Positions 1 through 64,000 of a DNA stretch of 64,000 nucleotides are shown here, piece by piece. A model generated the notes under the pieces. That model ran no database searches and was not told the origin of the DNA. It saw only the letters and a list, made by a program, of their open reading frames with translations. Numbering within the stretch: position 1 is the first letter of the stretch; the number at the start of each line of letters is the position of its first letter. A program made the position numbers and the translations under genes. The DNA is from Winogradskyella endarachnes (GTDB lineage Bacteria > Bacteroidota > Bacteroidia > Flavobacteriales > Flavobacteriaceae). The stretch covers positions 868,001 through 932,000 of the forward strand of contig NZ_WOWS01000001.1 of assembly GCF_009741275.1 (NCBI RefSeq), written 5' to 3'.

Positions 1-209
1 CCAACAAAAAGGTTATAGAATGGCACTACGAAAAAACAAACACCGATTATTTAAACGAAATAAAAGACAACCAACTTAAAACATTATTTAAACGTGTATC
101 TTATATATACGATTATGTTTGGTATGGTGAATTCCCAATAAATGAGGCAAGTTTTAATAAAAATAAAGCTGATTTTAATCAACTCATAAAAACATCTCAA
201 CATGGATAA
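1..209 (+). CDS. DUF4129-type membrane protein, C-terminal end (partial)
   Basis: An open frame enters from the left edge (codons begin at base 3) and ends in TAA at 207-209, giving the last 68 residues of a protein. The tail is rich in Tyr, Trp and charged residues and fits the cytoplasmic end of the DUF4129 proteins that sit just upstream of DUF4350, MoxR and DUF58 genes in flavobacteria. It overlaps the next start codon by 8 bp, so the genes are probably translated together. The family call relies mostly on gene order, because the recognisable N-terminal part lies outside the window. Confidence 0.65.
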   Translation, partial: NKKVIEWHYEKTNTDYLNEIKDNQLKTLFKRVSYIYDYVWYGEFPINEASFNKNKADFNQLIKTSQHG

Positions 210-1401
210 GCGTTCTAAAATTGCGCTCTATATCATTGGCGCAGTAATTGTTTTTATGATGATAGCAGAAATTGCCAAACCAAAAGCTCTAAATTGGCGA
301 AATTCTTATTCTGCTGCAGATAAGATTCCTTTAGGTTGCTTTGTACTTTTTAATGAACTTGAAACATTTTCTAAAGGAGACGTTTTAGTTTCTAAACAAT
401 CTGTTTACGAATATTTAAAAGACCAAGAATTCTCAGAACCCAAGTCGTTAATGCTTATTAATAATTTAGTAAGTTTTGATAATGAAGAATCTAACGCATT
501 AATGAAATTTGTGGAAGACGGTAATACCGTCTTCATTAGCAGCTCCTATTTCTATGGTAATGTACTAGATACACTAAATGTAAGCGTACAAAAACAATAC
601 ACTGATATTTACAGAAAAGAAGCTAAAAATAAATTTACAAGTCCACATTTACAAGACAACAATAGATTATATAAAGATGTTATTGAAAACAGCTTTTTTG
701 AATCTATTGACACCTTAAAAACAACTGTTTTAGGAACCTTAACTTCTAAAAATGAAGATGATGAAGATGAAACACATGCCAATTTCATAAAAGTAGATTT
801 TGGTAAAAATAATGGCCAATTTATTTTACACACTAATCCCTTTGCGTTCACTAATTACCATCTATTAAATGATAATGAAAATTATGCCGCAACAGTTTTA
901 TCTTACTTGCCAAAACAACAAATTATTTGGGATAACAATTACAAAAGCGGACGCAAAATAATAACCAGTCCTCTCCGCTTCATTCTATCTAATTCGGCCT
1001 TAAAATGGGCTTTTTATATAAGTATGTTTGGTTTAATTCTCTTTGTTATTTTTAGAGGAAAACGTACGCAACGTATTATTCCTGTTATTAAAAAATTAGA
1101 TAATGCTACTGTAGATTTTACAAGGACTATTGGAGAATTATATTACCAACATGGTAATTTTACCAATATTATACAAAAGAAGATTCAGTACTTTTTAGAA
1201 CACATTAGAACGCGTTATTACTTAGAAACTAATCAATTTAATTCTAAATTTATAGACAATCTTGCCGCAAAATCTAGTAACACTAAAGAAGAGACTAAAA
1301 ACTTAGTAGATTACATTGTTTTTTTAAAGTCTAAACCCTATCATACAGAGCAAGACCTGATAGAATTGAATAAAAAAATAGAACATTTTAAACGAACATA
1401 A
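202..1401 (+). CDS. DUF4350 domain-containing membrane protein
   Basis: A 399-aa protein with a membrane helix near residues 8-22, a long extracytoplasmic domain and a second helix near 268-286, followed by a charged cytoplasmic tail. Its order (DUF4129, DUF4350, MoxR, DUF58) is the standard flavobacterial one. DUF4350 proteins have no established biochemical role; the company of a MoxR ATPase and a DUF58 protein suggests a part in assembling or maturing an envelope or metal-dependent complex, which is inference. The start overlaps the end of the previous gene and only 6 bp separate it from the MoxR gene. Confidence 0.8.
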   Translation: MDKRSKIALYIIGAVIVFMMIAEIAKPKALNWRNSYSAADKIPLGCFVLFNELETFSKGDVLVSKQSVYEYLKDQEFSEPKSLMLINNLVSFDNEESNALMKFVEDGNTVFISSSYFYGNVLDTLNVSVQKQYTDIYRKEAKNKFTSPHLQDNNRLYKDVIENSFFESIDTLKTTVLGTLTSKNEDDEDETHANFIKVDFGKNNGQFILHTNPFAFTNYHLLNDNENYAATVLSYLPKQQIIWDNNYKSGRKIITSPLRFILSNSALKWAFYISMFGLILFVIFRGKRTQRIIPVIKKLDNATVDFTRTIGELYYQHGNFTNIIQKKIQYFLEHIRTRYYLETNQFNSKFIDNLAAKSSNTKEETKNLVDYIVFLKSKPYHTEQDLIELNKKIEHFKRT

Positions 1402-1407
1402 GTTATT

Positions 1408-2499
1408 ATGGAAGATCAACATATACCATCATCAGATAATTTTGATGACAAAAAAACTACAGAAGAAAACAAAGTTACCCCTTCTAATACTGAAACAGCA
1501 AGCACGCAAGAAACTGCAAAAACGGAATCCGAAGGTTTTCAAAATCGTATAAACCTTCAACCTTTACAAAAGAGTGTTGAAGACATTAAGAATGAAATTG
1601 CAAAATTCATTGTTGGACAAAATGAAATGATTGAGCTTTTAATTATTTCTATTTTAACTAATGGACATTCACTTATAGAAGGTGTTCCTGGTGTTGCAAA
1701 AACGGTTACGGCTAAAATGTTAGCTAAAACTATGGCTGTTGATTTTAGTAGAATTCAATTCACACCAGATTTAATGCCAAGTGATATTCTTGGTACTTCA
1801 ATTTTTAATGTAAAATCGAGTGAATTCGAGTATAAAAAAGGACCTATTTTCTCCAACATCGTTCTAATTGATGAAATTAACAGAGCACCTGCAAAAACAC
1901 AAGCAGCTTTGTTTGAGGTGATGGCAGAACGTCAAATAACTATGGATGGTGCGCGTTATGATATGCAATTACCCTTTTTAGTTTTCGCTACACAAAACCC
2001 AATTGAACAAGAAGGAACTTACCGATTACCAGAAGCGCAATTAGACCGTTTTTTATTTAAAATAGATGTAGATTATCCTTCTTTAGAAGATGAAATTCAA
2101 ATTTTAGTAGATAATCATTCGCGCCAAGACAAAATGGATTTTGATTCAATTAAAGCTGTGTTGTCTGCAGAATCTATTAAGAATTATCAAAACCTTATTA
2201 AGCAAATTATTGTGGAAGATAACCTATTAAATTACATTGCTTCCATAATTCATAATACCAGAACCAACGCTAATTTGTATTTAGGAGCTTCACCAAGAGC
2301 TTCAATTGCTATATTAAATGCTGCCAAAGCAAATGCAGCTATTAATGGTAGAGATTTTGTAACGCCAGACGATATTAAACGTTGTACAAAAGCGGTTTTA
2401 AAACACAGATTAGTATTAACACCAGAACGCGAAATGGAAGCCTTTACAGTAGATAAAGTTGTAGACCAAATCCTTGAAACTATTGAGATTCCTAGATAG
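1408..2499 (+). CDS. MoxR family AAA+ ATPase
   Basis: A 363-aa AAA+ ATPase of the MoxR group. A low-complexity acidic/Ser/Thr/Glu N-terminus (about 45 residues) precedes the ATPase core, which has Walker A GVPGVAKT, Walker B LIDEINRAP and the sensor segment FATQNP. MoxR ATPases act as chaperones that help load cofactors or mature membrane-bound complexes and are regularly coupled to DUF58 or vWA proteins. The stop codon shares one base with the GTG start of the DUF58 gene downstream. The long N-terminal extension is probably disordered. Confidence 0.93.
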   Translation: MEDQHIPSSDNFDDKKTTEENKVTPSNTETASTQETAKTESEGFQNRINLQPLQKSVEDIKNEIAKFIVGQNEMIELLIISILTNGHSLIEGVPGVAKTVTAKMLAKTMAVDFSRIQFTPDLMPSDILGTSIFNVKSSEFEYKKGPIFSNIVLIDEINRAPAKTQAALFEVMAERQITMDGARYDMQLPFLVFATQNPIEQEGTYRLPEAQLDRFLFKIDVDYPSLEDEIQILVDNHSRQDKMDFDSIKAVLSAESIKNYQNLIKQIIVEDNLLNYIASIIHNTRTNANLYLGASPRASIAILNAAKANAAINGRDFVTPDDIKRCTKAVLKHRLVLTPEREMEAFTVDKVVDQILETIEIPR

Positions 2500-3830
2500 T
2501 GAAGCGTTTTTTTAAACATACTTATTTGACCTTTCGGTTTTTTGTTGTTGCCATGATTTTTGTAGCACTGTTTATCCTCGCCTACATTTACCCTGGTTTA
2601 GAGAGCATTGTGACCATTTTATTTTTTATTGCGCTAGGTTTAGTACTCATTGATTTTGTATTATTATTTAAACAAAAAGGAATTTCAGCATCACGTATTC
2701 TACCAGAAAAATTAAGTAATGGTGATGATAACCCAATTGAAATCACCATTGAAAATGCTTATAATTTTAGAACTGATTTACAGTTAATAGACGAAATGCC
2801 TTTTCAATACCAAAAGCGCGATTTTGAAATTAATACTCAACTCAGCAAGCTTAACAAAAAGAAAATCACATATACCTTAAGACCATTAGAACGTGGCGAA
2901 TATTACTTTGGTAATCTCAACATTTTCGTTAATTCACCTATTGGTTTAGTTACGCGACGCTTTCAGTTTGCAAAAGATGCTATGGTACCCAATTATCCAT
3001 CATTTTTGCAACTGAGAAAGTATATGCTTTTGGCATTTTCTAATAAATTGTTTGAATATGGTTTAAAGAAAATACGAAGAATTGGTAATACCATGGAGTT
3101 TGAGCAAATTAAGGATTACGTTAATGGTGACGACATAAGAAACATTAACTGGAAAGCAACAGCCAAGCGAAACCAATTAATGGTAAATCAGTTTCAAGAT
3201 GAGCGCTCGCAACCTATTTATTCGGTAATAGATAAAGGAAGAGCCATGAAAATGCCTTTTGACGGTTTAAGCCTCTTAGATTATGCCATAAATGCAACAT
3301 TAGTAATTAGTAATGTGGCTTTAAAAAAACAAGATAAAGCCGGAATGTTTACTTTTTCTCGTAAGGTTGAAAATAAAGTGGTTGCAGAAAGACGACCTTC
3401 TCAAATGAATAAAATTCTAGAAACCTTATATAATGTAAACACTGATTTCTCAGAATCCGATTTTTCAAGATTATATATAGATGTTAAACGAAGCCTTACA
3501 CAACGTGGTCTACTTCTGCTCTACACTAATTTTGAAACTTTAGACGCACTACATCGCCAGTTACCTTATTTAAAAGCTATTGCAAAGCACCATCTTTTAG
3601 TTGTTATCTTTTTTGAAAACACAGAACTAGAGAAGTTAACTAATATAGAAGCGCATAATACATTTGAAATTTTTCAGAAAACTATAGCTGAGAAATTTAT
3701 GTACGAAAAAAAACTTATCGTCAACGAGCTTCAAAAACATGGTATTCAGTCTATTTTAACAGCACCTGAACATCTAACAATAAATACTATTAACAAATAT
3801 TTAGAGATTAAAGCGAGAGGGCTTTTGTAG
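2499..3830 (+). CDS. DUF58 domain-containing protein
   Basis: A 443-aa protein with two N-terminal membrane helices (about residues 12-55) and a C-terminal DUF58 module, recognised by the NGDDIRNINWKATAKR segment followed by a vWA-like fold. DUF58 proteins are the usual partners of MoxR ATPases. The start is GTG at 2499, overlapping the MoxR stop by one base; the next in-frame Met lies inside the first helix, so GTG is preferred. The gene ends directly against a 7-bp tandem repeat array. Confidence 0.88.
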   Translation: MKRFFKHTYLTFRFFVVAMIFVALFILAYIYPGLESIVTILFFIALGLVLIDFVLLFKQKGISASRILPEKLSNGDDNPIEITIENAYNFRTDLQLIDEMPFQYQKRDFEINTQLSKLNKKKITYTLRPLERGEYYFGNLNIFVNSPIGLVTRRFQFAKDAMVPNYPSFLQLRKYMLLAFSNKLFEYGLKKIRRIGNTMEFEQIKDYVNGDDIRNINWKATAKRNQLMVNQFQDERSQPIYSVIDKGRAMKMPFDGLSLLDYAINATLVISNVALKKQDKAGMFTFSRKVENKVVAERRPSQMNKILETLYNVNTDFSESDFSRLYIDVKRSLTQRGLLLLYTNFETLDALHRQLPYLKAIAKHHLLVVIFFENTELEKLTNIEAHNTFEIFQKTIAEKFMYEKKLIVNELQKHGIQSILTAPEHLTINTINKYLEIKARGLL

Positions 3831-3900
3831 TGATTAATAATTAGTGATTGGTCATTGGTCATTGGTGATTGGTCATTGGTCATTGGTGATTGGTGATTGG
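3831..3900. repeat. Heptanucleotide tandem repeat array, unit TSATTGG
   Basis: Starting with the first base after the DUF58 stop codon are two degenerate 7-bp units, then eight back-to-back units from 3845 to 3900. Each of the eight reads T-G/C-ATTGG, and the second base runs G,C,C,G,C,C,G,G. The array is non-coding and has no dyad symmetry. It resembles the arrays at 52753-52787, 52854-52902 and 61762-61838, which also have period 7. Confidence 0.9.
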
Positions 3901-4047
3901 TTGAAACTTACTTCAAATAAAATAACAACTCATCCTATTAAAATTACAATTCAGTAAATACAATTAAAAAAACAATACCTATTGTTAGATATTTGAATCA
4001 TCAAACAAAACGAATAGTATTTATCACTAACCATTAAACTTCAAATT

Positions 4048-4461
4048 ATGAAAAATTTATTTTTAACATTAACACTTGTATTAACTTCATTGTTAGGCTT
4101 TTCTCAAGACACAGCAACTATTACAGTAACAATTGATAATGTTACCAGTGATAAAGGTTTAGTTATGATGTCTCTGCACAATAAAGACACCTTTATGAAA
4201 GCTAAAGCTATAATGAATGCAAAATCTGAAATAAAGGATGGTAAGGTCGCTATCACTTTTGAAAACGTAGAAGCTGGTGAATATGCAATTATTGCTTTTC
4301 ATGATGCTAATGAAAACAATAATATGGATTTTAGTGAAAATGGAATGCCTTTAGAATCTTACGGTATGTCTAATAACTCTATGTCTTTTGGCCCTCCAAA
4401 TTATGATGATGCCAAATTTAAAGTAGAGGACACTAATCTAGAACTTAATATTAGATTCTAA
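4048..4461 (+). CDS. DUF2141 domain-containing secreted protein
   Basis: A 137-aa protein with a signal peptide ending near residue 19 (LLGFSQ) and a single DUF2141 domain, a small beta-sandwich-like secreted family common in Bacteroidota. Typical features are the TVTIDNVTSDKGLVMMSLHN opening strand and the AFHDANENNNMDFSENGMP segment rich in Asp and Asn. No enzymatic activity is known for the family. The gene stands alone, with a strong hairpin terminator just downstream. Confidence 0.85.
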   Translation: MKNLFLTLTLVLTSLLGFSQDTATITVTIDNVTSDKGLVMMSLHNKDTFMKAKAIMNAKSEIKDGKVAITFENVEAGEYAIIAFHDANENNNMDFSENGMPLESYGMSNNSMSFGPPNYDDAKFKVEDTNLELNIRF

Positions 4462-4495
4462 AAAAAACATTATCATCAATCTAAAAAAAGACAGG

Positions 4496-4524
4496 CCTTC
4501 GATAAAAACTATCGAAGGTTTTTT
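4496..4524 (+). terminator. Rho-independent terminator after DUF2141 gene
   Basis: An 8-bp perfect stem, CCTTCGAT / ATCGAAGG, with a 7-nt loop, followed by six T residues. It lies between convergent genes. An A-run before the stem means it could also stop minus-strand transcription of the TonB receptor gene. Confidence 0.85.
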
Positions 4525-4531
4525 CATTATA

Positions 4532-6838
4532 TCACCAATATAGTCTAAACATAAAGTTTGGTGTAATACCAATAGAATAACGTTCTATTATTTCAACAGA
4601 ATCATTTAAACTGTTGTTTCCTCTATACTCTCTTGAAATGAGATTATTTCTGTTGTACAAATTCCGAACCGACAAACCAATTTTACCTCTTAGTTTATTT
4701 CTTTTAGACATTTTAAACGTATAGGTTGAAGATAAATCTAAACGATGATAAACAGGTAATTGCCCTGTGTTAATGCCATTATTAAACTCTAAGTCACCTA
4801 AACTATTATCGCTAGCTATAGTGTACGGTCTTCCGGTTTGCCATTTCCAACCTAAGGCTACTTGAAATCCATGTAACTTATAGCTTAAAGCGGTAGATAT
4901 GGCATTAGTTATGTTAGTCCTAGAATTAAAAGCCTTATTATTATTTAAATCACTAAACTGACTTTTTGCGTTGATGTAAGAATAACTAATCCAAGAGTTA
5001 AATCTTCTAAACCGCTTTTTAAGAAACACATCTGCTCCAAAAATATTTTGATTACCTATATTGAAACCAATATTCTCTGGGTTTAAAAATCCTAAAGATA
5101 AAGCCGAAATATTTTTCATACGTTTTAGGTAGATATCTGTATCTACACTAAACCCACTTTTAGAATAAATAAAACCAAGTGAAGCATGCTTACTATTAAT
5201 TATTGGTGAATTTTCTCCATTGGCAAGTCTCCAAACTCTATTTTCTAAAGACAAGTCACTAAAAACGGTTTCATCAATTTCGCTAATAATCTGGTTTTTA
5301 ATTTCTGCACTGGCCTGTAACTTAAAATATTGACTGAGGTCTTTAAAAACAAGTAGTCTTGGTTCTAATCGTATAGCATCTAGTTCTTGAAAATAGGTGT
5401 TTCTTAAACCAAAAGATATATCAAAAAAATTAGGGTTTTTATAATCTACATTAACATAAGCACTATGCGTTTGCACTATGTTTTCTTCAGAATCTAGCAC
5501 GAATCTTAAGTTGGTGGTGTTTAAAAACGCATAAGCCACATCTTTTAATGTATACTGATAACCAAAGTCGTAATTAAACTTTTTTGAGACTCTGTAATTT
5601 AATTCTGTGGATAATCCTGAATCAAAAATTATATTTCGTTTTTCGAAATTAGAAACCTGTTCGTTGTTTTCAAAAGTTAGAAAATTGTAATTGAGCTCGT
5701 AGTCAGAAAAATAGGCCTGAGTTTTCTGTTGTAACTTATTATTCCATTTAAAATTCCAACGTAAACTATAACCAGCATTTCTAATGTTTAGAAGATCATT
5801 AAAGCTTCTATCTGTGTTAGATTCAATTGAAAAATAATCTAACTGATTATCAATATTTATAATACTTGCATAGAAACTATGAGCGGTATTTAACTTATAA
5901 TTCAACTTTAAATTATAGTCTATAAATGAAAAATCATTTTCGCCTTCTTCTGCTTCATTAATCTTAGTGCTATTAAAAACCTTATCTGCAAATTGATTGA
6001 ATGTAAATGTTTCAAAAACATCAGTATAACTTCTTCTTAAGGATGCCTGTATATTTAGCTTATCTTTTATTATTGGTAATTCTATAACAGCATCTGCATT
6101 AACGCCATTAATACCAATTTCAGTATTAAGTGTATTGGCTATCTCATTTTTAGAATTAATATTTATTACTGAAGATAAGCGTTCTCCATACCTAGCATGC
6201 GTGCCTTTATTTATAAAGTTTATTTCTGAGGCCACATTTGGATTTAAAGGTGATATCATCCCAAATAAGTGTCCTTTGTGATAAATATTTATACCATCCC
6301 AAATTATACGGTTTTGATCTGCATAACCACCTCTAACAAAAAAGCCTGATGCAGTTTCGTTAGGACTCAATACGCCTGGTAATAATTGAATACTTTCTAA
6401 AACATCTGGCTCTGTTATACCTGGTAGAATACCCAATTGAGAAGGATATAACTTATAGGTACCATCACTGTTTTTCTCTATACCTTTTGTAAGGTAGCTT
6501 TTAATAAGGACTAGATCTAATTTTTTGGTATTATCTATTTCTTCTTGTTGCGCTAAACTAACAACAACATAGCGTTTCTCAATAATCTTATAATTAAGGT
6601 TAGTTTGTGTTTTTAATTCATTTAAAACCTCTAACAAAGTTCTCTTTTTACGAGTTACGGAAATTCTTTTATCCTTAACATAATCGTCTTTATAAGAAAA
6701 CAAAACATTGTAAGTATCTTCTATGTCTTCAATAGCATTTTGTAGTAATACATCTTTGAACTCTATGTAAAAAGCCTCTTCTTGAGAAAAGGCTAGTGTA
6801 GGTAGTAACATTAAGACCAAGATATATATTAACCTCAT
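4532..6838 (-). CDS. TonB-dependent receptor with N-terminal STN signalling domain
   Basis: A 768-aa outer-membrane receptor. A signal peptide (to about residue 18) is followed by an STN domain (about 23-93), a plug domain (about 125-235, with the FFVRGGYADQNRIIWDGI stretch) and a 22-strand-type barrel ending in a C-terminal aromatic residue (RLYW). STN domains of FecA-type transducers contact FecR in the periplasm, and the gene directly follows a FecR gene with a 4-bp overlap. The substrate is unknown: there is no SusD-like gene, siderophore gene or polysaccharide enzyme nearby. It is shorter than SusC-type receptors and lacks the usual carboxypeptidase-like N-terminal extension. Confidence 0.88.
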   Translation of the reverse strand: MRLIYILVLMLLPTLAFSQEEAFYIEFKDVLLQNAIEDIEDTYNVLFSYKDDYVKDKRISVTRKKRTLLEVLNELKTQTNLNYKIIEKRYVVVSLAQQEEIDNTKKLDLVLIKSYLTKGIEKNSDGTYKLYPSQLGILPGITEPDVLESIQLLPGVLSPNETASGFFVRGGYADQNRIIWDGINIYHKGHLFGMISPLNPNVASEINFINKGTHARYGERLSSVININSKNEIANTLNTEIGINGVNADAVIELPIIKDKLNIQASLRRSYTDVFETFTFNQFADKVFNSTKINEAEEGENDFSFIDYNLKLNYKLNTAHSFYASIINIDNQLDYFSIESNTDRSFNDLLNIRNAGYSLRWNFKWNNKLQQKTQAYFSDYELNYNFLTFENNEQVSNFEKRNIIFDSGLSTELNYRVSKKFNYDFGYQYTLKDVAYAFLNTTNLRFVLDSEENIVQTHSAYVNVDYKNPNFFDISFGLRNTYFQELDAIRLEPRLLVFKDLSQYFKLQASAEIKNQIISEIDETVFSDLSLENRVWRLANGENSPIINSKHASLGFIYSKSGFSVDTDIYLKRMKNISALSLGFLNPENIGFNIGNQNIFGADVFLKKRFRRFNSWISYSYINAKSQFSDLNNNKAFNSRTNITNAISTALSYKLHGFQVALGWKWQTGRPYTIASDNSLGDLEFNNGINTGQLPVYHRLDLSSTYTFKMSKRNKLRGKIGLSVRNLYNRNNLISREYRGNNSLNDSVEIIERYSIGITPNFMFRLYW

Positions 6839-7761
6839 TCTTTATAGCTCAGTTTAATGTTACCTTTTTCTCTTTCATTATATGTAATATTGAGCGTTTC
6901 AAATACTGTTTTTAAAGCAATATTTAAACTATCGTGCGGAAAACTACCTGTAAATGCTTCTGAGTTGTCAATGGCTTCTGTATTAAACTTTACATTGTAT
7001 TTATTTTCTAAGGCTTTTACAACATAACGTACAGGTACACTTTTAAATGTGCTTTCACCATGTATCCATGTTGGCATTTTATTAGAACTTTTATATGTTT
7101 TAATAGCGTCTCCATTTACACTTCTTAGAGCATTATGAGGTAATAGAATGTTTTCTGACTGTATAGTTTTTACAAGCACTTTACCTTCAAAACATACAAC
7201 ATCAAAAAAACCATTTGTAGTATTTACATTAAATTGAGTTCCTAATACTGACACTGAGCCATTATCAGTATTTACAACAAACGTTTTGCCTTTAGCTACT
7301 TTAAAATAGGCTTCTCCTTCTAGATAAAGTTTACGATCATTTTTCCAACCATCTTCATCGTAAATAAGCTTAGATTTAGAATTTAAAATAACTTCAGAAC
7401 CATCTAAAAGTGCAATTGTTTTATGCTCTCCAAAATCTGTTTCAATTATAACTTCATTACTCGTTGTAAACATAAACAGGCCAAATAACATTACTATTGA
7501 AGCTGCAATACCAATAGCCCAATTTGTATAAAGTGGCTTAACTTTTGGTGGCTTCTGCTCTATTTGTTTTTTAATCTTTACAAATGATTTATCGACAGAA
7601 GCATCGAGTTGCTGTTTAACATTAAAACCTTTTCGTAACTTTAAAAACATAGTATAATCCTCCTCACTTACCAAATGCTTTAGTTCAGTATCTGTAAGCT
7701 CTCCTTCTAACCATTTGGCTAAAAACGTATCTGAATTGTTATGTAAATGCTCTTTATTCAT
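6835..7761 (-). CDS. FecR family anti-sigma factor / signal transducer
   Basis: A 308-aa single-pass inner-membrane protein. The N-terminal cytoplasmic anti-sigma part (about 1-80) is followed by a membrane helix (about 83-103), a FecR domain (about 107-205, with the FGEHKTIALLDGSEVILNS repeat-type strands) and a C-terminal DUF4974 domain (about 240-305). In this family the periplasmic part receives a signal from the TonB receptor and releases the ECF sigma factor. The stop overlaps the receptor start by 4 bp. A promoter-like motif shared with the Kazal-like lipoprotein gene lies 14 bases upstream, at 7776-7805. Confidence 0.92.
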   Translation of the reverse strand: MNKEHLHNNSDTFLAKWLEGELTDTELKHLVSEEDYTMFLKLRKGFNVKQQLDASVDKSFVKIKKQIEQKPPKVKPLYTNWAIGIAASIVMLFGLFMFTTSNEVIIETDFGEHKTIALLDGSEVILNSKSKLIYDEDGWKNDRKLYLEGEAYFKVAKGKTFVVNTDNGSVSVLGTQFNVNTTNGFFDVVCFEGKVLVKTIQSENILLPHNALRSVNGDAIKTYKSSNKMPTWIHGESTFKSVPVRYVVKALENKYNVKFNTEAIDNSEAFTGSFPHDSLNIALKTVFETLNITYNEREKGNIKLSYKE

Positions 7762-7775
7762 TTGATTCTAATATT

Positions 7776-7805
7776 AAGACAACATTAAATTGCAAAACCC
7801 TACTT
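7776..7805 (-). promoter_or_regulatory. Putative ECF-sigma promoter of the fecR gene
   Basis: Read on the minus strand the site is AAGTAGGGTTTT, then 8 nt, then ATGTTGTCTT, ending 14 bases before the fecR start codon. The same two blocks with the same 8-nt gap occur on the plus strand at 8385-8414. The two-block layout with fixed spacing is what an ECF sigma factor would recognise (-35 and -10 elements), and the nearest such factor is the gene at 7819-8331. Recognition by that factor is inferred. Confidence 0.65.
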
Positions 7806-7818
7806 TCTTATAGATTAT

Positions 7819-8331
7819 TTACACATTTCCTATCTCTTTTCGCATTATAATTAGTGCTTGATGCATCCGTTTTTCTACAGCTTTTACACTAATATTTAGT
7901 TGCTCTGCTATCTCTTTATATTTTTTCTTCTCTATTCTATTCATTAAGAAAACTTCGCGTTGTTTTTCTGGTAAAGAATCAATAGTAGCCTCTAGCTTTT
8001 CCATAAATTCCTTTTCTAACAAGATAAACTCTGGAGACTCATTAGAACTTTCTTTCTTATGCTGTTTATTAAAATTTTGAACCACTTTCTGGTGCTTTAC
8101 CTCATTTAAAAACATATTGTTAGCAATACTAAATATGTAACTTTTTACTTTGTTATAATCTACATTACTACAATTATTCCATAATTTTATAAATACATCT
8201 TGCATTAAATCTTCTGCCCTTTCAATATCTTGCGTTTTAAAAAACAGAAAACGCCTTATGTCTTTTGCGTAAGCTTTATAGATCTTCTCAAAGGTTTTTG
8301 AGTGACAAATATTACGGTTATCTTTAAACAT
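7819..8331 (-). CDS. RNA polymerase ECF sigma-70 factor, FecI-type
   Basis: A 170-aa sigma factor with region 2 (about residues 12-75, including RAEDLMQDVFIKLWNN) and region 4 (about 115-165, SLPEKQREVFLMNRIEKKKYKEIA and an HTH). The length is standard for Bacteroidota FecI-like factors. It is followed on the same strand by fecR and the TonB receptor gene, forming a cell-surface signalling set. The 57-bp gap before fecR carries its own promoter-like motif, so fecR and the receptor gene could be induced separately from basal sigma expression. Confidence 0.94.
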   Translation of the reverse strand: MFKDNRNICHSKTFEKIYKAYAKDIRRFLFFKTQDIERAEDLMQDVFIKLWNNCSNVDYNKVKSYIFSIANNMFLNEVKHQKVVQNFNKQHKKESSNESPEFILLEKEFMEKLEATIDSLPEKQREVFLMNRIEKKKYKEIAEQLNISVKAVEKRMHQALIIMRKEIGNV

Positions 8332-8384
8332 TAGCGCTTTTGAAATTTCAGTTTCAAAACTATGAAAAAAATAATTTGAGAAAA

Positions 8385-8414
8385 AAGTAGGGTTTTATAA
8401 AGTTATGTTGTCTT
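8385..8414 (+). promoter_or_regulatory. Putative ECF-sigma promoter of the Kazal-like lipoprotein gene
   Basis: AAGTAGGGTTTT, 8 nt, ATGTTGTCTT on the plus strand, ending 47 bases before the start codon at 8462. All 22 defined bases and the gap length match the site in front of fecR on the opposite strand (7776-7805). The chance of two such matches around one sigma gene is low, so a common regulator is likely. That the regulator is the adjacent ECF factor is inference. Confidence 0.65.
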
Positions 8415-8461
8415 GTTAATGATTAACCTCAATAAAACTAGTTAAACCAAAAACAATTACA

Positions 8462-10138
8462 ATGAAAAAATTAAAATTAGTACTTTTTAGCTTAGCGTTT
8501 TCTTTATTGATGTTTACATCTTGTACTAACAATGAATCTATTATTGAAAATCAACAACAAACTGAAGAAAGTGAATCAATTACAGCTGCACTTGCTGCAT
8601 TAACAATACAGTTTGATTCTGACGGTAATGTTACACAAACCGATAATCCTGCTGGTAATATTGTTTTAGACTTCTGTTTTGATTTTGTTTACCCCATTAC
8701 CTTATCTTATAACAACGGTACAGCAGTTACTGTTGATGACTTAAATGGGATTATCAGCATTTTATTAACATCAACCGACCAATTATACGTTAATGGAATT
8801 GCTTTTCCTTTTAATGTAGAGACCTTTAATAATGACACTAATGCTATTGAAGTTGTAACAATTAATAATGAAGAAGAATTTATTGATTTAATTGAAGATT
8901 GTGATTTTGATGATATTGAAACTTGTGAATGCTTCGAAATTTATGATCCTGTTTGTGTAGAAATAACCGATCCTAGCGGAAACACCTTTATTGTTACTTA
9001 CCCAAACGAGTGCTATGCTGAGTGTGATGGCTTTGAAGAAGATGATTTTATTGAAAATTGCGAAGAAGACTATTACTCTGGTGGAGGAAATGAATGTTTT
9101 GAATTTAATTTCCCTATAGATATCATCATTGAAAATGGAAATGTAATTACTATTAATTCTCTCGAAGATTTTGGTAATGCAACTTATAATGTATATAACT
9201 TTGATTTTGTTTATCCATTTACAATATCTGTATATGACAATAACCAAGCCATTACAGTAACCATCAATAGCGTTGAAGATTTAGAAAATATATTAGAAGA
9301 ATGCAACGAAGATTATAATGATGATGACTGCCAATATGATAGTACTAGTTTAGAAAATACCTTAATTGCTAGTTGTGAATTATACAACATTGAATTATAC
9401 GACCTTAATGGCAACATTGTAAATGCATATAATGTAAACTTCAATCAAAACGGTGAGTTTATCGTTACTGGAGAAATTACTGTAACAGAAATAGCTACTT
9501 GGAACATTACAAGTACTAATGATACTCTTATTTTAAACATAGATGGTTTACAAGACTTTGGATTACTTAATGGTAGTTGGATTTTTGATTGTGATGATGA
9601 TGACTTAGAATTTTATAATGACAGCTACATAATAGAACTAGATTGTGACGGTGTTAATGAGGATTGTGAAGAATGTGGTGATGAGCCAATAGATCCTGTT
9701 TGTGTTAATATTGATGGTACTACGGTTGTCTTTGATAATGCGTGCTATGCCATATGTGCTGGTTATACAGAAGCTGATTTTGTATTCTGTAACTCTGGAA
9801 ATGATGTTTGTTTACCAAGTGCTATTTCAGATGCACTAACTAACAATTCTGGTTGGTCTATTAGTGACTATAACGACTCAGAAGAATTTGTTGATTATAA
9901 TATTACTTTTAATTCTGATGGCACCTTAGAATGGATGAGTAACGGAGCTGTTTTTAATGGTAATTGGTCTGCTAGCGAAAATTCAGTAAACGGTAACATG
10001 CTATCTCTAAGTTTTTCTGGACCAAACCTACAACAAGCAAGTGGTGATTGGATGATTATTGATTGTGATTTACCATGTTCTATATCATTATTATCTAATA
10101 ATGGAGACGAAATGTTACTGAGCAGAGACTGTGATTAA
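8462..10138 (+). CDS. Large acidic lipoprotein with two Kazal-like motifs
   Basis: A 558-aa secreted lipoprotein with a lipobox Cys at residue 21 (MFTSC). It is very rich in Asp, Glu, Asn and Cys. Related strand repeats of the form C/N-F-x-F-x-[YF]-P occur near residues 72, 212 and 247. Two Cys-rich segments match the Kazal pattern: C157-x7-C165, Y180-x3-C184-x3-C188 and C200; and C405, C414, C428-x3-C432 and C443. Two lipocalin-like segments with G-S/N-W motifs follow (about 297-395 and 450-558). Kazal domains are known protease inhibitors, but inhibition is untested here. The gene is divergent from the ECF sigma gene and has the same promoter-like motif as fecR, so it is a probable member of that regulon. 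Confidence 0.75.
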   Translation: MKKLKLVLFSLAFSLLMFTSCTNNESIIENQQQTEESESITAALAALTIQFDSDGNVTQTDNPAGNIVLDFCFDFVYPITLSYNNGTAVTVDDLNGIISILLTSTDQLYVNGIAFPFNVETFNNDTNAIEVVTINNEEEFIDLIEDCDFDDIETCECFEIYDPVCVEITDPSGNTFIVTYPNECYAECDGFEEDDFIENCEEDYYSGGGNECFEFNFPIDIIIENGNVITINSLEDFGNATYNVYNFDFVYPFTISVYDNNQAITVTINSVEDLENILEECNEDYNDDDCQYDSTSLENTLIASCELYNIELYDLNGNIVNAYNVNFNQNGEFIVTGEITVTEIATWNITSTNDTLILNIDGLQDFGLLNGSWIFDCDDDDLEFYNDSYIIELDCDGVNEDCEECGDEPIDPVCVNIDGTTVVFDNACYAICAGYTEADFVFCNSGNDVCLPSAISDALTNNSGWSISDYNDSEEFVDYNITFNSDGTLEWMSNGAVFNGNWSASENSVNGNMLSLSFSGPNLQQASGDWMIIDCDLPCSISLLSNNGDEMLLSRDCD

Positions 10139-10180
10139 ATAAATTAATATTAATTTATAAGTTAGTAAATTGATTAAAAA

Positions 10181-10208
10181 AAGCCTTCAAGAATAAACTT
10201 TAAGGCTT
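10181..10208. terminator. Bidirectional terminator between lipoprotein gene and dps
   Basis: Stem AAGCCTT / AAGGCTT with an A-rich run on the left and T-rich sequence on the right. It lies between two converging genes and can serve both. Confidence 0.65.
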
Positions 10209-10226
10209 CTTTATTTATAAAAAAAA

Positions 10227-10706
10227 TTATACTGTTTCTCCCAGCCAAGCTTTCATCATCCAAACTGTTTTTTCTTGCTCGGTAATAAAATCACTCATCA
10301 TAGCGCTAGTACCTTCATCATTTGCATCTCCTGCATTTTCAAGAATAGAACGTTCTAATTTTAACAACTCGGTAAGTGAATTTACAATAAGCTCAACGGC
10401 TTTTTCATCAACTGATACGTTTTTACCAATAGGCACTTTTGCAGCTTTTACATAATCGTCAAATGTATGTAAAGGCGTGGCTCCTAAAGTTAAAATTCGC
10501 TCAGCAATTTCATCTACTTTTAAATTTGCTTCTGTATATAATTCCTCAAATTTTTCATGTAAGTTAAAAAAAGCTCTTCCCTGTATATTCCAGTGAATTC
10601 CACGTAAATTTTGATAATATAGTTGAAAATTTGCTAGCAACTGATTTAATTCTTCAGCTAATTCTTCTGTTTTTTTGGTATCTAAACCAATGCTATTTAG
10701 TTTCAT
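10227..10706 (-). CDS. dps: Dps family ferritin-like DNA-protection protein
   Basis: A 159-aa four-helix-bundle protein. The ferroxidase ligands of Dps proteins are visible: His in LRGIHWNIQG and the downstream HEKFEELYTEANLKVDEIAERI helix with Asp and Glu. Dps dodecamers oxidise ferrous iron with peroxide and store it, protecting DNA. The gene is divergent from an OxyR-type regulator with about 100 bp between them, the classical peroxide-response arrangement. A TAAATTTG element lies upstream. Confidence 0.93.
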   Translation of the reverse strand: MKLNSIGLDTKKTEELAEELNQLLANFQLYYQNLRGIHWNIQGRAFFNLHEKFEELYTEANLKVDEIAERILTLGATPLHTFDDYVKAAKVPIGKNVSVDEKAVELIVNSLTELLKLERSILENAGDANDEGTSAMMSDFITEQEKTVWMMKAWLGETV

Positions 10707-10728
10707 AATTATTTACTTTTTTGTTACT

Positions 10729-10736
10729 CAAATTTA
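10729..10736 (-). promoter_or_regulatory. -7 element of the dps promoter
   Basis: TAAATTTG on the minus strand, matching the Bacteroidota TAnnTTTG consensus, 22 bases upstream of the dps start. No clear TTG -33 element is visible, which would fit a promoter that needs an activator such as OxyR. Confidence 0.5.
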
Positions 10737-10808
10737 CGAAATAATAAGGTTTATTAAGCATAGATTATATGAATAGTTTTTATACTTTTATAGCCAAATC
10801 AAATAGTC

Positions 10809-11747
10809 ATGACGATCACACAACTGAAATATGCATTAGCCATTGCAGAACATAAAAATTTTACTAAGGCAGCAGAAAAATGCTTTGTTACGCAACCCAC
10901 TTTAAGTACTCAAATACAGAAGTTAGAAGATGAATTGGATATTATAATTTTTGATCGTGGAAAAAAACCAATTGAATTAACCGAAGTTGGTCGTAAAATT
11001 GTATTTCAAGCTAGAAATATTGTAAACGAAGCGGATAGAATACAAGATATCGTTGATCAGCAAAAAGGGTTTATTGGTGGCGAATTTAGATTAGGAATAA
11101 TCCCAACCGTTATGCCTACATTACTCCCTATGTTTTTAAAGAATTTTATTAAAAAATTCCCTAAAATTAAACTTAAGATTGAAGAATTAACTACCGAAGA
11201 GATTTTAACGCGTATAAGTGACGGTCATTTAGATGCTGCAATTGCTGCAACACCTTTAGAAAGCGATAATATTAAAGAACGTGTTTTATATTACGAACCT
11301 TTTGTAGCCTATATCCCAGAAAACCATAGATTAAGAGAAAACAAAACCATTGAGGTTGCTGATTTAGATATCGATGATATGTTGCTTTTAGAAGATGGAC
11401 ATTGTTTTAGAGATGGCGTTATTAATCTTTGTAAAACATTTAAAGATCAAATGGATGATAATTTTCAATTAGAAAGTGGTAGTATTGAAACGCTTATAAA
11501 ATTATCTAACGAAGGTATGGGAATGACCTTACTCCCTTATCTACATACTTTAGATGTTAATGAAAATTTTAGTAAACATATTAGACATTTTAAAGAACCT
11601 TCACCTGCAAGAGAAGTGAGTATTATTTATCATAAAAGTGAATTAAAAATGCAAATTATTAATGCTCTCCACGAGGTAATTTCTGGTATAATACGTGGCG
11701 CAATTGCTTTTCAGAATGTAGAAATTATTAGCCCTAAGGCTAAATAA
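10809..11747 (+). CDS. oxyR: LysR-type peroxide sensor OxyR
   Basis: A 312-aa LysR-type regulator with an N-terminal winged HTH (about 1-60) and a type 2 periplasmic-binding-like effector domain. The redox cysteines of OxyR are present: GHC at residue 199 followed by FRD, and C208 in INLC, the same numbering as in E. coli OxyR. On peroxide these form a disulfide that switches the regulator on. Its position back to back with dps supports the assignment. A strong terminator follows. Confidence 0.95.
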   Translation: MTITQLKYALAIAEHKNFTKAAEKCFVTQPTLSTQIQKLEDELDIIIFDRGKKPIELTEVGRKIVFQARNIVNEADRIQDIVDQQKGFIGGEFRLGIIPTVMPTLLPMFLKNFIKKFPKIKLKIEELTTEEILTRISDGHLDAAIAATPLESDNIKERVLYYEPFVAYIPENHRLRENKTIEVADLDIDDMLLLEDGHCFRDGVINLCKTFKDQMDDNFQLESGSIETLIKLSNEGMGMTLLPYLHTLDVNENFSKHIRHFKEPSPAREVSIIYHKSELKMQIINALHEVISGIIRGAIAFQNVEIISPKAK

Positions 11748-11766
11748 ATACTGGATAATAAAAAAA

Positions 11767-11798
11767 CCTTGTTACATAAGATTGTGACAAGGTTTTTT
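11767..11798 (+). terminator. Rho-independent terminator after oxyR
   Basis: Stem CCTTGTTAC / GTGACAAGG with one G-T pair and an 8-nt loop, followed by six T residues. A-runs on the left allow it to serve the convergent barrel gene as well. Confidence 0.85.
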
Positions 11799-11819
11799 AT
11801 TTAAATTCTAAATTTTGTT

Positions 11820-12815
11820 CTAAATAGCATAATTCACATACAACGAAAAACGTTGTTGAGACTCTACATTATCTCCAAATAAATTCTGACTTACTGGCAA
11901 AGTATAACTAGCTCCAAAAATAAATTTATCAATGGCTAATTCTGAACCTAAAGATGCATTAAGAATACTTCCATCTGTATCTTGCAATGTTTCATCATAT
12001 TGTTTAATAGAATCATAAACATCACCTGATAAGCCTATAAATGGCATTATATTCATTTTCTCTCTGGCAAAAACAGTATATACATTAGCAGAATAACTAA
12101 ACTGATTACCAAATTGGTAATCATTTTTATTCTCACCTTTTAGATAATAACTAAATAACGTATTTACACCAATTTTATCACTTCCGTAGTTATAACCCAC
12201 AGAGAAAATACCATCTACACTACCTGTACCAACTTGGAAGCCTGGATTTACATTATCGGTTAAGCGCTCTTCAAACTTTCCAGTTGGTAATTTTACGCCT
12301 ATTCCAAATTGAATAGAATGTCCTGAAGCTTCTTTTGTTAAGTTATAATCAATTGTTGTAGAATCTTTCTTCTTTTTATAAAACATTAATTTGTACCAAC
12401 CAATGGCACTAACATCGCCAAGTCCATTTAAATTTTCTGTTTCACTTTCTAATTTTCTGCTTAAATCTTGGTATGGCACATTTGCTGTAACATAGAAATT
12501 ATCATTTATTGGGACCTGAGCCCACAACTGAATTGTATTAAATTTTTCTGTACTTGTTGGCGAATTTGTAAAAATGCCTGCTTTAGACTCAAAACTTTGG
12601 TAGATATAGCGTACACCAACAAAATTTGCATTGCTCAACGTACCAAAACCAAAACTACCACTACTTGTAGAGCACCCACATAAATCGCAAAACCACTTAA
12701 ATTGATGACTATTACTACATAAAGTATTAGGATTGTGAGCCTTTAAATTTGTAGTACTACAAATTAATAGCACAATTAAAATTAGTTTTATTTTAAAATT
12801 CTGCAAAACGTTCAT
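11820..12815 (-). CDS. Outer-membrane beta-barrel protein with N-terminal Cys cluster, copper operon
   Basis: A 331-aa protein with a signal peptide (about 1-26) and a predicted barrel of alternating strands ending in an amphipathic C-terminal strand. The mature N-terminus has four cysteines, C33, C43, C46 and C48 (CDLCGCSTSSG), which could bind metal or form disulfides. It resembles uncharacterised 'transporter' barrels found beside MbnP and MauG-like genes in Bacteroidota. Its start lies 23 bp inside the diheme peroxidase gene, so the two are probably translationally coupled. The transported substrate is unknown; copper is suggested by context only. Confidence 0.65.
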   Translation of the reverse strand: MNVLQNFKIKLILIVLLICSTTNLKAHNPNTLCSNSHQFKWFCDLCGCSTSSGSFGFGTLSNANFVGVRYIYQSFESKAGIFTNSPTSTEKFNTIQLWAQVPINDNFYVTANVPYQDLSRKLESETENLNGLGDVSAIGWYKLMFYKKKKDSTTIDYNLTKEASGHSIQFGIGVKLPTGKFEERLTDNVNPGFQVGTGSVDGIFSVGYNYGSDKIGVNTLFSYYLKGENKNDYQFGNQFSYSANVYTVFAREKMNIMPFIGLSGDVYDSIKQYDETLQDTDGSILNASLGSELAIDKFIFGASYTLPVSQNLFGDNVESQQRFSLYVNYAI

Positions 12816-13839
12816 CTTCTAAAAATTCAGTATCGGTTAAAGTATTTAAGAAAGCAATTAAGCTTTCCTTCTCATAATCAGACAGTGTTATACCATAACT
12901 ACCATCTTCTCTTAACAATAATGGATCTACATTTCCATTATCTATAGCTCCATTATCATAAAAATCTAAAACGGCTTCTAAGGTTGTAAATCTGCCATCG
13001 TGCATATAAGGGTATGTAACTACAACATTACGTAAACTCGGGACTTTAAATTTGTATAAATCTTCCGTGTTTTCTAAAATATCGTAACTTCCTTTATCAT
13101 CTAACAATGGATTTATAGGCAAACCATTATTTCTAAAACTTTGGTCAGAAAATAAATCTGTTGCATGGCAAGTAGCACATTTATTATTAAATGTATTTAG
13201 TCCATCGGTTTCAAGCGCAGTAAAAGTTACATTATCTTCATTTCTAACATATTTATCATATTTAGAGTTTGAAGACACCATCATAACCATAAACTGAGAT
13301 AATGCTTTTAACATATTCTCAGTGTTAACTTCACCATCTTCAAAAGCACGTGCAAATTTGTCTTGGTAATCAGTATCTGCCTCTAATTTTGAAATCACAT
13401 TACTCAATGTTTCATTCATTTCTACTTCACTTGTTAAAGGAATAATGGGTTGCAAGTCTAAATGTGTTGCAGCACCATCCCACATAAATGATGTTTGGTA
13501 GGCTAAATTTTGAATAGGCTGTGCATTTCTTGTCCCAACGCCTCCATCTACACCATGACTTAAATTATGGCCATGATGCGTAAATGCAAATGCTTGTTCA
13601 TGACAAAAAGCACATGCAATAGCGTTGTTAGAAGATAATTTACCTTCGTAGAATAAATCCTTACCCAATTCAAAACCAGCTTCGGTTATAGGGTTATTAT
13701 CCATATTATAAACCATATCCGGAAAATTAGAAGGCATTTCTACCTCTACTGAAACAGGCTCATATTTTGCTATATCTGAAGATTCAGAACAAGAAAATAC
13801 CAATACCATCACAAGTAGCATTTCTCTTATATATCTCAT
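12793..13839 (-). CDS. Diheme cytochrome c peroxidase, MauG/MbnH-like lipoprotein
   Basis: A 348-aa lipoprotein (lipobox Cys at residue 17, VFSC) with two c-type heme sites, CAFCH at 76-80 and CATCH at 221-225, and a YPYMHDGR segment near the second heme. This is the CCP/MauG fold. Because the adjacent gene encodes an MbnP-like protein, the closer comparison is MbnH, which oxidises a Trp of MbnP to kynurenine for copper binding; ordinary peroxide detoxification is the alternative. The start is set at ATG 13839; a TTG two codons upstream is less likely. It overlaps the barrel gene by 23 bp. Confidence 0.85.
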   Translation of the reverse strand: MRYIREMLLVMVLVFSCSESSDIAKYEPVSVEVEMPSNFPDMVYNMDNNPITEAGFELGKDLFYEGKLSSNNAIACAFCHEQAFAFTHHGHNLSHGVDGGVGTRNAQPIQNLAYQTSFMWDGAATHLDLQPIIPLTSEVEMNETLSNVISKLEADTDYQDKFARAFEDGEVNTENMLKALSQFMVMMVSSNSKYDKYVRNEDNVTFTALETDGLNTFNNKCATCHATDLFSDQSFRNNGLPINPLLDDKGSYDILENTEDLYKFKVPSLRNVVVTYPYMHDGRFTTLEAVLDFYDNGAIDNGNVDPLLLREDGSYGITLSDYEKESLIAFLNTLTDTEFLEDERFAEF

Positions 13840-13856
13840 AATCAATAGTTTATATT

Positions 13857-13889
13857 AAATCACTGGGAATATAAAATTCCCAATGATTT
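13857..13889 (-). other. Intercistronic hairpin between mbnP-like and peroxidase genes
   Basis: A 14-bp stem with one mismatch (AAATCACTGGGAAT / ATTCCCAATGATTT) and a 5-nt loop sits in the 59-bp gap. There is no T-run after it on the minus strand, so it is less a terminator than a candidate mRNA-stability or partial-attenuation structure that would favour the MbnP-like transcript. Confidence 0.6.
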
Positions 13890-13898
13890 TAATATTGA

Positions 13899-14699
13899 TT
13901 AATCGTTATGTACATGGTGAACCTCAAACATCGTTTGTACATTAGATGCTATAATTGGTGTTTCTGTTTCGTCTGTATGTACTTGATCGTAACCATCTGC
14001 AAAATTTACTGTTGTGGCTCCATCAAACACTTTAGAAATATCTGCAACAATATGTACTTCTGGCGAATTTTCCTCTCTTACTAAAACTGTATTTGGAAAG
14101 GATAAAGTCACTTCTCTATAATTATCTAAAGCTTCACCAACGCTTCCCATATGAATATTTAATGGTTCGTCTGTAACTGTATCTGTTGAAAATGTACCAT
14201 CAAATCTTACAAACTTATAACCAGAAGCCCAACTCCACATCATACCTTCTTCTGAAGCTAAATCTAAAAAGTCTCCTTGGCCATCTGCACCAAGTGCAAA
14301 ACGCTCTTGATCTATACCAATACCAAAAGTGATTTCTGTATAATCTGCAGCATCAATATCATTTAACGTTATATAAATTTCGCCAGCATTATTACCATTT
14401 AATTCGCTAACTATAAATACATTCTCTTCTGTTGGGTAAGTAAATGTATTACCTTCGGTATCAGTTACTCTTACATTACTAATAATGTATTTTACGTTAG
14501 TTAATTTAAAAGATTCGTTATTAGATTTTGAATAAGACGTCTCAAAGATAAAATCTTGATCACCAACAGAATTATCAAATTTTAGAATTAATTCTCCTGT
14601 CTCACCAGATAAATCTTCTTCATTATCATCATTGTCTATAGAACAGTTTGTAAATATTGCGCACGCCAAAAGTGCAAATGTATATTTAAGTAATTTCAT
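13899..14699 (-). CDS. MbnP family (copper-binding) lipoprotein
   Basis: A 266-aa lipoprotein (lipobox Cys at residue 19, FTNC). It shows the MbnP pattern: a strand-rich first half with YIISNVRVTD, then GMMWSWASGYKFVRFDG at 152-168 with Trp155 and Trp157, and a His-rich C-terminus (HHVH). In methanotroph MbnP/CorA proteins a Trp is converted to kynurenine by a partner diheme enzyme and takes part in copper binding. The peroxidase gene directly downstream fits this pairing. Which Trp would be modified cannot be told from sequence. Confidence 0.82.
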   Translation of the reverse strand: MKLLKYTFALLACAIFTNCSIDNDDNEEDLSGETGELILKFDNSVGDQDFIFETSYSKSNNESFKLTNVKYIISNVRVTDTEGNTFTYPTEENVFIVSELNGNNAGEIYITLNDIDAADYTEITFGIGIDQERFALGADGQGDFLDLASEEGMMWSWASGYKFVRFDGTFSTDTVTDEPLNIHMGSVGEALDNYREVTLSFPNTVLVREENSPEVHIVADISKVFDGATTVNFADGYDQVHTDETETPIIASNVQTMFEVHHVHND

Positions 14700-14769
14700 T
14701 TGTTTTTGTTTTATTTTATAATTTGAAAATGTAATGGATAAATAGAACTATCCAAGTCTAAAAATAAAA

Positions 14770-15147
14770 CTATGCCATTGGAGGCTTAAAATGGTAGTAA
14801 TTAAAATGGTAAGTGTAACCGTTATTATTTGAGTTAATTTTTTGCTTTTCTATGTAATAAGAAAAGCTTTTAATCTCTAAAACTGGTAGTTTTTGAGTAA
14901 AAACAGGAAAAAATGAATCGTAATAACTAGTTATGGCTTTACCAGAATCATCTGTATTGTTTACCGCTGTAAGTTGTTTAGCTAAATGACACTTTCCATT
15001 ACATTTTAGTTCTGGCTTATCTGTATTTACACAATAAGTTTCTATTATGTAATCTATATTTAGCTGATAATACAAAACATTACCAACCATGTATAATGAT
15101 CTAAGAGAAATAGATAAAAGTAATATGAAGATAAATACCTTCCTCAA
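14770..15147 (-). CDS. Small membrane-anchored protein with CNGKC motif, first gene of copper operon
   Basis: A 125-aa protein with one N-terminal hydrophobic segment (about 3-28) and a soluble part carrying C39 and C49-x3-C53-His54 (CNGKCH), plus a His/Tyr-rich C-terminus ending HFKPPMA. The Cys/His content suggests metal binding; I do not recognise a characterised family. The start is TTG at 15147, supported by a TAACTTTG promoter element 18 bases upstream and by the need for the basic residues before the hydrophobic segment; the next Met is inside the helix. It is the first of four minus-strand genes (this one, MbnP-like, MauG-like, barrel). Confidence 0.65.
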   Translation of the reverse strand: MRKVFIFILLLSISLRSLYMVGNVLYYQLNIDYIIETYCVNTDKPELKCNGKCHLAKQLTAVNNTDDSGKAITSYYDSFFPVFTQKLPVLEIKSFSYYIEKQKINSNNNGYTYHFNYYHFKPPMA

Positions 15148-15164
15148 GAGTAATTATTTTTTTT

Positions 15165-15172
15165 CAAAGTTA
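15165..15172 (-). promoter_or_regulatory. -7 element of the copper operon promoter
   Basis: TAACTTTG (minus strand) matches TAnnTTTG and would place the transcript start about 10 bases before the TTG start codon at 15147. Confidence 0.5.
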
Positions 15173-15210
15173 ATTCTATTATTAAAACTCTGAAATTATA
15201 AATCATAAAA

Positions 15211-15232
15211 AAAGCGACTCGTAAGTCGCTTT
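15211..15232 (-). terminator. Terminator of the 65-aa protein gene
   Basis: AGCGACT / AGTCGCT stem with a short loop, flanked by A-runs on the left (T-run on the minus strand). It lies just downstream of the minus-strand gene at 15256. Confidence 0.75.
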
Positions 15233-15255
15233 AATTGTATATCTGTTTTAAATAT

Positions 15256-15453
15256 TTATGCTTTTAAATAAATTAAACATTGGTCTAATTCTGGGTTTTG
15301 ATTGATTAAAGATTGTATATAGATTGTAAGTTCCTCTAATTCATGAGGTAGTAAGCGTCTAACTGCTTTCTGTACTTCCTTACAAAATAATGTGGTATCA
15401 AAACTAACTTTGCTAAGTACCGTTTTAGTGTACTCGTACATTGCTCTTGCCAT
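15256..15453 (-). CDS. Conserved hypothetical protein, 65 aa
   Basis: A short, mostly helical soluble protein (MARAMYEYTKTVLSKVSFD...) with no signal peptide or membrane segment. It resembles small conserved flavobacterial proteins of unknown function. It starts with ATG, stands alone between intergenic stretches and has its own terminator, which together support a real gene. No function can be assigned. Confidence 0.7.
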   Translation of the reverse strand: MARAMYEYTKTVLSKVSFDTTLFCKEVQKAVRRLLPHELEELTIYIQSLINQNPELDQCLIYLKA

Positions 15454-15671
15454 AGGTATTTTTTAGTTTTAGGTTTAAAAAAGTAATCTTCTGTATAGGC
15501 TTTTTGTTTTAATTCTTTTTTAAAGGTAGTAAAAAATTTAAACTACCATATGTTTCTTAAAAAGTTTAACAGCTTATTATGTTAAAAATTACTGTTACCT
15601 CATTAAAACCCAATTAGTTTTTCATTTGTGATAAAAAAATAAATTAAAAAATAGCTAACTTAATAATAAGT

Positions 15672-16499
15672 CTAAAACCTATTATCACCATCTAATAAAT
15701 CTCCTATACCACCTAAAATACTTCCTTCGCCTTTAGAATTTCCTCCTGATCGTGGTGCAGATGCCAAAACTCTTCCTGCCAATCTACTAAATGGTAACGA
15801 TTGAATATAAACTTTGCCTGGTCCTTGGAGTCTTGCAAAAAATAAGCCTTCACCTCCAAAAATTGAATTTTTAATACCTCCAACAAATTCTATATCATAA
15901 TCTACTGATTGCGTAAAACCAATAATACAACCTGTATCTACTCTTAAGGTTTCACCGGCAGCCAACGTTTTTACAGCAGTTGTACCGCCTGCATGAACAA
16001 ATGCCATTCCATCGCCTTCTAGTTTTTGCATTATAAAGCCTTCGCCTCCAAAAAGTCCTCGTCCTAGTTTTTTAGAAAACTCAATGCCTACACTAACACC
16101 TTTTGCTGCACACAAAAAAGCATCTTTTTGGCAAATAAATTTTCCGCCATACTCTTGTAAATCAATAGGAATAATTTTACCAGGATAAGGCGACGCAAAT
16201 GATACGTTTCGTTTTCCTGTTAAATCATTGTAAAAAGCGGTCATAAATAAACTCTCACCAGTTAAAATTCGTTTACCTGCACCTAAAATTTTACCTAAAA
16301 ACCCAGTATCTTTTTGCGAACCATCTCCAAATATTGTATCCATTTTAATACCATCGTCCATCATCATAAAACTTCCTGATTCTGCAATAACTCCTTCTTG
16401 CGGGTCTAATTCTATTTCTACATATTGCATTTCTTCGCCATAGATTCGATAATCGATTTCGTGTGCATCTCTATTACTGTAATTTGATAATTGTTCCAT
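15672..16499 (-). CDS. TIGR00266/AIM24 family protein
   Basis: A 275-aa soluble protein with the Gly-rich beta repeats typical of the AIM24/TIGR00266 family ([26 protein letters not shown]-like turns, and [18 protein letters not shown]). The family folds into a double-psi-type beta trefoil; its bacterial role is unknown. The C-terminal 25 residues are a Gly/Ser tail. It lies on the same strand as the DUF4442 gene, 97 bp downstream of it, so co-transcription is possible. Confidence 0.9.
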
Positions 16500-16596
16500 A
16501 ATATTATAATTTTCGTTTAAAGATTGATTTCTATATATGTTGACGATTTATAAACTTTGTTACAATAGCTGTCAGAATTTAATACAGCACTATTAA

Positions 16597-17052
16597 TTAT
16601 GACTTTACTTTTAAGGTCCATTCAAAATTAAAAGAAGAAACTTCTATGCCTTCAGCATTTACACCATTGGCATTTATCCAAACGGTTTGTCCTTCTCCTG
16701 TTTCAATTGCTTTTGTTATTGCCTCATTTATTTTATGACCCTCTTTACAAGTAAATGTAATTCTACCAGTAGCTTTTTTTGTAAAGGTGGCATTATTGCT
16801 GGCAACTAACATAGAGATTTTTTTTCCGCTTTCTTTAATCTTTTTCATTACTAATGCACCTGTAGTTAATTCTGCAGCCATGCCTTGCACAGCCCAAAAC
16901 ATAGATTTAAATGGGTTTTGGTTTACCCAACGATGTTTTACAGACACAACACAAGTGGTATCATCTAAATGTTTGGTTCTTACACCTGTAAAATACGCGG
17001 CAGGTAACTTAAACATTAAGAACGTGTTGAGTTTTGATGGCGAAATATTCAT
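16597..17052 (-). CDS. DUF4442 domain-containing (hotdog-fold) protein
   Basis: A 151-aa cytoplasmic protein. DUF4442 is a hotdog-fold family related to acyl-CoA thioesterases; the VRTKHLDDTTCVVSVKHRWVNQNPFKSMFWAVQGMAAELTTGAL segment is the conserved helix-strand core. Substrate and reaction are unknown. The start is set at ATG 17052; a GTG seven codons upstream is possible but adds only residues unlike the family start. Confidence 0.85.
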   Translation of the reverse strand: MNISPSKLNTFLMFKLPAAYFTGVRTKHLDDTTCVVSVKHRWVNQNPFKSMFWAVQGMAAELTTGALVMKKIKESGKKISMLVASNNATFTKKATGRITFTCKEGHKINEAITKAIETGEGQTVWINANGVNAEGIEVSSFNFEWTLKVKS

Positions 17053-17161
17053 ATTATAATTTAAAATTTTCACTAAAATAATTGAAAAAACTCAACCTTA
17101 CTAATGTTAACAAAATGTTAATTTTTAGTACTATGCGTAACATAATACCTTTTTAAAGACA

Positions 17162-17169
17162 TATATTTG
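17162..17169 (+). promoter_or_regulatory. -7 element of the DUF4870 gene promoter
   Basis: TATATTTG matches the Bacteroidota -7 consensus, 28 bases before the start at 17198. Confidence 0.5.
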
Positions 17170-17197
17170 TATAAGAAACTATTATATACTTTTTATT

Positions 17198-17644
17198 ATG
17201 TTAGATAATCATCATAAAAATTTAGCGACATTTATTCATTTGTCAACATTTTCTAGGTTTATTATTCCGTTTGGTAATTTTATTGGCCCTATAATATTAT
17301 GGGCAGCAAATAAAGACAAGTCAGACTTTATTGATCAACATGGTAAACAAGCTATTAATTTTCAAATTAGTGTTTTGCTGTATGCTATAATTATAGGCAC
17401 GTTAAGTGTTCCGTTTTTTATATTTAAAGTCTTTAGAAACATGAGTTTTATAGATTTTAACGGTTTTAACAACTTTCATATTAATATAGACCACCCATCT
17501 CCTCTACTGTATATTGGAGGAAGTTTAGGTGCTATTGCAGTGCTTGCTTTTATTATAGAGTTAGCCCTTATAGTTAAGGCGAGTTTATCTGCAAGAGATG
17601 GCGAAAATTATAAGTACCCGTTTACAATTAACTTTTTAAAATAA
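17198..17644 (+). CDS. DUF4870 domain-containing membrane protein
   Basis: A 148-aa protein with three hydrophobic segments and the DUF4870 signature, an N-terminal FIHLSTFSRFIIPFGNFIGPIILWAANKDKS followed by FIDQHGKQAINFQIS. The function is unknown. The gene precedes PadR and PspC genes by 90 bp on the same strand, a grouping often seen in flavobacteria, and may be part of the same envelope-stress unit. Confidence 0.88.
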   Translation: MLDNHHKNLATFIHLSTFSRFIIPFGNFIGPIILWAANKDKSDFIDQHGKQAINFQISVLLYAIIIGTLSVPFFIFKVFRNMSFIDFNGFNNFHINIDHPSPLLYIGGSLGAIAVLAFIIELALIVKASLSARDGENYKYPFTINFLK

Positions 17645-17734
17645 TATAACACGACTTAATCACTCGTTATTTAATCACTTAATAATTATCAATCAAAAAA
17701 TGAACAGTTTAATAGAATTAAAGACTCATAACAC

Positions 17735-18079
17735 ATGAAAATAGAAAACACAAAAGCACAAATGCGTAAAGGTGTTCTGGAGTATTGCATATTATCAATC
17801 TTAAAAGATGAAGACGCATACGTAGCAGAAATTCTAGGCACTCTAAAAGATGCAAAAATGCTTGTTGTAGAAGGTACTATTTATCCACTATTAACAAGAT
17901 TAAAAAATGCAGGTTTACTCAATTACCGTTGGGAAGAATCTACCTCAGGACCACCAAGAAAATATTATGGTCTTACAGAAACAGGCAAACTGTTTCTAAA
18001 TGAATTAAACGCCACTTGGAGCGATTTACAAAATGCCGTTAACCTAGTTACCAACACAAAAAAACATCAAAAAAAATGA
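17735..18079 (+). CDS. PadR family transcriptional regulator
   Basis: A 114-aa winged-helix repressor. The PadR core is clear: RKGVLEYCILSILKDEDAYVAEIL, VEGTIYPLLTRLKNAGLLNYRW and GPPRKYYGLTETG. PadR proteins commonly repress neighbouring membrane or stress genes. The TGA stop overlaps the PspC gene start by 4 bp (ATGA), so the regulator and its likely target are co-expressed. Confidence 0.94.
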   Translation: MKIENTKAQMRKGVLEYCILSILKDEDAYVAEILGTLKDAKMLVVEGTIYPLLTRLKNAGLLNYRWEESTSGPPRKYYGLTETGKLFLNELNATWSDLQNAVNLVTNTKKHQKK

Positions 18080-19917
18080 ATAAAACAGTCAATATTAATT
18101 TAGCAGGTATATTCTTTCATATAGACGAGGATGCATACCTAAAATTATCGCGCTATCTTGAGGCTATAAAACGTTCATTTACAGATTCTCAAGGTCAAAC
18201 AGAAATCATTGCAGATATTGAAGCACGTATTGCAGAATTGTTCTCTGAACGTATTCAAAATGAAAAGCAAGTTGTTGGTATTAAACTCGTTGATGAGGTC
18301 ATTACCATAATGGGACAACCAGAAGACTACCTAGTTGATGATGAAATCTTTGAAGATGGACCACAACCAAACTACAAGTCTAAGTCTAACGCCATGAGAC
18401 GTTTATATAGAGACACAGACAGCTCATATATTGGCGGTGTTGCTGCAGGATTAGGTCATTATTTTGGCATTGATGCATTATGGATTAGACTGATTTGGGT
18501 TATACTTTTCTTTAGTGCAGGTACAGGTGTTTTACTTTACATTTTACTGTGGGCATTAATCCCTGAAGCCAAAACCACGGCAGAAAAACTAACCATGTCT
18601 GGCGACCCAGTGAACATCAGTAACATTGAAAAAAAAATTAAAGACGGCATTGAAACGGTTTCAGAATCCGTGAAAAATGTAGACTTTAAAAAGCATGGCG
18701 ATAGACTGAAAGAAGGTTTTGACCATGTGTCTGATAATATATCTGAAACCGTTAAAAGTGTTGATTTTCAGAAACAAAGCAGTAAGTTAAAATCGAGTTC
18801 ACAATCCTTTTTTGAATCTATTGGTAGCATTATTATGTTTTTCTTAAAAATTGTTGCCAAGTTTATTGGAATTATTCTAATCACTATAGGTATAAGTACT
18901 ATTATTGGGTTAATTATTGCCTTTTTTACTGTTGGTGTAACCAATGCTGTTCATTTTCCTGGTATGGATTTTATTAATGCATCTAATGCAGCAAATATTC
19001 CTATATGGTTAATGTCATTATTATTGTTTTTCGCCATAGGTATTCCTTTTTTCTTTGTCTTTTATCTAGGCTTAAAAATTCTTATAAACAACCTAAAATC
19101 TATAGGTAGCGTAGCCAAATTTGCATTATTAGGGCTATGGATAGTGTCTATAATAGGATTAATTATTACAGGAATAAAACAAGCAACAGAACATGCTTAT
19201 GATGCCAACATTACACAAAGTGAAAATATTTTACATATTACTAAAAACGATACATTAAAAATTAAAATGATTAACCATGACAACTATAATAAGCATTTGT
19301 ATAGCGACAGATATGACTATAAATTAAGTAATGATGATAACTACGAGAATATTATTTCTGCTACAGATGTTAGATTTATTGTTAGGTCTACCACAGATTC
19401 TTTGGCAAAAATCAAAATAAATGCATTTGCTAGAGGTAGTAATTATAATTTGGCCAGAGAACGTGCTGAGGCGATTAACTATAATTATGAATTAGTTGAA
19501 AATGAATTAAAACTAAATTCTTATTTAACCACAAATGCAGAAAATAAGTTTAGTGACCAGCATATTGAAATTATAATTTACTTACCAGAAGGTACTACAC
19601 TATTTGCTAATAATAACACTTATAATTTTCATAAAAACTATAGCTCTGCAAACGATATTTTAGACAATGGTATGGAAAATCAATATCTTAAAGTCATTGA
19701 AGATGATGTAGAATGTTTAGACTGTGAACGTAAAAAAAACACTTTAGATGAAGATGATTATATAACGGAAGACAGCTACACTCAAGAATCTAAATCTGAT
19801 GCAACAATTGTTAATGCTTCAAATGAATCTGAACCCAATACGCAAGAGTCAAAATCTAAAACATCTACTGTTGATTATGAGATTAATGAAGAAGATGGTG
19901 TTACTATTGATGATTGA
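18076..19917 (+). CDS. PspC domain membrane protein
   Basis: A 613-aa protein. An N-terminal helical segment (about 1-90, DEDAYLKLSRYLEAIKRSF) precedes the PspC domain (about 103-172, MRRLYRDTDSSYIGGVAAGLGHYFGIDALWIRLIWV), then two similar amphipathic helices (SVKNVDFKKHGDRLKEGFDHVSD and SVKSVDFQKQSSKL), several membrane helices (about 250-380) and a C-terminal beta-rich domain. PspC domains occur in phage-shock and envelope-stress sensing. The acidic Ser/Glu-rich tail is probably disordered. Together with PadR and the head-GIN protein it forms a typical Bacteroidota cluster. Confidence 0.9.
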   Translation: MNKTVNINLAGIFFHIDEDAYLKLSRYLEAIKRSFTDSQGQTEIIADIEARIAELFSERIQNEKQVVGIKLVDEVITIMGQPEDYLVDDEIFEDGPQPNYKSKSNAMRRLYRDTDSSYIGGVAAGLGHYFGIDALWIRLIWVILFFSAGTGVLLYILLWALIPEAKTTAEKLTMSGDPVNISNIEKKIKDGIETVSESVKNVDFKKHGDRLKEGFDHVSDNISETVKSVDFQKQSSKLKSSSQSFFESIGSIIMFFLKIVAKFIGIILITIGISTIIGLIIAFFTVGVTNAVHFPGMDFINASNAANIPIWLMSLLLFFAIGIPFFFVFYLGLKILINNLKSIGSVAKFALLGLWIVSIIGLIITGIKQATEHAYDANITQSENILHITKNDTLKIKMINHDNYNKHLYSDRYDYKLSNDDNYENIISATDVRFIVRSTTDSLAKIKINAFARGSNYNLARERAEAINYNYELVENELKLNSYLTTNAENKFSDQHIEIIIYLPEGTTLFANNNTYNFHKNYSSANDILDNGMENQYLKVIEDDVECLDCERKKNTLDEDDYITEDSYTQESKSDATIVNASNESEPNTQESKSKTSTVDYEINEEDGVTIDD

Positions 19918-20021
19918 TACCCAAAATTAAACAACTCATCACTTTTTAATTTAAAAAAAGATAAAACCTTAATACATTTATAAAAACAAGAATTTCATCA
20001 ATCAAAAAACAAACAGAACTT

Positions 20022-20750
20022 ATGACAACACTAACCAGAATAATCGTAACCAGTATAATTAGTTTAATGTTATTTTCTTGCAACTTTTCTATGAATTTAG
20101 GAACAGGCATTGACGGAAACGGCAATGTAATTAATGTAGATCGCAGTATTTCTAGTGATTTTGAGAACATTAAAGTAAGCCAAGGATTAGACCTTTACAT
20201 TACTCAAACAGATAATGTTGCTTTAACTATTGAAGCCGATGAAAACTTAATGGACCTTATAATGACAGACGTTGAAAACGGTACATTAAGAATATATACT
20301 ACAGAAAATATAAGAAGAGCAACCTCTAGAAAAATACTTTTAAATGTAGAACACATCTCCTCTATAAAGGCAACCAGTGGAAGCGATGTATTTTCAACAA
20401 ATACTATTGTAGCCGAAAATTTACAACTAAATTGTACAAGTGGAGCAGATATTAAACTTGCTGTAAAAACTAACTTTTTAGAATGTAGCTCTACAAGCGG
20501 TAGTGATATAAAACTTAGTGGTATCACCAACAATTTTAAAGCTTCTGCAACAGGTGGTAGTGATATTAATGCTTCAGACCTAAAGGCTAAGTCTTCTAAT
20601 GCTAAAGCCACAAGTGGTGCAGATATATCTTTAAATACATCAGAATCACTGATAGCAAAAGCTACAAGCGGAGGAGATATTAGATATTCTGGAAACCCAG
20701 AAAAAGTAGAAAAATCAGACACATCAGCTGGTAGTATTAGAAAACAATAA
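20022..20750 (+). CDS. Head-GIN (DUF2807) domain lipoprotein
   Basis: A 242-aa lipoprotein (lipobox Cys at residue 20, LFSC). The head-GIN/DUF2807 domain forms a right-handed beta helix; here the ladder is visible as repeated ATSGSDxx / STSGSDIKL / ATGGSDINA / ATSGADISL units from residue 115 onward. It is found downstream of PspC genes in Bacteroidota. The function is unknown, probably an extracytoplasmic binding surface. A hairpin terminator follows. Confidence 0.92.
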   Translation: MTTLTRIIVTSIISLMLFSCNFSMNLGTGIDGNGNVINVDRSISSDFENIKVSQGLDLYITQTDNVALTIEADENLMDLIMTDVENGTLRIYTTENIRRATSRKILLNVEHISSIKATSGSDVFSTNTIVAENLQLNCTSGADIKLAVKTNFLECSSTSGSDIKLSGITNNFKASATGGSDINASDLKAKSSNAKATSGADISLNTSESLIAKATSGGDIRYSGNPEKVEKSDTSAGSIRKQ

Positions 20751-20806
20751 CATTAAAATAACCTCATAGAGATAACCAACCAAACAAACACCAATCAGTC
20801 AATTTA

Positions 20807-20846
20807 AAACCATTTCAAATTCTAATTAGAGTTTGGGATGGTTTTT
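20807..20846 (+). terminator. Rho-independent terminator after head-GIN gene
   Basis: Stem AAACCATTTCAAA / TTTGGGATGGTTT with two G-T pairs and a 12-nt loop, followed by a T-run. Confidence 0.75.
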
Positions 20847-20995
20847 ATTTATCTTAGTTCAAAACTTTTATTGACCAATATTAAAGAGAAATTGTTAATA
20901 TTGACAAACCAAATTCATTAAAGAGGTGAATAACCTATTACAGTGACTAATTTAGTGGATTTTGTGTCTTATAAGAGACAATAAACTATTAGAAT

Positions 20996-21832
20996 ATGAA
21001 AAAATTATTACGCATTCTATTTATTACAGTGGTAACATTACCATTGGCATCTGCACAATCTGAAGAAAAAATAAAAGGAAATAGAAACGTTACCATACAA
21101 CAAACTTATGTTGATGATTTCCACTCTATTTTAGTTGATGGGGATTTTTCTATAGAAATGGTTTACAATAGCAAACCTTCAGTTAATATTGAAGCTGATG
21201 AAAACCTACACGAGGTTATAGATTTTAATGTTGTTGATGGTGTGTTAACCTTTATAGAGAAAGTAAGGATTTCATCTAAAAAGAAACTAAATATTACTGT
21301 TAACTATGGCGATTTGCTGTCTAATATTGAAACTAGAGGTGATGGAGAAATTCGATCACTAACATCTATGGAACTTAACGATGTTACTTTAGTGACAGCA
21401 GATAATTCTAGAGCATACTTAAATATAATTGCTAAATCATTTGATTATAAAAGCTCTGGTAAATCTAAAACAAGATTAAACCTAACTGCAGATTCTGTTA
21501 AGATTGAACTTAGTGACAATACTAAATTAGATGCTTTAGTAACTAGTAAAATAGCTGATTTTGATTTGTACCAACGAGCAGACGCTGTGATAGAAGGAAA
21601 CACTAATAGTTCTGTTTTACGATTAGATAATTCAACTAACTTTAACGGTGAAAAATTTGATGTTAAATCTGCAGATATAAGTGTAGAGGATTCTAGCGAT
21701 TTAACTATTTCTGCCGTAGATAATATTACCATTTCAGCTTCTGGTAATAGTGAAATTTACCTATATGGAAATTCTACAATAACAATTACAAAATTTGGAG
21801 ACACCGCTAAACTTCAGAAAAAGAAATATTAG
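20996..21832 (+). CDS. Secreted head-GIN (DUF2807)-like protein
   Basis: A 278-aa protein with a signal peptide cut after SAQ (about residue 21) and no lipobox Cys. The body is a beta-helix of DUF2807 type, opening with IKGNRNVTIQQTYVDDFHSILVDGDFSIEMVYN and continuing with strand repeats. It is a distant relative of the preceding lipoprotein but has its own promoter region after a terminator. It converges on the YceI gene with only 2 bp between stop codons. No partner or ligand is known. Confidence 0.8.
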   Translation: MKKLLRILFITVVTLPLASAQSEEKIKGNRNVTIQQTYVDDFHSILVDGDFSIEMVYNSKPSVNIEADENLHEVIDFNVVDGVLTFIEKVRISSKKKLNITVNYGDLLSNIETRGDGEIRSLTSMELNDVTLVTADNSRAYLNIIAKSFDYKSSGKSKTRLNLTADSVKIELSDNTKLDALVTSKIADFDLYQRADAVIEGNTNSSVLRLDNSTNFNGEKFDVKSADISVEDSSDLTISAVDNITISASGNSEIYLYGNSTITITKFGDTAKLQKKKY

Positions 21833-21834
21833 TT

Positions 21835-22431
21835 TTAAGATTCTATTATTTTAAGCAAAAACTCTATTTCTATAATTGGAGATACTTTAACCATACCTAA
21901 CATTTTTGTTGGTGCAACTAAGTTAAAATCTGTAATATCTAATGGCATAACACCACCAACGTTTAATAAGTCGTTATTAACTATAGTTACTGGTATTCTG
22001 TAAGTTTTTACAACATCATTTATTAAAATATCAATTATAGCTGTTCTTGTATTACTACTAGTTTCTACTTTAGATAATTCTTTTAATTTAAGTGTAATTT
22101 CAGGGAATTGTTCTGTTTTTAGCAATGCCCTAAAATCTTTATTAATTGCTTTTCCTCCACAATCAAATTCTACATTAGGTAATATTAATTTAGCATCTTT
22201 AAATTCAATATTATGCTCTAAATCTGTATACTGAATGGCTATGGATTTTGAGATAGCAGACATATTAAACTGACACTCAAACGTACTTACATTAGTTTCA
22301 CCATTTATTTTTAAAAAACTATCTGTTGCTAAGACAACTGTAGATTCTTTAATTGTAGACGCATTCATTATATACTCTGCTTTATTAGAGTATATAAAAA
22401 TTACAATGAGAAATATTAATGTTCTTACCAT
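21835..22431 (-). CDS. YceI family protein
   Basis: A 198-aa protein with a signal peptide and a YceI-type lipocalin-like beta barrel (strands around VEFDCGGKAINKDFRALLKTEQFPEITLKL and DVVKTYRIPVTI). YceI barrels in other bacteria bind polyprenyl chains. The start is placed at ATG 22431 (MVRTLIF...) because the longer frame would run back through the terminator hairpin of the upstream porin gene. It is the third member of a YceI-porin-YceI minus-strand group. Confidence 0.8.
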   Translation of the reverse strand: MVRTLIFLIVIFIYSNKAEYIMNASTIKESTVVLATDSFLKINGETNVSTFECQFNMSAISKSIAIQYTDLEHNIEFKDAKLILPNVEFDCGGKAINKDFRALLKTEQFPEITLKLKELSKVETSSNTRTAIIDILINDVVKTYRIPVTIVNNDLLNVGGVMPLDITDFNLVAPTKMLGMVKVSPIIEIEFLLKIIES

Positions 22432-22440
22432 GATGAAAAT

Positions 22441-22474
22441 AAAAAAAAGGCCTTCATCTAAAGAGACAAAGGCC
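22441..22474 (-). terminator. Terminator after porin gene
   Basis: On the minus strand, stem GGCCTT / AAGGCC followed by eight T residues. It lies 17 bp after the porin stop and upstream of the YceI gene, so the latter may have partly independent expression. Confidence 0.75.
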
Positions 22475-22490
22475 AAGTTAATTATTTTTT

Positions 22491-23768
22491 TTAGAAACTA
22501 ATAACAGCCTCAACCATAAGTCCATTAAACTTAGCATCTTCTAAAAGATTAGCTGTAGGATAATCATTATATTCTTGAGTTACATACTCCGCTTTTAAAA
22601 GTACATTTTGAGTTAAAAACCAACCTGCACCTAACTGAAATCTATTTATACTAACATCGTCACCACTAGCTAATTCAGCACTAACTGTATTATATCTAGC
22701 GCCTAAGAATACATTTTCTTTTTCTCCAAATCTGTAGATAACTTCACCTGCATATTGTTCTGCATTTCTTCTATCTGTTTCACTTAATGCTTTTCCAGAT
22801 GTTAATTCTACAGTACCAAACACTTCTAAACCACCATACTTAACAAATGGGTTAATCATTATGGCTGTAATTTTATTTGTAAAAGATGGATCAAAACGAC
22901 CTGATCTAAAGTTATCACTAGTTGCAGAAGCATCTTGCAATATGTCATAATATCTAGAACCTGCTCTATCTGCACTATACAGATAAACTCTTTGTGCATA
23001 ACCTGTATTGTAAATAGATCCAGATAATCTAAATCTAAAGTCTTCAGAAATTTGCTTATCATAGCCTACTTTAGCCAAAAATGCAGCGCCACCTGTAGAT
23101 CCGTCAGAAATAGACGTACTTTGATTTAATTTACCATTTGTGAAGCCTACCATACCAAAGAAACCGTTTCCTGTATTGTAATATACTTCTGCACCAACTT
23201 CTGTTGTAAAAGAATCCATTATTAGGTTACCTACAAATGGGTTATGTATAGCTTCTGCGTTATCACTTCTTCTAAAGTGTGCATCACCATAGTTGTTTTC
23301 CATATGACCAATTTTAATAGTCGTCTTTTTCATAAGTTCTTCTAAGAAACCTTCTTTGATGAAATCTAATTTATCAACTTGAAAATAACCGCCTTTAACG
23401 TATGGTTCGTGGTGGTGTCTAGAAGACAAATATGTTCTTAAGTGCATGTTAACACCATCAAAAAGTGCTACATCTAAGTCTAAGTTAGCTGTTGCTAGGT
23501 TAAAGTTACTGCCTACTTCTGCCATTGCTACAGACCCTGAATTTTCATTATCTAAAGCCTGATATTGTAATGCAAACGCACCTCCTATTCTTACTTTAAT
23601 ATCTTCAAAAGTTGTAACTGTATCTTTTTTTGCTTCAAATAAATTTACACCTCTTTGATCAGGAGTTCTATAGTTATCTAAATCTCTTTTTGCTTTGTTT
23701 TGTGCTGATACTGTATATCCCATTGTAATTACAATGAAAAGGGTTACGAGTTTTAATACTGGTTTCAT
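22491..23768 (-). CDS. Outer-membrane porin-like beta-barrel protein
   Basis: A 425-aa protein with a signal peptide (to about residue 22, VSAQ) and regular amphipathic strands ending in a C-terminal Phe (LMVEAVISF), as expected for an outer-membrane barrel. The features (IKIGHMENNYGDAHFRRSDNAEAIHNPFVGN and multiple Gly/Tyr strand ends) resemble the large group of flavobacterial porins distantly related to OprO/P. The substrate cannot be read from sequence. It lies 41 bp downstream of a YceI gene on the same strand. Confidence 0.8.
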   Translation of the reverse strand: MKPVLKLVTLFIVITMGYTVSAQNKAKRDLDNYRTPDQRGVNLFEAKKDTVTTFEDIKVRIGGAFALQYQALDNENSGSVAMAEVGSNFNLATANLDLDVALFDGVNMHLRTYLSSRHHHEPYVKGGYFQVDKLDFIKEGFLEELMKKTTIKIGHMENNYGDAHFRRSDNAEAIHNPFVGNLIMDSFTTEVGAEVYYNTGNGFFGMVGFTNGKLNQSTSISDGSTGGAAFLAKVGYDKQISEDFRFRLSGSIYNTGYAQRVYLYSADRAGSRYYDILQDASATSDNFRSGRFDPSFTNKITAIMINPFVKYGGLEVFGTVELTSGKALSETDRRNAEQYAGEVIYRFGEKENVFLGARYNTVSAELASGDDVSINRFQLGAGWFLTQNVLLKAEYVTQEYNDYPTANLLEDAKFNGLMVEAVISF

Positions 23769-23809
23769 ATGTATTAGGTTTAATTGTTATTAAAAAAATT
23801 TTATTAATG

Positions 23810-24400
23810 TTAATTTTTATTGAATACTGATTTAAAAATGATTTTTATTTCATCTCCTGTTTTAATGGTTCCTAAAAGTGCTTTTGGTGGATCTACCCCA
23901 AAATCTGTCATCTTAAAAGACTTTTCGCCTTCTAACGAAACTTTAGACCCATCGATTTTTACGGATACAATCATTGTTAGTGATTTAGTAACACCTGCAA
24001 TTGTCATGTCTCCAACAACGGTAACTTTAAATGAAGTATCAGTTAGTTTATCTACCTTACTCACAGAAGTTAACTTATAATCCATTGTCTTATAATCATC
24101 CGTTTTTAAAGCTTCGTAGGTATTGTTATCCATAGAAGATTTTCCACTCTTAAGGCTTTCTGCTTCTATAGAAACACTTAAACTTTCAATTGTTAAATCT
24201 TCTGTATTAGAAATAACAAGCTTACCAGATTGCTTTTCTGTATCTAAATGCCAATCGTGTAAAGAAGATGTACCGTGTACTTCTAATACCGAATTAGAAT
24301 TGCTTAAGGTGAAATTTTGTGAATATGTTATTTGGGTAGAAAATAGACCACTTATAATAACCAAAATAAAAAATGCTGGAAATTTAATTGAATGTTTCAT
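23810..24400 (-). CDS. YceI family protein
   Basis: A 196-aa secreted protein with a signal peptide (about 1-27) and the YceI signature: SVLEVHGTSSLHDWHLDTEK near the start, KTDDYKTMDYKLTS, and GDMTIAGVTKSLTM. The HGTSSLHDW segment is typical of Bacteroidota YceI proteins. YceI barrels bind isoprenoid or fatty amide ligands. It is the first gene of the YceI-porin-YceI set. Confidence 0.93.
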   Translation of the reverse strand: MKHSIKFPAFFILVIISGLFSTQITYSQNFTLSNSNSVLEVHGTSSLHDWHLDTEKQSGKLVISNTEDLTIESLSVSIEAESLKSGKSSMDNNTYEALKTDDYKTMDYKLTSVSKVDKLTDTSFKVTVVGDMTIAGVTKSLTMIVSVKIDGSKVSLEGEKSFKMTDFGVDPPKALLGTIKTGDEIKIIFKSVFNKN

Positions 24401-24530
24401 TGTCTTGCTATTAATGTTTATGCAAAGATTTATATTAATAGCATTTTAAATTATGACAAAAATCATATAAATAATTATATCTTATTTTTTAACACAATGA
24501 TTGATTTTTCTCTAAAATTTAAACATAAAA

Positions 24531-24557
24531 AAAGCCGAAACTTTCGTTTCGGCTTTT
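24531..24557 (-). terminator. Terminator after trxB
   Basis: Perfect 11-bp stem (AAAGCCGAAAC / GTTTCGGCTTT) with a 4-nt loop. The A-run on the left gives a U-run on the minus-strand transcript. Confidence 0.88.
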
Positions 24558-24576
24558 ATATAATGTGGTAAAAATT

Positions 24577-25560
24577 TTAGTTATAACTAGACGTTGCAAT
24601 TTCAAAATCAGCATTCTTTGCTGCTAAGTATCTCTCAGCATCTAACGCTGCCATACAACCTGTACCTGCTGCAGTTATAGCTTGTCTATAAACATGATCC
24701 GCAGCATCGCCACTTACAAATACACCTTCTACATTAGTTTTGCTTGTGCCTGGTTGTGCATTAATAATATAGCCAGTTTCATCTAAATCTAAAATACCTT
24801 TAAAAATATCTGTATTAGGCTTATGGCCAATAGCTACAAAGAAACCTGTAGCTTCAATATCGTGTTTTTCATTGGTTTTGTTATTAAATACCCTAACGCC
24901 ATTTACTAATTGCCCATCGCCTAAAACCTCTTCAGTTTCTGTATTATAAAGGATTTCTATATTTTCTGTATTTATAACACGTTGTGCCATAATCTTAGAA
25001 GCTCTAAACTCATCTCGTCTTACCAACATAGTGACTTTTTTACAAAGTTTAGATAAGTAATGAGCTTCTTCACAAGCTGAATCTCCTGCGCCCACAATTA
25101 CAACTTCTTGATTTCTATAAAAGAAACCATCGCAAACCGCACATGCAGATACACCTCCACCAAGCTTTAAATATTTTTGTTCAGATGGAAGGCCTAAGTA
25201 TTTAGCAGAAGCACCTGTAGAAATAATTACCGTATCTGCATGAATTTCTTTTTCATCATTAATCCACGCTTTATGTATATCTCCAGAAAAATCAACTTTA
25301 CTCACCCAGCCATGACGCACATCTGTACCAAAGCGCTCTGCTTGCTTTTGTAATTGCATCATCATTTCTGGTCCTGTAATTCCTTCTGGATAACCCGGAA
25401 AATTCTCAACATCATTAGTCGTTGTTAATTGTCCTCCTGGTTGTTCTCCTTGATATAAAACAGGTTCCATATTCGCTCTAGAGGCATAGATAGCAGCAGT
25501 GTACCCTGCAGGTCCTGAACCTATAATTAAACATTTTACTCTTTCAATTGTATCAGACAT
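24577..25560 (-). CDS. trxB: Thioredoxin-disulfide reductase
   Basis: A 327-aa flavoprotein that reduces thioredoxin with NADPH. Visible are the FAD motif GSGPAGYTAAIYASRA (about 14-29), the redox-active CAVC (C140, C143), the NADPH-binding GAGDSACEEAHYL and the second FAD motif VFVSGDAADHVYRQAITAAGTGCMAALDAE. The length is standard. It has its own promoter element and terminator, so it is probably monocistronic. Confidence 0.97.
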   Translation of the reverse strand: MSDTIERVKCLIIGSGPAGYTAAIYASRANMEPVLYQGEQPGGQLTTTNDVENFPGYPEGITGPEMMMQLQKQAERFGTDVRHGWVSKVDFSGDIHKAWINDEKEIHADTVIISTGASAKYLGLPSEQKYLKLGGGVSACAVCDGFFYRNQEVVIVGAGDSACEEAHYLSKLCKKVTMLVRRDEFRASKIMAQRVINTENIEILYNTETEEVLGDGQLVNGVRVFNNKTNEKHDIEATGFFVAIGHKPNTDIFKGILDLDETGYIINAQPGTSKTNVEGVFVSGDAADHVYRQAITAAGTGCMAALDAERYLAAKNADFEIATSSYN

Positions 25561-25584
25561 AACCTTATTTTTTTATAGCTATAA

Positions 25585-25592
25585 CAAAAGTA
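25585..25592 (-). promoter_or_regulatory. -7 element of the trxB promoter
   Basis: TACTTTTG on the minus strand matches TAnnTTTG, 24 bases upstream of the trxB start. Confidence 0.5.
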
Positions 25593-25721
25593 GGTTTTTT
25601 GACTAAAACCTTACAGAATAGTTATTAACACTATCTATAGTTTTATAAATTTTACAAATACAATGGTTTTCTATTTATAATTTCGTAATTTATAGGTGTT
25701 TAACTGAAAATCTCTAAAATT

Positions 25722-26201
25722 ATGAAATCAAATTTAGTACTATTAATTATGGCTTTGGTGTTTGTAATTTCTTGCAAAGACCAACCTGAAACTGAAGTAA
25801 AACCAATAGAAGCAGAAACAGCAACTGAAAATAAATTAAATAAGCTTAAAGGCACTTGGGAACTTGTAGGGTTCTATAATTACAAGGATAATGTGGTTGT
25901 AGATTCATTCTCTAACAATACCATTTCTAAACAAGTTAAAATGTTTACAGATAGTAAAGTAATGTGGTGTAAATTACTAAAGACAGATTCTATTGAGTTT
26001 TTTGGGTATGGTTCTTACAATTATGATGAAGGTACATTAACTGAAGTTTTAGATTTTGGTTCTGCTTTTATGAATGAGGTAATTAAAGAACAACAAGAAT
26101 TTAAATTCGAATTAGATTTATCGGAAAACCGTTTTGAACAAATTGAAATTGACGAAGAGGGTAATAAAATTTATTCTGAAAATTATAAACGTGTGGAGTA
26201 A
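25722..26201 (+). CDS. Lipocalin-like lipoprotein, unknown function
   Basis: A 159-aa lipoprotein (lipobox Cys at residue 18, VISC). After a Glu/Thr-rich linker comes a short domain starting LKGTWELVGFYN, the G-x-W opening of lipocalin-like domains common in Bacteroidota lipoproteins. It is a single gene convergent with the SIMPL gene. No ligand or partner is apparent. Confidence 0.75.
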   Translation: MKSNLVLLIMALVFVISCKDQPETEVKPIEAETATENKLNKLKGTWELVGFYNYKDNVVVDSFSNNTISKQVKMFTDSKVMWCKLLKTDSIEFFGYGSYNYDEGTLTEVLDFGSAFMNEVIKEQQEFKFELDLSENRFEQIEIDEEGNKIYSENYKRVE

Positions 26202-26222
26202 TATAATAGACTGTTATAAATG

Positions 26223-26264
26223 TAAAGTCTGCGAACATCTTTGAAAAAATGAACACAGACTTTA
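26223..26264. terminator. Possible bidirectional terminator hairpin
   Basis: TAAAGTCTG and CAGACTTTA form a 9-bp stem around a 24-nt loop between two converging genes. There is no strong T-run, so this is tentative. Confidence 0.4.
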
Positions 26265-26316
26265 ACTCCTAACTAACAAATCACTATTAAATAAGTGATA
26301 CCATAAACATTACACA

Positions 26317-26928
26317 TTAATCTTTTAATAAATAGATTACTGTTAATCTTAAATATGAAGGACTAGAGTTTGGTGTTCTCCAATACGTGTCGCCTTCTAA
26401 ATCATAGCTACTAACAGCATAAATTTTGTCTATTTCTTCGCCAGAAGCTTCTGCTAAAATTTTAGCGTTTTTATAAGCATTAGCTATGGCTTGTTTTACC
26501 AATTGTTTAATCTGCTCATCGTTTACTACATCTTTAACCTGCACATATGCTGGCATTATTTGAGCCATATTTATACTGGCGACTTTAAGCATTTCAGATT
26601 TGTCATTAGTTTCAAAATGAAGCATGGTTCCTCCTTTTCTGTAACCAGATGAAGTATATGCCAAATCATCTTGTATAAATTTAGAAGTATCTATGCCTCT
26701 TTTTTTAGCTTCAGCAAAATATTTTGCTTTTAGCTCATCTATTGATGTGCACACATTATCAGTGTAATAACTATTTTCTAATGATAATGTAACATCTGTT
26801 TTGTACAGTTTTTCTTTAGATTCAATTTTAACTGAACCATATGTAGTTACCGTTCTCGGACCTGCTTCGTTCTGTGCTATACCAAATGTTGTAAGGCACA
26901 AAAGTGTTATTAAAATATAGTGTTTCAT
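26317..26928 (-). CDS. SIMPL (DUF541) domain protein
   Basis: A 203-aa secreted protein with a signal peptide (to about residue 19, GIAQ) and a SIMPL/DUF541 domain: RTVTTYGSVKIESKEKLYKTDVTL at the start and AIANAYKNAKILAEASGEEIDKIYAVSS near the end. DUF541 proteins are periplasmic or outer-membrane proteins implicated in stress tolerance, with no firm mechanism. The gene lies 27 bp downstream of a small membrane-protein gene on the same strand. Confidence 0.82.
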   Translation of the reverse strand: MKHYILITLLCLTTFGIAQNEAGPRTVTTYGSVKIESKEKLYKTDVTLSLENSYYTDNVCTSIDELKAKYFAEAKKRGIDTSKFIQDDLAYTSSGYRKGGTMLHFETNDKSEMLKVASINMAQIMPAYVQVKDVVNDEQIKQLVKQAIANAYKNAKILAEASGEEIDKIYAVSSYDLEGDTYWRTPNSSPSYLRLTVIYLLKD

Positions 26929-26955
26929 CTTTATTTTTACCTAGAAGTTTATAAA

Positions 26956-27381
26956 CTATACTACTGAAAACATTAATGATGCTGCAATCATCCAACCACC
27001 AACAATAAGACCTAAGATGCCTAATTTACCCAATTTTGGTGCTAATTTCTCCCTTAATTGAGTTGCTTTTTCCTTGGCTGCTACGTTTTTACTTAACAAC
27101 AATTTATTTATCATGCCAAAGCCAAGCATAAAACCAAGTGTAGCTTCTACAAAACTACCAGCTAATAATGTAATCCACCAAATTGGTGCTGCTGTTAACC
27201 AACCCATATTTAAGAAGGCAGAAATAATTCCCCAAACTCCAAAAAAGCAAAAGACAATACCTATCCAACCTTGGTAAGGTGCAACTTTGTCTAACAACTC
27301 TTGTGCGTTAGGTTTTTTTGATAAAATAAGTGATGGCACTGCGATAATGCTCAAAAGGATTAAAGAAATTCCGTAAATCAT
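26956..27381 (-). CDS. Conserved four-helix membrane protein
   Basis: A 141-aa inner-membrane protein with four hydrophobic segments (about 1-20, 36-58, 66-92 and 118-138) and a basic cytoplasmic loop ([24 protein letters not shown]). It resembles small flavobacterial membrane proteins of unknown function. It is the likely first gene of a pair with the SIMPL gene. Confidence 0.7.
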
Positions 27382-27490
27382 AATATAAAATTTTTAGTGA
27401 TTAATTATGATACAAATTTCAGTAAATAAGCACCTGTACAACAGACGGTAAGTAGTAAAAGTGATTACCCTGTTTTCTGGGATATGTTAT

Positions 27491-28138
27491 TTAATCTAGC
27501 ATACCTTTTTCTACTGCATAACGGGTAAGACCAGCTAAATTGCGGACTCCAAGCTTAGAAATCAGATTTTTACGATAACTCTCTATGGTGTGTTTACTTA
27601 AAAATAATTGGTCTGCTATTTCTTGTGTGGTAAACTCTAGGGCTATAAGTTTTAAAACCTCTGTTTCTCTTTTACTGAGAGAAATTTCGGGTTCTAACTT
27701 GTCAGAAAACATAGCCTCCATTAAAACTTGCTTTATGCGAGGCGAAAAATAGTTTTCACCATGTAAAATAGATTTAATGGCTTTTAATAATTCTGTTTTC
27801 TCAGCATTTTTAGAAATATAACCGTTAGCATTAGCCTCTGTTAATACTTTAATTTTTTTTGCATCCTCTAACATACTAACCACAAGGGTTTTCACTTTAG
27901 GAAATTCTTCCTTTATTGCAGCATTAAGCTCTACACCATCCATTTCTGGCATGTTAATATCCGTAATAACTAAATCTATTTTTTCTTCAGAATTTATTCT
28001 TAAATATTTTATTACCTGAGTTCCCGTTTTTGCTGTTAAAATAATTTTTATAGACGTTTCATTAGCCAAAATACTAGTTAAACCATCTAAAAACATAGAA
28101 TGATCGTCTGCAATTATAATTGAATATGGTGTACTCAT
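27491..28138 (-). CDS. LuxR/NarL-type response regulator
   Basis: A 215-aa two-component response regulator. The receiver domain (about 5-125) has the acidic pair ADDH at the start and phospho-acceptor D60 (LVITDINMPEMDG). The LuxR HTH (about 150-212) has the LSKRETEVLKLIALEFTTQEIADQLFLSKHTIESYRKNLISKLGVRN signature. It follows its histidine kinase with a 3-bp gap and is certainly its partner. Target genes are not evident from the sequence. Confidence 0.95.
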   Translation of the reverse strand: MSTPYSIIIADDHSMFLDGLTSILANETSIKIILTAKTGTQVIKYLRINSEEKIDLVITDINMPEMDGVELNAAIKEEFPKVKTLVVSMLEDAKKIKVLTEANANGYISKNAEKTELLKAIKSILHGENYFSPRIKQVLMEAMFSDKLEPEISLSKRETEVLKLIALEFTTQEIADQLFLSKHTIESYRKNLISKLGVRNLAGLTRYAVEKGMLD

Positions 28139-28141
28139 AAG

Positions 28142-30037
28142 TTATGTTTTTGGTATACTGATACTAATTACAGTACCTCTATTTATTGCCGTATTTATAG
28201 ACATTGTGCCTTTATAATCAGCTACTCTGGTTTCTATATTATTTAAACCAATGCCTTTATTTTCATTGTTTAGATCAAAGCCAATGCCATCGTCTTCGTA
28301 AATAAGTTCAATGCTGTTTTCACTAGAGGGCGACGTTAGCTGAATACTTACTTCATCAGCTTTGGCATGTTTTAAAGCATTAGTAATTAGTTCTTTTACA
28401 ATATTAAATAAAGCAACTTGAATTGGCACATTAATAGCATTAATTGCCTCTTTAGGAAAGGCGTCAAAACGTAAATCTACTGAGACATCTTCCTTTATAT
28501 TTTGAATGTAATTATTTACCAAATCTATAAATGCTGACGCTTCAAATTCTTTAGGAATTAAACTATGCGAAATTTCTCTAACCTGATTGTAAGTAGCATC
28601 TAACTGATTTAAAATTTGTCTAAACTCTGGTTGATGATCGCCAAGGCTATTCATTTTTAATTTTATTCCTGCTAAATTCCCGCCAATACTGTCGTGCAAT
28701 TCCCGTGCTATTCTGTTCCGTTCTTTAGATTGCACTGCAATAGCATTTTTGGCCAAATCTAATTCTTGAGACTGTAATAAGGTTTTTACTTCTTGCTGAT
28801 TCAACGCTTCTTGTTGCTTATTTACCAAACTCTGAGTTTGTAATTTTTGATAATACACAATTAGCAACAAAATAATAGGTATTAAAATCACCAAAAAACC
28901 AATTAAAAAGGCATGTTTTATTGTTTTCTGGCGTTGAATCTCTGCTTCTTGCAAAATTTGGTCTTCTTGTAATTTATCAATCTCCTTTTCCTTTTTTAAA
29001 GTTTCGTATTTAAGTTCTAAATCTTTTACTAATCTTTGATTTTGGTTATCTGCAATTTCTCTAGTTACACTTTGATACTGCGTCATTAAACCATAAGCAT
29101 TTTTATAATCTCCTTTGGCATTATATAATTTTACCAAGGCATTTATTACCTTTTTTTGAAGCTCTAATCGGTTCCATTGCACCGTATTTATATAGGCTGT
29201 ACTTAATGCCATTTCAGAAATATCAAAATTTCTAAGCATAGCATAACCATAACCAACATCTAAAGTAGCTTCTATAAACACATCGTAAAAGCCAAGGTTT
29301 AGAGCTTCTTTTTTTATGGCTTCAGATTTATCTATTAAGCTTTTAAAATCTCCTTTTCTTAATTCAATTTCAGATAAATTAAGTTCTAGTTCTAATTTTA
29401 GCTTTTTAAAATCTTTTACAAAATCTTCTGATAAAGTTTCATTAAGCATGGCTTTTGCCAAATCATAATCCTTATCTAAAATAAGCCAATGACTTTTTAC
29501 TACATTATTTTTTAAATAGAATTTATGGTCTGTTTTGGTTTGTGGTAACGTTTCTAAAAGTGCCTTAGATTTTTCTAATTCTCCTTTAAACAAGTAAGTT
29601 TCAGCTAATTGTAATTTTAAATAATTATTTATATAACCTTCTGAATTTGAAAACCCTAGGCCTTCTATGCAAGATTTAATTGCTTCATCAAACAATCCCA
29701 TTTTGTGTGCTGCAACTGCTTCATAATACAACGCTCTAAGTTTTATACTTTTTATATTCTGAAAAGTAGAATCCTTGTAAAAAGCTTCACTTTTTATTAA
29801 TTTACCGTAATGCATTAAAGAATCTGCATGTCCAGATTCTAGATAAATCTGCGCAATTGTATCTAAATATCGAAATCTAATTTGTGAGGTTTCTGCATCA
29901 TTTAATTTTTCAAAAATATCATTTCCAACTACTTGTGGCATATGACCAAAAGCTTTAAAGTTATAATGCACTTCTTGATTAAAACCTAAAAGTGATACAA
30001 AGCTAATAATTAGAAATAGTATGGTTTTAATTTGCAT
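28142..30037 (-). CDS. Sensor histidine kinase with TPR sensor region (HisKA_3 type)
   Basis: A 631-aa protein. A signal peptide (about 1-20) leads into a periplasmic region of TPR-like helical repeats (about 40-330), a coiled coil (about 338-372), one membrane helix (about 376-396) and a cytoplasmic kinase core. The HisKA_3 phospho-acceptor is H448 (RELHDSIGGNLAGIKLKM), and an HATPase domain follows (ITNALKHAKA, DDGIGFD, GIGLNNIETRV). This architecture is common in Bacteroidota and paired with LuxR regulators. The ligand is unknown. Confidence 0.94.
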   Translation of the reverse strand: MQIKTILFLIISFVSLLGFNQEVHYNFKAFGHMPQVVGNDIFEKLNDAETSQIRFRYLDTIAQIYLESGHADSLMHYGKLIKSEAFYKDSTFQNIKSIKLRALYYEAVAAHKMGLFDEAIKSCIEGLGFSNSEGYINNYLKLQLAETYLFKGELEKSKALLETLPQTKTDHKFYLKNNVVKSHWLILDKDYDLAKAMLNETLSEDFVKDFKKLKLELELNLSEIELRKGDFKSLIDKSEAIKKEALNLGFYDVFIEATLDVGYGYAMLRNFDISEMALSTAYINTVQWNRLELQKKVINALVKLYNAKGDYKNAYGLMTQYQSVTREIADNQNQRLVKDLELKYETLKKEKEIDKLQEDQILQEAEIQRQKTIKHAFLIGFLVILIPIILLLIVYYQKLQTQSLVNKQQEALNQQEVKTLLQSQELDLAKNAIAVQSKERNRIARELHDSIGGNLAGIKLKMNSLGDHQPEFRQILNQLDATYNQVREISHSLIPKEFEASAFIDLVNNYIQNIKEDVSVDLRFDAFPKEAINAINVPIQVALFNIVKELITNALKHAKADEVSIQLTSPSSENSIELIYEDDGIGFDLNNENKGIGLNNIETRVADYKGTMSINTAINRGTVISISIPKT

Positions 30038-30057
30038 TAGCGTTTATATTCTGTACA

Positions 30058-30065
30058 CAAAAGTA
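30058..30065 (-). promoter_or_regulatory. -7 element of the two-component operon promoter
   Basis: TACTTTTG (minus strand) matches TAnnTTTG, 20 bases upstream of the kinase start. Confidence 0.5.
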
Positions 30066-30182
30066 ACATTTTGATGGTCTTTTTTATAAAATCTAGACGG
30101 CATTACTAGTTGTGAGATTTGGTAATACAAAATTACACCAATTAAAAGTTCTGAATATCACGGTTTTCAGTGAAAACAAAAA

Positions 30183-30215
30183 AGCTTCAAGAGTAAGTAA
30201 CTCTTGAAGCTTTTT
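30183..30215 (-). terminator. Terminator after the DUF1328 gene
   Basis: Perfect 12-bp stem AGCTTCAAGAGT / ACTCTTGAAGCT with a 5-nt loop and A/T runs on both sides. Confidence 0.85.
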
Positions 30216-30238
30216 ATATTATTCTAAATTTTTCTAAA

Positions 30239-30400
30239 TTATTTTTTAACTAGCCCTTTTAATAAAGAGAATACAAATAGAATTAAAAATATAAAGAAAA
30301 TAACTTTTGCAATTCCGGCAGCAGCTCCAGCTATTCCTCCAAATCCCAATACGGCTGCTATTAATGCTATTATAATAAATGTGATTGTCCAACGTAACAT
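30239..30400 (-). CDS. DUF1328 family small membrane protein (53 aa)
   Basis: A 53-aa protein read on the minus strand: [20 protein letters not shown], then a Gly/Ala-rich [13 protein letters not shown] turn and a second hydrophobic helix ending LLKGLVKK. This is the complete DUF1328 (YtjA-like) pattern with two membrane helices. The family is linked to general stress in proteobacteria but has no biochemical role assigned. It lies in a group of small stress-type membrane genes and has a strong terminator. Confidence 0.9.
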
Positions 30401-30540
30401 AATTTTATGGTTTTAGTGTTAATTAATAGAAATTAGCTCTTCTAATTTCTTAATATAAAGATACTGTCAATGCTAATATTAAATTAGCCCATTCCATAAG
30501 TTTACTAACTCATTTCCTTGTAGTTAAGTCCATAAAAAAA

Positions 30541-30562
30541 GTGCCATACTAACGTATGACAC
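30541..30562 (-). terminator. Terminator after the four-helix-bundle gene
   Basis: On the minus strand, GTGTCATAC and GTATGGCAC form a 9-bp stem with one mismatch, followed by a run of seven T residues. Confidence 0.6.
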
Positions 30563-30572
30563 CTTCTTCAAT

Positions 30573-30592
30573 CTAACCTAACCTAACCTAAC
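30573..30592. repeat. (CTAAC)4 pentanucleotide microsatellite
   Basis: Four perfect tandem copies of CTAAC just downstream of the four-helix-bundle gene, between its stop and terminator. Non-coding. Confidence 0.9.
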
Positions 30593-30604
30593 TAATAAAC
30601 TTTT

Positions 30605-31054
30605 TTAGTGTAAATCTTCTAACGAATTAATTTTTGCTAATCCATTATTTATTGTGGATTTTTGGGATTGCAATATTGATTTTGTGCTCATTGGTAAGCT
30701 TTGTTCGTTTAAAACTTCTTCATATTCTTCTATAGCAGCTTTTTCTCCTCTTATGGCTTCATTTAACATAGACTCTTCAGCATCTGAAGATAGTAAACTT
30801 TTAATATCCATCCATGCTCTGTGTGCTGTGCCAGTTAAACTTCCTCCTTTTTCAATATCTTGATTAAAACTTCTAATTTCTTGTTTTAACTCATATCCAA
30901 AATTATAACGCTCTTGAGCCTTATTTTTAAAATACGATTTTAAAGGTGCATGCTCTATATTTTCTGCTGCTTTTTTAAATCCTTTTTCTGCATCGTATGT
31001 TTTCTCTAGTAGATTATTTAATTTTTTTCCTACTTCTTCTGTATATGTACTCAT
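30605..31054 (-). CDS. PA2169 family (DUF2383) four-helix-bundle protein
   Basis: A 149-aa all-helical soluble protein of the DUF2383/PA2169 family, a ferritin-like four-helix bundle. Typical segments are LNNLLEKTYDAEKGFKKAAENI, GSLTGTAHRAWMDIKSLLSS and AIRGEKAAIEEYEEVL. The His and Glu positions could support metal binding, but no activity is established. It lies among small stress-type proteins and upstream of an AraC regulator gene transcribed away from it. Confidence 0.9.
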   Translation of the reverse strand: MSTYTEEVGKKLNNLLEKTYDAEKGFKKAAENIEHAPLKSYFKNKAQERYNFGYELKQEIRSFNQDIEKGGSLTGTAHRAWMDIKSLLSSDAEESMLNEAIRGEKAAIEEYEEVLNEQSLPMSTKSILQSQKSTINNGLAKINSLEDLH

Positions 31055-31427
31055 ATCTTTTGTTTAAAATTTATGGCACTTTATTTTTAAGATGTGTACC
31101 AATTGACATCTTTGTTTTTTTAGCTCTTTTTCGTAGCTGTAACAAAGTTAATGGGACTAGTTAGCTAATATTGATGCAAACGATTTCAGTTTTAACTCAA
31201 ATAATAATGACATTAAAATTTCTAATAATTAGACTCAAAATTGGAAATAAATTAGGCTCTTAAAAAAAATAAATTTTCAATTTGTTTTTAAGCTATCTTT
31301 ACCAACAAACAAATTATTCTATCAATGAGGTAATTTCCTCTTTAGTTTAGATTTATTTGAACATTAAATGAGAACGAAAGTTCTATTATCTTATTAACTT
31401 TTAACGCTATTGTTAAACAAATAAATT
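31055..31427. other. Intergenic region, divergent promoters
   Basis: A 373-bp AT-rich gap between the DUF2383 gene (minus) and the AraC gene (plus). I see no ORF with coding character and no RNA gene. A TAACTTTG element on the minus strand at 31143-31150 is a candidate -7 box for the DUF2383 gene. The length suggests room for regulator binding sites. Confidence 0.6.
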
Positions 31428-32459
31428 ATGACTGAAATAGAAATAAGCGCTGATAACACTAAACAAATAATAGAGCAATTACAAGAAAAAATTGGCGGTG
31501 AAATATTAGAACGTTGGGGAGAAAGCACACTAGTTGTTAATAACCATAAAGCCAACGGAATGGTTAAAGTAATTCCGTTTGATTGGGGCGTAAATTTAAT
31601 GATTTACAATATTGAATTTTTTGAAGAAATTATATTGAAAATTGAAGCAACAGAATTTAACCCAATTAGATTTATTTACAATCTTCAAGGTGAATTTTTG
31701 CACCGTTTTGGTATACAAAGCAAAGAGGTTTTAATTGAGCAATTTCAAACACTAATTTTCACAAATAAAACAGACGGAATTAACTATTTACATTTTAAGG
31801 AAGGCATTAAAATTGAAACTAATATTATTCAAATTGTTAGAAAAGACTTTCTTAAAAAACGAACAACTAAAGTTTCTACCTTAAATAAAAAACTACAAGA
31901 AGTATTTGTAGATACTGATCACGATAATCGTTTTTCTCATCATGGTACTCTTAACTTAAAAATGGCAGATCATGTAAAAAAATTACACAATATAAAAACT
32001 AAAGGCATGTTGCGTATTTTAAAAATGGAAGCCAAAGTTTACGAGATTTTATCTTTACACATTCAGCAATACAACAGACAATCTCAAGGTGTAGAATTAC
32101 CAACATCTTTAGTTAAAAGTGAACTAAAACGGGTTAGAAAAATTGGAGAACGTATTTTAAAAAATCCTGCTAAATCATATAATTTAGAGGATTTATCTGT
32201 AGAGTCTGGTTTGTCTCAAGCCAAACTTCAGGATGGTTTTAAATTTTTATACACCAGAACTGTAACAGAATTTATAAGACATGTAAGATTAGAATTGGCT
32301 AGAGATTTATTAAAAACTAGTGATTTAAATATCTCACAAGTGGTATACACCATTGGTTTTACCAGTAGAAGTTATTTTTCTAAGATTTTTAAAGACAAAT
32401 ATGGAATTTCACCAAATGAATTTAGCAAACAAGTTCCATCTAAAGTGATGGTAAGCTAG
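31428..32459 (+). CDS. AraC family transcriptional regulator
   Basis: A 343-aa regulator with an N-terminal ligand or interaction domain of unknown specificity (about 1-230) and a C-terminal AraC-type double HTH (about 245-338: YNLEDLSVESGLSQAKLQDGFKFLYTRTVTEFIRHVRLELARDLL, then ISQVVYTIGFTSRSYFSKIFKDKYGISPNEF). The layout resembles PchR-like regulators. It is surrounded by genes for small stress-type membrane proteins, which are candidate targets. It converges with the 68-aa protein gene, with one base between the stop codons. Confidence 0.92.
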   Translation: MTEIEISADNTKQIIEQLQEKIGGEILERWGESTLVVNNHKANGMVKVIPFDWGVNLMIYNIEFFEEIILKIEATEFNPIRFIYNLQGEFLHRFGIQSKEVLIEQFQTLIFTNKTDGINYLHFKEGIKIETNIIQIVRKDFLKKRTTKVSTLNKKLQEVFVDTDHDNRFSHHGTLNLKMADHVKKLHNIKTKGMLRILKMEAKVYEILSLHIQQYNRQSQGVELPTSLVKSELKRVRKIGERILKNPAKSYNLEDLSVESGLSQAKLQDGFKFLYTRTVTEFIRHVRLELARDLLKTSDLNISQVVYTIGFTSRSYFSKIFKDKYGISPNEFSKQVPSKVMVS

Positions 32460-32460
32460 A

Positions 32461-32667
32461 TTACTTTTTAAATAGCCATTTTCTAATTAAGGCGACAACG
32501 CTGTATTTACCTGTTAACTTTAAAGCTGTACTTACCCAATTTAGGGGTTGTAGGTCTTCCTTATATTCATTTTTTATAAGTTTTAACTCTTCCCAAGCAA
32601 TATCCCGCTCTAGTTTATAACGTTTTAAATCGTTATTTATATCGTTAAATGATGTATATGTCTTCAT
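32461..32667 (-). CDS. Hypothetical protein, 68 aa, third gene of YtxH-holin operon
   Basis: A short basic protein with one helical segment and a C-terminal hydrophobic patch (TALKLTGKYSVVALIRKWLFKK). The ATG at 32667 sits 1 bp after the upstream stop codon and is preferred over an alternative start 8 codons earlier that would overlap the holin-like gene. I do not recognise the family. The tight spacing implies a job with the two membrane proteins before it. Confidence 0.7.
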   Translation of the reverse strand: MKTYTSFNDINNDLKRYKLERDIAWEELKLIKNEYKEDLQPLNWVSTALKLTGKYSVVALIRKWLFKK

Positions 32668-32668
32668 G

Positions 32669-33016
32669 TTAATTGAAAAAATTTGGTCCAACTTTTTTTA
32701 TAATCAAACTATTAAATTTAGCTCTAAATAAGTAGATTAAAATCGCAACAGCTATGTAAATAAGACCCATAAGCAAAAAACCTAAGGGATGACTTTTAAG
32801 CAGTCTACTCAATTCCATTGCACCAGCAACAGACAAAAATACTAAGCCCGCAAATAAAAGACTACCAACAGCTATTACCTTAGCCATTAGACTTAATGAC
32901 AAGGTTAACTGTTGAAAAATCTTTAATCTAAAATATTGATGAGACGACTTAATATAGCGCTCACCAGCATTAGATGCCTTTTTTGTAGTTTGATTTATGT
33001 CTTCAAATACACTCAT
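32669..33016 (-). CDS. Phage holin family (DUF1469-type) membrane protein
   Basis: A 115-aa protein with two membrane helices (about 45-70 and 80-100) preceded by an amphipathic stretch. It matches the Phage_holin_3_6/DUF1469 family, which in spite of its name is widespread on bacterial chromosomes next to YtxH genes and is not evidence of a phage. The ATG at 33016 is preferred to the TTG one codon before it. It lies 3 bp after the YtxH gene. Confidence 0.85.
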   Translation of the reverse strand: MSVFEDINQTTKKASNAGERYIKSSHQYFRLKIFQQLTLSLSLMAKVIAVGSLLFAGLVFLSVAGAMELSRLLKSHPLGFLLMGLIYIAVAILIYLFRAKFNSLIIKKVGPNFFN

Positions 33017-33019
33017 CAA

Positions 33020-33352
33020 TTAGGCTTTTTTCTGTAAGTTCTTATTCTTCGCTTTTAAATCTTTTAATTTAGCTTCAAGTGTTGTAATTACATCTTCAGC
33101 TTTATAACTAGCATTAGACACAATAGACTCTACTTGATGGTCTAAATTCTCTTTATGTGAAGAAATTTTGTTTCCTAAAGAATCTCTCAATTCCGTAGCT
33201 TTCTCTGCCATTAAATCTCTTTTCGTCGCTGCTTCATCTGCAATTTTTTGTCTTGTTACACTTCCTTTATCTGGTGCAAATAATATCCCTAAAACTACTC
33301 CTACTGTTGTACCTGCTAAAATTCCTAATATTGTATTTCCGTTATTACTCAT
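33020..33352 (-). CDS. YtxH domain-containing protein
   Basis: A 110-aa protein starting MSNNGNTILGILAGTTVGVVLGILFAPDKG, the YtxH signature: a Gly-rich membrane helix followed by APDKGS and a long basic coiled coil. YtxH proteins are general-stress envelope proteins of unknown mechanism. The start is set at ATG 33352 because it gives the family-standard N-terminus. It is the first gene of a three-gene operon. Confidence 0.9.
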   Translation of the reverse strand: MSNNGNTILGILAGTTVGVVLGILFAPDKGSVTRQKIADEAATKRDLMAEKATELRDSLGNKISSHKENLDHQVESIVSNASYKAEDVITTLEAKLKDLKAKNKNLQKKA

Positions 33353-33401
33353 AATTGTTTTCCTTTTAATTATCATTTAAATTCAGCGCTTTGATGTGAT
33401 A

Positions 33402-33409
33402 CAAAGGTA
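33402..33409 (-). promoter_or_regulatory. -7 element of the YtxH operon promoter
   Basis: TACCTTTG (minus strand), matching TAnnTTTG, 49 bases upstream of the YtxH start. Confidence 0.5.
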
Positions 33410-33523
33410 TGAGCATTACAAAGTTTAGCTTAACTCTTTAGATAGCGATGTTAGCTGTATTGCTATTTATTATTAGCGTTAAACATTATAGCAATAGCAT
33501 TAAGACATAGAACGGAATACAAT

Positions 33524-33531
33524 TAAATTTG
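33524..33531 (+). promoter_or_regulatory. -7 element of the aldehyde dehydrogenase promoter
   Basis: TAAATTTG 17 bases before the start at 33549. An inverted repeat TATTGCTAT / ATAGCAATA with 9-bp arms lies 28-66 bases upstream of it (33458-33496) and could be an operator. Confidence 0.5.
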
Positions 33532-33548
33532 TGTAAGAAACAGTTATT

Positions 33549-34913
33549 ATGAAAAAAGAAATCAATACATACAATCCTTATAACGGAGACAAACTAGAAA
33601 CTTATACTTTAAATAGTAATGAAGATTTAATTAACAAATTAAAATTAGCTGATAATACACAAAAAGATTGGAAAGCTTTAGAAATCTCTAAACGCATTAA
33701 ATTATTACAAAATCTTGCAAATGAGATAGATAAAAATAAAGATGAATTAAGTGAACTTATAACAAAGGAAATGGGTAAACCACTTCTAGAAAGTAAAGCG
33801 GAGATTGAAAAATGTAACTTATTAATAGATTTCTACACTATTAATGCCGACCAATTTTTACAAGACGACATTATTGAAACCGAAGCACACGAGAGCTTTA
33901 TTAGTTATGATCCATTGGGTTGTATTTTAGCTGTAATGCCATGGAATTATCCTTTTTGGCAAGTTTTTAGATTTGCAATACCAACATTAACAGCAGGTAA
34001 TGTTGGGCTACTAAAACATGCCTCTAATGTTACAGGTTGTGCCATTGCCATTGAAAAATTATTTTTAAATGCAGGATTTCCAGAAGGGTGTTTTCAAACC
34101 CTAGTTACAGACCATAATGGTATAGAAACAATTATAGAAAATGACATCGTTAAAGCCGTTTCTTTAACAGGAAGTGAAAAAGCAGGTAGAAAAATAGCCG
34201 AATTGGCAGGTAAAAACCTTAAACCCTCTCTATTAGAATTAGGTGGAAACAATGCTTGTATTATTTTAAAAGATGCCGATTTAAGAAAACATATGGATAC
34301 TATAGTAAAGGCAAGGATGCAAAATTCTGGTCAAAGCTGTATTGCTGCTAAACGATTTATAGTCGTTGAAGAGCTATATGATGAATTTATAAAGCAATTT
34401 AAATCTAAAGTAGAAGACTTAAATTATGGTAATCCATTATATGAGACTACAACAATGTCTTGTCTTGCGCGTGAAGATTTAGCTAAAATATTAGAAGAAC
34501 AAGTCAATAAATCTATAGACTTAGGTGCTAAAGTTTTAATAGGAAATCAACGAGATAGTGCTTATTATCAACCTACTATATTAACAAATGTTACAGCAGA
34601 AATGCCAGTATTTAAAGAGGAAACCTTTGGACCTGTAGCCGCTATTATCAAAGTAAAAGACGAAGATGAAGCTTATAAATCCGCATCACAATCAAAGTTT
34701 GGTTTGGGTACAATGGTATTTACATCTAATTATGACGCAGCCTCTAAGCGTATTTCTGAAATAGAAGATGGTGCGTTTTTTATTAATGAGATGGTAAAAT
34801 CTGACCCAAGATTACCCTTTGGAGGCACTAAAATATCGGGCTATGGAAGAGAATTATCTAAAGAAGGTATGTTGGCATTTGTCAACAAAAAAACAATTTA
34901 CATTAACAAATAA
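33549..34913 (+). CDS. NAD(P)-dependent succinate-semialdehyde / aldehyde dehydrogenase
   Basis: A 454-aa aldehyde dehydrogenase. The general base is E230 (LLELGGNNA), the catalytic nucleophile is C264 (NSGQSCIAAKR), and the cofactor segments MPWNYPFWQVFR and SLTGSEKAGR are present. The length (about 455 aa) and GQSCIAAKRF fit the short succinate-semialdehyde dehydrogenase group, which oxidises succinate semialdehyde to succinate. No GABA transaminase gene is nearby, so the substrate remains a family-based guess. A 50-aa membrane protein gene follows. Confidence 0.88.
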   Translation: MKKEINTYNPYNGDKLETYTLNSNEDLINKLKLADNTQKDWKALEISKRIKLLQNLANEIDKNKDELSELITKEMGKPLLESKAEIEKCNLLIDFYTINADQFLQDDIIETEAHESFISYDPLGCILAVMPWNYPFWQVFRFAIPTLTAGNVGLLKHASNVTGCAIAIEKLFLNAGFPEGCFQTLVTDHNGIETIIENDIVKAVSLTGSEKAGRKIAELAGKNLKPSLLELGGNNACIILKDADLRKHMDTIVKARMQNSGQSCIAAKRFIVVEELYDEFIKQFKSKVEDLNYGNPLYETTTMSCLAREDLAKILEEQVNKSIDLGAKVLIGNQRDSAYYQPTILTNVTAEMPVFKEETFGPVAAIIKVKDEDEAYKSASQSKFGLGTMVFTSNYDAASKRISEIEDGAFFINEMVKSDPRLPFGGTKISGYGRELSKEGMLAFVNKKTIYINK

Positions 34914-34925
34914 AATTAAAAATCA

Positions 34926-35078
34926 ATGAAATTTATAAAAGAAGAACACGAAGAAAGAGGAGACTATATTTTTCAAAAAGATAATACAACTAAAAACGGA
35001 ATGAGAATCGTTATTATAACCCTTGTAGTATTAGTAGGTGCTGTAATTGTATCCGGAATTCATTTTGAATGGTTTTAA
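34926..35078 (+). CDS. Small single-pass membrane protein (50 aa)
   Basis: A short ORF with ATG at 34926 and TAA at 35076. The charged N-terminus (MKFIKEEHEERGDYIFQKDN) is followed by one membrane helix (about 27-44) and HFEWF. It lies 12 bp after the aldehyde dehydrogenase gene and ends 19 bp before a strong terminator, so it is the last gene of that transcript. The sequence pattern (acidic head, single helix) looks coding. I do not recognise a family. Confidence 0.7.
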   Translation: MKFIKEEHEERGDYIFQKDNTTKNGMRIVIITLVVLVGAVIVSGIHFEWF

Positions 35079-35097
35079 GAACTCAATAAACAAAAAA

Positions 35098-35123
35098 AGC
35101 TCAGCAAATGCTGAGCTTTTTTT
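35098..35123 (+). terminator. Rho-independent terminator
   Basis: Perfect 8-bp stem AGCTCAGC / GCTGAGCT with a 4-nt loop and a T-run to 35124. It also has an A-run on the left, so it can stop the tRNA transcript from the other strand. Confidence 0.9.
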
Positions 35124-35132
35124 GTTTAAAAG

Positions 35133-35207
35133 TCGGGGTGGCAGGATTCGAACCTGCGGCCTCCACGTCCCAAACGTGGCGCGATAACCGGGCTACGCTA
35201 CACCCCG
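35133..35207 (-). tRNA. tRNA-Pro (anticodon TGG)
   Basis: A 75-nt cloverleaf on the minus strand. The acceptor stem is CGGGGTG / CACCCCG with discriminator A. The anticodon arm is CCACG-TTTGGGA-CGTGG, giving anticodon TGG (reads CCN proline codons), and the T-arm contains GGTTCGAATCC. CCA is not encoded. Confidence 0.97.
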
Positions 35208-35233
35208 AATTTTGGTTTCCCAATTTCGGACTG

Positions 35234-35262
35234 CAAATATATAGATTTTCTTTATAATCCAA
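35234..35262 (-). promoter_or_regulatory. Promoter of tRNA-Pro
   Basis: On the minus strand, TTG (35260-35262) is followed by 18 bases and TATATTTG (35234-35241), matching the Bacteroidota -33 TTG / -7 TAnnTTTG consensus. It is placed 26 bases before the mature 5' end. Confidence 0.65.
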
Positions 35263-35419
35263 CAACATTTTACTAACTTTAAAAAAGTATTTTTTTAGCC
35301 TATATTTAATCTATTAATTCTTGAGTTGTATCTCTATAAAATTTAAATACTTTCAAGTCCATTTATTTAAATTTTATTATTTACCAGTATAAGCAAATAC
35401 CAGTACAAAACCTAGTAGA

Positions 35420-35848
35420 ATGAAAAACCAATTTTTCGCCATTTGTTTTTTAGCTATTAATCTAGCTTGTAATTCAAATTCTAAAACATCAAATACATTG
35501 ACCAAAAACCAAGAACCTCAACCTCTAGAGGATAGTATTAAAAGAGGTCAGCCAATTTACAAAAACCAATGTTCGGTTTGCCATACACCATCTGGCAAGG
35601 GAATTCCTAATGTCTTTCCACCTCTCGCAGAATCGGATTATTTAATAAAAAAACAAACGGAAAGTATAAAAGCTATAAAACATGGCTTATCTGGTAAAAT
35701 CATTGTTAATGGTGTTACTTATAATGGTTCAATGCCTTCTTTTAGCTTAAGCAATCAAGAAATTGCCGATGTAATGAATTATATTAATAATAGTTGGGGA
35801 AATAAGAATAGTGATGTAGTTACTGTAGATAAAGTTTCAGAGTTATAG
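35420..35848 (+). CDS. Monoheme c-type cytochrome lipoprotein
   Basis: A 142-aa lipoprotein (lipobox Cys at 17, NLAC) with one c-type heme site C51-SV-CH55 and a probable axial Met at 105 (YNGSMPSF). This is a class I cytochrome c domain of the periplasmic electron-carrier type. The membrane anchor would place it on the periplasmic or outer-membrane face. It is a single gene with no oxidase genes nearby; the redox partner is unknown. Confidence 0.9.
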   Translation: MKNQFFAICFLAINLACNSNSKTSNTLTKNQEPQPLEDSIKRGQPIYKNQCSVCHTPSGKGIPNVFPPLAESDYLIKKQTESIKAIKHGLSGKIIVNGVTYNGSMPSFSLSNQEIADVMNYINNSWGNKNSDVVTVDKVSEL

Positions 35849-35870
35849 CCAATCATTATACTTAAATATA

Positions 35871-35878
35871 TAAATTTG
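35871..35878 (+). promoter_or_regulatory. -7 element of the udk operon promoter
   Basis: TAAATTTG, 29 bases before the udk start. Confidence 0.5.
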
Positions 35879-35907
35879 TAGCATTCAAAACTAATCAATA
35901 TTTAAAT

Positions 35908-36513
35908 ATGCTAATTATAGGAATTGCAGGTGGAACTGGCTGCGGAAAAACAACAGTAGTCAACACTATTTTAAAAGAATTACCAGAAGGTGAAGTTGGT
36001 GTAATATCTCAAGACTCTTACTATAAAGACACTACGCATTTAAGTTTTGAAGAGCGTGTAAAAATTAATTTTGACCATCCTAGATCTATTGATTTTGAAT
36101 TATTAGAACAACATTTAAAAGAATTAAAAGAAGGTAAATCAGTAGACCAACCTGTCTACTCTTTTGTTAAGCACAATAGAACAGGTGATGTCATTGTCAC
36201 TAAACCCAGAAAAGTTATGATTGTAGAAGGAATTTTAATTCTTTCGCACTCAGAAATTCGCAATCTTTTTGATATCAAAATCTTTGTACATGCAGATTCA
36301 GACGAACGATTAATTCGTCGTTTAAAAAGAGACATTTCAGAGCGAGGACGAGATATCGATGAAGTTTTATTGCGTTACCAAAACACGTTAAAACCTATGC
36401 ATCAGCAATTTATTGAACCAATGAAGGAGTATGCAGATATTATAATTCCTAACAACAAGTACAACACAGTAGCTGTAGATATCGTTAAAACTATAATTAA
36501 CGAAAGATTATAA
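35908..36513 (+). CDS. udk: Uridine kinase
   Basis: A 201-aa P-loop kinase that phosphorylates uridine and cytidine in pyrimidine salvage. The Walker A motif is GGTGCGKTTVV (about 8-18), with SQDSYYKD and FDHPRSIDFELL typical of udk, and the RRLKRDISERGRDIDEVLLRY lid region. It is the first gene of an operon; its stop shares a base with the start of the divIC-like gene. Confidence 0.96.
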   Translation: MLIIGIAGGTGCGKTTVVNTILKELPEGEVGVISQDSYYKDTTHLSFEERVKINFDHPRSIDFELLEQHLKELKEGKSVDQPVYSFVKHNRTGDVIVTKPRKVMIVEGILILSHSEIRNLFDIKIFVHADSDERLIRRLKRDISERGRDIDEVLLRYQNTLKPMHQQFIEPMKEYADIIIPNNKYNTVAVDIVKTIINERL

Positions 36514-36839
36514 TGAGCATTTTAAATTCTAAATATCTAAAACCCTTTAAGAACGTATATATAATTGTTATAGTCGTTTTTGTAGTGTGGATGTTATTTT
36601 TTGATGCACATTCTTGGTTATTTCATCACGAATTGAACCAAGACATTGAAGAGTTAGAATACCAAAAAGAACATTATAAAAATGAAATGGCAAAAGATGA
36701 TAAAGCCATTAAAGAATTAAGTACTGACGAAGGTATTGAACGTACAGCCCGAGAAAATTATTATATGAAAAAGCCAAACGAGGATATTTATATAATTGAA
36801 TACCAAGACAGTATTGTGAAACAATCAGAAGATGAGTAA
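36513..36839 (+). CDS. Septum formation initiator family protein (FtsB/DivIC-like)
   Basis: A 108-aa bitopic protein: a short N-terminal cytoplasmic part, a membrane helix (about 15-33), a coiled coil (about 40-75, NQDIEELEYQKEHYKNEMAKDDKAIKEL) and the EGIERTARENYYMKKPNEDIYIIE segment typical of FtsB/DivIC. These proteins bridge FtsQ and FtsL in the divisome. The 1-bp overlap with udk and 8-bp overlap with mutA indicate co-translation. Confidence 0.92.
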   Translation: MSILNSKYLKPFKNVYIIVIVVFVVWMLFFDAHSWLFHHELNQDIEELEYQKEHYKNEMAKDDKAIKELSTDEGIERTARENYYMKKPNEDIYIIEYQDSIVKQSEDE

Positions 36840-38211
36840 ATCATTATTTAAAGAATTTGAGGCCGTTTCTTCAAAAGCATGGAAACAAAAAATACAAGTT
36901 GACTTAAAAGGAGCAGATTATAACGATGAACTGATCTGGAAAACTAATGAAGACATCAATGTAAAACCCTTTTACCATGCTGACGAGTTTGAAACGCTGG
37001 CAGAAGTTTCAAATAGCAAGGCTACCCAATGGAAAATCTCTCAATACATCGTTGTCACCAATGCAGAAAATGCAAATTTAAAAGCCATAGATGCTATAAA
37101 TAGAGGCGCAGAAAGTATATTCTTTAAAATAACGTCAAGAGACATTAGCGCAGAAATATTATTTCAAAATATAGATCTCTCAAAAACCAACATAAATGTA
37201 ATATGTAGTTTTCTTTCTGAAGATTATATTAAAAATCTTTTATCAGAAGTAAATTACAAAACCGAACTACCAAAAATCACCATACACACAGATATTATTG
37301 GTAACCTTGCAAAGACAGGTAATTGGTACAAAAGCTTAAACGACGACTATAAAATTTTTGAAAACATTATAAATACAACGCAACAACTAAGTGTTGATTT
37401 AAGTCTTTACCAAAATGCTGGCGCAACTATTGTTCAACAATTAGCATATGGATTAGCCCATGTTAATGAGTATTTAAACCACTTTGAAGCATCTAAAAAC
37501 AGTAATCTCAACAACATTACCGTTACATTCAATATCGCTGTTGGTGGTAATTATTTTTTCGAAATCGCAAAAACAAGAGCTTTACGTCAATTATGGTCTA
37601 CCTTAGCAGCAGCATATAATCTCAAAACAGAGTGTAACATCATCGCAACACCAAGCAAACGTAATAAAACAATTTACGATTATAACGTAAATATGCTACG
37701 TACAACAACAGAATGTATGAGTGCTATATTAGGTGGTGCAAACATAATCTGTAACCAACCTTATGATGCAATATTCCATAAATCAAATGAGTTTGGTGAT
37801 CGCATTGCCAGAAACCAATTGTTAATTCTTAAAAACGAAAGTTATTTTAATAAAGTAAACAATCCTGCAGATGGCGCATACTATATAGAAAGTTTAACGA
37901 CGCAGTTAGCAGAAAAAGCTTTAGAAATTTTTAAAAATATTGAAGCTAATGGAGGTTTTTTAAGTCAACTTAAAACAGGAACGATTCAAAGAAAAATAAA
38001 AGAAAGCGCCTCTAAAGAACAAACTGAATTTGATGCTGAAAAGCTGATACTTTTAGGTACAAACAAGTACCCAAATGCTTTAGATAAAATGAAAGATAAT
38101 TTAGAAATTAGTCCGTTTTTAAAAATAGAAAAACGCAAAACTCTAATTGAACCTATAATTAAAAAAAGATTATCTGAAAAACTGGAAAACAAAAGATTAA
38201 ACCAAGAATAA
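36832..38211 (+). CDS. mutA: Methylmalonyl-CoA mutase small (beta) subunit, short form
   Basis: A 459-aa protein with the substrate-binding barrel of methylmalonyl-CoA mutase (AGATIVQQLAYGLAHVNEYL, ALRQLWSTLAAAYN, NMLRTTTECMSAILGGANIICNQPYD, NPADGAYYIESLT). It stops before a B12-binding domain; the classical small subunit is some 150 aa longer, so this is a short form with only the barrel. The catalytic His and B12 site are supplied by the large subunit encoded downstream. The gene overlaps divIC by 8 bp and precedes a lipoprotein gene by 3 bp. Confidence 0.9.
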   Translation: MSKSLFKEFEAVSSKAWKQKIQVDLKGADYNDELIWKTNEDINVKPFYHADEFETLAEVSNSKATQWKISQYIVVTNAENANLKAIDAINRGAESIFFKITSRDISAEILFQNIDLSKTNINVICSFLSEDYIKNLLSEVNYKTELPKITIHTDIIGNLAKTGNWYKSLNDDYKIFENIINTTQQLSVDLSLYQNAGATIVQQLAYGLAHVNEYLNHFEASKNSNLNNITVTFNIAVGGNYFFEIAKTRALRQLWSTLAAAYNLKTECNIIATPSKRNKTIYDYNVNMLRTTTECMSAILGGANIICNQPYDAIFHKSNEFGDRIARNQLLILKNESYFNKVNNPADGAYYIESLTTQLAEKALEIFKNIEANGGFLSQLKTGTIQRKIKESASKEQTEFDAEKLILLGTNKYPNALDKMKDNLEISPFLKIEKRKTLIEPIIKKRLSEKLENKRLNQE

Positions 38212-38214
38212 TAT

Positions 38215-38859
38215 ATGACATTGAAAAAACCTATTGTATTAATTTTTATATTACCTCTGCTGCTTTTAACTTCATGCTATGAGGTTGCAAATGAAATAAA
38301 AAATTGGACAGAAATCAATGCCTCAGACCAACTTTTTGGCAAACAACATTATTTAGATAAAGATGGCATAAAAGTCTTTTTACCAGAAAGTTTTAAGCCA
38401 TACAATGCTGTTGAATACAATCAATTAATTGACTCATTAGTTGTTGATAATAAAAAATTAAAAATTGAACAAAAACGTCTCAAAACCATGCGAGAAATAG
38501 AGGGAAATCACTACATTTTTTTCGATAGTACAGCGTATTCCACCTATACAATAAATACAATTCCATATACACCAATTACAAGACAAGATGCAAAATATTT
38601 GTTAGGTATAATAAGGCAAAATCAAGATAATTTATCTCAGCTTACAGATTTAAAATACACTAAACTAACAGCCAAACACAACAATAATGGTAATACTCAA
38701 GTTTTTAAAGCCATTTACAAAGTTGAAAACGAAGATAATTATCACCAAATATTTCAACATATATACTTTGTGTCTTCAAATAAAAAAACAGCATTCATAA
38801 ATCTATCTACACCTTTTGATGTGAATTTTGACCCGTTTTTAGAAAAAATGATATTATGA
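38215..38859 (+). CDS. Lipoprotein of unknown function between mutA and mutB
   Basis: A 214-aa lipoprotein (lipobox Cys at 21, LLTSC) with a soluble body lacking recognisable motifs. It starts 3 bp after mutA and its stop overlaps the mutB start (ATGA), so it is tightly embedded in the mutase operon although it is an envelope protein. The link to propionate or methylmalonyl metabolism is unclear. Confidence 0.8.
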
Positions 38860-40982
38860 GTAGAAAAAATCTTCAACATTTAACGTTAAAGTCCACCGCT
38901 CAAAATTTTGAATTAAATACTCAAGAGGAATTCTTAACGGCTGAAAATATTAAGGTAAAAACTACCTACTCTAAGCAAGACATTAAGGATTTAGAACATT
39001 TAAATTTTGTTGCTGGCATTGCACCAAATCTTCGAGGTCCATATTCAACCATGTATGTTCGTAGACCATGGACTATTAGACAATATGCTGGTTTTTCTAC
39101 CGCAGAAGAAAGCAATGCTTTCTACCGTAGAAATTTAGCTGCTGGCCAAAAAGGATTGTCCGTTGCCTTTGATTTAGCCACTCATAGAGGTTATGATTCT
39201 GACCACAAACGCGTAATTGGTGATGTTGGTAAAGCTGGTGTAGCAATCGATTCGGTTGAAGACATGAAAATTCTATTCGACCAAATTCCACTAGATAAAA
39301 TGTCTGTTTCCATGACCATGAATGGTGCCGTTTTGCCAATTATGGCATTTTATATTGTAGCAGCTGAAGAACAAGGTGTTAAACCAGAACAACTAGCAGG
39401 TACCATTCAAAATGACATTTTAAAGGAGTTTATGGTAAGAAATACGTATATCTATCCTCCTACACCTTCAATGAAAATAATTTCAGATATTTTTAAATAT
39501 ACCAGTAAAAACATGCCTAAATTTAACAGTATTAGCATTTCTGGTTACCACATGCAAGAAGCTGGTGCTACTTGCGATATTGAGCTAGCATACACCTTAG
39601 CTGATGGATTAGAATATATAAGAAAAGGATTAGCTGCGGGTATGGACATTGACACCTTTGCGCCTCGTCTTTCGTTCTTTTGGGCTATAGGCATGAATCA
39701 TTTTATGGAAATTGCAAAAATGCGTGCAGCTCGTATGCTTTGGGCAAAATTAGTGAAGCAATTCAACCCAAAAAATCAAAAATCTTTAGCACTGAGAACA
39801 CATTGCCAAACTTCTGGATGGAGCTTAACAGAACAAGACCCTTTTAATAATGTAGCCAGAACATGCATAGAAGCAACTGCTGCTGCTTTTGGTGGCACAC
39901 AAAGTTTGCACACTAATGCGTTAGACGAAGCTATAGCATTACCCACAGATTTTTCTGCTCGTATTGCTAGAAATACACAAATTTATCTACAAGAAGAAAC
40001 ACAAATTACCAAAACTGTTGACCCTTGGGCTGGCAGTTATTATGTAGAAAAATTAACCGATGATATTGTAAACCAAGCTTGGAAACTTATTGAAGAGGTT
40101 GAAGCATTAGGCGGTATGACTAAAGCTATTGAAGCCGGCATCCCTAAACTACGAATTGAAGAAGCTGCAGCGCGTAAACAAGCACGTATAGATTCTGGCC
40201 AAGATATAATTGTTGGAGTTAATAAATACAAATTAGAGGAAGAAGACCCAATCTCTACTTTAGAAGTTGATAACAAAACCGTTCGTCTACAACAAATAGA
40301 TCGCTTAAACCATATAAAAGCAACTAGAAATACAGACGCAGTAACCAAAGCATTATCTAAATTAACAGCATCTGCAAAGACAAGTGAAGATAATTTATTA
40401 GCTTTAGCTGTAGATGCAGCAAGAAAACGTGCAACTTTAGGTGAAATAAGCGATGCTTTAGAAGCCGAATTTGGACGACACAAAGCACAAATTAAATCAT
40501 TTTCTGGCGTGTATAGTAAAGAAATAAAAGACGATAAATCTTTTGCGAAAGCAAAAGAGCTAGCAGACCAATTTGCAGAACAAGACGGAAGACGTCCTAG
40601 AATAATGATTGCAAAAATGGGACAAGATGGCCATGATCGTGGCGCAAAAGTAGTCGCTACTGGTTATGCAGATGTTGGTTTTGATGTAGATATTGGACCT
40701 TTATTTCAAACACCACAAGAAGCTGCAAAACAAGCTGTAGAAAATGATGTACACATACTTGGTGTTTCTTCATTAGCTGCAGGCCATAAAACTTTAGTTC
40801 CGCAAGTCATTAAAGAACTTAAAAATTACGGACGCGAAGATATTATGGTTATTGTTGGTGGTGTTATTCCAAAGCAAGATTATCAATATCTATTTGATGC
40901 TGGAGCAGCAGCAGTATTTGGTCCTGGTACAAAAATTAGTGATGCTGCAATACGGCTATTAGAGATATTGATTGATGCGTAA
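38856..40982 (+). CDS. mutB: Methylmalonyl-CoA mutase large (alpha) subunit
   Basis: A 708-aa B12 enzyme interconverting succinyl-CoA and methylmalonyl-CoA. The N-terminal barrel contains [35 protein letters not shown] and [17 protein letters not shown]; the C-terminal B12 domain has the DxHxxG motif (D591, H593, G596 in GQDGHDRG), where H593 is the lower axial ligand. The length is standard. It overlaps the lipoprotein gene by 4 bp and the hydrolase gene by 8 bp. Confidence 0.97.
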
Positions 40983-41937
40983 TTCAACTCCAAAACGAAG
41001 GTTTAAAATACTAAAAAGAATCATTGTAATTATAGTAATTTTTGGTGTATTAATTACTCATTTCATCATTCCTAGATTAATCACTGAAATTAGAAATCCT
41101 GTAGTTAATTTAATAAACCGAAATAAGGTAAAGACTGCCAAAATTACTCTAAATGACAATAAAGACATCAAAAGAAAAGATCTTATTATAACGTCTTTTG
41201 ACAGTATTAATTTATCTGGTAGATTATCATTTTCTAGTTTAGATTCTACTAAAGGTACTATTATACTTTTGCATGGCATTCGCTCAAACAAAGAAGCCTT
41301 TTTAGAGTTAAGTACTTTTTTAGCTCAGAATGGTTTTAATTCTTTTGCCTTAGATTCTAGAGCACATGGAGAAAGTGAAGGTCAGTTTTGCACCTTTGGT
41401 GTTAATGAAAAACAAGACGTAAAGAATGTTATAGATTATTTAATTAATAAAGAACAACTTAACAATATTGGTATTTGGGGACAGTCTCTTGGTGGAGCTA
41501 TTGGATTACAAGCTATGGGATTTGACAAACGTATTAAATTTGGAATTATAGAAAGTACATTTTCAGACTTCAGGTCTATTGTACACGATTATTTTCAGCT
41601 TAATGTAGGTTTTAGCTATAAACCATTTTCAAATTACTTAGTAAACAGAGCTGCTGATATTGCAAATTTTAATGTTAACGATGCCAACCCACTTTTATAT
41701 TGCAAAAAAATTACCCAACCTATTATAGTGGTTCATGGTACAAAAGACGACCGAATTAATATAAACTACGGAAAAGCTAATTTTTTAAACATAAAAAGTA
41801 AAAACAAAGAATTTTTAGAAGTTGAAAACGCTAATCATCTCAATGTCTGGAAAACTGGAGGCACAGCGTACTTTGAAAAACTATTACAATTTTTAAATAA
41901 AAATTCCGTGAAGCAACTAAAAATTAAAGACAATTAA
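40975..41937 (+). CDS. Membrane-anchored alpha/beta hydrolase
   Basis: A 320-aa protein with one N-terminal membrane helix (about 12-32) and an alpha/beta hydrolase domain with nucleophile elbow G169-Q-S171-L-G, oxyanion [10 protein letters not shown] and a C-terminal catalytic His in ENANHLNVW. It resembles the BAAT/dienelactone-like 'FrsA/YqkD' group of bacterial hydrolases; the substrate is unknown. The start is set at ATG 40975, overlapping the mutB stop by 8 bp. Confidence 0.85.
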
Positions 41938-42023
41938 ATCTTTAATTTATTGTTAACAAATTCAATTTTCTAAAGTCGTAAATAATCGTAATTTTATCAC
42001 TTCATTCCTAAGAACATTATTAA

Positions 42024-42791
42024 ATGGGTAAAATCATTGCAATAGCAAACCAAAAGGGAGGCGTTGGTAAGACCACAACCTCAGTAAATCTTGCAGCTTC
42101 ATTAGGTGCATTAGAGAAAAAAGTATTACTTATAGATGCAGACCCACAAGCCAACGCAAGTTCTGGTTTAGGTTTAGATGTAGATGCTGTTGATATTGGC
42201 TCTTACCAATTAATAGAGCATTCTATTGAGGCAAAAGAAGCTATTGTAGCTTCAAATGCTCCAAACGTAGATGTAATACCTGCACATATAGACCTTGTAG
42301 CTATTGAAATAGAATTAGTAGATAAGGAAGAACGTGAGTATATGTTAAAAAAGGCTATTCATGGCTTAAAAGAAGATTATGATTATATTTTAATTGACTG
42401 TGCACCATCTTTAGGTTTATTAACTCTAAATGCTCTTACTTCTGCAGATTCTGTAATAATACCTATACAATGCGAGTATTTTGCGCTTGAAGGTTTAGGA
42501 AAACTGTTAAATACTATTAAAAGTGTACAAAAAATTCATAACCAAGCGTTAGATATAGAAGGCATGCTTTTAACCATGTTCGATTCACGTTTACGATTAT
42601 CAAATCAAGTAGTAGAAGAAGTGCAGAAACACTTTAGTGATATGGTTTTTGATACTATTATTCAAAGAAACGTACGTTTAGGTGAGGCACCAAGTTATGG
42701 TGAAAGTATTATTAACTATGATGTTAGTAGTAAAGGTGCAGTAAATTATTTAAACTTAGCCAAAGAGCTGATTAAGAAAAATGAATTATAA
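42024..42791 (+). CDS. parA: Chromosome-partitioning ATPase ParA
   Basis: A 255-aa ParA/Soj-type ATPase. The deviant Walker A KGGVGKTTTSVN is at about 11-22, with LIDADPQANASSGLG and the Walker B-type DYILIDCAPSLGLLT. It lacks an N-terminal HTH, as expected for chromosomal ParA. With ParB (start codon overlapping by one base) it segregates origins. Confidence 0.97.
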   Translation: MGKIIAIANQKGGVGKTTTSVNLAASLGALEKKVLLIDADPQANASSGLGLDVDAVDIGSYQLIEHSIEAKEAIVASNAPNVDVIPAHIDLVAIEIELVDKEEREYMLKKAIHGLKEDYDYILIDCAPSLGLLTLNALTSADSVIIPIQCEYFALEGLGKLLNTIKSVQKIHNQALDIEGMLLTMFDSRLRLSNQVVEEVQKHFSDMVFDTIIQRNVRLGEAPSYGESIINYDVSSKGAVNYLNLAKELIKKNEL

Positions 42792-43696
42792 TGGCGAAAG
42801 CAACTAAAAAACAAGCATTAGGCAGAGGTCTATCGGCCTTATTAAAAGATCCTGAAAACGATATAAATTCAGCAGAAGATAAAAATGCAGATAAAGTAGT
42901 TGGTAATATTGTAGAATTAGATATTAATAGTATTGAAGTAAATCCATTTCAGCCAAGAACTAACTTTAATGAAGAAACACTGAGAGAATTAGCATCTTCT
43001 ATACGAGAACTTGGTGTAATACAACCTATAACGGTTAGAAAATTAGCATTTAACAATTACCAATTAGTTTCTGGTGAACGTCGTTTTAGAGCCTCAAAAT
43101 TAATTGGCCTAGAAACCATACCTGCTTATATTAGAATTGCCAATGACCAAGAGTCATTAGAAATGGCTTTGGTAGAAAATATTCAACGTCAAGATTTAGA
43201 TGCCATAGAAATTGCCTTGTCATACCAACGCTTAATTGATGAGATAAACCTAACGCAAGAAGAAATGAGTGAACGCGTTGGTAAAAAGCGTTCTACAATT
43301 GCAAATTACTTACGTTTACTAAAGTTAGACCCAATTATTCAAACGGGTATACGAGACGGTTTTATAAGCATGGGTCATGGTAGAGCAATAGTAAATATTG
43401 ATGACCAAGTAGACCAACTTGAGATTTATGAAAAAATAATTACCAATAAACTTTCTGTAAGAGCCACGGAACAATTAGTAAAGAATTTAAATACCGAAAC
43501 GCCTGTTAAGCCAGAAACTTCTGTTTTAGAAATTCCAAAACACATTAAAAAAGGTATTAGAGAATTTTCAGAATACTTTGGACATAAAATAGACGTTAAA
43601 GTAGCAAAGAATGGTAGCGGAAAAATCACAATTCCATTCCATTCTGAAGAAGATTTTAATAGAATTAAAAAATTAGTTCAACGTGAAACCAAATAA
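42791..43696 (+). CDS. parB: Chromosome-partitioning protein ParB
   Basis: A 301-aa ParB/Spo0J-type protein with the N-terminal CTPase/nuclease-like domain (EVNPFQPRTNFNEETLRELASSIRELGVIQPITVR and SGERRFRAS), a central HTH (TQEEMSERVGKKRSTIANYLRLLKL) and a C-terminal dimer domain. It binds parS sites near the origin and spreads as a CTP-dependent clamp. A weak parS-like site lies within the end of the gene. Confidence 0.97.
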   Translation: MAKATKKQALGRGLSALLKDPENDINSAEDKNADKVVGNIVELDINSIEVNPFQPRTNFNEETLRELASSIRELGVIQPITVRKLAFNNYQLVSGERRFRASKLIGLETIPAYIRIANDQESLEMALVENIQRQDLDAIEIALSYQRLIDEINLTQEEMSERVGKKRSTIANYLRLLKLDPIIQTGIRDGFISMGHGRAIVNIDDQVDQLEIYEKIITNKLSVRATEQLVKNLNTETPVKPETSVLEIPKHIKKGIREFSEYFGHKIDVKVAKNGSGKITIPFHSEEDFNRIKKLVQRETK

Positions 43697-44294
43697 GAAT
43701 TTCTTAGCAGTTTTATGGTGTATTATTTCATTACTGTTTACCTATGCTCAAACCGAGATAGAAACAGACAGTACTCGTGTTGCTGTTAATGATAAAGTAA
43801 TTATTTCTACAGATAGCATTGTTAAAACCGAAATAGACCCTTTAAGACCTGCAAAAGCAGCCTTTTTATCTGCTGTTTTACCTGGTTTAGGTCAGGCCTA
43901 TAATAAGAGGTATTGGAAAATACCAATAGTTATTGGTGCCATTACAGGAGGTATCTTAGTCTATGACTTTAATACGCGTCAATTAAACAGGTATAGAGAT
44001 GCTTACAAAAGACGTTTGGCAGGTTTTAAGGACGATGAATTTTATGGTGATGGAGACACACCAAATATTTCTACTGATGCTCTTGTTAGAGCACAAACAC
44101 AAGCCAGACGAAATAAAGACCTTTCTTTGCTTGTTACATTTGGTTTTTATGCTTTAAACATTTTAGATGCCAATATAGATGCACATTTGCTTCAGTTTAA
44201 TGTAGATGAAAATCTTAGTTTAAGTCCACATTATCAATATAACGAGCTCGAAAACACTTCAGATTTAGGCCTCACACTTAATTTTAAATTTTAA
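43683..44294 (+). CDS. DUF5683 domain-containing protein
   Basis: A 203-aa protein with a signal peptide (to about residue 22, TYAQ) and the DUF5683 pattern: KAAFLSAVLPGLGQAYNKRYWKIPIVIGAITGGILVYDFNTRQLNRYRDAYKRR, with two membrane helices. Function unknown. The GTG start at 43683 overlaps parB by 14 bp. Its place between parB and dapB is conserved in flavobacteria. Confidence 0.88.
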   Translation: MKPNKNFLAVLWCIISLLFTYAQTEIETDSTRVAVNDKVIISTDSIVKTEIDPLRPAKAAFLSAVLPGLGQAYNKRYWKIPIVIGAITGGILVYDFNTRQLNRYRDAYKRRLAGFKDDEFYGDGDTPNISTDALVRAQTQARRNKDLSLLVTFGFYALNILDANIDAHLLQFNVDENLSLSPHYQYNELENTSDLGLTLNFKF

Positions 44295-44295
44295 C

Positions 44296-44997
44296 ATGAA
44301 AATAGCACTACTCGGTTATGGTAGAATGGGTAAAAGCATTGAAACTATTGCCTTAAATCGCAACCATAGCATTGTATTAAAAGTTTCTGATGCTGACTCG
44401 GATTATAATTTTAAAGATGCTGAAGTTGCTATAGATTTTAGTATACCTACAGTTGCCGTTTACAATATAAAAAAAGCGCTAGACGCAGGAGTTCCTGTAA
44501 TATCCGGAACAACCGGTTGGTTAGAACAATATGATGACGTTGTTTCTTATTGCAAAGAAAAGAATGGTACATTTCTTTATGCCTCTAACTTTAGTCTAGG
44601 TGTAAACATATTTTTTGAAATCAATAAAAGACTAAGTGAATTAATGTCTGGTTTCTCTGAATATAAAATTGAAATGGAAGAAATTCATCATACAAAAAAG
44701 TTAGATGCTCCAAGCGGAACAGCTATAACTTTAGCCGAAGAAATTATTAAAAATTCTACTTATAAAAATTGGACTTTAGAGCAGCCTAAAGCTAATGAGA
44801 TTTTTATTGACGCTAAACGTATAGAAGACGTTCCTGGCACTCACGAAGTAACCTATAACTCTGAAATTGATTCTATTAGCATTAAGCATACAGCGCATAG
44901 CAGACAAGGTTTTGCGATGGGAGCCGTTATTGCAGCTGAGTGGATTAAAAACAAGAAAGGCGTCTTTACTATGAAAGATGTGTTAAACATTGGTTAA
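44296..44997 (+). CDS. dapB: 4-hydroxy-tetrahydrodipicolinate reductase
   Basis: A 233-aa enzyme of the lysine/diaminopimelate pathway. It shows the NAD(P)-binding GYGRMGKSIE, the signature GTTGW and ASNFSLGVN, and the substrate-binding EIHHTKKLDAPSGTA, with catalytic His and Lys. The length is at the short end of the family, normal for Bacteroidota. It is adjacent to the DUF5683 gene with a 1-bp gap. Confidence 0.95.
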   Translation: MKIALLGYGRMGKSIETIALNRNHSIVLKVSDADSDYNFKDAEVAIDFSIPTVAVYNIKKALDAGVPVISGTTGWLEQYDDVVSYCKEKNGTFLYASNFSLGVNIFFEINKRLSELMSGFSEYKIEMEEIHHTKKLDAPSGTAITLAEEIIKNSTYKNWTLEQPKANEIFIDAKRIEDVPGTHEVTYNSEIDSISIKHTAHSRQGFAMGAVIAAEWIKNKKGVFTMKDVLNIG

Positions 44998-45021
44998 TTT
45001 GTCAAAATTTTGAGACAAATT
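44996..45021 (+). terminator. Possible AT-rich hairpin after dapB
   Basis: Perfect 8-bp inverted repeat AATTTGTC / GACAAATT with a 10-nt spacer containing AAAATTTT, directly at the dapB stop. No T-run follows, so it may be a weak terminator or a regulatory site for lepB. Confidence 0.35.
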
Positions 45022-45058
45022 GAAATAATTTACAACCTACTAGATTAAATACTACATT

Positions 45059-46663
45059 ATGAGCTGGACACAGTGGTTTATATTTTTACTCGTTATACAA
45101 ATTATACATGGCTTAGGCACATGGAAATTATACGTTAAAGCTGGCAGACAAGCTTGGGAAGCATTTGTACCAATCTACAATGCCGTTATTTTAATGAAAA
45201 TAATATCACGTCCATGGTGGTGGATTATTTTAATGTTTTTACCAATAGTAAATCTTATTATGATTCCGGCCGTATGGGTAGAAACTGCAAGAACTTTCGG
45301 AAAAGATAGTAAAGTAGATGCCCTTTTATGCATTATAACCTTAGGTTTTTATTTGTATTATCTCAATTATATTGCAGATGTTAATTTTATTGAAAACAGA
45401 AAATTATCACCAAAAACAACAGCAGGTGAATGGATAACTTCAATACTCTTTGCTATTGTGGCCGCCACAATTGTGCATACGTACTTCTTTCAACCATTTG
45501 TAATTCCATCATCCTCTTTAGAGAAATCATTGTTAGTTGGTGATTTTTTAATTGTAAGTAAATTACATTATGGCCCAAGAGTACCAATGACAACGGTTGC
45601 TGCACCAATGGTGCATGATACCATTCCTAAATTAAACACCAAATCTTATTTATTTGACGATAAATTTGAAGAGCGTAACACATCTTGGAAAAATATATTC
45701 CAACTTCCTTATTTAAGGTTACCAGGTTTTGAAAGTGTAGAACGTAATGACATTGTGGTTTTTAACCAACCAGCCGATACGTTATTAGATATGAATGACT
45801 TTAACCCTGATCGTAACTACTACAAGCCAATTGACAAGAAAACAAATCTTGTAAAACGTTGTGTGGGTATTCCTGGTGATACTTTAGAAATAAGAAATGG
45901 TTATGTATTTATTAATGGAAAGCAAAACAAACTCCCACCAAGAGCTCATATTCAATTTTCTTATGAAATTTCATTTAAGCGTCAATTACAACCCGCTAGA
46001 ATTTTTGATATTTTAAAAAAATATGATATAACAGATGGTTTAGGGTATGGTAATACAGAAGGAACTTACAGAATACCTGCTGCAACAAAAGAAGCTATAG
46101 CTAAATTAAAATCACATCCAGAAGTAGCTAATATTTCACCTCTAAAGACAGAGAAAGGTGTAGATGGAAATCTTTTCCCTAGAGACCCTAATTACAAGTG
46201 GAATACAGATAATTTTGGACCTATGTGGATACCAAAAGCTGGGGCAACAATACAACTTAGTACTGATAATATTTCTATATACAAACGTGCAATTTCAGAA
46301 TATGAAGGTCATAAAGTTGTTACAAGAGGAAATCAAATTTTAATTGATGACCAACCTGTAACTTCATATACCTTTAATCAAGATTATTATTGGATGATGG
46401 GAGACAATAGACATAATTCTATTGACAGTAGATATTGGGGATTTGTACCATACAACCACATTTTTGGAAAACCTGTATTTATTTGGATGAGTATTGACGG
46501 TATTTTAGATGGTTCTAACGATGTGCGTATCCGTTGGGATAGAGTGTTTACTACGGTAAGCGGAAGTGGAGAACGCACCTCTTATATTATTCCTTTTATA
46601 ATTATTGTTTTAGGCCTTGTATTTTTTAATAAATGGCGTAAGAAAAAAAAAGCCAAGTCGTAA
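45059..46663 (+). CDS. lepB: Signal peptidase I with N-terminal membrane extension
   Basis: A 534-aa membrane protease that removes signal peptides. About 120 N-terminal residues form a separate multi-helix membrane module (DUF5684-like), followed by the S26 peptidase helix (about 125-145), catalytic S153 in IPSSSLEKSL and general base K266 (NLVKRCVGIPGDTLEI), and box E MGDNRHNSIDSRYWGFVP. Long insertions between the catalytic boxes and a C-terminal membrane helix make it roughly twice the size of typical enzymes; this is usual in Bacteroidota. The residue after the catalytic Ser is Leu rather than the usual Met. Confidence 0.95.
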   Translation: MSWTQWFIFLLVIQIIHGLGTWKLYVKAGRQAWEAFVPIYNAVILMKIISRPWWWIILMFLPIVNLIMIPAVWVETARTFGKDSKVDALLCIITLGFYLYYLNYIADVNFIENRKLSPKTTAGEWITSILFAIVAATIVHTYFFQPFVIPSSSLEKSLLVGDFLIVSKLHYGPRVPMTTVAAPMVHDTIPKLNTKSYLFDDKFEERNTSWKNIFQLPYLRLPGFESVERNDIVVFNQPADTLLDMNDFNPDRNYYKPIDKKTNLVKRCVGIPGDTLEIRNGYVFINGKQNKLPPRAHIQFSYEISFKRQLQPARIFDILKKYDITDGLGYGNTEGTYRIPAATKEAIAKLKSHPEVANISPLKTEKGVDGNLFPRDPNYKWNTDNFGPMWIPKAGATIQLSTDNISIYKRAISEYEGHKVVTRGNQILIDDQPVTSYTFNQDYYWMMGDNRHNSIDSRYWGFVPYNHIFGKPVFIWMSIDGILDGSNDVRIRWDRVFTTVSGSGERTSYIIPFIIIVLGLVFFNKWRKKKKAKS

Positions 46664-46673
46664 TTAGGCTTTT
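46648..46673 (+). terminator. Possible terminator overlapping the lepB stop
   Basis: AAAAGCC and GGCTTTT can pair across a 12-nt loop around the lepB stop codon. The stem is short, so this is tentative. Confidence 0.35.
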
Positions 46674-46687
46674 ATAAAAAAGTCTAA

Positions 46688-47308
46688 ATGGAAGCCGTTA
46701 TTCATCCTACATATTTTCCAAATATTGTACATTTTTGGACTATTGTTAATGCAGATTCAGTTTATTTTGAAGTCTGCGATAATTACCAAAAGCAATCTTT
46801 TAGAAATAGAACAGAAATCTATGGTGCCAATGGCAAACTTGCATTAACTGTGCCTGTAACCTTTTCTCAGAAAAACAGACAACTTTATAAAGATGTAAAA
46901 ATTGCTAACGACGCACAATGGCAAGTACAGCATTTAAAATCTTTACAATCTGCTTATAGCATGTCACCTTTTTTTGAATTCTATATAGATGATTTAATGC
47001 CAATTTTTGAATTAAAGTTTCATTATATATTGGATTTAAATTTAAAGTGTTTTGAACTAATTTCTGATGCAATTCAACTTAATGTAAATCCAATTAATAC
47101 ATCTACATTTGAAAAAAAGCCTATTGGAATAACGGATTTTAGAGCCATAACTAAACGTAATTTTAAGGTAGATTCAATAAAGCCATATACTCAAGTATTT
47201 ACTGAAAAACATGGATTTATACCTAACCTTAGTATCTTAGATGTATTATTTAACGAAGGTCCAAATACGGAGTTGTATTTAAAACAGCAACAGCTATCTT
47301 TAATTTAG
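46688..47308 (+). CDS. WbqC family protein
   Basis: A 206-aa cytoplasmic protein with WbqC family features: IHPTYFPNIVHFWTIVNADSVYFEVCDNYQKQSFRNRTEIYGANGKLALTVPV at the N-terminus. WbqC-like proteins are found in some polysaccharide loci, but the flavobacterial member next to lepB is a housekeeping-linked gene of unknown reaction. It lies 24 bp after lepB. Confidence 0.9.
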   Translation: MEAVIHPTYFPNIVHFWTIVNADSVYFEVCDNYQKQSFRNRTEIYGANGKLALTVPVTFSQKNRQLYKDVKIANDAQWQVQHLKSLQSAYSMSPFFEFYIDDLMPIFELKFHYILDLNLKCFELISDAIQLNVNPINTSTFEKKPIGITDFRAITKRNFKVDSIKPYTQVFTEKHGFIPNLSILDVLFNEGPNTELYLKQQQLSLI

Positions 47309-47313
47309 TTTTT

Positions 47314-47622
47314 ATGCTTCAACCAATAGTACATTACGGTATTCATTTTGGTTTACCTCTGCTTGTAGCACTTCTAATTTATAGAAAAATTTGGATTAAA
47401 GCATACACCATAATGATCTTAGGTATGCTTATAGATTTAGATCATTTATTAGCAAACCCTATGTTTGACCCAAATCGTTGTAGCATCAATTTTCATCCGC
47501 TTCACTCCTACTACGCTATTATTATATATTTAGTATTACTAATTCCAAAACAAACTCGCATATTGGGTCTAGGATTAGTGATCCATATTATTGCAGATAT
47601 TGTAGACTGTAGTTTAATGTAA
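47314..47622 (+). CDS. DUF6122 family membrane protein
   Basis: A 102-aa protein with three hydrophobic segments and conserved His/Asp positions (HYGIHFGLP, IDLDHLLANPMFDPNRCSINFHPLHS, HIIADIVDC), the DUF6122 pattern. The His/Asp arrangement resembles metal-dependent membrane hydrolases, but no activity is known. It follows wbqC by 5 bp and converges with the endonuclease/phosphatase-family gene, overlapping it by 9 bp. Confidence 0.87.
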   Translation: MLQPIVHYGIHFGLPLLVALLIYRKIWIKAYTIMILGMLIDLDHLLANPMFDPNRCSINFHPLHSYYAIIIYLVLLIPKQTRILGLGLVIHIIADIVDCSLM

Positions 47623-48636
47623 TTTTAAAGTCGTTTTTATAGGAAAGTGATCCGATAGTTTTACATCGTAAGTTTTAAAACCATTTACAGTAAAATCTTG
47701 ATCTGCAAGAATAAAATCAATACGCATTGGGAAAAATTTAAAATCGAAGGTTCTTCCAAAACCGTTACCGGCTTCTTCAAACGTATCAACCAAATCATCA
47801 CCTTTTATTTTTCTGTAGACATAAGAATAGGCTGTATTATTAAAATCTCCTGTTACAATAGTTTTATAATGGCATTTCTCTTTGTGTGCTAAAAAAAGGG
47901 CCACTTGGTCTTGTTGCATTTTAAACGTAGCACCAACCTGCTTAAATAAATGTCCGGATGTTTCGTTTTTTAGGTTTTCAACATCTGTATTTATACCAGA
48001 AGATTGTAAATGAAACGTATAAATTCTAATGGTATCTTTCTCCTTTACAATATCTGCAAAAATGGCGTTATTAAAGGTATTAGGAAACTCTAAGGAGCCC
48101 GAATTTACAATTGGAAATTTTGAAAAAATAGCTTGTCCGCCTTTAATACCTTTAACATACTTAGCATTAAAACTATCATAACCAACAATCTCTACACGTT
48201 CGCCTCTTGGGTATTCTTGAAGACATAATATATCTGGATTTTCGTCTGCTAATATTTTTACTATATGCTCCTTATCTATTGGTTCTGGCAACCAATTAAA
48301 TTTGTTAAACATTCTAACATTAAAGGACATTACAGAGAAATTGGCATCATCTTCAACCTTTGAAGCTCCAGAAAACTTATACATTGAACTAATATAATTG
48401 TAACCTAGTAGTAATACAACAAGCGATAAAATCATTTGCTTTTTTACACGGAGCAACCAAAATATAAAAAATAACAAATTAGATAAAATAAGTAAAGGTA
48501 CACCTAAACTTAACACAGACAATGTTGCAAAACTTTTAGGTGGAATATAAGGTAAAATGTAAGATATAAGCAGTAGAAATGCCACCAATGAATTGATTAC
48601 AAATACAATTTTACTACCAAATCTCAACCCTTTCAC
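47614..48636 (-). CDS. Membrane-anchored endonuclease/exonuclease/phosphatase family protein
   Basis: A 340-aa protein with two or three N-terminal membrane helices (about 10-80) and a DNase I-like domain: MSFNVRMFN, LCLQEYPRG, TFHLQSSG, VTGDFNNTAYS and LSDHFPI carry the metal-binding and catalytic Asn, Glu, Asp and His. The substrate (phosphodiester, lipid or nucleic acid) is undetermined. The start is GTG at 48636, 7 bp after the second rhomboid gene. Confidence 0.88.
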   Translation of the reverse strand: MKGLRFGSKIVFVINSLVAFLLLISYILPYIPPKSFATLSVLSLGVPLLILSNLLFFIFWLLRVKKQMILSLVVLLLGYNYISSMYKFSGASKVEDDANFSVMSFNVRMFNKFNWLPEPIDKEHIVKILADENPDILCLQEYPRGERVEIVGYDSFNAKYVKGIKGGQAIFSKFPIVNSGSLEFPNTFNNAIFADIVKEKDTIRIYTFHLQSSGINTDVENLKNETSGHLFKQVGATFKMQQDQVALFLAHKEKCHYKTIVTGDFNNTAYSYVYRKIKGDDLVDTFEEAGNGFGRTFDFKFFPMRIDFILADQDFTVNGFKTYDVKLSDHFPIKTTLKLH

Positions 48637-48643
48637 GTCCTTA

Positions 48644-49516
48644 TTATTTACCAGCTTTAAATAAGAATTCTTTTTCTTCTGCAGTTAAACTCTCGTAACC
48701 ACTTTTACTAATTTTATCTAGAATTAAATCTATTTTCTTTTGGTTATTATACTGGTTAAACTCGTCTTTGGTTTTACCAACATACTCTTTTTTCTTGTTG
48801 GTTTTACGATGTACTGTTTTTAACTGAGATTTAGATTTAAAAATACTCATAAAACTGTCCATAGTACGCTCAAAACCAATGCCTATATCAGTACCTTTTA
48901 ATAATTTAGTAGCATAGATGTAACCTAAAAGATAACCGCCAAAATGCGCAACATATCCTCCTTGATTTACGCCTGTTAACAGTCTAAATAAATCTATACC
49001 TACAATAACCAATGCAATATGCTTCCATTTTACATTAAAAGCATTAAACAACCGTATTTCTGTATTTGGAATATAAACCGCTACAAATAATAAAAGTGCA
49101 CTTACACCTGCGGATGCACCAACAAGAACATCATTTTGCCCAATAAATTTAATTGGCAACAGATTTGCCGTTGCTAAGTATGCTAAACCACCACAAATAA
49201 TCCCTAAGAAATAAATATTAAGAATCATTTTAGTACGAAACAAATTCATTGTTACTCTAGATAAATAATACAAGAATAACATATTAAACACCAAATGAAA
49301 TATCCCACTATGTAAAAATCCGTAAGTGATTAAAGACCATGGTTGAAACAAATAATTCATTATACCAGCTGGCAGTTCAAAAAAGGTGAATAAATTGAGG
49401 CGCAACAATGATTTTAAAACCAATCCAACTAAAAACACCAAGATATTAATGGCTATAATTTTACCAAAAACATCTAAATTTTTATACTTAAATTTTAAAT
49501 TATCTATTGTACTCAT
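48644..49516 (-). CDS. Rhomboid family intramembrane serine protease (second copy)
   Basis: A 290-aa membrane protein with six helices, the catalytic Ser136 in GASAG and His191 in YVAHFGGYLLGY, as in rhomboids, plus a soluble basic C-terminal tail (about 215-290). The start is set at ATG 49516, 2 bp after the first rhomboid's stop codon; an earlier start would overlap it. The tail separates it from its neighbour. The substrate is unknown. Confidence 0.92.
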   Translation of the reverse strand: MSTIDNLKFKYKNLDVFGKIIAINILVFLVGLVLKSLLRLNLFTFFELPAGIMNYLFQPWSLITYGFLHSGIFHLVFNMLFLYYLSRVTMNLFRTKMILNIYFLGIICGGLAYLATANLLPIKFIGQNDVLVGASAGVSALLLFVAVYIPNTEIRLFNAFNVKWKHIALVIVGIDLFRLLTGVNQGGYVAHFGGYLLGYIYATKLLKGTDIGIGFERTMDSFMSIFKSKSQLKTVHRKTNKKKEYVGKTKDEFNQYNNQKKIDLILDKISKSGYESLTAEEKEFLFKAGK

Positions 49517-49518
49517 AA

Positions 49519-50280
49519 TTAATTCCAACGGTATTTATCCTTCTCATTTTTTTTCCAGAAATACATTAAAAGAAAACCAGTTAAAGCACCTCCAACGTGA
49601 GCCATATAAGCCGTATTACTAGGACTAAAAAATGATTGACCAGTTAAACCAGAAATTAAATCTAACACTATAATACCAGGTATAAAATACTTAGCTTTAA
49701 TAGGAATTGGCAAAAAAATAAGCATTAATTTATTATCTGGATACAACATCCCGAAAGCCACTAAAATACCCATAATTGCACCTGAAGCACCAACCATTGG
49801 TGAAATATAAGAACCGGCAAAACGTTCTGTATTTTCTATATCACCTAAAACATTAGCCCAATTTTGGCTATATTGATTTGTTGACAACAACTCTATTATA
49901 TTCGTCTCAGAAAAACCAGCATTTACCAACTCGGCTAATCCGGTATTATAAAAATAATATGAAAATGCTATCTGAAGTGTTGCTGCCCCAAACCCTGACA
50001 ATAAATAAAACATTATAAATTTTTTCCAACCAAAAATGCGCTCTACAGCTGTACCAAACATCCATAGAGCAAACATGTTAAAAAAGATATGCATAATATC
50101 TCCATGCATAAACATATGTGTTAATACTTGCCATGGTTGAAACCTTGCATTCTCCGGAAAATACAAAGCAAACCAAGTTGTAAATGGCTCATTATTGTTA
50201 CCAACAGAAACCATTCCTATAAAAACTAAAACATTAATTATTAGTAAATTTTTTACTGCATCTGTCAATTGTCTTCCCAT
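49519..50280 (-). CDS. Rhomboid family intramembrane serine protease (first copy)
   Basis: A 253-aa six-helix rhomboid with the PWQVLTHMFMHGDIMHIFFNM loop-1 region, catalytic Ser166 in VGASGAIMG and His228 in YMAHVGGALTG. It cleaves membrane proteins within the bilayer; the substrate is unknown. It lies 3 bp after mutL and 2 bp before the second rhomboid, so the two proteases are co-expressed with the mismatch repair gene. Confidence 0.95.
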   Translation of the reverse strand: MGRQLTDAVKNLLIINVLVFIGMVSVGNNNEPFTTWFALYFPENARFQPWQVLTHMFMHGDIMHIFFNMFALWMFGTAVERIFGWKKFIMFYLLSGFGAATLQIAFSYYFYNTGLAELVNAGFSETNIIELLSTNQYSQNWANVLGDIENTERFAGSYISPMVGASGAIMGILVAFGMLYPDNKLMLIFLPIPIKAKYFIPGIIVLDLISGLTGQSFFSPSNTAYMAHVGGALTGFLLMYFWKKNEKDKYRWN

Positions 50281-50283
50281 ACT

Positions 50284-52152
50284 CTACATAAATTTTTTCT
50301 CAATATCATCAACTGCCATGGTAATAAACGTAGGTCTATTAGTTGGTGATACATTAGGTTCCTTACAGGCAAATAAGCTATTTACTATATGTTCTTGCTC
50401 TGTACTATTTAAAGATTGCCCATTTTTTATGGCTAAACTTTTAGCCATAGATTTTGCTAATAAATCTGCTGCACTAAAATTAGTATCTGGCACATCATTT
50501 TCTACATCGCTTATTAACTGCTCTAAAATAATAGACACCTCACTTTCTGGTACACCAACTGGTACACCTGTAATTGTAATTTCTTTTGTGCTTAATTCTG
50601 AAAACACAAAACCTGTATGTTCTAAATTGGTTTTTAAATCCTGAATTATTTTTGTCTCACTAGGTGTATAATGTAACTGTAACGGAAATAATAACTGCTG
50701 ACTCGTAGCTTCTTGTATTGTTATATGTTTTAGAAAACTTTCGTACAAAATGCGCTGATGTGCTCTGTTTTGATCTATAACTAACATACCAGATTTAATG
50801 GTACTTACAATATATTTCTGTTGTAACTGAAAGGTTGTTTTTGCGGTTTCTATTGTTGAATCGTTAAATATAGATTCGTTTTTAGTTGCACTTTCAAACG
50901 TTACTTCACTAAAATCAGATGGCGAATTATTACTTTTAGATTCTAAACCAACGTACAAACTTTCCCAAGCTGGTGTTGGTTTAGATTTATATTCGTTATT
51001 ATAATTTGAAGTTTTAGGACTACTATTTTTAGAAGAAGAATCATCTGCAAATGGGTTAAAACTGCGATCTACCTCAATAGCTGGTGCTGCTGCAGTTTTA
51101 TCTTTATAATTATATGGTGTATTAAAACTACTTTGCTGTTCAAAATCTAAAATTGGAGCGATATTAAATTGCCCTAAACTATGCTTCACCGCTGCACGTA
51201 AAATAGCATAAAGCGTATGCTCATCATCAAATTTTATTTCGGTTTTTGTAGGATGAATATTAATATCTATAGACTTTGGATCTACCATAAGATTTAAAAA
51301 ATAACTGGGATGATAACCATCTTTTAGCAAACCTTCAAAAGCAGATTTTATAGCATGATTTAAATATGGGCTTTTTATAAATCTCTGATTAACAAAAAAA
51401 TATTGCTCTGACTTTGTCTTTTTAGAAAATTCGGGTTTACCAACAAAACCTGATATTTTTAATACTTCTGTTTCTTCTTCAACAGGTACTAATTTTTCAT
51501 TGGTTTTTGTTCCAAATATATGCACCACACGTTGTCTGTAATTCTCTTGTGGCACATTAAATAATTCACTTCCGTTATGATAAAATGCAAATGCTATATT
51601 TGGATGCGCTAGAGCCACACGATGAAACTCATCAGTAATATGTCTTAATTCTACCGTATCTGACTTTAAAAAATTACGTCTTGCAGGAATATTAAAAAAT
51701 AAATGTTTCACCGACACCGAAGTACCAGTAGGAGTTACAGAAACTTCTTGAGATTTTACATCGCTTCCTTCTATAACTATTACCGTTCCTAAATCATCAG
51801 CAACTTGTTTAGTTTTTAATTCAACATGCGCAATAGCAGCAATACTTGCTAAAGCTTCACCTCTGAACCCTTTTGTATTAAGTTGAAATAAATCTTCTGC
51901 AGCTCTAATTTTTGATGTGGCATGACGCTCAAAACTTAAGCGAGCGTCTGTAACACTCATTCCTTTACCATTATCAATAACTTGTACTAGCGTTTTACCA
52001 GCATCTTTAATAATTAATTTTATCTCAGTAGCATTGGCATCAATGGCATTTTCCAAGAGTTCCTTTACTACGGAAGCAGGACGTTGAACGACCTCACCTG
52101 CTGCAATTTGGTTAGCAACATGATCTGGTAAAAGTTGAATAATATCTGACAT
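50284..52152 (-). CDS. mutL: DNA mismatch repair protein MutL
   Basis: A 622-aa protein with a GHKL ATPase N-terminus (IAAGEVVQRPASVVKELLENAIDAN, VIDNGKGM, HATSKI, TKGFRGEALASI), a Ser/Asn-rich linker (about 365-435) and a C-terminal dimer domain. The endonuclease motif position reads D460-QNRAHQRILYE471, which departs from the DQHAxxExxxxE consensus, so the nuclease activity is uncertain. It couples mismatch recognition by MutS to repair. The upstream stop codon overlaps its ATG. Confidence 0.96.
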   Translation of the reverse strand: MSDIIQLLPDHVANQIAAGEVVQRPASVVKELLENAIDANATEIKLIIKDAGKTLVQVIDNGKGMSVTDARLSFERHATSKIRAAEDLFQLNTKGFRGEALASIAAIAHVELKTKQVADDLGTVIVIEGSDVKSQEVSVTPTGTSVSVKHLFFNIPARRNFLKSDTVELRHITDEFHRVALAHPNIAFAFYHNGSELFNVPQENYRQRVVHIFGTKTNEKLVPVEEETEVLKISGFVGKPEFSKKTKSEQYFFVNQRFIKSPYLNHAIKSAFEGLLKDGYHPSYFLNLMVDPKSIDINIHPTKTEIKFDDEHTLYAILRAAVKHSLGQFNIAPILDFEQQSSFNTPYNYKDKTAAAPAIEVDRSFNPFADDSSSKNSSPKTSNYNNEYKSKPTPAWESLYVGLESKSNNSPSDFSEVTFESATKNESIFNDSTIETAKTTFQLQQKYIVSTIKSGMLVIDQNRAHQRILYESFLKHITIQEATSQQLLFPLQLHYTPSETKIIQDLKTNLEHTGFVFSELSTKEITITGVPVGVPESEVSIILEQLISDVENDVPDTNFSAADLLAKSMAKSLAIKNGQSLNSTEQEHIVNSLFACKEPNVSPTNRPTFITMAVDDIEKKFM

Positions 52153-52430
52153 TAGCTATTTGGGAGAAAAATAGAGAGATCAAAACCTATTAAAAACAAA
52201 AACAAAAAAACTAAAATGCCAACAATAATAAGAACACGTCTATTAACGCTTTTATCATTGTTATGTTTATAATCATTTACAGCAGCATTAAATTTACCTT
52301 TTAATCCTTTTGCAGGATCTATGGTAGTTCTATAATCATCAAATTTATGTTTAAGCTCAAAACCATCTCCTTTATAATAACGAGGTTGATAATTATATTT
52401 TTTATTTTTTTTTAATTTCATTAATCCCAT
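52152..52430 (-). CDS. Small membrane protein upstream of mutL (92 aa)
   Basis: A basic protein with N-terminal KLKKNKKYNYQPRYYKGDG and one C-terminal membrane helix (about 65-90). The N-terminal motif resembles that of the next protein upstream (RKNKRFNYKSR), so the two may be related. Function unknown. Its stop codon overlaps the mutL start. Confidence 0.75.
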   Translation of the reverse strand: MGLMKLKKNKKYNYQPRYYKGDGFELKHKFDDYRTTIDPAKGLKGKFNAAVNDYKHNNDKSVNRRVLIIVGILVFLFLFLIGFDLSIFLPNS

Positions 52431-52437
52431 AGTATCC

Positions 52438-52653
52438 CTATTTTATATATCCTTCTAGAATATAAAGTAAAACAAAAAGTGAAACTAACATTACGATTAA
52501 AAGCGGTAATGAGGTAAAAACATTTCCACGTTTCTTATCATTTCCTTTTAGCTCATTCCATTGAGTTTCGAAGTCGGCTTTCGACTTTTTTTCTTCGGAA
52601 TCCTGAAGTCTTGATTTATAATTAAAGCGCTTATTTTTTCTTTGTTGAAACAA
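52438..52653 (-). CDS. Small membrane protein (71 aa), first gene of mutL operon
   Basis: A basic protein with N-terminal FQQRKNKRFNYKSRL, an acidic stretch and one C-terminal membrane helix (about 47-68). The only usable start is TTG at 52653, because an in-frame stop lies upstream and there is no earlier ATG. A TACTTTTG promoter element 30 bases upstream supports this start. It shares its N-terminal motif with the next protein; function unknown. Confidence 0.7.
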   Translation of the reverse strand: MFQQRKNKRFNYKSRLQDSEEKKSKADFETQWNELKGNDKKRGNVFTSLPLLIVMLVSLFVLLYILEGYIK

Positions 52654-52682
52654 ATGATTTGTAAATTACAATAGATTAATCT

Positions 52683-52690
52683 CAAAAGTA
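52683..52690 (-). promoter_or_regulatory. -7 element of the mutL-rhomboid operon promoter
   Basis: TACTTTTG (minus strand), 29 bases before the TTG start at 52653. Confidence 0.5.
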
Positions 52691-52752
52691 CTGAAAATAC
52701 AAGGAATTAACCCTTAAGGATTCCTTAAAATTATTAACAAAAAGAATGCCAG

Positions 52753-52787
52753 AGTTAGTAGTTAGTAATTGGTAGTTGGTAGTTGGT
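52753..52787. repeat. Heptanucleotide repeat, unit RTTRGTA
   Basis: Five consecutive 7-bp units: AGTTAGT, AGTTAGT, AATTGGT, AGTTGGT, AGTTGGT. It lies in the same 266-bp gap as the perfect (ACTGAAG)7 array 66 bp to its right. Confidence 0.88.
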
Positions 52788-52853
52788 AAAAATAAATTTT
52801 ATTGGAAACATAAACTTTACTTAATTCTTTTTATTGAAAAACCTAGACCAAGA

Positions 52854-52902
52854 ACTGAAGACTGAAGACTGAAGACTGAAGACTGAAGACTGAAGACTGA
52901 AG
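52854..52902. repeat. Perfect heptanucleotide repeat (ACTGAAG)7
   Basis: Seven exact tandem copies of ACTGAAG plus a partial eighth, ending 17 bp downstream of the ribH stop codon. Because all copies are identical the array is probably young or actively maintained and is a good length-polymorphism marker. Confidence 0.95.
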
Positions 52903-52919
52903 ACTATAAAATAAAAAAA

Positions 52920-53426
52920 CTACAACGACTGCTTGCGCAACTCTGCCATTTTAATTGCAGCTATAGCAGCTTCTGTACCTTTGTTACCATGCTTTCCGCC
53001 AGAACGGTCAATGGATTGTTGCATATTATTATCGGTAAGCACACAGAATATAACCGGAATATCACCTTTAAGATTTAAGTCTTTTATACCTTGAGTAACG
53101 CCTTCACATACAAAATCGAAATGTTTTGTTTCCCCTTGTATTACACAACCTATTACAATAATAGCATCTAGCATACCAGAGTCTGCATATATACTTTTAC
53201 TCATGCGTGCGGCACCGTAAGTTAACTCAAACGTTCCCGGAACATTCCACCGTACAATGTTTTCTTTAACAGCACCACAATCTATAAGTGCATCAAAAGC
53301 ACCTTGCCAAAGACCTTCGGTAATTTTATCATTCCATTCTGAAACAACAATCCCAAACCGAAAATCTTTCGCGTTTGGGATTGTAGCTTTATCGTAATTT
53401 GATAAATTATGATTTGCAGTTGCCAT
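52920..53426 (-). CDS. ribH: 6,7-dimethyl-8-ribityllumazine synthase
   Basis: A 168-aa enzyme of riboflavin synthesis, joining 5-amino-6-ribitylamino-uracil with dihydroxybutanone phosphate. Signatures are GIVVSEWN, VPGTFELTYGA, IVIGCVIQGETKHFDFVCEGVTQGI and the HGNKGTEAA tail. The length is typical. It follows the TPR gene by 3 bp; no FMN riboswitch is present. Confidence 0.97.
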   Translation of the reverse strand: MATANHNLSNYDKATIPNAKDFRFGIVVSEWNDKITEGLWQGAFDALIDCGAVKENIVRWNVPGTFELTYGAARMSKSIYADSGMLDAIIVIGCVIQGETKHFDFVCEGVTQGIKDLNLKGDIPVIFCVLTDNNMQQSIDRSGGKHGNKGTEAAIAAIKMAELRKQSL

Positions 53427-53429
53427 ATA

Positions 53430-54194
53430 TTATAAGCTTGCTTCTACTTTACCAATTAACACCTCTGCCTCCTTAGACTCTTTAGAATCTGAGAATTCTG
53501 TATTAATTCTAGTTAAATAATCTAATGCTTTACTATTTTCACCTAAATCAATAGCAACTTTAGCCGCTTTTAATAAATATAAAGGTGTTGTAAAGTCATT
53601 AACATTAGCCTTAAATGCTTTTTCGTAATACTCTAATGCTTTATCTGATTGATTTAATTGAACAAAAGCATCTCCAATTCCGCCTTTTGCAATTGGACCT
53701 AACATTATGTCTTCACTAGAAAAATCATCTAAATGTTCTACAGCTTTTTGGTAATCTTTTAAATTTAAATATGCCATACCAGCATAATAGTTTGCTAAAT
53801 TAGCAGCTGGTGTTCCGCTATAGTTGTCAATAATATCTAGCATACCATATTTACCTTCACCTCCTTCTAGAGACATTCTATATAATGAATCTGATGACAT
53901 ACCATTAACTGCATCGTTAAAATATTTCTTTGCAGTATACATCTCGTTCATTGCATCTTTCTCATTAGGTTCAGCTACAAATTTATTGTAAGCTAAAAAT
54001 GCTAAAACCAATAAAGCAATTGCACCTACGGTACCTATTATATACTTCTGGTTTCTTACAGCCCATTCCTCAGCTTTTGAAGCTCCTTCATCTAAAGTAT
54101 TAAATACTTCTGCTGTTGTTGATTCTTCTTCAACAATTACTTCCTTCTCCTTTACTGTTTTTGGTTTGTAGCCTCTTTTATTATACGTTGCCAT
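53430..54194 (-). CDS. Membrane-anchored TPR protein
   Basis: A 254-aa protein with a basic/acidic N-terminus, one membrane helix (about 52-72) and a periplasmic helical repeat region (about 85-250) with TPR pairs (PAANLANYYAGMAYLNLKDYQKAVEHLD, GIGDAFVQLNQSDKALEYYEKAFKA). It resembles the YfgM-type Tetratricopeptide_21 fold. The role may be in periplasmic chaperone or envelope contacts (inference). It is divergent from recF. Confidence 0.88.
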   Translation of the reverse strand: MATYNKRGYKPKTVKEKEVIVEEESTTAEVFNTLDEGASKAEEWAVRNQKYIIGTVGAIALLVLAFLAYNKFVAEPNEKDAMNEMYTAKKYFNDAVNGMSSDSLYRMSLEGGEGKYGMLDIIDNYSGTPAANLANYYAGMAYLNLKDYQKAVEHLDDFSSEDIMLGPIAKGGIGDAFVQLNQSDKALEYYEKAFKANVNDFTTPLYLLKAAKVAIDLGENSKALDYLTRINTEFSDSKESKEAEVLIGKVEASL

Positions 54195-54216
54195 AAATTG
54201 TCATTTTGTGCGTGCG

Positions 54217-54224
54217 CAAAAATA
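54217..54224 (-). promoter_or_regulatory. -7 element of the TPR-ribH promoter
   Basis: TATTTTTG (minus strand), 22 bases before the start at 54194. Confidence 0.5.
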
Positions 54225-54260
54225 AAATTTTTATTGGGATTTAAAAGCCTATTTATTTGT

Positions 54261-54268
54261 TATTTTTG
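54261..54268 (+). promoter_or_regulatory. -7 element of the recF promoter
   Basis: TATTTTTG, 66 bases before the recF start. It is paired back to back with the TPR promoter element. Confidence 0.45.
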
Positions 54269-54334
54269 AATTATTAATAACAAGCTTAAAAAGCTTTTCT
54301 ACATCAGTAAAATCAAGGAATCTGTTTACTTTTC

Positions 54335-55414
54335 ATGAATCTAAACACACTATCTTTAGTTAATTATAAAAATTTTGAAAGTCAGGTTTTCGATTTCGAC
54401 ACCAAAATCAATTGTTTTGTTGGTGCAAATGGTATCGGAAAAACCAATGCTTTAGATGCGATTTATCATTTGGCTTTCGGAAAAAGTTATTTTAATCCTA
54501 TTGCTGTTCAGAATATAAATCACAATGCAGATTTTTTTGTAGTTGATGGAAAATTCACAAAAAATGAACGCGACGAAAAAATAATTGTATCCTTAAAACG
54601 AGGACAAAAAAAGGTAATTAAAAAAAATGGTAAGGCTTATGAGAAATTTAGTGAGCATATTGGTTTTATTCCTTTAGTTATAATTTCTCCTGCAGATCGC
54701 GACTTAATAATTGAAGGTAGTGATACCAGACGAAAATTTATAGACAGCGTAATTTCTCAGAGTGACAAAAGTTATTTAACAGAACTTATTAACTATAATA
54801 AAGTATTATCTCAACGAAATGCACTATTAAAGTTTTTTGCATTAAACAATACTTTTAACGCAGATACTTTAGCTATTTACAACGAACAGCTACATACTTA
54901 TGGTAGTGAAATTTTCAAAAAGCGCGACGCTTTTTTACAAACTTTCATTCCTATATTTAAATCTAGATATGAAGCCATTGCACAAAGCGAAGAAGCCATT
55001 AACCTAACTTATAAAAGTGATTTATTTAATACTAAATTAATTGATTTACTCGCTAAAAACATCAATAAAGACAAGGCGCTGCAATATACAAGTGTGGGTG
55101 CGCATAAGGACGATTTGGTTTTTACAATTGACGAATTTCCTATTAAGAAATTTGGAAGTCAAGGCCAACAAAAATCATTTTTAATAGCTTTAAAATTGGC
55201 ACAATTCGATTTTATAAAACAACAAAGTGGCGTCTCTCCTATTCTATTATTAGATGATATTTTTGATAAGTTAGATGAAAACAGAGTATCACAAATTATA
55301 AGCTTGGTTGATAATGAACATTTTGGGCAAATTTTTATTAGTGATACACATGCTGAACGTACAGAAGATGTCATAAAACAAACGCATCAATCTTATAAAA
55401 TTTTTAAATTATGA
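54335..55414 (+). CDS. recF: DNA replication/repair protein RecF
   Basis: A 359-aa SMC-like ATPase loading RecA on gapped DNA. Walker [15 protein letters not shown], signature [19 protein letters not shown] and Walker [18 protein letters not shown] are present. The length is standard. The stop overlaps the following lipoprotein start by 4 bp. Confidence 0.96.
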
Positions 55415-55899
55415 AACAGTTTCCTAATTTATTGAAATGGAGTTTTATAGGGCAAAATGGAATCAATTTCAAATTAATAACATATTTATTCGTTGTTATT
55501 GCTGCAAGCATTTTTAGTTGCTCTAAAAACCCTAAACCTTTTATTAAGCATATAGAAGGCTACTGGGAAATACAAGAAGTTACTATGGCAGATGGCAGCA
55601 AAAAAGAATATAAATTCAATGAAACTATAGATTATATAGGTATAAAAGACAGTTTAAAAGGCTTTAGAAAAAAACTTAAACCAGGTATTAACGATACGTA
55701 TTACACCTCTGGTGATGCAGAAGACATTCAGTTAAAAATTGAAGATAACATACTATATATTTATTACACAACACCATATACTAACTGGAAAGAAACTGTT
55801 TTAAACGCTAACGAAGAACAACTCAAAATAATAACCGAAGACCAAAATATATATTTATACAAAAGATATACGCCTATAAAATTAAATTTAGAAGAGTAA
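55411..55899 (+). CDS. Lipocalin-like lipoprotein downstream of recF
   Basis: A 162-aa lipoprotein with an unusually long leader (lipobox Cys at 37, SIFSC) and a short domain starting [30 protein letters not shown]. The G-x-W opening and length suggest a lipocalin-like fold. It is translationally coupled to recF (ATGA overlap). Its relation to DNA repair is unclear and may only reflect operon position. Confidence 0.8.
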
Positions 55900-55932
55900 A
55901 TTTGTAAAATGAGTTATTGAAAATTCAATATT

Positions 55933-56229
55933 ATGGCAAAACGGAATAACGACAATCAATCTATAGAAGATATCTTAAAGCAGTTTGTAGAAAAAAACAA
56001 TTTACAATCTGGCTTAGACAAAGTAGATGTGCGTGAAGCTTGGACAAACCTAATGGGAAACGGTGTAAATAACTATACAACTGCTATAGAGTTAAAGCAC
56101 AATACTTTATACGTGCAACTCAGTTCTAGTGTTTTGCGAGAAGAATTAAGTTACGGAACGGATAAAATTATTAAAATGTTAAATGAATCCTTACGTAAAG
56201 AAGTGGTTAAAAAATTAGTTTTACGATAA
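55933..56229 (+). CDS. DUF721 domain-containing protein
   Basis: A 98-aa protein of the DUF721 (DciA-like) family: NNDNQSIEDILKQFVEKNNLQSGLDKVDVREAWTNLMGNGVNNYTTAIELKHNTLYVQLSSSVLREELSY. DciA relatives help load the replicative helicase, and the family is often near recF. It lacks the long extra region of proteobacterial DciA. Confidence 0.9.
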   Translation: MAKRNNDNQSIEDILKQFVEKNNLQSGLDKVDVREAWTNLMGNGVNNYTTAIELKHNTLYVQLSSSVLREELSYGTDKIIKMLNESLRKEVVKKLVLR

Positions 56230-56383
56230 AATTACATCAAAAATTAACATTTTTAAAACCTAATAACCACGCCTAAATACACAGAGATTATCAGTTTTTA
56301 AGTTGAAATTACACACCTCTTTTTAAGAAGAAATTCAACCTTTTAAAATTTATATTATTCTTTCTTAAATATTGAATAAAGCC

Positions 56384-56391
56384 TATATTTA
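56384..56391 (+). promoter_or_regulatory. Candidate -7 element of the GH30 gene
   Basis: TATATTTA, a near match to TAnnTTTG, 46 bases before the start at 56438. Confidence 0.35.
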
Positions 56392-56437
56392 TTGCGAATA
56401 ATTTACAGTTAAAATAAACCAATATCCTAAATAAACT

Positions 56438-58060
56438 ATGAATATCTCTAACAGTAAACAAACTAAAAATCTCTGCAATTCTGGCATAAATTATGTAATA
56501 ATAGTATTAATCGCTTTGATTATAGTAAGTTGTACAGAAAAAAGTAAATACGACGACTACATGTCTGAAGTTTATCAAACATCATATGCAGGTGATAACT
56601 TAAAAAAAATATCACCTGAAGAATTTCAAACGGAATCCAAAGACATAAAAGAAGTAACAATAACGGTATATCCAGATAAAGAATTTCAAAAATATTACGG
56701 TTTTGGTGCATCATTCACAGAGTCTTCTGCTTGGAATCTCGCTACAATTCCTGTAGAATCTCGTAAAAATGTTTTAACCAAACTTTTTAGTCCTACCGAA
56801 GGAGCTGGCTTTACCTTAACAAGAACACATATTAATAGTAGTGATTACTCTAACACCCATTATACTTATGTAGAAAAAGGTGACGAAGACCTTACTACTT
56901 TTAGTATTAACGAAGATTTAAAAGGATTTTCTGGTGAGGAAAATGACCAAGTAAGAGGTGTTGAGCTAGTAGAACCTAGCTATGACCTTATTCCTATGAT
57001 TTTAGAGGCATCAAATATTCCTGGTGCAGATTTTAAAATAATCGCGTCACCTTGGAGTCCGCCTTCTTGGATGAAAACAGGTGAAACCGCAACCATGACT
57101 AATGGAACTTTACAACCAAAATATTATGGACTTTGGGCAGAATACATTTCAAAATATGTAAGCGCGTATAAAGCACAAGGTATTAATTTATGGGGAATTA
57201 CACCACAGAATGAACCTCTACACGCACATGATGCACAATGGGACAGTAACGGTTTTACACCAGAACAAGGAAGAGATTTTTTAAGAGATCATCTTGGCCC
57301 TCAACTTGTAAAAGATGGCCATCTTAATTTAGACGATTTAGAGTCTGGTTTACGTGTACTTATTTACGATCATAATAAATCTACCATGAATGATTACGTA
57401 GACGCAACATATAACGACCCAGAAGCTTCTAAATATGCTTGGGGAACTGCATTTCATTGGTACACAAATTCTGAATTAAAACAAAATAACTGGTACGCAA
57501 ATGAATTAGCAGAGTTACAAAAAAAATGGCCAAACAAAGGAATGATTCATTCAGAATCTAGCATAGATATTGATGCTAACGATCCTATTGGTCAATACTG
57601 GAGAGCAAGTACAGATTATGCTGGTACATTTGTTCCGTTTGAAACCTATGCTACAGATATAATTACAGATTTAAACCATGGCACGCAAGGTTATGTAGAA
57701 TGGTGCAGTATTTTAAGCCATAAAGGTCAACCAAATCCATACAATAATTACAATAGTGCACCAGTACTTATTAATCCAACAACTGACCAAGTTATATACA
57801 CACCTCTATATTATTTACTCAGTCATTTTAGTAAATTTATTAGACCAGATGCCCACAGAATTGAATTAAAAAGTTTAAATTCTGAAGGTCTTATTTACAC
57901 TGCTGCGAAAAACACAGATGATTCTATCTCCATTATTATTTACAATAAAAATGAAGAAGTTTTTAACGTATCACTAAATCTAGATAATAAAACATTTACA
58001 ACAACAATTGCACCTAGAGCTGTGCAAACGGTTGTTATAAGAAATAATAGCACTAAATAG
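56438..58060 (+). CDS. Glycoside hydrolase family 30 lipoprotein
   Basis: A 540-aa lipoprotein (lipobox Cys at 32, IIVSC) of family GH30. The catalytic acid/base is E259 (TPQNEP) and the nucleophile E373 (MIHSES); the fold is a TIM barrel (about 75-460) with a C-terminal beta-sandwich. GH30 members include beta-glucosidases/glucosylceramidases and beta-1,6-glucanases; the exact substrate is not decidable here. There is no SusC/SusD pair or other CAZyme nearby, so it is an orphan. The anchor would place it on the outer membrane or cell surface. Confidence 0.93.
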   Translation: MNISNSKQTKNLCNSGINYVIIVLIALIIVSCTEKSKYDDYMSEVYQTSYAGDNLKKISPEEFQTESKDIKEVTITVYPDKEFQKYYGFGASFTESSAWNLATIPVESRKNVLTKLFSPTEGAGFTLTRTHINSSDYSNTHYTYVEKGDEDLTTFSINEDLKGFSGEENDQVRGVELVEPSYDLIPMILEASNIPGADFKIIASPWSPPSWMKTGETATMTNGTLQPKYYGLWAEYISKYVSAYKAQGINLWGITPQNEPLHAHDAQWDSNGFTPEQGRDFLRDHLGPQLVKDGHLNLDDLESGLRVLIYDHNKSTMNDYVDATYNDPEASKYAWGTAFHWYTNSELKQNNWYANELAELQKKWPNKGMIHSESSIDIDANDPIGQYWRASTDYAGTFVPFETYATDIITDLNHGTQGYVEWCSILSHKGQPNPYNNYNSAPVLINPTTDQVIYTPLYYLLSHFSKFIRPDAHRIELKSLNSEGLIYTAAKNTDDSISIIIYNKNEEVFNVSLNLDNKTFTTTIAPRAVQTVVIRNNSTK

Positions 58061-58166
58061 ATACAATTCTTTTTTTTAGAACTAGATAATTCACATTAGA
58101 TTTTAGATAAAAAAATTAAAATTACCTTTATCCTTAATTAGAATAAAACGACTTCTTAACTAATAC

Positions 58167-59402
58167 ATGGAAACAAATAAATTAAAAGTTGCTGAATTAT
58201 TTGCAGGAGTTGGTGGTTTTAGACTAGGACTCGAAAAAAGTAATTATGAAATTGTATGGAGTAACCAATGGGAACCTTCTACTAAATTACAACATGCTTC
58301 TAAAGTTTACGAAGCTCGTTTTGGTAAAGAAAATCACTCAAATGAAGACATCAACCTAGTAGTTACTAGAAACGTTGAAGACATACCAGACCACGATTTA
58401 TTAGTAGGCGGTTTTCCTTGTCAGGATTATTCTGTTGCCACAACATTACATAATTCTAAAGGTTTAAAAGGTAAAAAAGGTGTGTTGTGGTGGTCTATTC
58501 ATAATATTTTAGAAAATAAAACACACAAACCAAAATATCTGTTTTTAGAAAATGTGGATCGATTATTAAAATCTCCTGCCAAACAAAGAGGACGTGATTT
58601 TGCCGTTATGCTTCAAAGTTTAAATGACTTAGATTATGCTGTAGAATGGCGTGTTATAAATGCGGCAGAATATGGAATGCCACAACGCAGACGACGTGTA
58701 TTTTTTATTGGTTATCACAAATCTACTTCAACTTATAAAAGACTTTTAGAATCAAGTAAAGTAGAATGGCTCACGGAATCTGGCACAATTGCAGAGGCGT
58801 TCCCTGTTAACAAAACCAACGTCATTGAAGAGATTGCTTTAAAAGGTAACTTGGTAGAGATCACCAATAACTTTAATAAAAATGGTAAACTATCTCCTTT
58901 TTTAAACACTGGTTTACTTATTAACGGTAAAGTTTTCACAACTAAAACAACTCCAAATTACGATGGTGAGACAACTGTTTTGGCGGATATTTTGCAAAAA
59001 GAAAACGTACCACCTGAGTTTTTTATAGCAGATAAAGACAAAGAAAAATGGGAATATTTAAAAGGTGCAAAAACTATTGAACGCAAATCTGCAGATGGTT
59101 TTATTTACAAATATTCTGAAGGTGGCATGATTTATCCTGATGCTTTAGATAACGCTTCTAGAACCATTATTACAGGCGAAGGTGGTAAATCTCCATCACG
59201 TTTTAAACATGTAATCCAAACCCATAAAGGTTTAAGACGATTAACACCTATTGAGTTAGAACGACTTAATATGTTTCCGGATAATCACACAAAACTAGAA
59301 GGCATTACAGATGCCAAACGTGCCTTTTTTATGGGAAATGCGCTAGTTGTCGGTGTTGTTGAAAAAATAGGAAAAGCACTATATAATCAAATCAATGTCT
59401 AA
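58167..59402 (+). CDS. DNA (cytosine-5) methyltransferase
   Basis: A 411-aa C5-methyltransferase. Motif I AELFAGVGGFRLGLE (9-23), motif IV GGFPCQDYS with catalytic C85, motif VI ENV (128-130), motif VIII QRRRRVFF (173-180), a target-recognition region (about 190-340) and motifs IX-X (RRLTPIELERLNMFPDN, FFMGNALVVGVV) are all present. The PCQDYSVA variant differs from the common PCQPFS. The target sequence is unknown. It overlaps by 8 bp the gene for a nuclease-like protein, giving a type II restriction-modification arrangement. Confidence 0.95.
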   Translation: METNKLKVAELFAGVGGFRLGLEKSNYEIVWSNQWEPSTKLQHASKVYEARFGKENHSNEDINLVVTRNVEDIPDHDLLVGGFPCQDYSVATTLHNSKGLKGKKGVLWWSIHNILENKTHKPKYLFLENVDRLLKSPAKQRGRDFAVMLQSLNDLDYAVEWRVINAAEYGMPQRRRRVFFIGYHKSTSTYKRLLESSKVEWLTESGTIAEAFPVNKTNVIEEIALKGNLVEITNNFNKNGKLSPFLNTGLLINGKVFTTKTTPNYDGETTVLADILQKENVPPEFFIADKDKEKWEYLKGAKTIERKSADGFIYKYSEGGMIYPDALDNASRTIITGEGGKSPSRFKHVIQTHKGLRRLTPIELERLNMFPDNHTKLEGITDAKRAFFMGNALVVGVVEKIGKALYNQINV

Positions 59403-60015
59403 TTTTAAATCTGATTTAGCACAAGAAGACTTATTATCTAAATATTTAGATAACATCTATGCTAATAAAAAGATTGAATTTAGAAGAATAAAAAAAATAG
59501 ACCAACAACTGCTAGGTATAGATGTAATAATGACCGTTAATAATCAATCTTATTATATCGATGAAAAAGCGCAATTGCATTACTTAAATATAGATATACC
59601 AACCTTTACCTTTGAACTGTCTTATTTAAAAAATAATAATTCTAAAAACGGTTGGTTATTAGACGATAGCAAACTAACACAATACTACTTTTTAATAACA
59701 GGCATTATTTTAAATAACAAAAAGCAAAAACTAACCTCAATTAATGACATTAAATCATTAAAAATAACAACCGTCAACAGAAAAAAATTATTAACACATC
59801 TCGCCTCAAATAATTTGGATAGAGCGAAGCTCTTATATTATGATTTTGATTGCAGAACAAACGCAACATACGGTAAAAACTGTATTGCAGAATTAAACCC
59901 TAGAAAAGAAGGCCTAATTTACTATACAGAACACCTTAATGAGAAACCAATAAATCTTCAATTAAGACTAAGCTATTTAATAGATATTGGTGTAGCAAAA
60001 CGTTTTAATTACTAA
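59395..60015 (+). CDS. Probable PD-(D/E)XK restriction endonuclease
   Basis: A 206-aa soluble protein of unrecognised family. Its sequence contains a PD-(D/E)XK-like active site: D43 in LLGIDVIMTV and, 13 residues later, D56-E-K58 in YYIDEKAQ, preceded by a helix with E28 and followed by FTFELSYLKNN. Together with the 8-bp overlap with a cytosine methyltransferase gene this makes a cognate restriction enzyme the likely role. No similarity to a named enzyme can be claimed from reading alone. Confidence 0.6.
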   Translation: MSNFKSDLAQEDLLSKYLDNIYANKKIEFRRIKKIDQQLLGIDVIMTVNNQSYYIDEKAQLHYLNIDIPTFTFELSYLKNNNSKNGWLLDDSKLTQYYFLITGIILNNKKQKLTSINDIKSLKITTVNRKKLLTHLASNNLDRAKLLYYDFDCRTNATYGKNCIAELNPRKEGLIYYTEHLNEKPINLQLRLSYLIDIGVAKRFNY

Positions 60016-60026
60016 TAATCTTCAGC

Positions 60027-60449
60027 TTAAGCCTCTACAATATCAAAACTTTTTGCCCATTGAATGGCAGAATTAAGAGAATTAAATCGTCTAATTTTCT
60101 TTTTAAAGAATAAGTTTTCTACTACTGTGTTTACAAAACTCATTTTATGATAACCAATAACACCATAGCCTTTTAAATGAAAACTATTTTTAAAAAATTT
60201 AAGCCAATCTGTTGGCACTAGAGAATACGAATAAATTCTATTAGATATATATACAATATCGCTTCCATCGCATTTAGTAAAATCAGTGACATCTTTTACA
60301 ATAATCTGAGCATGACTTTCCCAAGAAAAACTCACGCCTTCATTAATCTCTGAGACTACGTATCCTTTAAAAATAAAAACACTTCCAAACTTATAATTTA
60401 ATACTTTTAAAACGTCATTGTAAAAATCGGTATGTTTTATGCTAATCAT
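60027..60449 (-). CDS. Conserved flavobacterial protein, STAS/SpoIIAA-like (tentative)
   Basis: A 140-aa soluble protein of alternating strands and helices (FIFKGYVVSEINEGVSFSWESHAQIIVKDVTDF, IVYISNRIYSYSLVPTDWLKFFKNSFHLKGYGVIGY). The pattern resembles small STAS/SpoIIAA-like proteins of Bacteroidota, but the fold assignment is weak. The start is set at ATG 60449; a TTG six codons earlier is less likely. It converges with the nuclease gene and may not belong to the restriction-modification unit. Confidence 0.65.
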   Translation of the reverse strand: MISIKHTDFYNDVLKVLNYKFGSVFIFKGYVVSEINEGVSFSWESHAQIIVKDVTDFTKCDGSDIVYISNRIYSYSLVPTDWLKFFKNSFHLKGYGVIGYHKMSFVNTVVENLFFKKKIRRFNSLNSAIQWAKSFDIVEA

Positions 60450-60684
60450 TTTATGCTTTACATTCAATATAAATGGAAATTAGAGTTTTATTTTAAAAAC
60501 TACAAAAACCTTGACTATTTTTTTTAAAACATTACTAATCAACTGATTTTTAGCACTTTTTATCTTATAAGTTAATATTCCGTCTTTTCTAAAATTGATT
60601 AAAAACCTAATAATTAGAAAGTAACTTAAATCTCTTTTACAGCTTAACACAAAATGTACAAAATTGATTAGTTCGCAAAAAAAA

Positions 60685-60704
60685 GTCTCACTGTTCTGTG
60701 AGAC
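60685..60704 (-). terminator. Terminator after the dual-family prolyl isomerase gene
   Basis: GTCTCAC / GTGAGAC 7-bp stem with a 6-nt loop and a run of A on the left (U-run in the minus-strand transcript). Confidence 0.8.
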
Positions 60705-60737
60705 CCTTTATCTATTTTGCATGGTATAAACAAAAGT

Positions 60738-61673
60738 TTACCCTTTTACGTCCATTAATTCAACATCAAAAACTAACGTTGCGTTTGGAGGAATTACACC
60801 ACCTGCTCCAGCAGCTCCATAGGCTAAATCACTTGGTATAACTAAACGCGCTTTATCACCAACGTTTAATAAACAAATACCTTCATCCCAACCAGGTATA
60901 ACTTGCCCAACACCTACTTGGAAATCTAACGGTGAATTTCTCTTATATGAAGAATCAAAAACAGTTCCGTCTGCCAATTGGCCTTTGTAGTGCACTGAAA
61001 CCGTATTACCTTTCTCAGCTTTTTTACCATCTCCTTTTTGTATTATTTTATAACGTAACCCAGATTCAGTTACATCAAAACCAGCAGCCAATTTATCTAA
61101 CTCAGCTTTTGCAGCTTCGCGTTCTGCAGCCAAACGTTTTTCTCTAGCTCCTTCAAAAGTTCTAAAAGCCTCAATAGCATTAAACGCTTCTGCAGCTTCT
61201 CCTTGTCTTACTATTTCAATACTGTCAATAGTATCACCTTGTACAATAGCATCTACGATATCTTGTCCTTCAACTACATTTCCAAAAACAGTGTGCTTTC
61301 CGTCTAACCAATCGGTTGCAACATGTGTAATATAAAATTGACTTCCGTTTGTACCAGGACCAGAATTTGCCATAGCTAATACACCAGGACCAGAATGTCT
61401 TAAATCTGGATGAAACTCATCATCAAATTTATAACCAGGATTACCAGTACCAGTTCCTTGAGGACAACCACCTTGAATCATAAAATCTGGAATTACTCTA
61501 TGGAATTTTAATCCATTATAATAAGGTGTTCCTTGTGGTTTAGCCGAATTTTCTAAATTCCCTTCTGCTAATGCCACAAAATTACCAACTGTTCCTGGAG
61601 TTTTTTCAAACTCTAAATTTACTAAAATTGCACCTTTTGTGGTGTTAAATTTTGCGTATAATCCGTCTTGCAT
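60738..61673 (-). CDS. Dual-family peptidyl-prolyl isomerase (cyclophilin-FKBP fusion)
   Basis: A 311-aa protein with an N-terminal cyclophilin domain (about 5-165, with FHRVIPDFMIQGGCPQGTGTGNPGYKFDDE and ANSGPGTNGSQFYITH), a charged helical linker (about 170-200) and a C-terminal FKBP domain (about 205-311, YKGQLADGTVFDSSYKRNSPLDFQVGVGQVIPGWDEGI). Both catalytic cores look complete. It has no signal peptide, so it acts in the cytoplasm. Such fusions (CFBP type) are known from Flavobacterium. It is monocistronic with its own terminator. Confidence 0.95.
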   Translation of the reverse strand: MQDGLYAKFNTTKGAILVNLEFEKTPGTVGNFVALAEGNLENSAKPQGTPYYNGLKFHRVIPDFMIQGGCPQGTGTGNPGYKFDDEFHPDLRHSGPGVLAMANSGPGTNGSQFYITHVATDWLDGKHTVFGNVVEGQDIVDAIVQGDTIDSIEIVRQGEAAEAFNAIEAFRTFEGAREKRLAAEREAAKAELDKLAAGFDVTESGLRYKIIQKGDGKKAEKGNTVSVHYKGQLADGTVFDSSYKRNSPLDFQVGVGQVIPGWDEGICLLNVGDKARLVIPSDLAYGAAGAGGVIPPNATLVFDVELMDVKG

Positions 61674-61697
61674 TGTATTAAATTTTATTTAGGAGTG

Positions 61698-61705
61698 CAA
61701 AGATA
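61698..61705 (-). promoter_or_regulatory. -7 element of the prolyl isomerase promoter
   Basis: TATCTTTG (minus strand), 24 bases before the start at 61673. Confidence 0.5.
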
Positions 61706-61761
61706 GGCAATGATTTACGATTTACGAATTAACTGTTAATTTTTGCGAATATGATAATATT

Positions 61762-61838
61762 GACTAAAGACTGAAGACTGAAGACCTAAGACAAAAGACT
61801 GAAGACTAAGGACTGAGGACTGAGGACTGAGGACTGAA
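61762..61838. repeat. Degenerate heptanucleotide repeat, unit GACTGAR, 11 copies
   Basis: Eleven 7-bp units in register: GACTAAA, GACTGAA x2, GACCTAA, GACAAAA, GACTGAA, GACTAAG, GACTGAG x3, GACTGAA. The GAC start is kept in all units. The array sits between divergent promoters, ending 16 bp before the -33 element of the downstream gene. Confidence 0.93.
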
Positions 61839-61854
61839 ACTCTATACCGAGAAT

Positions 61855-61884
61855 TTGAGTTTTAAATTATTAAGTTTAGTTTTG
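61855..61884 (+). promoter_or_regulatory. Promoter of the 148-aa protein gene
   Basis: TTG (61855-61857), 19 bases, TAGTTTTG (61877-61884): both elements of the Bacteroidota consensus with standard spacing, 13 bases before the start at 61898. Confidence 0.65.
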
Positions 61885-61897
61885 AAAAAAATTAAAT

Positions 61898-62344
61898 ATG
61901 GCATTTTCTTTATCTAAAATTTTTGGCAGTAAAACTTCTGAAACTAAGGACAGCATTGAAGCAATAATTAAAGACGTTGAAAACCAACCTTATGGTGTAT
62001 CTAAGAACAACGTACTCTATGCTGGTTTAAATGAATTGGGTGGTTATTTCTTTTTTCAAACCGTTATTGTTGGTCAATTACATATTAAATGTAAAAGTGG
62101 TGCCACACTAACCTTTGTAGGTGACAATTTTGAATTAAAACTAGATTCTGATATGCCAGAGTTTGAATCTGAAAATTCTAGTATTAAAGGCAGAAGTATT
62201 ACCAAAATAGATTTTCAGGTTGAAGAAAACGACATTAAAACCTTAGAAAATACAACGTTAAATGCTGTAGAAATAAAACTTAAAAAACACCACCTTGTAT
62301 TTGAAAAAGCTGTAGTCATTAATCAAGAAGAAGAAGAAGAATAA
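61898..62344 (+). CDS. Hypothetical protein, 148 aa
   Basis: A soluble protein with a short basic N-terminus (MAFSLSKIFGSKTSE), a predominantly beta central part (LYAGLNELGGYFFFQTVIVGQLHIKCKSGATLTFVGDNFELKLDSDMPEFES) and a poly-Glu C-terminus. There is no signal peptide. I do not recognise the family. It is expressed from its own well-formed promoter next to a heptanucleotide repeat array and converges with recQ. Confidence 0.75.
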   Translation: MAFSLSKIFGSKTSETKDSIEAIIKDVENQPYGVSKNNVLYAGLNELGGYFFFQTVIVGQLHIKCKSGATLTFVGDNFELKLDSDMPEFESENSSIKGRSITKIDFQVEENDIKTLENTTLNAVEIKLKKHHLVFEKAVVINQEEEEE

Positions 62345-62345
62345 A

Positions 62346-62396
62346 AAAGCCCGGTTTATATTTAAGAATTTTTATTCCTAAACTCAACCGGACTTG
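62346..62396 (-). terminator. Possible terminator of recQ
   Basis: AAGCCCGGTT and AACCGGACTT can pair (one mismatch) across a long AT-rich loop between convergent genes, with an A-run on the left. The long loop makes this tentative. Confidence 0.4.
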
Positions 62397-62421
62397 GCAA
62401 TAGCACTTTATAATTATAGCC

Positions 62422-64000
62422 TTAATTGGCTACTTCACTCATAAATTTTATTCTATATAGGCGTAATTCTTCGTCATCATAATCTCCATCAAATTCTTCT
62501 ATAGCATCAGAAATTTTATCACTTTCTGTTTCCATAAAATAATCGTGAATCTCCTCTTGTTGGTCTTCGTCTAAAATTTCATCTATCCAATAATTGATAT
62601 TCAATTTTGTACCAGAGAAAACAATAGATTCCATTTCCTTAATAAATTGAGGCATTTCCATACCTTTTGAAGAAGCAATATCATTTAAAGGTAGTTTTCT
62701 ATCTACATTTTGAATAATATATAGTTTTATAGCAGAATTAGTTCCAGTAGATTTTACAACCATATCATCCGGTCGTATAATTTCATTTTCTTCAACATAA
62801 TCGGCTATTAAAGCTACAAAATCCTTTCCATACTTTTTAGCTTTACTCTCTCCTACACCATGTACATTATTTAATTCTTCAATAGATATAGGATATTTTA
62901 ATGCCATATCTTCTAATGAAGGGTCTTGAAAAATTACAAATGGCGGAACACCTAATCTTTTAGCATTACGCTTACGTAAATCTTTAAGCATTTTCATTAA
63001 ATTTTCATCAGCCGTAGCACCTCCACCTTTAGCATTTGTTATAATACTATCGTTAGAGTCTTCGTCAAACACATGATCTTCTGCCATTAAGAACGATTCT
63101 GGCTTAGAAATAAAATCTAGCCCTTTTTCACTTAATCTTAAAACACCATAAGTTTCAATATCTTTTTTTAATTGACCAGCAACTAAAACCTGACGAATTA
63201 ATGCCATCCAATAACGTTTATCCTTATCTTTACCTACACCAAAGAAATCTTGGGTGTCGGTTTTGTGAGAAGAAATTAGTGCGTTAGAATTGCCAACCAA
63301 TACTTGTACTAAATCTTTAGCTTTATATTTTTCATTGGTTTTTTGAACTATTTCGAGTAATAGTTTAACATCTTCTTTAGCCTCAACTTGTTTTTTAGGG
63401 TGACGAACATTATCATCCATATCGCCTCCTTCTCCCGTTGCGTTATCAAATTCTTCACCAAAATAATGTAATATAAATTTACGCCTAGACACAGAAGTTT
63501 CTGCAAATGCCACCACTTCTTGTAAAAGCGCATGACCAATTTCTTGCTCTGCAACAGGCTTGCCTGCCATAAATTTTTCTAATTTCTCAATATCTTTATA
63601 TGCATAGTAAGCTAAGCAATGACCTTCTCCACCATCTCTACCTGCTCTTCCTGTTTCTTGGTAGTAACTTTCTATACTTTTTGGAATATCGTGATGAATT
63701 ACAAAACGAACATCTGGTTTATCAATACCCATACCAAAGGCAATGGTTGCAACCACAACATCTGTATCTTCCATTAAGAACATATCTTGATGTTTTACTC
63801 TAGTTTTTGCATCTAAACCTGCGTGATAAGGCACTGCTTTAATTCCATTTACTTGCAGAACTTGTGCTAATTCTTCAACGCGTTTTCTACTTAAACAATA
63901 TACAATACCAGATTTTCCTTCATTCTGTTTTACAAAACGAATAATATCTGCATCTACATTTTTAGTTTTAGGCCGTACTTCGTAATACAAATTAGGTCTA
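62422..64000 (-). CDS. recQ: ATP-dependent DNA helicase RecQ (partial, N-terminus beyond window)
   Basis: The visible 526 residues start in the helicase core (RPNLYYEVRPK) and cover the C-terminal RecA-like domain (VYCLSRKRVEELAQVLQ, VVATIAFGMGIDKPDVRFVIHHDIPKSIESYYQETGRAGRDG), the RQC winged helix and an HRDC domain (LGVPPFVIFQDPSLEDMALKYPISIEELNNVHGVGESKAKKYG), plus an acidic tail. The RQC zinc site is missing: the segment reads SRRKFILHYFGEEFDNATGEGGDMDDNV with no cysteines, where E. coli RecQ has four. The frame continues past the right edge. Confidence 0.95.
   Translation of the reverse strand, partial: RPNLYYEVRPKTKNVDADIIRFVKQNEGKSGIVYCLSRKRVEELAQVLQVNGIKAVPYHAGLDAKTRVKHQDMFLMEDTDVVVATIAFGMGIDKPDVRFVIHHDIPKSIESYYQETGRAGRDGGEGHCLAYYAYKDIEKLEKFMAGKPVAEQEIGHALLQEVVAFAETSVSRRKFILHYFGEEFDNATGEGGDMDDNVRHPKKQVEAKEDVKLLLEIVQKTNEKYKAKDLVQVLVGNSNALISSHKTDTQDFFGVGKDKDKRYWMALIRQVLVAGQLKKDIETYGVLRLSEKGLDFISKPESFLMAEDHVFDEDSNDSIITNAKGGGATADENLMKMLKDLRKRNAKRLGVPPFVIFQDPSLEDMALKYPISIEELNNVHGVGESKAKKYGKDFVALIADYVEENEIIRPDDMVVKSTGTNSAIKLYIIQNVDRKLPLNDIASSKGMEMPQFIKEMESIVFSGTKLNINYWIDEILDEDQQEEIHDYFMETESDKISDAIEEFDGDYDDEELRLYRIKFMSEVAN

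Follow-up and report, generated by a model that had tools for sequence, protein, structure and literature searches.

Two identical ECF-type promoter motifs very likely serve the FecI-like sigma factor encoded between them in Winogradskyella endarachnes

In the 64,000-nucleotide stretch of Winogradskyella endarachnes DNA analyzed here (the window), a gene for an ECF sigma factor lies between two copies of one two-block motif. The locus raises the question of which factor reads these copies and which genes they switch on. To our knowledge, the promoters and targets of most Bacteroidota FecI/FecR systems have not been worked out. The features concerned are the following, in window coordinates.

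4532 to 6838, minus strand: TonB-dependent receptor/transducer gene (768 aa) with a FecR_C/STN-like N-terminal signalling region.
6835 to 7761, minus strand: fecR-like anti-sigma gene (308 aa); PF04773 at 69.8 bits and PF16344 at 34.2 bits, both above cut-off.
7776 to 7805, minus strand: P_fecR, a motif identical to P_lipo in the gap between the sigma gene and fecR, preceding fecR and the receptor gene.
7819 to 8331, minus strand: FecI-like ECF sigma factor gene (170 aa); Sigma70_r4_2 at 1.8e-18 and TIGR02985 at 136 bits (cut-off 126.4).
8385 to 8414, plus strand: P_lipo, an ECF-type promoter motif with -35 block AAGTAGGGTTTT and -10 block ATGTTGTCTT, before the divergent lipoprotein gene.
8462 to 10138, plus strand: divergent lipoprotein gene (558 aa) with lipobox C21, a conserved N-terminal domain, two cysteine-rich Kazal-pattern segments and a possibly lipocalin-like C-terminal domain.

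The sigma factor was classified as FecI-like, with Pfam sigma regions 2 and 4 both above cut-off, and the adjoining protein was classified as a FecR-type anti-sigma by PF04773 and PF16344. In the receptor, PF16344 matched residues 25-92 with 32.1 bits (cut-off 24.4), which identifies an N-terminal signalling domain; Plug (22.1, cut-off 23.9) and STN (16.9, cut-off 28.4) stayed under cut-off, and the NCBIfam profile search gave no match for this protein. Elsewhere in the window, an imperfect short repeat of gattggtcattggt was seen by eye in the intergenic stretch 3839-3901.

The motif has the form AAGTAGGGTTTT, an 8-nt gap and ATGTTGTCTT. We reproduced both copies from the window sequence at 7776-7805 (minus strand) and 8385-8414 (plus strand), and all 22 defined bases and the gap length are identical, whereas the spacer bases differ. 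The copies bracket the sigma gene and point outward, one toward the fecR start at 7761 and the other toward the lipoprotein start at 8462. No third copy was present in the window with up to 3 mismatches allowed, and none of 100 dinucleotide shuffles had a match. On all these points, the sequence-only reading of the locus was accurate. The GGG and TGTC cores are spaced as in ECF -35/-10 promoters generally, and the general form GTAGGGTTTT-N10-RTTGTCWT has this ECF-like spacing.

In the whole genome (3.61 Mb; 3,609,432 bases in 55 contigs), the exact motif with a gap of 7-9 nt occurred only at the two module sites, and the reversed control gave 0 occurrences. With the relaxed form GTAGGGTTTT-N10-GTTGTCTT and at most 3 mismatches, 8 matches were obtained versus 10 for the reversed control, so the weak genomic matches are at chance level. 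A wider regulon drawn from the relaxed motif was therefore dropped. Among 397 genomes of the family, the exact form GTAGGGTTTT-N10-RTTGTCTT resulted in 8 matches in 6 genomes, with 0 for the control. One other genome of this search (G064) also carries a minus/plus motif pair, 621 bp apart. A literature search, made mostly in journals open without subscription, found no apparent description of the motif or the module.

Conservation was assessed in modules sampled by homology to the module proteins, and the samples share descent. The lipoprotein was matched in 32 of 60 same-genus genomes (E 0.001), and both motif copies were present, with at most 4 mismatches in 22, in all 16 same-genus orthologous loci fetched (L004-L019, own locus excluded). 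A receptor search of named genomes resulted in 54 loci, mostly from Flavobacteriaceae, with Winogradskyella nearest. The modules with the window form of the motif, here type A, number 44, of which 42 are distinct, as L054/L116 and L055/L117 come from the same two genomes. Scores of at least 14/18 were reached at the fecR site in 40 of them, at the lipoprotein site in 39 and at both in 38, versus 2 of 1760 shuffled regions with both sites; the remaining 6 fell below this threshold at one or both sites. In the passing type A sites, almost no variation was seen in GTAGGG or in the GT of TTGTC, and the spacer is free, in logo columns built from sites picked by score. Thus, by sequence comparison, a conserved motif precedes fecR and the receptor gene in type A modules. 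The same two sites are kept, with differing spacers, in Flavobacteriaceae loci and in one Cyclobacteriaceae MAG. Among the 13 loci with distant lipoprotein matches (L020-L032), none had a type A pair and one had a single copy, and the wider regions of loci with distant lipoprotein matches contained another motif type.

The distance from the motif to the gene is conserved as well. P_lipo ends 48 nt before the called lipoprotein start (median 49 nt in 39 passing type A rows), and P_fecR ends 14 nt before the fecR start (median 15 nt in 40 passing type A rows), which indicates a conserved, very short fecR leader. Starts were set at the first start codon of each open reading frame, which shortened some upstream regions (e.g., L154). 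The fecR message is predicted to be nearly leaderless (window 7761-7776); if transcription begins some 7 nt past the -10 block, the leader would be only about 7-9 nt.

The genome itself harbors three FecR genes (PF04773). Laid out in the same way, the second module (L044) carries a pair of its own, GTAGGGATTTTT...CTGTTATAT, upstream of fecR and of its lipoprotein gene (by eye). In the third (L045, G000:C1:312000-324000), GGTTGGGTAAAATAA precedes each of the two lipoprotein genes; by eye, this module is organized differently, as FecI-FecR-receptor with lipoproteins on both sides, and was assigned to type C. Across 99 modules, the motif pairs sorted into types: type A; type B, GTAGG[AG]..TTT..CTGTTAT; and further forms TAGGGTAAA..GTCTTAA, TTGGGACAATT..GTTGTTTTAA, AGGAGAA and AGTAGTTTT..GTTGTTATAT. 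By our own reading, 17 of the 99 rows had a best pair other than the motif or no region remaining, and 7 more showed the -35 side only.

We then scored the best two-block match over 22 positions between the two regions of a module, using 96 of the 99 modules (short or identical regions dropped). The mean was 19.0 for cognate regions (n=96). It fell to 16.5 when the two regions came from different types (n=5920, with types other than A and B pooled), and shuffled and reversed regions gave 16.25 (n=960) and 16.3 (n=96), respectively; this score takes the best match of one whole region to another and is not partner-blind. Scores of at least 20/22 were found in 35% of cognate pairs, 0.4% of pairs of different types and 0% of both shuffles and reversed regions. 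Non-cognate pairs of the same type scored 18.2 (n=3200), nearly the cognate level, so the coupling is resolved per sigma type, not per genome. Paralogous modules in which a lipoprotein gene diverges from sigma-fecR-receptor thus tend to have their own, different motif pair, and the motif type appears to follow the sigma type. Since the paired copies match within modules and differ between sigma types, they fit a promoter for the module's own sigma factor. The shuffles for the pair score, the type A conservation, and the promoter-box counts and spacings given below are first-order resamplings.

The sequence-only reading had proposed a promoter of the cognate sigma factor, with fecR and the receptor gene autoregulated and the lipoprotein as output gene. 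Conservation of homologous sites, covariation by type and the ECF-like layout all support this proposal. We consider it very likely that the ECF sigma factor encoded between the two copies uses both as its promoters, as part of a FecI/FecR/TonB-dependent-transducer cell-surface signalling module, and the sigma factor would most likely drive fecR-receptor and the lipoprotein gene. Two identical two-block sites could in principle also be operators of a separate DNA-binding regulator; however, the motif is asymmetric with no palindrome by eye, has -35/-10-like spacing at a near-constant distance to the fecR start, and shifts its type with the sigma type across paralogous modules. Besides the lipoprotein, no single gene kind adjoins every module among neighbors that were annotated in part, and we regard an operator as very improbable. 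That the pair lacks function and stems from a recent local duplication or a shared repeat is suggested by the perfect identity of the 22 defined bases, but the spacers of the window copies differ, and the retention of both sites across Flavobacteriaceae loci and the Cyclobacteriaceae MAG, again with differing spacers, contradicts it; its probability is practically negligible.

Another ECF sigma factor of the genome could be the main reader of the motif, with the adjacent sigma factor cross-acting at most. This reading draws on the similar layout of the paralogous motifs and on a further site in the genome. The sequence-only reading saw no third motif copy in the rest of the window, which holds; a weaker third site, however, lies elsewhere in the genome, on contig C34. 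This copy, the one among the 8 relaxed matches that was looked at closely, has two mismatches (G000:C34:281758-281785, equal to L046:2259-2286, minus strand) and stands 24 bp before a gene for a di-haem cytochrome lipoprotein, which is TIGR03806-like (310.5 bits, just below the cut-off of 313.3) with two CXXCH. Type A genomes, defined by at least 55% FecR identity, make up 18 of the 60 genomes of the genus set. The site was compared in the 30 loci retrieved, out of 50 genomes with a match; it scored at least 14/18 in 23, comprising 9 of 11 same-genus loci with a type A system and 14 of 19 without one. Because it is conserved in 14 of 19 loci without the type A sigma factor, we left it out of the targets of this sigma factor, it is probably read by another one, and motif shape alone is no proof of reading by this sigma factor. 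For the pair in the window, the exact form is confined to this module within the genome and the motif form changes along with the module's own sigma type, and a main reader other than the adjacent sigma factor has, in our estimate, only a very slight chance of being correct. The module's own sigma factor remains the preferred reader.

The sigma gene itself has no motif copy upstream that is oriented toward it. Its probable promoter abuts P_lipo:

8355 to 8362, minus strand: P_sigma (probable), TAGTTTTG, which matches TAnnTTTG, the housekeeping -7 box of flavobacteria, back-to-back with P_lipo.

TAnnTTTG is described as the housekeeping -7 element of flavobacteria in PMC9723704. Of 41 type A rows, 29 have it upstream of the sigma gene, versus 4.7% of shuffles. 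From the start of the box to the first G of the P_lipo -35 element (GTAGGG), the distance is 25 bp in the window; among 42 type A rows, 25 share this distance and 33 fall within 24-27 bp. With the duplicates L054/L116 and L055/L117 left out, 31 of 39 distinct type A modules have a distance of 24-27 bp, versus 31 of 7800 shuffles. None of the 23 type B modules has a strict TAnnTTTG at this distance; in 19 of the 23, TTTG ends 30-31 bp away, often inside TATAATTTG, versus 80 of 4600 shuffles. Modules of other types are mostly without a strict box or TTTG at this distance, with TTTG at 32 in L075. The sequence between P_sigma and P_lipo varies among modules, as do the leader lengths. From this geometry, P_sigma and P_lipo are predicted to be mutually exclusive: occupancy of P_lipo would shut P_sigma because two polymerases could not fit on both abutting promoters.

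A lipoprotein-family member lies divergently upstream in 98 of 103 sampled sigma-fecR-receptor modules with the neighbor in view, a sample found via FecR or receptor homology that includes duplicates and falls short of a census. The five modules without one are L045, L066, L076, L148 and L149. The protein combines a lipobox cysteine with an N-terminal domain that is conserved among orthologs and with variable cysteine-rich segments; neither the window protein nor its orthologs matched any Pfam family above cut-off. The sequence-only reading had called it Kazal-like. The cysteine pattern is indeed there, with CxC...DPVC...YPNECYAxC in many orthologs, and 2 of the 28 orthologs searched gave a Kazal_2 match, the better one at E 0.02. 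The Pfam search, however, gave no Kazal match in the window protein, and the family label was rejected on these Pfam results. The pattern is also absent, by eye, from the distant orthologs L139, L155 and L166 and from the printed representatives of other lipoprotein types, and no Kazal inhibitor is named among the 50 Foldseek matches listed for either structural model. A Kazal-type protease inhibitor as the output of protease sensing is accordingly improbable.

The full-length lipoprotein model (pLDDT 76, pTM 0.41) had a sole Foldseek match at E <=0.001, a carboxylase with TM 0.13 that is not meaningful. Weaker matches were Tp17 (4u3q, E 0.004) and lipocalin-like proteins (4zgf, E 0.019; nitrophorins from E 0.015), and one segment of the modelled protein is perhaps lipocalin-like. 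The model of the N-terminal domain (pLDDT 80.5) gave no PDB match at E <=0.001. In Bacteroidota, SusC/SusD is a pair of a TonB-dependent receptor and a lipoprotein. The window module resembles it in having such a receptor with a probably co-regulated lipoprotein; it differs in that the lipoprotein gene is divergent from the receptor operon and its product has no Pfam SusD match. A SusD partner was rejected, as neither the window protein nor 27 orthologs gave a SusD match up to E 0.1. Because almost all sampled modules come with a member of this family, a surface partner of the receptor, capturing ligand or acting as a lid, is the most economical and most likely role of the lipoprotein.

On the divergent side, homologs of thioredoxin and ApbE were found in 10 of the 54 named loci, with DUF3570 in view in 8. 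In L145, L148, L149, L155, L156, L162, L163 and L166, the thioredoxin-ApbE-DUF3570 genes stand behind a related motif and point away from the sigma-FecR-receptor operon. The first divergent gene encodes a Rieske-like protein in L148 (named from sequence, not profile) and thioredoxin itself in L149, where the divergent-operon genes were annotated with Pfam; in both loci, motif copies of 14-16/18 stand upstream of the divergent gene and before fecR. The other eight thioredoxin/ApbE loci have a motif of 13-17 before the lipoprotein, and in L162 the motif before fecR scores only 11 of 18. Four loci contain, by eye, a small protein in the divergent operon; three of these proteins end in CGCN and are DUF4266-like. 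The lipoproteins of L045 are a CCP_MauG di-haem protein (PF03150; MbnH model under cut-off) and a PAP2 protein (VCPO domain under cut-off). As DUF3570 operons and Rieske-like, di-haem and PAP2/haloperoxidase-like proteins replace or adjoin the lipoprotein in relatives or paralogs, the gene content weakly suggests a role for the modules in surface redox chemistry.

In the window, a gene for a di-haem CCP_MauG peroxidase (PF03150, 178 bits) adjoins an MbnP gene (PF20243, 157 bits) at 12793-14699 on the minus strand. The third FecI module, L045, also begins with a CCP_MauG gene, that of its lipoprotein.

Flavinylation clusters consist of ApbE-DUF3570-thioredoxin-DUF4266 (eLife 2021, PMC8238504), and the same gene kinds form the divergent operon of distant type A modules; in contrast, the genome of the window has 0 DUF3570 matches. 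The words 'sigma' and 'fecR' are absent from the main text of that paper.

The module resembles the ferric citrate system FecI-FecR-FecA of E. coli in its ECF sigma factor, FecR-type anti-sigma and TonB-dependent receptor with an N-terminal signalling region. In E. coli, transcription of the receptor gene is reported to be driven by the sigma factor, and fecIR is under Fur control and not autoregulated (review PMC9249621); the former would also apply to the window module. Unlike E. coli Fec, the window has fecR and the receptor gene behind the sigma-type motif, with the sigma gene alone outside. The arrangement is, from its sequence, a variant of FecI/FecR in which the anti-sigma and receptor, not the sigma factor, stand behind the presumed sigma-type promoter, the divergent lipoprotein gene is a putative second target, and P_sigma and P_lipo lie back-to-back at a nearly constant spacing. 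In Flavobacterium psychrophilum, the CGT box of SM6 promoters is ascribed to an ECF sigma factor, and the SM6 genes include T9SS genes and others, among them one ECF sigma/anti-sigma pair, with no receptor-lipoprotein pair described in the accessible text (PMC9723704). Like SM6, the window motif has a flavobacterial ECF-type -10 region, and distant homologs of the module have CGT variants of it.

In the mechanism we propose, a surface signal would engage the receptor, whose N-terminal signalling region would act on FecR. The sigma factor would be freed, and RNA polymerase would start at both motifs. Receptor and lipoprotein would rise as output, and the anti-sigma would rise too, giving negative feedback. 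The sigma gene would stay on its housekeeping-type promoter, whose -35 region would abut the P_lipo -35 element at a nearly fixed distance, and the sigma-ECF holoenzyme on P_lipo would exclude the housekeeping holoenzyme from P_sigma as a second brake. A broader reading, of a Bacteroidota lipoprotein-sigma-FecR-receptor family in which the lipoprotein is both output and sensor part, the fixed back-to-back promoters act as a brake and surface redox chemistry is governed, is tentative and, taken as a whole, doubtful.

The pair is very likely a switch by which an outer-membrane sensing system would turn on its own receptor together with a partner surface protein. Through the motif pair, sigma types betray their promoters, and in many species their targets may become readable from the DNA. 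Testable hypotheses on what such systems may sense and how they may shut themselves off come from the recurrence of the lipoprotein, the shortness of the fecR leader, the abutting P_sigma and P_lipo and the ApbE/DUF3570 link.
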